Shown here piece by piece: positions 1-21,838 of a stretch of DNA of 21,838 nt. The stretch lies in contig CP070688.1 of assembly GCA_020353135.1 (NCBI GenBank), positions 709,583-731,420 on the forward strand. Reading direction: 5' to 3'. Each line of letters begins with the position of its first letter. Positions within the stretch are counted from its first letter, which is position 1. The stretch is from Chloroflexota bacterium (GTDB taxonomy: Bacteria; Chloroflexota; Anaerolineae; Promineifilales; Promineifilaceae). Under the pieces are notes generated by a model, which saw only the letters and a program-made list of their open reading frames with translations, ran no database searches and was not told the origin of the DNA. The translations under genes were made by a program, and so were the position numbers.

Positions 1-165
1 ACATTCGCAAGGGAATGCCGCGGATTAGTACGCACCTGCGTACGTAGGTACAAGCTTTTGCCAGAGTCACGTGCGACGCACTTCGCTGAAATTCTTTGGT
101 AGCAAGCCATGTTATGGCATTCGACAAGCTCAATGCGATCTAAGTGCGTTGCACGTACGTACGTA
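1..165. other. Gene-free leader region with three short palindromes
   Basis: No credible coding sequence was found here. Three short inverted repeats are visible: GTACGCAccTGCGTAC at 28-43, GTGCGaCGCAC at 71-81 and GTGCgttGCAC at 144-154, followed by three tandem ACGT units at 153-164. The last palindrome ends 11 nt before the -35 box of the gcv promoter, so these could be operator sites. That role is inference only. A short open frame at 109-321 runs into the riboswitch and is not a gene. Confidence 0.4.
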
Positions 166-194
166 TTGCCCATCGGCCGGTGTAGACGTACAAT
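166..194 (+). promoter_or_regulatory. Sigma70-type promoter of the gcv operon
   Basis: TTGCCC at 166-171 and TACAAT at 189-194 are separated by exactly 17 nt. Transcription would begin at about 200-202, leaving a short lead-in before the glycine riboswitch that starts near 219. An imperfect inverted repeat (ATTGCCCAT at 165-173 and ATGGGCCAAT at 193-202) brackets the promoter and could be an operator. Confidence 0.65.
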
Positions 195-218
195 GGGCCA
201 AATAGGATATCGCCATTG

Positions 219-428
219 GATCGTGCGGGAGAGGGTTCCAGCATTTGCTAGAAACGCCGAAGGGGCAAGCTGCCGACTTATCAAGTCGCTAGTGAATCTC
301 TCAGGCAAAAGGACCGGATGATCGGGCACCCCTGGAAAGCCTGGCGTCTATTCAGTTGGCCGGGCACCGACGGGGCAAGCCGCCGGCAAAGGGACCGGCG
401 GTGAAACTCTCAGGTCAAGCGACAGGGG
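219..428 (+). promoter_or_regulatory. Tandem glycine riboswitch (gcvT RNA, two aptamers)
   Basis: Two glycine aptamers follow each other. Aptamer 1 spans about 219-323 and carries the hallmark segments GGGAGAGG (227-234), GGGGCAAGC and CTCTCAGGCAAAAGGACCG (298-316). Aptamer 2 spans about 329-428 with CCCCTGGAAAGC, GCACCGACGGGGCAAGC and AACTCTCAGGTCAAGCGAC. Its P1 stem pairs CCCCTG (329-334) with CAGGGG (423-428). The class binds glycine and usually activates glycine-cleavage genes. Here it lies directly upstream of gcvH and gcvP and runs into an intrinsic terminator, so transcriptional control by glycine is very likely. Confidence 0.95.
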
Positions 429-485
429 ACGACATCAAACAAGCCGACCGAGTTGGCTTGTTAACGGTCGTCCTCTTTTTGTTTT
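427..485 (+). terminator. Riboswitch-controlled intrinsic terminator
   Basis: An outer stem GGACGAC (427-433) pairs with GTCGTCC (467-473), and an inner stem AACAAGCC (438-445) pairs with GGCTTGTT (455-462). The hairpin is followed by a T-rich tract, CTCTTTTTGTTTT. The first two bases of the terminator stem (427-428) are also the last two bases of the aptamer-2 P1 stem. Glycine-stabilised P1 would therefore compete with terminator formation, which predicts an ON switch. The structure is seen directly; the switch direction is inferred from the overlap and from the known family behaviour. Confidence 0.88.
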
Positions 486-490
486 ACACT

Positions 491-514
491 GCTGAAAGCT
501 GATGGCTGAAAGCC
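491..514 (+). repeat. Short direct repeat GCTGAAAGC, also seen after the operon
   Basis: GCTGAAAGC occurs at 491-499 and 505-513, just after the riboswitch terminator. The related TGAAAGCTGA (493-502) recurs at 4014-4023, after the gcvP terminator. Short repeats of this type are dispersed between genes in some bacterial genomes; whether that holds here cannot be seen from one window. Confidence 0.5.
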
Positions 515-540
515 AAAGGCTTATTCCTACGGAGGCAAGC

Positions 541-930
541 ATGAGCAATATCCCCGATGGTCTATATTACTCCAAGGAAGATGAATGGGTCCGTGTAGCA
601 GGCGATGAAGGCACCATCGGCATCACGGATTACGCCCAAGACGCCTTGTCCGATATCGTCTACGTCGAATTGCCGGACGAAGGCGATACTTTCGGCGCCG
701 GAGAAACCTTTGGCGTGGTCGAGTCAGTCAAGGCGGCCTCTGACATGTATTCGCCCGTATCTGGCGAGATCACAGCCGTCAACGAAGAAATCCTCGACGT
801 ACCCGAAACCCTTAACTCGGATCCCTACGGTGACGGCTGGATGGTCAAGATCAAGTTGGGCGATCTGGCCGAGCTGGAGGGCCTGATGGACGCCGCGGCC
901 TACAGCGCCTACTGCGATTCGCGAGAGTAG
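541..930 (+). CDS. gcvH: Glycine cleavage system H protein
   Basis: A 129-residue lipoyl carrier protein of the glycine cleavage complex. It shuttles the aminomethyl intermediate between the P, T and L proteins in the cytoplasm. The N-terminal half (IPDGLYYSKEDEWVRV) and the lipoylation motif around ESVKAASD are typical, and Lys64 is the predicted lipoylated residue. Length matches the family. The ATG at 541 is chosen because GGAGG (531-535) lies 5 nt upstream; an in-frame ATG at 502 would add 13 residues with no homology and no ribosome site. The gene is the first after the glycine riboswitch and precedes gcvP by 105 nt. gcvT, which is often first in such operons, is absent here. Confidence 0.97.
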   Translation: MSNIPDGLYYSKEDEWVRVAGDEGTIGITDYAQDALSDIVYVELPDEGDTFGAGETFGVVESVKAASDMYSPVSGEITAVNEEILDVPETLNSDPYGDGWMVKIKLGDLAELEGLMDAAAYSAYCDSRE

Positions 931-1035
931 TCCCGGTCGCCGACCATCGACAGCTGCGAAACAGCAACAATCGTCTATCGTCGCCCCACGTCGAAGCGCT
1001 GGCTGCCGGTCGCCGGCCGGTGAAAGGGAATTACC

Positions 1036-3930
1036 ATGGATAAAATCTCCAACGCTGATCTGCTGGCAGCGGTAGATCGTTATGTCAACCGCCACATCGG
1101 CCCAGCAGAGGCGGATGTGGCCCGAATGTTGGCTGAACTGGGTCTCGAAGACCTGGACCAGCTCGTCGATGAAGCCGTGCCCGACGTGATCCGCATGCAG
1201 GGCAAGCTGGATCTGCCGGACCCGTGCAGCGAGAGTCACGCCCTGAGCGAAATGCGCAAGCTGAGTGAACGCAACCAGGTCTTTCGCTCATACATCGGCA
1301 TGGGCTATTCAAATTGCCTGACGCCCACGGTCATCCAGCGTAACGTTTTTGAAAATCCGGGTTGGTACACGCAATATACGCCGTACCAAGCCGAGATCGC
1401 CCAGGGCCGTCTTGAAGCGCTGCTCAATTTCCAGACCATGATCGGCGATCTGACCGGTCTGGAAATTGCCAACGCCTCCATGCTCGACGAGGGCACGGCC
1501 GCAGCCGAAGCCATGACCATGTGTCAGCGGTTCTTGCCCCGCAAGTCTACGGCCAATACATTCTTCGTATCCGAGTTGTGCCATCCCCACGTGATCGAGG
1601 TGGTCCAGACCAGGGCCGGTTCTTTGGGCATCGATGTCATCGTGGGCGATCACATGAGCTATGACTTTGAGCAGGAAACTTTTGGCGTCTTGGTCCAATA
1701 CCCGGCCACTGGCGGCGCCATCCTTGATTACGAGCCATTCTTTGAAAAAGCCCACGAAGCCGGCGCCATGACCATCGCCGCGGCCGATTTGCTGGCCTTG
1801 ACCTTGTTGCGGCCACCAGGAGAATTCGGCGCTGACGTGGTCGTCGGCAACAGCCAGCGCTTCGGCGTTCCGCTGGGCTACGGCGGCCCCCATGCAGCCT
1901 TCATGGCCACCCAGGAGAAATACAAGCGCCAATTGCCCGGCCGCCTGGTGGGCGTCTCGGTTGACACCACCGGCGCGCCCGCCCTGCGCCTGGCCCTACA
2001 GACCCGGGAGCAACACATCCGTCGCGAGCGAGCGACCAGCAATATTTGCACGGCCCAGGTGCTGTTGGCGGTTATGGCCTCGATGTACGCGGTTTATCAT
2101 GGCCCGGACGGGCTGCGGCAAATCGCCCGCCGGGTACGGCTGCTTACGGCCGTACTGCAGCGCGGCCTGGAGGAGTTGGGCTACATGCTCAACCATGGAC
2201 TGACCTTTGACACGCTGACGATCGCCGAAGGGCCGCGCGACCAAGAACAACTAATCGCCGCTGCCCGGGACCAGGGCATCAACTTGCGCCGCTATGACGA
2301 CAGCGCGGTCGGCGTCTCTCTGGATGAAGTGACGACGGCCGATGACCTGGCTGACCTTTTGACCGTATTCGGCGCGGCCGAAGAGTCCATCGACCTGGAA
2401 CGCCTGGCCGGGGAAGTTGACCTGGCGTACCCGGAGAAATTCCGTCGCACATCGGATTTCCTCACCCACCCGGTCTTTCACCGTTATCACTCCGAAACCG
2501 AGATGTTGCGCTACATCCACCGGCTGCAGGCCAAGGACTTGTCGCTCACCCATTCCATGATCCCGCTGGGATCGTGCACCATGAAGCTCAACGCCTCGAC
2601 CGAGATGTACCCTGTAAGTTGGCCGGGATTCGGCCAACTACACCCCTTCGCCCCGCGAGACCAGACGTTCGGTTATCAAGCCTTATTTGAACAGCTTGAA
2701 ACGTGGTTGGCCGAGATAACCGGCTTCGCGGCGACGTCGTTGCAGCCTAATGCCGGCTCTCAGGGTGAATACACCGGCCTGCTGGTTATCAGAGCCTATC
2801 ACCAGAGTCGCGGCCAGGGACACCGGAACGTTTGCCTCATCCCCGGTTCAGCCCACGGCACTAATCCGGCCAGCGCCGTCTTGGCCGGCATGCACGTAGT
2901 CGTGGTCAAGACCGATTCAGAAGGTAATATCGACGTCGACGATTTGCGGGAAAAGGCGGCCAAGCACGGTGACAATCTGGCGGCCCTGATGGTCACCTAT
3001 CCTTCAACCCACGGCGTTTTCGAAGCAACCATTGTCGACATCTGCCAGATAGTGCACGACCATGGCGGCCAGGTTTACCTCGACGGGGCCAACATGAACG
3101 CCCTGGTCGGAATCGCCCGGCCGGGCGAATTTGGCGCCGACGTCATCCATCTTAACCTGCACAAGACGTTCTGCATCCCCCATGGCGGCGGCGGCCCGGG
3201 CATGGGTCCTATTTGCGTGGCCGAGCACCTGGCGCCGCACCTACCCGGTCACTCGGTTGTGCCTGGCGTGGGCGGCGAGCAGGCCACTGGGGCCGTTTCT
3301 TCGGCGCCCTGGGGCAGTCCGAGCATCTTGCCAATCTCGTACGCTTATATCGCCATGATGGGCGCCGATGGACTTAAGCGGGCGACCGAGGTCGCTATCC
3401 TTAACGCCAATTACATTGCCAAGCGTCTGGATCCCTATTACCCGGTGCTCTATAAAGGCGCCAATGGCCTTGTCGCCCACGAGTGCATCATCGACTTGCG
3501 GCCGCTGCGCGAGAGTAGCGGCATCCAGGCTGAAGACGTGGCTAAGCGGCTCATGGATTATGGTTTCCATGCGCCGACCTTGTCCTTTCCCGTTCCGGGC
3601 ACCCTGATGATTGAGCCTACCGAAAGCGAATCTCTAGAGGAACTGGACCGCTTCTGCAACGCCCTGATCTCAATCCGGCAGGAGATCCAGGATATCGAGG
3701 AAGGGCGCATGGACTCGCAAAATAATCCGGTACTGGGCGCGCCCCATACAGCGGCCATGATCGCCGCCGACCAATGGGACCGGCCGTATTCGAGAATGCA
3801 GGCTGCCTTTCCAGTATCCTGGGTGCGCGAGGGGAAATTCTGGCCGGCCGTGGCCCGCATCGACAACGTCTACGGCGACCGAAACCTCTTCTGTGTCTGT
3901 GTACCTATAGACGAATTCGAAGAAGCCTGA
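1036..3930 (+). CDS. gcvP: Glycine dehydrogenase (decarboxylating), P protein
   Basis: A 964-residue PLP-dependent glycine decarboxylase, the P protein of the glycine cleavage system. It is the single-chain form (fused PA and PB halves) as in E. coli, not the split gcvPA/gcvPB form. The N-terminus has the typical NRHIGP motif. The PLP-binding lysine is Lys710 in [16 protein letters not shown], and the glycine-rich loop follows it. The C-terminal FPVSW...GDRNLFC region is intact, so the gene looks complete. The start ATG has AAAGGGA a few bases upstream. It is co-transcribed with gcvH under the glycine riboswitch and ends 19 nt before a strong terminator. Confidence 0.98.
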
Positions 3931-3949
3931 CGGACCCTGAGCGATTGAG

Positions 3950-3988
3950 CGCCCGCCGATCTTGCAGTGATCAGGCGGGCGTTTTTGT
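3950..3988 (+). terminator. Intrinsic terminator after gcvP
   Basis: CGCCCGCC (3950-3957) pairs with GGCGGGCG (3974-3981), extended inside by GATC/GATC across a bulged A. The hairpin is followed directly by TTTTTGTT. It ends the gcvH-gcvP transcript before the convergent gene at 4027. Confidence 0.9.
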
Positions 3989-4026
3989 TCTGACTGAACT
4001 ACATGCCAAAGTGTGAAAGCTGACAG

Positions 4027-4449
4027 CTAACCCCTGCCCCTTTCTTCCCTCAACGCAAACCAGCGCCAGACCACAAAGGTCGTCAGGAAGGGCAGTAGAA
4101 GGGCCAGGCAGCGAACCACTGAACCCGATATCGTCAGCGCCGAGCCCAGCAACATGATCACGGCGAAGACCAGCACGCCCCAGGCCAACCCGGCCAGGAA
4201 TGAACGGCCGTCCACCGGCAGAAAGCTGGTCAATCGAGTGCGCTCTCCGGATCTGCCTTCATCCTCAAGTTCGGGCTCCTCTTCAGAATCTACCTCGGCG
4301 ACTTCGTCTTGGCGGCGCAAGTAATCCAGCATCTCCTGGCCCTCAGGCGGAGTGAAGCCGCAGTGCTGGCACCGCGCTCGATCGCTCCAGGGATCGTAGT
4401 CGCTGCTCTGGCCACATTGGGGGCATTCGAAAACGTTCGTTTGTGTCAT
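4027..4449 (-). CDS. Zinc-ribbon membrane protein, function unknown
   Basis: A 140-residue protein with an N-terminal zinc ribbon: two CxxC pairs (Cys9/Cys12 and Cys27/Cys30). An acidic linker (about 50-66) follows, then two predicted membrane segments (about 84-106 and 110-130). The N-terminus probably sits in the cytoplasm. I do not recognise a specific family; in these lineages such proteins are often annotated only as zinc-ribbon proteins. Its ATG overlaps the stop codon of the upstream acetyltransferase remnant (ATGA at 4449-4446), which suggests translational coupling. Its end overlaps a short TGAAAGCTGA repeat. Confidence 0.75.
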   Translation of the reverse strand: MTQTNVFECPQCGQSSDYDPWSDRARCQHCGFTPPEGQEMLDYLRRQDEVAEVDSEEEPELEDEGRSGERTRLTSFLPVDGRSFLAGLAWGVLVFAVIMLLGSALTISGSVVRCLALLLPFLTTFVVWRWFALREERGRG

Positions 4450-4640
4450 GACCCATCGTCGGCGGCCGTCAACCGCTTGCCCATGCTGATGCGTTCTTCG
4501 ACTTCGTAACCCAAATGGCGATAGAAAGCCACAACCGACTCGTTTGAAGCCCGGACCTGTAGATTGAGTTTCGGGCAGCCAATGCGGGCCACGGCCGATT
4601 CATCCTCTTCCAGGTAAGATCTTATCCGGATTTCGGTCAT
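4446..4640 (-). pseudogene. GNAT acetyltransferase remnant with internal in-frame deletion
   Basis: The 64-residue frame joins the first about 20 residues of a GNAT N-acetyltransferase (MTEIRIRSYLEEDESAVARI) directly to its last third (GCPKLNLQVRASN, then VVAFYRHLGYEVEERISMGKRL). The C-terminal part closely matches the end of YpeA/RimI-like acetyltransferases of about 140 residues. The missing middle of roughly 75-80 residues includes motif A (R/QxxGxG/A), which binds acetyl-CoA, so catalysis is not expected. The reading frame and the ATGA coupling to the next gene are kept. A sequencing or assembly deletion is an alternative explanation. Confidence 0.72.
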
Positions 4641-4714
4641 CGTCAGTCACAAGTCACGCGCTTGTATGCCCAACTGCACGCGCTCCGAAGCAATCACATT
4701 GGCATCTACTCGCC

Positions 4715-5401
4715 TCAGGTAGTCGACCAACTGTCCTCAAATGGGTCCCAGAATGGCCCTTCCAGGCCAACTGTGGCGAAGATCTGCGATATCTCGCCGG
4801 CCGCCGGCCGCCGGGAGTCGACTGTCAGCCGATTGCCATACCAGGTATCGGCCAGGTACCAGAGCTGAGACATCGTTATTGTCGGTCGTATGGCCAGGTC
4901 GCGCTGCCGGCACCAGGCTTCCACGTCTTCTCCCGACCGGAAGAAAAGCATCGTCTGTCAGGTATAGATGATATCTTGCCACCACAAAGCGGCCGGCACG
5001 GCGAAATGGGCCAGGCAATCAACCGGCAGCACCCGTTCCTGCCGCACGTGAATTGGCAAAGATTCGCCCGAGTAGGCGCAGGTGGCAACTATGTCGGCAT
5101 CTTGATGCAAGGCCGCGGCCACGCCGAGAGCATCCCAGGCGCAATTGGCATGATACGACTTGCCCATTACCCGGACGAGAACTGGCGTCTCGATGCCCGA
5201 AAAGGGCGGGGCCATTCGTATGCGTGTTTTGTCGCCGGGCTCCAGGACCAGCAGCCGCTGGTTGGCCAGGGCCTCGAAAGCCTGCTGGACCTCGGCCGGC
5301 GGCCGGCCCATTGATTTCGCGACGTCGGTCACATCTGGCACTTGCGTCGTCTCGGCGATGGTCTGGTAGATGTTCATCTTCACGGCCGTCGTAAAGTCCA
5401 A
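4715..5401 (-). CDS. MerB-like organomercurial lyase homologue, predicted selenoprotein (in-frame UGA)
   Basis: Read through a TGA at 4960-4958, this gene encodes 228 residues of the alkylmercury-lyase (MerB) family. MerB cleaves carbon-mercury bonds in the cytoplasm. Residues about 10-65 form the winged-helix-like N-terminal domain. Cys87 and Asp90 in NCAWDALG match MerB Cys96/Asp99, and Cys108 in TCAYSGES matches Cys117. The UGA is codon 148, in YT-U-QTMLFFRS, aligning with catalytic Cys159. Downstream residues 149-228 continue in the same frame as an ordinary MerB C-terminus. A hairpin with a GGUC loop follows the UGA (separate entry). The start is TTG at 5401 with AAGGAGG (5413-5407) 5 nt upstream; an ATG at 5377 is the alternative. 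No merR, merA, selA, selB or selC is visible nearby. A nonsense pseudogene is the main alternative, but UGA identity, position and hairpin argue for selenocysteine. Substrate specificity is unproven. Confidence 0.85.
4926..4960 (-). promoter_or_regulatory. Predicted bacterial SECIS element with its UGA codon
   Basis: On the minus strand the UGA (4960-4958) is followed after 10 nt by TTTTCTTCC (4947-4939), loop GGTC (4938-4935) and GGGAGAAGA (4934-4926). The arms form nine continuous pairs, two of them G-U. The apical loop GGUC starts 19 nt after the UGA. In the well-studied E. coli fdhF SECIS the loop also contains GGUC, about 18 nt after its UGA. The geometry fits SelB-dependent selenocysteine insertion. 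Confidence 0.78.
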
Positions 5402-5422
5402 TTGTCCCTCCTTCTTTTCGCC

Positions 5423-5484
5423 ATTTTCCCGGAAACTACATTGGCTCATTGATGTAGGTAAGGCAAACCAGTTTCCGGGAAAAT
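5423..5484. repeat. Perfect 15-bp inverted repeat containing two TTTCC(S)GGAAA palindromes
   Basis: ATTTTCCCGGAAACT (5423-5437) and its exact complement AGTTTCCGGGAAAAT (5470-5484) are separated by 32 bp. Each arm is itself a palindrome, TTTCC-S-GGAAA, centred at 5430 and 5477, which looks like a pair of operators. A nested CTACAT/ATGTAG pair (5436-5441 and 5452-5457) lies inside. The repeat sits between the methyltransferase stop and the ribosome-binding site of the MerB-like gene. There is no T tract after it, so a plain intrinsic terminator is less likely. A weak minus-strand promoter (TTGCCT 5466-5461, N17, CAATGT 5443-5438) would lie between the arms. Confidence 0.7.
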
Positions 5485-5493
5485 AGCAACGAA

Positions 5494-6492
5494 CTAGTGA
5501 GCCTCGATCACACACCACTCGAGTTGCGTCTCGGCGACCGGAAATCCGTCGATAACCGCGCCTTCGATCACGACGCCGGTCGGAGTCCGCCGGGCCGGGC
5601 CGGCGCAAGCATTGGCCACTTCGGCTAACCAGCCGCTTTCGGCGAAGCGGTCCAGAGCCGACTGCTTGAAGAGTAGTGCGTCCAGACCAGCCTGTCGCAG
5701 CGCCTGGCCGTTCGCCTGATCGTCAGTCGGATAGAAGTGCGAGACAGCCAGAAAGGCGCCAGCCACGATGCGCCGTAATTCGGCCAGTAACTCGCCTGGC
5801 TGCTCGACGTTGGGCAAGCCGAGGTAGGTCGTCAGTAACGGTACGATCCCGGTTCGCATTGGCGTGCGGCGGGCATCAAAGGCCAGCAGACTGACCTTTT
5901 CATACTGCCTGAGATGCTTCAACCATCGCCGGTTGCGCTGCAATACCTTGAGGCTGAAGTCGGTGGCGACAACCAGGCGATCTGAATCGCCGATCATTCG
6001 CTCCACCAGGTGGCCTCGGCCGGATGCCAAGTCGACGACTGGGCCATCATAACCGGCCAGTTGTTCGATGACATAGGCACCCTGGCTGTCCGAACAGGCC
6101 CGACATTCGGCCGTGTAAAGCCTTTGATTGGCCAGCGTTTCAGCCCGGGTTGCCTCGTCAAAGTCGCCCCTTTCTTCGGCGGCCATGGCCCGGAAGAACT
6201 GGTCGGCCGGGGCCAGCGACTCCAGCGGGACCCCCATCAACCGCTCGTCGACGTCGGGCTTGTCGCGCAAATACTTGACGAGCGCGCTGTCGACATCCTG
6301 CCACAGGTCATCGCGAGGCAAATCGGGCAAGAGAAACACGCCGATGCCGTCGCGAATCGGGTACGCTTCTTCGCACGCTTGGCAGAGCGCCTGGCCCGAC
6401 TCGATATGCGCGCCAGCCCGTTCTTCTATCCGCCAAACGAGGTCATCATGGCATGCCGGACAGACAAGCCAATCGGTAAGAAATTCGTGCAA
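5494..6492 (-). CDS. Trm112-domain class I SAM-dependent methyltransferase
   Basis: A 332-residue cytoplasmic protein. Residues 1-52 form a Trm112p-like zinc-binding domain with CPAC (Cys11, Cys14) and CQAC (Cys37, Cys40) followed by YPIRDGI. A class I methyltransferase domain follows, with SAM motif I VVDLASGRGH at about 152-161 and the acidic TDFS at the end of strand 2 (about 177-180). The substrate cannot be told. The start is TTG with GAGGGG five bases upstream; no ATG is in frame close by. It lies 78 nt after the VWA gene and 92 nt before the MerB-like gene on the same strand. Confidence 0.85.
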   Translation of the reverse strand: MHEFLTDWLVCPACHDDLVWRIEERAGAHIESGQALCQACEEAYPIRDGIGVFLLPDLPRDDLWQDVDSALVKYLRDKPDVDERLMGVPLESLAPADQFFRAMAAEERGDFDEATRAETLANQRLYTAECRACSDSQGAYVIEQLAGYDGPVVDLASGRGHLVERMIGDSDRLVVATDFSLKVLQRNRRWLKHLRQYEKVSLLAFDARRTPMRTGIVPLLTTYLGLPNVEQPGELLAELRRIVAGAFLAVSHFYPTDDQANGQALRQAGLDALLFKQSALDRFAESGWLAEVANACAGPARRTPTGVVIEGAVIDGFPVAETQLEWCVIEAH

Positions 6493-6570
6493 ATCCGCCC
6501 CTCAGCCATGAAAGAAACTCACATATCGCCAATGCGGCGCCTAATTATCCCGCAGATGGCCACTTCCTGA

Positions 6571-7947
6571 TCAACTGCTGGTAAGCAACGAGTCCACCGC
6601 GGCTGATAGCTGGGCCAGGTTGCGTACCATCAATACCTCATCGCAAATGGGCGCGTATTCGAGCATGTCGCTGTCGCCGGTGCCCCATTGTTGCCGATGC
6701 TCTGGATTAAACCACAGCAGGCGCTTGGCCCGCAACTGCATGCGCTTCATCAGGTCAATGCGCGGCGAATTGTAATTGTTGCGGCCGTCGCCGAGGATGA
6801 TCACCGTCGTCCGGCCGTTGACCGAATCAGACCAATCCTTGAAGAAAGTGTCCAGGCTGTGCCCCAAATCGGTCGCATAATAGCCGGGCGGTATGCCATA
6901 TAGGACATCGGCCACGGCATCGGCCGCCCGCTTGCCGGACATGGTGACGCTGATCTCTTGCATGTCCGCGTTGAAGGCGTAGCTGCGCGCCTTGGCCACC
7001 TGGTCCTGCAACTCATATATGAGCCGCAGCATGAATTCGGCCACCGGCCGCATGGAGGTTGACACATCGCAGATCAGTACCAGGCTCGGCTTCAGTTTCT
7101 TCTTCTTGTACTTCATATCGAAGGGCACGCCGCCATAACGCTGATTGGCCCGGATCGTTGCCTTGGGATCAAACGCGCCAGCCTTACCCCGCTTGCGTCG
7201 CAGGGCCGCCCGGCTGCGCAATTGGGCCACCAGCCGCTGCACTTCCGCACGCAAGAGCGCCGCTTCAGCCTCGTTCAACGCTTGAAACGACTTGTGCATC
7301 AAGTCCGAGCCGTGCAGCTCTTGCGACCGTTCTGCTCTATCCTTGGCCACTTGCAGGCCAACCCGCTGGGCCACCTGTTCGGCCAGCGCCTCGCGGTTGG
7401 CCTCGACCACGCCCAGCAGCTTCTCGATCGCCTCCTGGCTCATGCCCATTTCCTGCAAATGCCCGACGAGCTGCTGGATCTGTTCTTCCAGGTGCTGGAA
7501 TCCCATCTGGCGCAGCATTCGCCGGCTCACCCAGCGCGCCTCGCCGGGATTGTTCGCCCAGCGAGCGCCTGAACGTCTGGCCAACTCCTCCAGCTCCTCG
7601 CGCGTCGGTCCCTGACCGGAAGTTAGCCAGTCGATCAGTTGCTGCAAACGACCACTCATCGCCGACAATGCGGCCTTAAGCATCTCTTGCTCATCTGGGC
7701 CAAGATCATCCCGCGCGTCCTGCAACGGCGGACCGCCGCTGCCGAAATACAGAGGGAATAGCTCGTCAAAAACCGGATGGTCAGCCGACTCTTTGACCAG
7801 CGTCGCCCGCAACGAATCTCGGAATAGTTCTTTGTTCTGCACACCCAGAACACTCACGGCCTGCATGGCATCCACTGACTCGGCCAGGGATACGCGGACG
7901 CCGGCCGCACGCAGGCCGCGCACAAATTCGACGACTCTATTGTCCAT
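6571..7947 (-). CDS. CoxE-type von Willebrand factor A domain protein
   Basis: A 458-residue protein of the CoxE-like VWA family. The N-terminal 280 residues are largely helical and charged. The C-terminal VWA domain has an intact MIDAS motif DVSTS (294-298) and a later GDGRNN segment. Proteins of this type pair with MoxR AAA+ ATPases to remodel or load metal into a client enzyme. The ATG at 7947 is preferred because GAGG lies 5 nt upstream; a GTG 12 codons earlier is possible. It overlaps the end of the ATPase gene by 11 nt, so the two are translationally coupled. No CO dehydrogenase genes are in the window, so the name coxE is not justified. Confidence 0.88.
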   Translation of the reverse strand: MDNRVVEFVRGLRAAGVRVSLAESVDAMQAVSVLGVQNKELFRDSLRATLVKESADHPVFDELFPLYFGSGGPPLQDARDDLGPDEQEMLKAALSAMSGRLQQLIDWLTSGQGPTREELEELARRSGARWANNPGEARWVSRRMLRQMGFQHLEEQIQQLVGHLQEMGMSQEAIEKLLGVVEANREALAEQVAQRVGLQVAKDRAERSQELHGSDLMHKSFQALNEAEAALLRAEVQRLVAQLRSRAALRRKRGKAGAFDPKATIRANQRYGGVPFDMKYKKKKLKPSLVLICDVSTSMRPVAEFMLRLIYELQDQVAKARSYAFNADMQEISVTMSGKRAADAVADVLYGIPPGYYATDLGHSLDTFFKDWSDSVNGRTTVIILGDGRNNYNSPRIDLMKRMQLRAKRLLWFNPEHRQQWGTGDSDMLEYAPICDEVLMVRNLAQLSAAVDSLLTSS

Positions 7948-8878
7948 GGCGACCTCGCCGGCCCGGCTCTTGCCGCCCCCCACTATCGCTCAACAAGCGC
8001 CGGGCGCTCTGTACGTCCGCTTCATATTTCAACAGCACCGTGAGCGTATTGCGCATGGTCTCTCCGTCGATGGTCTCGGCATTGAGCGCCAGGAGTGCCC
8101 GGGCCCAGTCGAGGGTCTCGCTAATGCTGGGAACCTTGCGCAAATCCATATGTCGCAATTGCTGCACCACTTCGACGGCTTGCCGGGCCAATTCCGGGCT
8201 AAGTCCAGGCACCTTAAGGCGCACGATATCCAGTTCGGCTTCAATGGTTGGATAGTCGACAAAGAGATAGAGGCAGCGCCGTTTCAGCGCCTCGCTCAGG
8301 TCGCGGGTATTGTTACTGGTCAACAGAACCATCGGCTGATGGACCGCCCGAATCGTGCCCAGCTCAGGCACGCTGACCTGGAAGTCGCTCAGAACCTCTA
8401 ACAGAAAAGCCTCAAACTCGACGTCGGCCCGGTCGATCTCGTCAATCAATAAGACGACCGGTTCCTCGGCCGTGAGCGCTTTCAACAGCGGTCGAGGCAA
8501 GAGGAATTTATCGGAGAAGAAGACGTCCTCTTCCATGGCCAGGCGTTCGGCCGCTTCGCCCAGGCTGCCGGCGTCACTCAAGACATCGCGTAGCGTATCC
8601 CGCAGCAGCTGGGTATAGAGCATTTGCTTGGCGTACTCCCACTCGTAAAGCGCTTTGCTCTCGTCCAGCCCTTCGTAACACTGTAGCCGGATCATAGGGC
8701 TGCCCAGCGCGGCCGCCCAGGCCTTGGCCAGCTCAGTTTTACCTACGCCGGCCGGGCCCTCGGTCAAGATTGGCTTGCAAAGAGACTGGGCAAGATAAAC
8801 GACGGTGGATATCTCATCTGAAGCGATATATTGCTGGGCGCCTAGCCCATCACGGACATCGTCGATGTTCCTGAACAT
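7937..8878 (-). CDS. MoxR/CoxD-type AAA+ ATPase
   Basis: A 313-residue AAA+ ATPase of the MoxR family. Walker A is GPAGVGKT at about 41-48, Walker B is VVLLIDEID at about 140-148, and sensor/arginine-finger segments TSNN and ALKRRC follow. The start ATG at 8878 is supported by GGAGG six nucleotides upstream; an in-frame extension to 8956 has no such site and looks unrelated to the family. It overlaps the VWA gene downstream, the classic MoxR-VWA operon pair. The client enzyme is not evident from this window. Confidence 0.92.
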   Translation of the reverse strand: MFRNIDDVRDGLGAQQYIASDEISTVVYLAQSLCKPILTEGPAGVGKTELAKAWAAALGSPMIRLQCYEGLDESKALYEWEYAKQMLYTQLLRDTLRDVLSDAGSLGEAAERLAMEEDVFFSDKFLLPRPLLKALTAEEPVVLLIDEIDRADVEFEAFLLEVLSDFQVSVPELGTIRAVHQPMVLLTSNNTRDLSEALKRRCLYLFVDYPTIEAELDIVRLKVPGLSPELARQAVEVVQQLRHMDLRKVPSISETLDWARALLALNAETIDGETMRNTLTVLLKYEADVQSARRLLSDSGGRQEPGRRGRHGQ

Positions 8879-9082
8879 ACTTTGCCTCCATAAGGCTGCG
8901 ACCCCATGATTTCCATGATACTTGATGCGATGTAGGGTCAGGCTGCGCTTCGTCATTGAAACGCGTTTCTATGTTCTGTGCCACTGGCCCCGCCTTGTTC
9001 ACTGGTCCCTGATGAAATGATCCGGCCGCGAAAGATACCGGCGCGGGTCAACAAGTAATCCAGGTGTGTGCAAGTGTTAACG

Positions 9083-9111
9083 ATTGTACGGCTTAACGGT
9101 CAAATCGCAAA
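9083..9111 (-). promoter_or_regulatory. Weak candidate promoter for the MoxR-VWA operon
   Basis: On the minus strand TTTGCG (9111-9106) and TACAAT (9088-9083) are 17 nt apart. The -10 is good and the -35 poor. It would give an untranslated leader of about 200 nt before the MoxR gene. The 254-nt stretch 8879-9132 holds no credible gene; besides this site I see only a small inverted repeat CCGCG/CGCGG near 9020-9040. Confidence 0.3.
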
Positions 9112-9132
9112 GGCCCAATATCGTCAGCTCAT

Positions 9133-10062
9133 TTATCTTTCAGGCGCCAAATCATAGGCCAGGAATAGCTTCCTGTTCGTTTCCCGAAAGCCCAGCCGTC
9201 GGTATAAACCTATCGCGGCCTCATTTTGACGCCAGACGCCTACGTTCACGGCTCGTGCGCCCTGGGCGACCGCCAGGTGCAGACCGGCCAGCATCAACTG
9301 CCGACCGTGGCCCTGGCCTCGATATCCTGATAACAGACCGACAGGCTCGATCTCGGCCAACTCCAGTTCCGTCCAGCGCAGCCACATGAAACCAACTGAC
9401 CGCCGGCCGTGTTCCAAAAACAGCAGATCGCCGGCATCGGCCAGGTCGGCCGCTATTTCGCCATCGCTTTCATAGGGTTGGTACCAGGGCAAACCGGAAA
9501 AAGAGGCATCATATAGACCCCGAAAGCAGGTGATGGCTTGCGCTCGCTCATATGTCCGCAGCCCATAGCCGTCGCCCAGGCGAATTGGCGGCAAATCCTC
9601 GAGAGCATCCAGGGTCAAGTATCGCTCTTCATGCTCGGCATAGAAGCCTGAGGCCGAGAGGAAGCGGGCGGCAGCCGAGTCAGGCGAATTCAGCGCATAG
9701 TAGAGCTGCCGGGCGTCGCCGCCAACCAGGTCGCCGACGACTGTTTGCAAAAGATGCCTGCCCAGGCCCCGTCGACGCCAACCAGGCCTTATGAAACCAT
9801 CTAGCTCATAGAGGCCGGCCAGGCCAGGCGTCGGCGCCACAGAAGCGTAACCGGCGACCGACGATTTACAACGCAATATCCAGGACCGGCCGCCTCGTTC
9901 CCGCAGGCGAGCCACCCTTTTGACCTGGCGTCCAGCATCCAGCTGTTCGGCCGGATAGACCTCGTTCCAGATCATGGCCAGGGCATGCGCCTCGGACCAG
10001 CCGAGGGCCTTGACTTCCCTTACAACGCTGGACGCGGGCCGTTCGTCGCTTGATTCACTCAT
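9133..10062 (-). CDS. Tandem-GNAT N-acetyltransferase
   Basis: A 309-residue protein with two GNAT domains in one chain. The first acetyl-CoA motif A is RPGWRRRGLGRHL (92-104) and the second is GYRGQGHGRQLM (247-258). The second domain ends with the usual NEAAIGLYRRLGF element (280-292). The layout recalls mycothiol synthase MshD, but this architecture occurs in many unrelated acetyltransferases and the substrate is unknown. Both CoA motifs look usable. The ATG at 10062 lacks a clear Shine-Dalgarno. It is divergent from the Lgt-family gene. Confidence 0.87.
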   Translation of the reverse strand: MSESSDERPASSVVREVKALGWSEAHALAMIWNEVYPAEQLDAGRQVKRVARLRERGGRSWILRCKSSVAGYASVAPTPGLAGLYELDGFIRPGWRRRGLGRHLLQTVVGDLVGGDARQLYYALNSPDSAAARFLSASGFYAEHEERYLTLDALEDLPPIRLGDGYGLRTYERAQAITCFRGLYDASFSGLPWYQPYESDGEIAADLADAGDLLFLEHGRRSVGFMWLRWTELELAEIEPVGLLSGYRGQGHGRQLMLAGLHLAVAQGARAVNVGVWRQNEAAIGLYRRLGFRETNRKLFLAYDLAPER

Positions 10063-10171
10063 CGGACCAGGTCAGTTTCGTAAGCCATTTATCTCTCTTG
10101 TCGAACCCATTGTACTTCGATTCGCTACAGTCTGGCAGCTGTCAACCGACAGCCACAGAGTACCGACCACA

Positions 10172-10200
10172 TTGCCCTAACGGCGAAACTTGCCTAACAT
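10172..10200 (+). promoter_or_regulatory. Promoter of the Lgt-family gene (near-leaderless)
   Basis: TTGCCC (10172-10177) and TAACAT (10195-10200) are 17 nt apart. The expected start of transcription (about 10207-10209) coincides with the ATG at 10209. No Shine-Dalgarno is present before that ATG, which fits a leaderless or nearly leaderless mRNA. A GCTGTC-aacc-GACAGC hairpin lies just upstream at 10138-10153. Confidence 0.55.
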
Positions 10201-10208
10201 CTTATCCG

Positions 10209-10967
10209 ATGTATCCGATTATCGGCCGCTACGGTCCTTTCTTCCTCTACAGCTACACGGTGGTCATGGCCGTCGGCCTGGCCGCCGGCATCGGGCTGAC
10301 GGCCTGGCTGGAGCGGCGCGATGGCGATCACCGGCCGGGCTGGATCGACGGGCTGATAGTCGCCTCGCTAGCTGGCCTGGTCGGCGGTCGGGCTGGCTTC
10401 GTCGTCGCCAATTGGACCTACTTCTCGGAGGAGCCAGGCCAGATTGGCCTGGTTTGGCAGGGCGGTCTCAGCTATCATGGGGCGTTGCTGGTAGGGCTGC
10501 TGGGCCTGCTGGTTTGGACCGCTTGGCGAGGCCAGGTATTAGCCCAATATGCCGGCCTGCTGGCGCCGGCGTTGGTCTTGGTCAGCGCCTTTGGCTGGCT
10601 GGCCTGCTGGTTTGAAGGTTGTGCCTTCGGCCGGGAAACGACTTTCGGCCCCCTGGCCGCCGACCTGCCGGATAGTTATGGCGTATTTGGCCTACGTTAC
10701 CAGACCCAGTTGCTTGGGCTGGCGCTGTGCCTGCTGCTGTTTCCGGTCACCCTGGCTATTCGCGGCCGGCTGCGACCCGGTTTACTATTTGGTCTGACGC
10801 TGATACTCTTGAGCGCCGGCCGGCTGGTCGTCACGTTATTCCGCGGCGACGAGATAGGGATGCTAGGCCCTGTGCGATGGGATACAGTCCTCGACGGCGC
10901 ACTCGTGGTCCTTGTCCTGCTGGCCCTGGCAATCACCACTATTTGGCGCTTCATCGTCGACAAATGA
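10209..10967 (+). CDS. lgt: Prolipoprotein diacylglyceryl transferase (Lgt) family membrane protein
   Basis: A 252-residue polytopic membrane protein of the Lgt family. Lgt transfers diacylglycerol from phosphatidylglycerol to the lipobox cysteine of prolipoproteins. Family marks include the N-terminal GRYGPFFLYSYTVVMA, GGRAGFV at 59-65, and GGLSYHGALL at 85-94 with His90. The signature segment reads GWLACWFEGCAFGR (129-142), where the normal motif begins GRxG; the arginine reported as essential in E. coli (Arg143) is Trp130 here. A later arginine-rich segment AGRLVVTLFRGDE (203-215) is kept. It may be a divergent Lgt or an inactive or repurposed paralogue. The start ATG at 10209 fits a leaderless promoter. 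It is followed 32 nt later by the amidase gene. Confidence 0.82.
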   Translation: MYPIIGRYGPFFLYSYTVVMAVGLAAGIGLTAWLERRDGDHRPGWIDGLIVASLAGLVGGRAGFVVANWTYFSEEPGQIGLVWQGGLSYHGALLVGLLGLLVWTAWRGQVLAQYAGLLAPALVLVSAFGWLACWFEGCAFGRETTFGPLAADLPDSYGVFGLRYQTQLLGLALCLLLFPVTLAIRGRLRPGLLFGLTLILLSAGRLVVTLFRGDEIGMLGPVRWDTVLDGALVVLVLLALAITTIWRFIVDK

Positions 10968-10999
10968 CATCGCCAATTGACCCCATGTGAGTCTAAACT

Positions 11000-11857
11000 A
11001 TGAAAGTTGAAATAGGTCTGGCCCAAATCAACCCTCGACTCGGCGATGTGCCGGCCAATCTCGATTTGCATCTGCGACAGATAAAGGAGGCGGCCAGCCA
11101 GGGAGTCGAGTTATTGATCTTTCCCGAACTCTCGCTCACTGGCTACCGTCTGCGAGATTTGACCTACGAGGTTTGCCTGCGGCCGGATCAAGACGATCCG
11201 GTATTTGCCACGCTGCTCGACGCCAGCCATGAACTGGACCTGGTCGTCGGATTCGCAGAGGCTGACCGCAGGCAGAAGTTCCACATCGCCAGCGCCTACC
11301 TGTCACAGGGTGACATGGTTTACTTGCACCGCAAAGTCTATCTGCCTACCTACGGCATGTTCGACGAAGGACGTTACTTCGCCTGGGGCAATGCTCTCCG
11401 AGCCTTCGATACCCGCTTCGGCCGCGTAGGGATACTAATCTGCGAGGACTTTTGGCACATCAGCCCACCCTACCTGCTGTGGCTTGACGGCGCCGACATC
11501 CTCATTCTGACCTCTGCCTCGCCCGGCCGCGGGCTGGCCACTGAGGACAAGATCGGCAGCGCCCAATGGGTCGAGCATATCAATCAGGCCTACGCCAGCA
11601 TCTTCACCAACTTCGTCCTGCACTGCAACCGCACTGGCTTTGAAGACGGCGTCAATTTCTGGGGCGGCTGCACCGTCTACGATCCAGAAGGCAGGCTCAT
11701 CGTCCAGGGACCTTACTACGAAGAGGCGTTGATCACGGCCCAACTTGACTTGAACCAACTGCGGCGTACGCGCGCCAAGCTACCCTTGCTCCGTGACGAG
11801 CGCGTCGCTTTGACGATGCGAGAAATGCAACGTATCGTCGACCGGCGCTTCACTTGA
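11000..11857 (+). CDS. Carbon-nitrogen hydrolase (nitrilase superfamily amidase)
   Basis: A 285-residue member of the nitrilase/amidase superfamily, which hydrolyses non-peptide C-N bonds. The catalytic triad is visible: Glu43 in FPELSLTGY, Lys112 in HRKVYLPTYG and Cys148 in LICEDFWH. The FDEGRYF segment after the lysine recalls the glutaminase domain of NAD+ synthetases, but no synthetase domain is attached. The exact substrate is unknown. The ATG lacks a good Shine-Dalgarno and probably depends on the upstream transcript. Its stop codon lies 17 nt before the Era start, inside the likely operon lgt-amidase-era. Confidence 0.88.
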   Translation: MKVEIGLAQINPRLGDVPANLDLHLRQIKEAASQGVELLIFPELSLTGYRLRDLTYEVCLRPDQDDPVFATLLDASHELDLVVGFAEADRRQKFHIASAYLSQGDMVYLHRKVYLPTYGMFDEGRYFAWGNALRAFDTRFGRVGILICEDFWHISPPYLLWLDGADILILTSASPGRGLATEDKIGSAQWVEHINQAYASIFTNFVLHCNRTGFEDGVNFWGGCTVYDPEGRLIVQGPYYEEALITAQLDLNQLRRTRAKLPLLRDERVALTMREMQRIVDRRFT

Positions 11858-11874
11858 GAGAACGAGGAATCATC

Positions 11875-12840
11875 GTGTTAGAAGACGACTATCGACCCTC
11901 CGAAATGGCCGAACTCGATTTGAGTTCTCTATCCGAAGAAGAGCTACCCAAGGGGCACAGATCCGGCCTGGTAGCCGTGGCCGGCCGCCCAAACGTGGGC
12001 AAGAGCACGCTGCTGAACCAGATCTTAAAGCAGAAGATCGCCATCGTGACTCCCCGGCCGCAAACTACCCGTACCAATCAATTGGGTATCCTGACCAGGC
12101 CGGAGTATCAGATCATCTTCGTGGACACGCCCGGCCTGATGAAGCCCCGCCATAAACTGGATGAGTTCATGGTCGGATCGGCCGAAGATTCTGTACGCGA
12201 CGCCGACATCGTGCTCTGGCTTGTGGATGTCACCGGCTACCCAGGCGCCGGAGACAAGGCTATCGCCGAGACTCTCGGCCGGTTACCGGAAGATATCAAG
12301 GTCATCATGGCTATGAACAAGAGCGATCTACTGGCCGCGGGCGACGTCCTAGAACGGACTGAGAGCTATAGCGCGCTGCTGCCGTCCGCCGATTGGCTGT
12401 TGATTTCGGCTTTGAAGGATCTCGGCCTAAACGCGCTGCTGGAGATGATCATAGCGGCGCTCCCGGAAGGGCCGCGCTATTATCCGGCCGACCAGACGAC
12501 CGACTCGTTCGTGCGCGATCTGGCCGCCGAATTCGTCCGTGAACAAATCTACCTGCAAATGCGCGAAGAAATCCCATACGGCGCGGCGGTGCAGGTTACT
12601 AAGTTCAAAGAACGGGAGAATGGCGTCATATACATTCGGGCCGACATCTATGTTGAGCGAGACGGCCACAAGAAGATGATCATCGGCGCCAAGGGGGCCC
12701 AACTGCGCAAGATCGGCGCCGCCGCTCGTAGCGAGATAGAGCGGCTGGTCGGCAGCCGGGTCTATCTTGAGTTATGGGTACGCGTCGAGCGGGACTGGCG
12801 CAAGAACGCACAGTCGCTGAAACGACTCGGCTACCAGTAA
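11875..12840 (+). CDS. era: GTPase Era
   Basis: A 321-residue GTPase that binds the 3' end of 16S rRNA and acts in 30S subunit maturation. The G motifs are present: GRPNVGKS (37-44), DTPGL, NKSD and SALK. The C-terminal KH domain carries MIIGAKGAQLRKIG. It has a charged N-terminal extension of about 30 residues before the G domain. The GTG at 11875 is preferred because GAGGA (11864-11868) lies 6 nt upstream; a TTG at 11854 overlapping the amidase stop is an alternative. Nothing suggests loss of function. Confidence 0.96.
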   Translation: MLEDDYRPSEMAELDLSSLSEEELPKGHRSGLVAVAGRPNVGKSTLLNQILKQKIAIVTPRPQTTRTNQLGILTRPEYQIIFVDTPGLMKPRHKLDEFMVGSAEDSVRDADIVLWLVDVTGYPGAGDKAIAETLGRLPEDIKVIMAMNKSDLLAAGDVLERTESYSALLPSADWLLISALKDLGLNALLEMIIAALPEGPRYYPADQTTDSFVRDLAAEFVREQIYLQMREEIPYGAAVQVTKFKERENGVIYIRADIYVERDGHKKMIIGAKGAQLRKIGAAARSEIERLVGSRVYLELWVRVERDWRKNAQSLKRLGYQ

Positions 12841-12848
12841 TCGGCCTT

Positions 12849-12877
12849 TTGCAAATAGAACATAAGTTCTGTATAAT
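12849..12877 (+). promoter_or_regulatory. Strong promoter giving a leaderless mRNA
   Basis: TTGCAA (12849-12854) and a perfect TATAAT (12872-12877) are 17 nt apart. Only six bases separate the -10 box from the ATG at 12884, so transcription should begin at or beside the A of the start codon. No Shine-Dalgarno can exist on such a transcript. Confidence 0.8.
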
Positions 12878-12883
12878 TATCGT

Positions 12884-13972
12884 ATGATGGACGATGAATA
12901 TGGACGTTACGACGATCTATCTGTCGCTAGCGCCGCTAGGCGCCGATTTCTCACGGCGGCCGTGGCCACTGTGACGGTCGCCGCCGCCACCGGCGGGGCG
13001 GCTGCCGTTTTACTCGACGACGATCCCCAGACCACGGCCAAGGTTGCCAGCACGGCGATGCCCCTGCCCTCCCCATCTACGCCTGAGGCTGCCTCAGATG
13101 CGACATACTTGTTGTCCCGGTTAACCGCGCTCGAAGCCGAGAATAGCACCTTGCAGTCCAATTTGGCCGCCGCTCAGAGGCAGCTTGCCTCGTATTCCGC
13201 CCTGAGCGCCGACAGTTCGACCTCTGATAGTCAGGGCTGGAGACATGAGTATGAGGAAGCTAGCGCTCAGGCTGCCGAGCTTTCCGGCCGCGTGGGCGTC
13301 TTAGAGGGTCTGCTGGCGATGTACGAAGAACTGGACGCCGTCGATGTGGCTGCTGCCGCGGCCGGTGGTGTGGCTGCTGTGGGCGAAGTCATCGGCGGAC
13401 TCGTCGCCGAAGCGCCCTCAGTAGCCGAGGGCCTGCAGGCCGGCCGCCAGGCGCTGGAGGAATTTGAGGAGCAATTGCCGCTCATCGAGCAAGGGCGCGA
13501 TTGGCTAGAGGGCCAGATGTCCATCGTCGGACGGGCCCTTGAATCTGCTGAATCGGCTCTGAAGGGAGCGCTTGAGGTTGGCGGCACGTTCTTACAGCTG
13601 CTTGATCGCTGGTTCGAGGACATGCTAAAGTGGTTGCCCTTTGGCATTGGGCAAAAGGCGTTGACCATCGTCGGGACCGTCACCGGCTTGCTTGGCGTGG
13701 TACCGGAAACGCTCGACGGGCTGCAGACCAACATTGCCGGGCCGCTGGATCTCTGGCTGGGGCGTGATGGCGACGAGATTCGGCTCCGACGTCGGATGAT
13801 CGGGCCGATTCGCGAACAGGCCTTAGACCGGGCAGACAGGGCCGTCGAAGGCATTGGCTCCCTTGACGACACCTATGAAGTCGAACTCCGCCATCCGATT
13901 GCGACGCTTGTCGAGCGCCAGCGCGTGATTCGAGAGCAGATCGTCAACTATCGGAAAACCAACGCCGTATAG
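12884..13972 (+). CDS. Tat-signal coiled-coil protein, function unknown
   Basis: A 362-residue protein with a twin-arginine signal: ARRRFLTAAV at 18-27, followed by an Ala/Thr/Val-rich hydrophobic core to about residue 43. No clear AxA cleavage site is visible, so it may stay anchored. A Pro/Ser/Thr spacer (60-70) leads to a coiled-coil-like region (about 73-165, e.g. LTALEAENSTLQSNLAAAQ). A helical domain with an amphipathic or hydrophobic patch around 245-275 follows, and the C-terminus is charged. I do not recognise the family. Two Met codons stand in tandem at the start; the first matches the predicted transcription start. It is convergent with the HAD gene, only 17 nt away. Confidence 0.8.
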   Translation: MMDDEYGRYDDLSVASAARRRFLTAAVATVTVAAATGGAAAVLLDDDPQTTAKVASTAMPLPSPSTPEAASDATYLLSRLTALEAENSTLQSNLAAAQRQLASYSALSADSSTSDSQGWRHEYEEASAQAAELSGRVGVLEGLLAMYEELDAVDVAAAAAGGVAAVGEVIGGLVAEAPSVAEGLQAGRQALEEFEEQLPLIEQGRDWLEGQMSIVGRALESAESALKGALEVGGTFLQLLDRWFEDMLKWLPFGIGQKALTIVGTVTGLLGVVPETLDGLQTNIAGPLDLWLGRDGDEIRLRRRMIGPIREQALDRADRAVEGIGSLDDTYEVELRHPIATLVERQRVIREQIVNYRKTNAV

Positions 13973-13989
13973 CGGCGCCCTGGCCTGGG

Positions 13990-14664
13990 TTAGCTCGACG
14001 AGGGGATGGTGGCCATCAACGTTTCCAGGTCTTCAGCCACATCACCTAGGGAATTGTGAACGAAGTCGACGAAGTCAAAAGCTTCGACCTTTTCATGTGA
14101 GCCGGGTATGGCGACAGTGACCATTCCGGCCGCCCTTGCGGCCCGGGCTCCAGGCACCGAATCCTCCAAAGCCAGGCAGAACCCCGGCGCAACACGCATC
14201 CTTTCGGCCGCCAACAGGTAGATATCGGGAGCCGGCTTGCCATGTTGCACGTCCTGGCCGGTCGTCAGCGATTTACAGGTCGACCACAGCCCTAGCTGCT
14301 GCAGCACCTGCGTGGCGAATGCTCGCCGGTTGGAGGTAGCCACCCCCCAGGGTATCTGGCGCAATTGCAGCTCGTCCATCAGGCTGTCCAGACCGGGCAT
14401 CGACGGCACGCCGTCGATGCTTAACTGGGCCAGATGCGCTTCCTTTTGACGGGCCAGCTCGGCCGGTTCCGCAGGTATGTCTAGCCTGGCCTGCAAGAAG
14501 TATGATGTCTCCTCAAGGCGCAGGCCAACCATCCGGCTGTAGGTCTCCTCGTCGAGAACCAGGCCGTACGGCTCGACGACCTTCTCCCAGGCTTGACGGG
14601 CCATGGGCTCCGAATCGACGAGCAAGCCGTCCATGTCAAAGATGAGGCATTGAATTCGCCGCAT
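13990..14664 (-). CDS. HAD-superfamily phosphatase / beta-phosphoglucomutase-like hydrolase
   Basis: A 224-residue HAD hydrolase, subclass I with an alpha-helical cap. Motif I is FDMDGLLVDSE with nucleophile Asp10 and acid/base Asp12. Motif II is Ser111 in ATSNRR, motif III is Lys143 in HGKPAPD, and motif IV is LEDS (Glu167, Asp168). This set is typical of phosphatases of small sugar phosphates and of beta-phosphoglucomutase relatives; the substrate cannot be chosen from sequence. It starts 14 nt after the small upstream gene, with no strong ribosome site. Confidence 0.92.
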   Translation of the reverse strand: MRRIQCLIFDMDGLLVDSEPMARQAWEKVVEPYGLVLDEETYSRMVGLRLEETSYFLQARLDIPAEPAELARQKEAHLAQLSIDGVPSMPGLDSLMDELQLRQIPWGVATSNRRAFATQVLQQLGLWSTCKSLTTGQDVQHGKPAPDIYLLAAERMRVAPGFCLALEDSVPGARAARAAGMVTVAIPGSHEKVEAFDFVDFVHNSLGDVAEDLETLMATIPSSS

Positions 14665-14678
14665 GCGCGCCCGCGTGA

Positions 14679-14993
14679 CTATTCCGGCAGCCCCTCTTTG
14701 CGATACTGGCCATGGGCGACGAATTCCGGCATGCGGAACCAGGTCAACTGCATGGCCTCGTCCCGCTCTTTGCTCAGCAAGAGCCGTCCTGTCTCCACCT
14801 GGCGTTCGGCGATGAAATCGGTCGGCACGTAGAAGACCTCGCCGTATTCGAAGTTCTCGACTTCCAGGTAAGACGCGTATAACTGTAATAATGGGTTGAT
14901 TTCGTCGGTCCGGTGAAAGAGCTGCATAGCTACGCCCAGCTTCTGTTCATCGGCGGTCCACACTTCATCTTGCTTCTTGATGTCTATTTCCAT
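14679..14993 (-). CDS. Small hypothetical protein, possible PRC-barrel-like fold
   Basis: A 104-residue acidic cytoplasmic protein without membrane segments. The central EYGEVFYVPTDFIAERQVETGRL is reminiscent of PRC-barrel or DUF2171-type beta proteins, but this is only a resemblance. The ATG at 14993 is chosen because GGAG lies 7 nt upstream, next to an AGGAG that is very close to the start; a longer frame to 15020 is less likely. It lies 57 nt after the PP2C gene and 14 nt before the HAD gene on the same strand. Confidence 0.65.
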   Translation of the reverse strand: MEIDIKKQDEVWTADEQKLGVAMQLFHRTDEINPLLQLYASYLEVENFEYGEVFYVPTDFIAERQVETGRLLLSKERDEAMQLTWFRMPEFVAHGQYRKEGLPE

Positions 14994-15050
14994 TCTCCTA
15001 CTCCATAAAGATGTTTCCACTCGCCCAGACGGCGCCCGGCACAGATCGGC

Positions 15051-16727
15051 TTATTGGCCGCGTTGCGCACCATTCGCCCCTTCGGGCGGCAACTCTTTGT
15101 TCGTGGCCGACGTCGGCTCCGGTGTGTCCGTCGGCGGTTCCGGCGTATTCGTCGGCGCCGGTGAGTTCGTCGGCGCCGCAGTGTTCGTCGGCGGCACCGG
15201 GGTGTTCGTCGGCGCCGGTGTGTTCGTCGGCGGCACCGGGGTGTTCGTCGGCGCCGGCGTGTTGGTTGGCGACTCCATCGTATGGGTCGCCGTCGGCAGC
15301 GCCGGCGTATTGGTCGGCCCACTGGTCGCCGTCGGAGGCGCGTTGGTCGCTTGCGGCGTTGATGTGGCCGGCGCTTTGGTATTTGGCGGGCGCGGCGTCG
15401 ACGTTGCTCTTGGTCCACCGCCCGCACTACTTGCTGTAGGCGTCGGCGTAGCGGTCGGCGTTGCCGTGGCCAGCCGACCGGCGCTGGCTGGCGTCGCGGT
15501 CAACGTCGATCTGAGCGTCGGGATGAGGTCTGGCTCCACGAGGCCAGATCCTTCCAGGCCCGGAGTGCCCAGGGCGCCGGCCGTGGCCAGGATGGCCGCC
15601 GTCGCCGGTGCACCAGCCGGCAATGTAACGTCGGGCGGCGCCGTCATTTGAAGCTCAGGGATGGTCGGCGTGGCGTCGCCGCCCAATGAAGTGCTGACGG
15701 CAATAACCAGACCCACGACAATCGCCAGCAGGAGCAAGAGTATGGCGCCGCCGATTATCAACCATACAGCGCCTCGGCCGCTCTTCGATTCGACAGGCGA
15801 GGCAGCTGGGGCGGAGGTCGCCACCGGAGTTGCAGCCGGCTGCACTGTTCCCGACCCGGCCGCGGCCGCTGCTGCTCCGCCAACCGGCGCCACGACCATT
15901 GGCGGCGCCTCGCCGCGAACCTGCATTAACACCAGTGTGATGTTGTCACGTCCGCCGGCGCGATTGGCCTTGTCTATCAACTCCTGAACTGCCCTTGGCA
16001 GATCGGAGAAATGCTTCTGCAGCGATTCGCGAACCGAGTCATCGCTGATCATGTCAGTCAGGCCATCGCTGCAAATGAGTATCGTATCGCTACCTTGGAG
16101 CGCCAGGCCCTGATTTCCCACCGCTTCCTGCCCTGACTGACCGGGCTCGAAGACCAGGCGATGGTCCACCTGCACGTTCGGCTGGCCGCCAAGATGGCGC
16201 CGGATTACGTTCCGATTAGGGTGCGTCTTGGCTTGTTCCGGCGTGAGAAGACCGGCCTCAATCGCTTCTTGGGCCCAGGTATGGTCGATCGATATCTGCC
16301 GCAAACGACCATCTCTCAGTAAGTAAATGCGGCTGTCGCCCACATGGGCGGTATAGAGCCGGTTGTTGACAAAGGCAGCAGCGGCGACGGTCGTACTCAT
16401 GCCCCGGCGTTCCGGGTTTTCCAGGCTAGACTCGTGAACAGTCTCATTAGCCACCTGGATGGCCTGTCCCAGATGAGCGCTGACGTTGTTTTCGACCTGC
16501 GCCTGTTGATCGAAGTATTTCTGGATCGCGCCAACCGTCAAGCGACTGGCCACCTCGCCGGCCGATTGTCCGCCTACGCCATCGGCGACAACGCCCAGGT
16601 AGAAGTTGCGCCGGTCGTCTAGCGTCCAGGCGAACATGCCGAAGAAATCCTCGTTGTGCTTGCCGCTCATGCCCTCATGAGTAGCATAGCCTACTTTGAG
16701 ATCACTTCCTATCTGAGCGCGTTCCAT
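15051..16727 (-). CDS. Membrane PP2C-family Ser/Thr phosphatase with Thr-Pro stalk
   Basis: A 558-residue protein. Residues about 8-270 form a PP2C phosphatase domain with the metal-binding residues: Asp27 in NEDFF, Asp49 in ADGVGG, Asp221 in CSDGL and Asp261 in GGRDNIT. It removes phosphate from Ser/Thr proteins in the cytoplasm. An Ala/Pro linker (about 275-315) leads to one membrane segment (about 321-345). The outer part is a low-complexity Thr/Pro/Ala stalk with TNTPAPTNTPVPP repeats and no recognisable end domain. The ATG at 16727 is preferred; a TTG five codons earlier is possible. It follows the FHA protein gene on the same strand by 98 nt, which suggests joint work in phosphosignalling. 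No kinase gene is in the window. Confidence 0.93.
   Translation of the reverse strand: MERAQIGSDLKVGYATHEGMSGKHNEDFFGMFAWTLDDRRNFYLGVVADGVGGQSAGEVASRLTVGAIQKYFDQQAQVENNVSAHLGQAIQVANETVHESSLENPERRGMSTTVAAAAFVNNRLYTAHVGDSRIYLLRDGRLRQISIDHTWAQEAIEAGLLTPEQAKTHPNRNVIRRHLGGQPNVQVDHRLVFEPGQSGQEAVGNQGLALQGSDTILICSDGLTDMISDDSVRESLQKHFSDLPRAVQELIDKANRAGGRDNITLVLMQVRGEAPPMVVAPVGGAAAAAAGSGTVQPAATPVATSAPAASPVESKSGRGAVWLIIGGAILLLLLAIVVGLVIAVSTSLGGDATPTIPELQMTAPPDVTLPAGAPATAAILATAGALGTPGLEGSGLVEPDLIPTLRSTLTATPASAGRLATATPTATPTPTASSAGGGPRATSTPRPPNTKAPATSTPQATNAPPTATSGPTNTPALPTATHTMESPTNTPAPTNTPVPPTNTPAPTNTPVPPTNTAAPTNSPAPTNTPEPPTDTPEPTSATNKELPPEGANGAQRGQ
15181..15258. repeat. 39-bp tandem repeat (2 near-identical copies) in PP2C stalk
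   Basis: Copies at 15181-15219 and 15220-15258 are identical except at their last base. Each encodes 13 residues (TNTPVPPTNTPAP read on the minus strand). More diverged copies extend to about 15120 on one side and 15300 on the other. The near identity points to recent duplication, and copy number may vary between strains. Confidence 0.9.
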
Positions 16728-16825
16728 CGACCACCATGACAACCATTGTCAGCATTAATTCTACGTTGAAACACTATATTCTTGTAGCGCCGCTTTCCAT
16801 CCAGTCTGAGACCGAATCAGCCATG

Positions 16826-18913
16826 CTACCGTTGTGGTTGGTGCGGCAAATAGGGTTGGGTCGAAATATCATCTTCGTCGTCATCCGCGGCCGCCGGCGG
16901 CGATTGGTATTGGCCGGGCTGCTGCGGCATATAGGGTTCGGTGCTCATGCCATCGTCGACCTCATCCGGTTGCGCTCCCGTCGGCCGGGGCGCCGGCATG
17001 ATCTGAGTCGAGTCCGCATCGTCTCCGACGGCAGATACATGGAAACGCAGGTGAACCCGGCCGATGTGAATGTCGTCGTTGTCGTTGAGAACTTGGGGCG
17101 TAAGGCCTATCTGCTCGAAGTTGATATAAGTGCCGCTGGCGCTTCCCTCGTCATAGAGGCGGAATGAGTTATCGCTCTGCATGATGCGGGCGTGCAAACG
17201 CGAAACGCTCTTATCGGCAAAAACGATTTGGGCTAGCTTGGGATCGCGGCCGATGGTCATGGTTTCTTCGCCAATGGCGATGGTTCCCTGGTGATCCGGC
17301 GCGTTCTCCAATGGTTCCAAGTAGGCTGTCGTCGCCTGCTGAGCGACAAAAGCTGGCTTGATCACTTGCGTCGCCTGGTGATCGACGGACGGCGTTGGTT
17401 CGGCCGGCGGCGGCGCGGTCTCGGCCGGCGGCCCGCTCTTGCGCCGCCGCAAAAGGACGACGGCAACTATTAGCACAACGACGGCAACCAAAAAGGCCAG
17501 GACCGCCACCCCAATCGCGATCAAGCTAACGTTTGCCTCAAGGCTGCCTGAAGTCGATTCTTCCTCGCCGGCCGGCAGGGCCGTTGGCGTTATCTCGACC
17601 AGCGATTCCTCAGGCGCCAATCCTTCGACGATCACCGTCATGGGCAATGGCGCGCTCTGTCCCTCCAAACCCAGTTCGTCAACTACCCGGACAGTCAAGT
17701 CATACGAGCCTTCGTCCAGGCTGCTAATATCCCATTCCAGGGCCAGCAAACCGCCATCGTCCACGGCCGGCGCTGCCTTAGCCGGATGCGGCGCCCCATT
17801 GACCAGCAAAACCGCCTCCATAACCGTCCGGGGATAGCCATCAGGCCAGCTGACCTGGGCGACTATCGGCTGGCTCCCTGGGTCAGCCTCGACCAGCGGT
17901 GCGCCAGGCTCGGGCGCCACGCGCCGGATCGGCCGCGAGTTGTCGACCACGATCTCAGCCGCCGGTGGGGCGATTTCTAAGGCTGCCTCGGCCGTCGTCT
18001 GCACGCCATCTTGCTCGGCGACGATGGAACGATGGCCTGAGGTCGCCAGCGCAGAACGATAAGATAGCTCAAATTGGGGACGGTTGCTGGTGAGAGTCTC
18101 AAACAATGGGGCGATTTCCTCCGGCTGAGGCATGTGCACCCAATTGCCCCTGGTAGGCTCCGTCAGCGCAGTTATGTTGGCGATCTCGAAATCGTCGGCT
18201 CGCGATCCCAGGATAGCGGCGAAAATCGGGATGTCGATCGCCTGCGCTTGCTCGATCAAAGCCGCATAGTCAAGCTGGCGGTCCAGGCGCCCGGCGTCGC
18301 TATAGAGAAGCACCGCCTGGAAGCGTCCTTCCTCCTCTGTTGAGGTCGCACGCTCAATTGCCAGGGACAACATCTCGCCAACCGGCGAATTCGGCGCCGC
18401 GTCCTTGTCGAAGAAATTTATTTCGTTAATCACCTCATTGGGAAAGACTGCTCTGTCGAGCAGGACAGCCGGTGTCTCTCCTTCAGGGACGATTATTGTG
18501 ACTCGGTCCAACTGGCTGCCGTCCATATGATCTTCGGCGAAGTGGATAATGCTGTCGCGGACCTTCTCGCGCCGGCTTGGGCCGCCAGCATCGTCATGGG
18601 CTTCAATGTCCGAGTTGGCGTCGATCACGATGAATAGCTCGATCCCAACAGGCGACTCGGTCACTTCAAACTCGTCAACGAGCGTATCATTTTCGCGCAG
18701 TGTTAGCCTTTCGAGCCCCGGCTGGCGCTGACTCTCGCCGTCGGTGGCCAATACGAGCACTCGTATGTCCGGGAATTCGCCGGTGTCAACGGTCGTAATC
18801 TCCAGGCGCGGCTCTGCCTGGGCCAATACAGGCCCAAGGCTGGCAAGCAGCAGCAAGGCAACCACAGACGTCAGGATCAGGCAATTTCTACGAAAACAAC
18901 TTGGAGCATTCAT
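16826..18913 (-). CDS. Transmembrane protein with extracytoplasmic VWA-like and cytoplasmic FHA domains
   Basis: A 695-residue protein. A signal peptide (about 1-32, ending LAQA) leads to a VWA-like domain (about 88-285) whose metal site is degenerate: DANSD (98-102) instead of DxSxS. An Ig-like segment (about 320-430) and one membrane helix (462-488, followed by RRRK) come next. The cytoplasmic side has a FHA domain (about 544-626) with IGRD (554-557), SVSRLH (569-574) and SGTYIN (593-598), the usual phosphothreonine-binding residues. The C-terminal tail repeats STEPYMPQQP (657-666) and STQPYLPHQP (684-693). The PP2C gene follows, so this is probably a phosphosignalling receptor or scaffold. 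The promoter and start are described separately. Confidence 0.9.
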   Translation of the reverse strand: MNAPSCFRRNCLILTSVVALLLLASLGPVLAQAEPRLEITTVDTGEFPDIRVLVLATDGESQRQPGLERLTLRENDTLVDEFEVTESPVGIELFIVIDANSDIEAHDDAGGPSRREKVRDSIIHFAEDHMDGSQLDRVTIIVPEGETPAVLLDRAVFPNEVINEINFFDKDAAPNSPVGEMLSLAIERATSTEEEGRFQAVLLYSDAGRLDRQLDYAALIEQAQAIDIPIFAAILGSRADDFEIANITALTEPTRGNWVHMPQPEEIAPLFETLTSNRPQFELSYRSALATSGHRSIVAEQDGVQTTAEAALEIAPPAAEIVVDNSRPIRRVAPEPGAPLVEADPGSQPIVAQVSWPDGYPRTVMEAVLLVNGAPHPAKAAPAVDDGGLLALEWDISSLDEGSYDLTVRVVDELGLEGQSAPLPMTVIVEGLAPEESLVEITPTALPAGEEESTSGSLEANVSLIAIGVAVLAFLVAVVVLIVAVVLLRRRKSGPPAETAPPPAEPTPSVDHQATQVIKPAFVAQQATTAYLEPLENAPDHQGTIAIGEETMTIGRDPKLAQIVFADKSVSRLHARIMQSDNSFRLYDEGSASGTYINFEQIGLTPQVLNDNDDIHIGRVHLRFHVSAVGDDADSTQIMPAPRPTGAQPDEVDDGMSTEPYMPQQPGQYQSPPAAADDDEDDISTQPYLPHQPQR

Positions 18914-18945
18914 GCGACTTCGAGAGGATCCTCCACTCTGCAGAC

Positions 18946-18974
18946 AGTATATTGATTAGCCAATAGTCAAGCAA
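18946..18974 (-). promoter_or_regulatory. Promoter of the FHA-PP2C operon
   Basis: On the minus strand TTGCTT (18974-18969) and TATACT (18951-18946) are 17 nt apart. Transcription would begin near 18939, about 26 nt before the ATG at 18913. GGAGG (18934-18930) lies 16 nt from the ATG, which is too far for a normal ribosome site; it is part of the palindrome GAGGATCCTC. Confidence 0.6.
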
Positions 18975-19007
18975 GCGTTATGTAATATCATCCGGGTCTC
19001 TAAATGA

Positions 19008-19898
19008 TCACGGCAAAACGACCAGGCTACCGTCGTCCCAGTAAACGTCCTGGTTCTGGCGAGGGCCATCGGGGGAGGACCACAAGAAGACGGTCACGAT
19101 TTCCGACTTGGCCACTGCCTCAACGCAGGCGATCTGCCACTGGTCCAGCGGGTTGAAGTACGCCGACCACTGGACAGTGTCGGCCGACCAGTTTGTATCG
19201 CCCGTCGGATCGATGCCCACCCGCATGAGCATGTTGGCCGGGTTGACAGACGTGCCGCCCGGGCACTTGTCGTTTTGTTCGCACGACCAGGCCTGACCAT
19301 AAATGCTGAATTGAAGGCGGCTTCCAGGCGTCACATTCAGCACGGATTGGTATAAGCCTGATTTGAACTGGCCAAAGCTCTTGAAGTATTGCTGCGCTCT
19401 GGCGCCGCTGTGAACCCGGTTCGGGGCGATAGAGGCCTCGGCCGGCTTGAATTCTGGTCGCAAATTATTCTCGCCATCCTGCCACCAGGGAAACCAGTTA
19501 GGCGCATGGTTTAGCTCAGCGAAGGCGCCAAACGGCTTGTATTCGCCTTCAAAGCTGGAATTGAGCAGCAAGTTCTGGCCGGCGGCCGGGCAAGGTACAA
19601 CCGCCTGTCCGGGGTCGCCTCCCTCGCCGCCGCCGGGGCTAGATTCAGCCGTTGCTTCCGAGCCGGTCGGCTCCTCTGTCGGGGCAAGCTCGATCGGTTC
19701 AGTGCTGGCGGTTACTTCGGCAACCACAGTAGCGGCCCCGAGCGGCGTCGCGGCCGGATCAGGCGTCGCCGTCGGAGCCAGCGTTGGCGTCGCTACCACC
19801 GTCGGCGTCGAAGTTGGCGCCAGCTCGCCGCCGAGAACACCACAAGCCAGGCTGGCCGACAGGAATAGCGTGATGGACGCAAAGAGTCTTCTACTCAT
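19008..19898 (-). CDS. Putative secreted lipoprotein with carbohydrate-binding-like domain
   Basis: A 296-residue protein. The N-terminus MSRRLFASITLFLSASLAC carries a lipoprotein-like signal with Cys19 as the likely lipidated residue; the -3 residue is Ser rather than Leu, so the lipobox is slightly atypical. A Thr/Pro/Ala-rich stalk (about 25-100) follows. The C-terminal domain (about 110-296) begins LLLNSSFEGEYKPFG and has the aromatic-rich look of a jelly-roll carbohydrate-binding module, which is inference. The ATG at 19898 is preferred to one 12 codons upstream because it places the signal at the N-terminus. It starts 16 nt after the glycoside-hydrolase-like gene, so the two probably form an operon and may act on the same surface glycan. 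Confidence 0.82.
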   Translation of the reverse strand: MSRRLFASITLFLSASLACGVLGGELAPTSTPTVVATPTLAPTATPDPAATPLGAATVVAEVTASTEPIELAPTEEPTGSEATAESSPGGGEGGDPGQAVVPCPAAGQNLLLNSSFEGEYKPFGAFAELNHAPNWFPWWQDGENNLRPEFKPAEASIAPNRVHSGARAQQYFKSFGQFKSGLYQSVLNVTPGSRLQFSIYGQAWSCEQNDKCPGGTSVNPANMLMRVGIDPTGDTNWSADTVQWSAYFNPLDQWQIACVEAVAKSEIVTVFLWSSPDGPRQNQDVYWDDGSLVVLP

Positions 19899-19914
19899 TA
19901 CTTCACATCGCACA

Positions 19915-21838
19915 CTAGCGCATGCAGCCTTCATTACGCAGGATGCCCACAGCTCGACTCAGCGTTTCGCACGAGGGGCATTTCTCGTTCGGCCGGAGGA
20001 TAGCATAGCCCGCCTGGGGATCTTCGCCATAATTCGTGAAGTCCACGTTCCAGACGATAAACAGCTTCACCTTGCCGCTCCGACAAGCGCGCAGCAACGC
20101 CTCCTCCAACCACTCGGCCTGGTCACGCACTGATGTCCGTTCCGCCCAAATGAAGTTGTCGGCCCCGATCTGGGCTAGCGTCTGATCGAAGCCGTCGGCC
20201 GACAGGTAGCCGACTTCGGTGAAACATAACGGCACGTCGGCGCCCGTTGCGTTGAAAGCGTCATAATATAAGTCGACCATTGGCAGATAGTAATAAGAAT
20301 AATGGCCTGTACTGTCGCTCGGGTGACCGCTCGTGGCGCTGGGGGGCGTGGCCCCGGCATTATAATGAATACCGACGCAATCCATGTAGTTGGCGGCCCC
20401 AGCGGCGACCATGCCCTGGATAAAGCGGTCGTCGGACATGACAGTCTCGTTGTTGACGCCCGTCGGCGCCGGCGCGGCGCTTATGACCATGGTTCGCGGG
20501 TTCGTGGCTTTGATCGCTTCATAGGACGCTCGCAGCAGTTCGGTGTAGTCGGCCGGATCGATTTCACCTACCGGCCATTCATTCTGGATGTTCGGCTCGT
20601 TCCAGACTTCGATGCCATCGGCCACTGGCGCTATCTCGCCTAAAAAACTGGCGAACGCCTGGTTGTAACCGCCGCGCTGCAACTCCTCCCTATTGCCGAC
20701 AACGCTGAGCAGAACCTTGAATCCCTTTTCTTTGTATTTCGCCGCGTCCTGAACGGTAGAACTCGCGTCGGCTCCTATACCATATCGCAACTGCACTTTG
20801 ACCCACGACATGCGCGCCTCTTCCAGTACGTCCAGATGCTCGTCCGAGTTGTTGACCTGTCCACCGAGGGCGAAGTCTGGAACCGGCGATGGCGTCGGGG
20901 TAATGCCCGTACACGAATCGGGATCGATATCGTCGCGCATCCCGTCCAGATCTGTGTCCGGGCTGATCGGGCGTTGGCAACGGCCGCCGTTGACCTCCTG
21001 GCCGTCTGACACAGTATCGCCATCGGTGTCTTGATTGGTGGGGTCTGTGCCGTGCTTCTTCAATTCGTCAAAGTCAGTTAGGTCATCGCCGTCCGTATCC
21101 TTGGCGTTTGGCAGCGTATCGTTTTCGAGTTCTTCGGCGTTCAACAGGCCATCGCCGTCGTCATCTTGCTCCAGCCAGATAGCCCGCGTCGCCGTCTGGG
21201 TGGCGCCAATGTCTGGCGTAGCCGTGGGCGTATTCGCCGGCGTACTTGTCGGCACCTGCGTCTCGGTTGGGAACAAGGCCGGCTCAACTTCGGGCCAGGC
21301 CAGGAACGCAAACAGGGGAATGATGACGCAGCAAGCCAGTAACATGAGGATCGGCAGCCAGCGCGGAATGGTGCTCAGTTGGGCATAGGCCGGCGTGATA
21401 GTCGAAGATTGCTGGCTGCCGGTCACGGTGACGGTCAGGTTCATGCGCCTGGCGTCGCCAATCCAGTTCCGCTTGCGCGGCCGGATCATGATTTCGCTCT
21501 GCCGGCTCTGTTGCGGCGCGACCGTCACCGCCTGAGGCTCGACGACGATATCCAGCGAATCGCTGGGCTCGACGACGTCTACCCGGTACTCCGTTTCGGC
21601 GTTGCCCATGTTTTCGACAGTCAGCGTGAGAACGCCGCCGGAGCGACTCTGATAAGGATTCGGCCGGACGTCGAGCACCAGGTTATCAAACGGCGAAATC
21701 TCTAGCTCTACCTGGGCCTGGGCCACGACCTGGCCCTGCCGGTTCAACAGGGCGACGCTGACCGGATGCCGGCCGGCCGAAGTTCGAGAATGGCGGGGAG
21801 GATGAACGTCCATGTTCAAAGTCCCGCTCTGCCGGGGC
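19915..21838 (-). CDS. Membrane-anchored clan GH-A glycoside hydrolase-like protein with TSP3 repeats (5' end outside window)
   Basis: The frame is open to the window edge and reads as continuous protein there, so the N-terminus is missing; a TTG at 21819 is not a convincing start. Counting from 21819: beta-rich domains (about 1-145), a membrane helix (about 154-176), a Thr/Pro stalk (185-212), and thrombospondin type-3 Ca-binding repeats (218-302, e.g. DDDGDGLLNAEE, DTDGDDLTDFDE, DTDGDTVSDGQE). A TIM-barrel domain follows (about 315-634). The clan GH-A acid/base is Glu408 in VWNEPN and the likely nucleophile is Glu535 in CFTEVGY, resembling GH39/GH5-type enzymes. The substrate is unknown. 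The barrel should face outward. Confidence 0.85.
   Translation of the reverse strand, partial: PRQSGTLNMDVHPPRHSRTSAGRHPVSVALLNRQGQVVAQAQVELEISPFDNLVLDVRPNPYQSRSGGVLTLTVENMGNAETEYRVDVVEPSDSLDIVVEPQAVTVAPQQSRQSEIMIRPRKRNWIGDARRMNLTVTVTGSQQSSTITPAYAQLSTIPRWLPILMLLACCVIIPLFAFLAWPEVEPALFPTETQVPTSTPANTPTATPDIGATQTATRAIWLEQDDDGDGLLNAEELENDTLPNAKDTDGDDLTDFDELKKHGTDPTNQDTDGDTVSDGQEVNGGRCQRPISPDTDLDGMRDDIDPDSCTGITPTPSPVPDFALGGQVNNSDEHLDVLEEARMSWVKVQLRYGIGADASSTVQDAAKYKEKGFKVLLSVVGNREELQRGGYNQAFASFLGEIAPVADGIEVWNEPNIQNEWPVGEIDPADYTELLRASYEAIKATNPRTMVISAAPAPTGVNNETVMSDDRFIQGMVAAGAANYMDCVGIHYNAGATPPSATSGHPSDSTGHYSYYYLPMVDLYYDAFNATGADVPLCFTEVGYLSADGFDQTLAQIGADNFIWAERTSVRDQAEWLEEALLRACRSGKVKLFIVWNVDFTNYGEDPQAGYAILRPNEKCPSCETLSRAVGILRNEGCMR

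What the first reader, a model, noticed from the sequence alone, without database searches (positions are those of the whole stretch)
4715..5401. Candidate selenocysteine-containing MerB (organomercurial lyase) homologue
An in-frame UGA sits where MerB has catalytic Cys159. The other MerB catalytic pair is intact (Cys87, Asp90 = MerB Cys96, Asp99), as is the structural cysteine (Cys108). The frame continues for 80 residues with an ordinary MerB-like C-terminus (QTMLFFRSGEDVEAWC and onward). Replacing the catalytic thiol by a selenol would make chemical sense because selenium binds mercury very strongly. A standard annotation would report two broken fragments. MerB positions are from memory of the R831b protein. 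I cannot tell whether this selenoprotein family has already been described.
Basis: partly seen in the sequence, partly recalled or inferred. Interest (0 to 1): 0.93.

Follow-up and report, generated by a model that had tools for sequence, protein, structure and literature searches.

The report
Hidden selenocysteine form of MerB
This gene is interrupted by a UGA codon and is predicted to make a full-length cousin of the mercury-detoxifying enzyme MerB in which selenocysteine would replace a key active-site cysteine; the same UGA sits at that spot in relatives from about twelve groups of bacteria, and what the enzyme acts on is untested.

Summary
On the minus strand (5401 to 4715) a 228-codon MerB-type frame (PF03243, 88.3 bits, cut-off 27) is interrupted once, by UGA at codon 148. 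That codon aligns with catalytic Cys159 of MerB; Cys96, Asp99 and Cys117 are kept.

Selenocysteine recoding is strongly supported. Of 61 related loci from about twelve phylum-level groups, 56 carry TGA at this codon and none TAA or TAG; the other five are one TGG, one TGC and three broken or cut genes. A hairpin with loop GGUC lies 19 nt downstream in 73 of 73 TGA rows of the profile, with compensatory changes. The part behind the UGA is under purifying selection. SelA was found in 36 of 47 tested genomes that hold the gene.

The window's own genome is not held, so its Sec machinery could not be tested. The best-supported reading is a Sec-dependent organometal lyase; substrate and activity are inferred, and neighbours and MerA give no support for a mer system. 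It is not a SaoL (45 bits against 140), but SaoL, a known MerB-like selenoprotein, carries Sec at the same site, so the kind is not wholly new. Relatives with UGA at both catalytic cysteines were also found.

The parts
4715..5401 (-). Gene of the predicted selenocysteine MerB-type protein: TTG start 5401-5399, 228 codons, TGA stop 4717-4715
   Evidence: most listed relatives start at the matching place (147 aa in 87 of 122 rows read)
4958..4960 (-). In-frame UGA, codon 148, predicted Sec; column of MerB Cys159
4928..4945 (-). bSECIS hairpin: stem of 7 pairs, loop GGUC (4938-4935), 19 nt between the UGA and the loop
5141..5143 (-). Cys87 codon (MerB Cys96)
5132..5134 (-). Asp90 codon (MerB Asp99)
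5078..5080 (-). Cys108 codon (MerB Cys117, structural)
5407..5411 (-). Shine-Dalgarno-like GGAGG just upstream of the TTG start
   Evidence: sequence

Best explanation
The gene is predicted to encode a full-length MerB-fold enzyme in which UGA codon 148 is likely read as selenocysteine at the position of MerB's catalytic Cys159, directed by a hairpin just downstream, and which would cleave metal-carbon bonds such as that of methylmercury. Shown: the frame, the alignment of the UGA with Cys159, the conserved UGA, the conserved hairpin with compensatory changes, selection on the part behind the UGA, and Sec genes in most relatives' genomes tested. Inferred: that SelB and tRNA-Sec decode the UGA in this organism. 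Inferred by analogy with MerB: Cys87 and Sec148 bind the metal, Asp90 delivers the proton that releases the hydrocarbon, and the bound metal ion then leaves to cell thiols. A selenolate would be a stronger nucleophile and mercury ligand than a thiolate (established chemistry, recalled). The substrate is untested and may be another organometal.
Against: The window's own genome is not held, so its Sec machinery is unseen. Of the 49 genomes, G015 and G019 show no strong selA, selB, selD or tRNA-Sec; G006, G041 and G048 show selD only; G024 only a selB just under the cut-off; the chromosome G007 has selA and tRNA-Sec but a partial selB and no selD hit. In Chloroflexota selA is so common (244 of 301) that its presence in 15 of 15 genomes with TGA-holding matches says little (p 0.039). 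The two full-length close relatives in the protein listing have Gly and Trp, not Cys, at the column, and L049 has Trp there with Ser for Cys87. The outermost stem pair does not form in 16 of 72 rows, and the hairpin's folding energy alone is not unusual. No neighbour gene recurs widely and a MerA over cut-off is in only 3 of 49 genomes, so a mercury role has no contextual support.
Confidence: 0.85

Rival explanations
1. It is a Sec-containing MerB-fold protein, but its natural substrate is not organomercury: another organometal, or metal handling without bond cleavage, as proposed for the SAO system.
For: No mer neighbours recur; MerA over cut-off in 3 of 49 genomes; SaoL, a relative with Sec at the same column, is filed in a review table as an organometallic lyase, and the review names a Sec-assisted organometallic system.
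Against: The Cys96/Asp99 counterparts are intact and the fold is closest to mercury-bound MerB2. About half of ordinary merB genomes also lack merA (906 of 1795; PMC8261052, passages read), so missing MerA is weak evidence.
Confidence: 0.35
2. The UGA is an ordinary stop: the 147-residue N-terminal part works alone and the rest is a remnant or a separate small gene.
For: Database gene calls treat it so: 118 of 120 listed proteins end there.
Against: TGA in 73 profile rows and TAA or TAG in none; the part behind the UGA is as conserved as the part before it (47% against 44% mean identity to the window) with dN/dS 0.08; the Pfam domain spans the UGA; synonymous-site conservation and covariation directly downstream.
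Confidence: 0.03
3. The UGA is read through, but as tryptophan or another ordinary amino acid and not as selenocysteine.
For: One database relative and L049 have Trp at the column.
Against: Canonical relatives have Cys there; L049 has lost Cys87 and the GGUC hairpin together with the UGA; a bSECIS-type hairpin and Sec genes go with the UGA form.
Confidence: 0.02

Closest known systems
Organomercurial lyase MerB (PF03243; MerB, PDB 3f0o/3f2f; MerB2, PDB 5c17)
   Same: Fold, domain, Cys96/Asp99/Cys117 counterparts, residue 159 column
   Different: UGA at the column of Cys159; scores far under the NCBIfam MerB cut-offs (38.3 of 193, 35.5 of 200 bits); no mer neighbours recur
SaoL, MerB-like organometallic lyase of the SAO system (NF040728)
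   Same: MerB-like selenoprotein; a SaoL fetched here (L090, 175.7 bits) has Sec at the same column, in the motif CU (motif also in the PMC13188914 table, passages read)
   Different: Window protein scores 45.3 of 140 bits, motif TU, and L090 lacks the GGUC hairpin; L090 falls outside the window's group on a quick tree
[quoted passage not shown]
   Same: Position 117 varies here too: Cys in 53, Asp in 15, Val in 2 of 70 UGA rows
   Different: Those variants were told apart by residues 99 and 117; 'seleno' does not occur in that paper's main text

Membership tests
MerB superfamily (PF03243) | Pfam gathering score | tested here: met
   88.3 bits against 27, residues 67-189
MerB superfamily (PF03243) | MerB fold | tested here: met
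Canonical organomercurial lyase MerB | Cys96, Asp99, Cys159 | tested here: not met
   Cys87 and Asp90 present; UGA in place of Cys159
Canonical organomercurial lyase MerB | NCBIfam cut-offs NF009710, NF033555 | tested here: not met
   38.3 of 193 and 35.5 of 200 bits
Canonical organomercurial lyase MerB | mer genes nearby or MerA in the genome (common, not universal) | tested here: not met
   No neighbour family recurs in more than 6 loci; MerA over cut-off in 3 of 49 relatives' genomes; own genome not held
Canonical organomercurial lyase MerB | Cleaves carbon-mercury bonds | not testable with these tools
   Needs an enzyme assay
Bacterial selenoproteins | In-frame UGA conserved, with Cys in homologues at the column | tested here: met
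   73 TGA rows; canonical Chloroflexota MerB rows have Cys, 11 of 11, or 8 of 11 with the blind profile
Bacterial selenoproteins | bSECIS: loop 3-9 nt, stem 4-16 bp, G in the first two loop positions, 16-37 nt from UGA, MFE at most -7.5 | tested here: met
   Loop GGUC, 7 conserved pairs, 19 nt, -13 kcal/mol for the 43-nt stretch; the energy alone is not unusual (z -1.45)
Bacterial selenoproteins | selA, selB, selC, selD in the same genome | tested here: inconclusive
   Own genome not held; of 47 tested genomes with the gene: selA 36, selB 33, selD 40; nearest relative in the sample by GcvP (G193, 67%) has selA and the UGA gene
Bacterial selenoproteins | Selenium in the protein | not testable with these tools
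   Needs 75Se label or mass spectrometry
SaoL (NF040728) | NCBIfam cut-off 140 bits | tested here: not met
   45.3 bits
SaoL (NF040728) | CU motif | tested here: not met
   Thr-Sec in the window; Thr before the Sec column is invariant in the 29 rows
SaoL (NF040728) | Sits in a SAO operon | not tested
   Neighbours were clustered, not scanned against the Sao models; four neighbouring window proteins were scanned against NCBIfam and matched no Sao model

The most novel reading that the evidence does not exclude
Selenocysteine is the usual, overlooked form of MerB-type organometal lyase in many uncultured soil and sediment bacteria, hidden because gene calls stop at the UGA. One metal ligand is Sec in the window's family, and both ligands are Sec in sister families of Chloroflexota and Desulfobacterota, which would make these the most selenium-committed metal-carbon lyases known and an uncounted sink for methylmercury.
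Probability: 0.35. Interest if true: 0.86.

Novelty: new variant of a known kind. Interest (0 to 1): 0.7.

Why it matters
A large survey of mer genes asked for Cys at MerB position 159 (PMC8261052, passages read), and gene callers stop at the UGA. A Sec form would therefore escape such counts, although it is found in about twelve phylum-level groups. It would also give a clean natural test of what selenium adds to metal-carbon bond cleavage: the same fold with Cys/Cys, Cys/Sec and Sec/Sec active sites.

Tried and rejected
Mercury context: frames of 90 residues or more within 7 kb were clustered; no family recurred in more than 6 loci, and that one looks like an ABC transporter ATPase. Many loci are cut by contig ends. 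MerA does not go with the gene (control 1 of 14).

Folding energy alone: the hairpin is not unusual by shuffles (43 nt: 17 of 200 fold as well; 56 nt: 117 of 200; 91 nt: 162 of 200, and there the best fold is another one). Conservation and covariation carry the claim, not energy. Shuffles ignore relatedness; two of the five measures were not outside them (pairs changed on both sides 30 of 500, further pair types 187 of 500), and a slid version reached a score of 0.111.

Rows dropped: L051, L058, L059 and L060 gave no clean frame (broken frames or contig end); L058 was regained as a piece. In one search the Cys codons of L051 are misaligned and not counted. L084, whose Pfam hit also holds a TGA, fell outside my profile; read by hand it is canonical-like with UGA then UGC at the column and another hairpin. 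L084, L090 and L091 lack the GGUC hairpin at this place, so 73 of 73 holds for the profile's rows only.

Genome tests: of the 61 loci, 50 were given to the tool and lie in 49 genomes; 11 were left out for the limit of 50 (L019, L021, L028, L031, L037, L050, L051, L053, L058, L059, L060). Two of the 49 (G043, G049) do not hold the UGA form, hence 47.

Canonical rows: 30 stop-free Chloroflexota matches over the cut-off were listed; only 10 of them, plus the TAG copy in G300, were fetched and aligned. A TAA lies in one match under the cut-off (G329).

The state table printed wrongly gave C at column 148 for seven Desulfobacterota rows; corrected (61 C/U, 14 U/U, 12 C/C, 1 S/W of 88 rows). The tree is a quick one, without bootstrap.

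tRNA-Sec: the official tally of 42 of 49 is not specific, as 5 of 14 controls also pass; I count only hits of 60 bits or more, 36 of 49. SelB's loose tally (49 of 49) also rings in all controls; only hits over cut-off are used.

Literature: in nine searches (listings read) and in passages of six papers and the abstract of a seventh, I saw no description of this family; the deep-Sep paper's text has no 'merb' or 'mercur'. The two Haft papers are not held, so the Sec position in SaoL was read from L090 and the review table. A 2022 review lists an 'alkylmercury lyase MerB-like' selenoprotein (passages read) under the accession that the 2026 review calls SaoL; the main texts of the two cited sources do not contain 'merb', and their supplements were not readable here. 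So an earlier notice of this family cannot be excluded.

Full report

The UGA is conserved. A protein search found 2144 proteins; of the 120 listed, one of them the window's own product, 118 end directly before this codon. DNA tells which codon it is: of 61 loci in genome contigs, 56 have TGA, one TGG (L049), one TGC (L061, a distant protein with Asp90 also changed), and three are broken or cut at or before the codon. By record titles the TGA loci come from about twelve groups: Planctomycetota, Verrucomicrobiota, Acidobacteriota, Chloroflexota, Gemmatimonadota, Actinomycetota, Armatimonadota, Calditrichota, KSB1, Krumholzibacteriota, Eisenbacteria and Desulfobacterota; two titles name no group. 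In 301 Chloroflexota genomes, 41 have a PF03243 match. Of 49 matches over the cut-off, 18 in 15 genomes hold one or two TGA, one holds TAG (a tandem copy in G300) and 30 hold no stop; one match under the cut-off holds TAA. Of the stop-free ones 10 were fetched: with the TAG copy they make 11 rows, all with Cys at the same column, or 8 of 11 with a profile blind at that column.

What lies behind the UGA is translated. Mean identity of the window to the 61 other rows compared is 44% before and 47% behind the UGA, and median dN/dS of 25 close pairs, a few without an estimate, is 0.11 before and 0.08 behind.

The hairpin. In 73 of 73 TGA rows of the profile the bases GGUC stand 19 nt behind the UGA, although they lie inside codons with wide choice: CGG in 71 of 71 Arg codons (background 0.23), TCG in 72 of 73 Ser codons (0.31) (the background comes from long open frames of the same loci and is approximate). 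L049 and L061, without UGA, lack it; among the canonical Cys rows only one, of L088, has CGGTCG. The outermost pair is C-G in 33 rows and U-A in 23, never U-G, and unpaired in 16 of 72 distinct rows. The closing pair turns from C-G to U-A in L070, L095, L096 and L100, where Arg becomes Trp and Ser changes codon; these rows are close kin on the tree. The covariation score is 0.142 against 0.094 in shuffles, 0 of 500 as high; slid versions reach up to 0.111. The hairpin meets the published bSECIS limits.

Sec machinery. Fifty of the 61 loci were given to the genome search; they lie in 49 genomes, 47 of which hold the UGA gene. Among these 47, selA is found in 36 (E up to 1e-20), selB over cut-off in 33 and selD in 40 (E up to 1e-30). 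In 34 of the 42 genomes with selD the selD gene itself holds an in-frame TGA, a sign that the genome reads UGA as Sec; the place of that TGA was not checked. Controls: selA 1 of 14, selB 2 of 14, selD 2 of 14. Strong tRNA-Sec hits are in 36 of 49. The records are MAGs by title, most of them in many contigs. In Verrucomicrobiota selA is rare (13 of 240) yet present in 4 of 8 tested genomes with the gene (Fisher p 0.0006). In Chloroflexota it is common (244 of 301), so 15 of 15 is only weakly telling (p 0.039). The window's genome is not held. Its nearest relative in that sample by GcvP, G193 at 67%, has both selA and the UGA gene.

How it likely works. MerB breaks carbon-mercury bonds; Cys96, Asp99 and Cys159 take part (PMC4525700, abstract read; PMC8261052, passages read). 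By analogy, Cys87 and Sec148 would hold the metal and Asp90 would pass the proton. That selenolates bind mercury more strongly than thiolates is established chemistry (recalled). I commit to a Sec-dependent organometal lyase. The step from fold to substrate is inference: no neighbour recurs widely and MerA over cut-off is in 3 of 49 genomes, though MerB without MerA is common in general.

Relation to the known. NCBIfam's MerB and SaoL models all score far under their cut-offs. SaoL is already listed as a MerB-like selenoprotein with motif CU, and a SaoL fetched here (L090, 175.7 bits, the only one over cut-off in 198 genomes of the phylum of G047) has its Sec at the same column. So Sec at this catalytic site is known in one family; the window belongs to a different one. 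On a quick tree of 88 rows the window sits among 33 Cys/Sec rows under a starred branch; state changes at column 148 number four, three without L049.

Beyond the finding. Fourteen relatives carry UGA at both catalytic cysteines (L056, L070-L073, L092-L096, L098-L101). In seven of them (L070, L092, L094, L095, L096, L099, L100) a second hairpin sequence, GCCCUU-CGUGC-AAGGGC or near it, follows the first UGA; the peptide there is conserved too, so this one is only suggestive.

Noticed in passing
L056, L070-L073, L092-L096, L098-L101: MerB-type genes with UGA at both catalytic cysteine columns (Cys96 and Cys159); Asp99 is Glu in some. In seven of them a second hairpin sequence follows the first UGA.
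   Followed up: partly
L084, Pfam match 877-1242: Canonical-looking MerB with UGA then UGC at the Cys159 column and a different hairpin; perhaps a separate origin of Sec.
   Followed up: partly
L049, 8001-8630: Relative with Trp for Sec148 and Ser for Cys87 and without the GGUC hairpin: both catalytic ligands and the hairpin are lost together.
   Followed up: no
window 5419-5485: Long inverted repeat (17-bp outer stem, -27.8 kcal/mol) between the upstream gene and the start of the MerB-type gene; terminator, attenuator or small mobile element.
   Followed up: no
window 4446-4640, minus strand: 64-residue GNAT-like frame with a weak match (E 0.012), too short for a whole acetyltransferase; looks like a remnant.
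   Followed up: no
window 5494-6492, minus strand: Trm112-like zinc domain followed by a methyltransferase-like domain in one frame.
   Followed up: no
window 6571-8956, minus strand: VWA protein and AAA ATPase resembling MadC and MadB but under their cut-offs.
   Followed up: no
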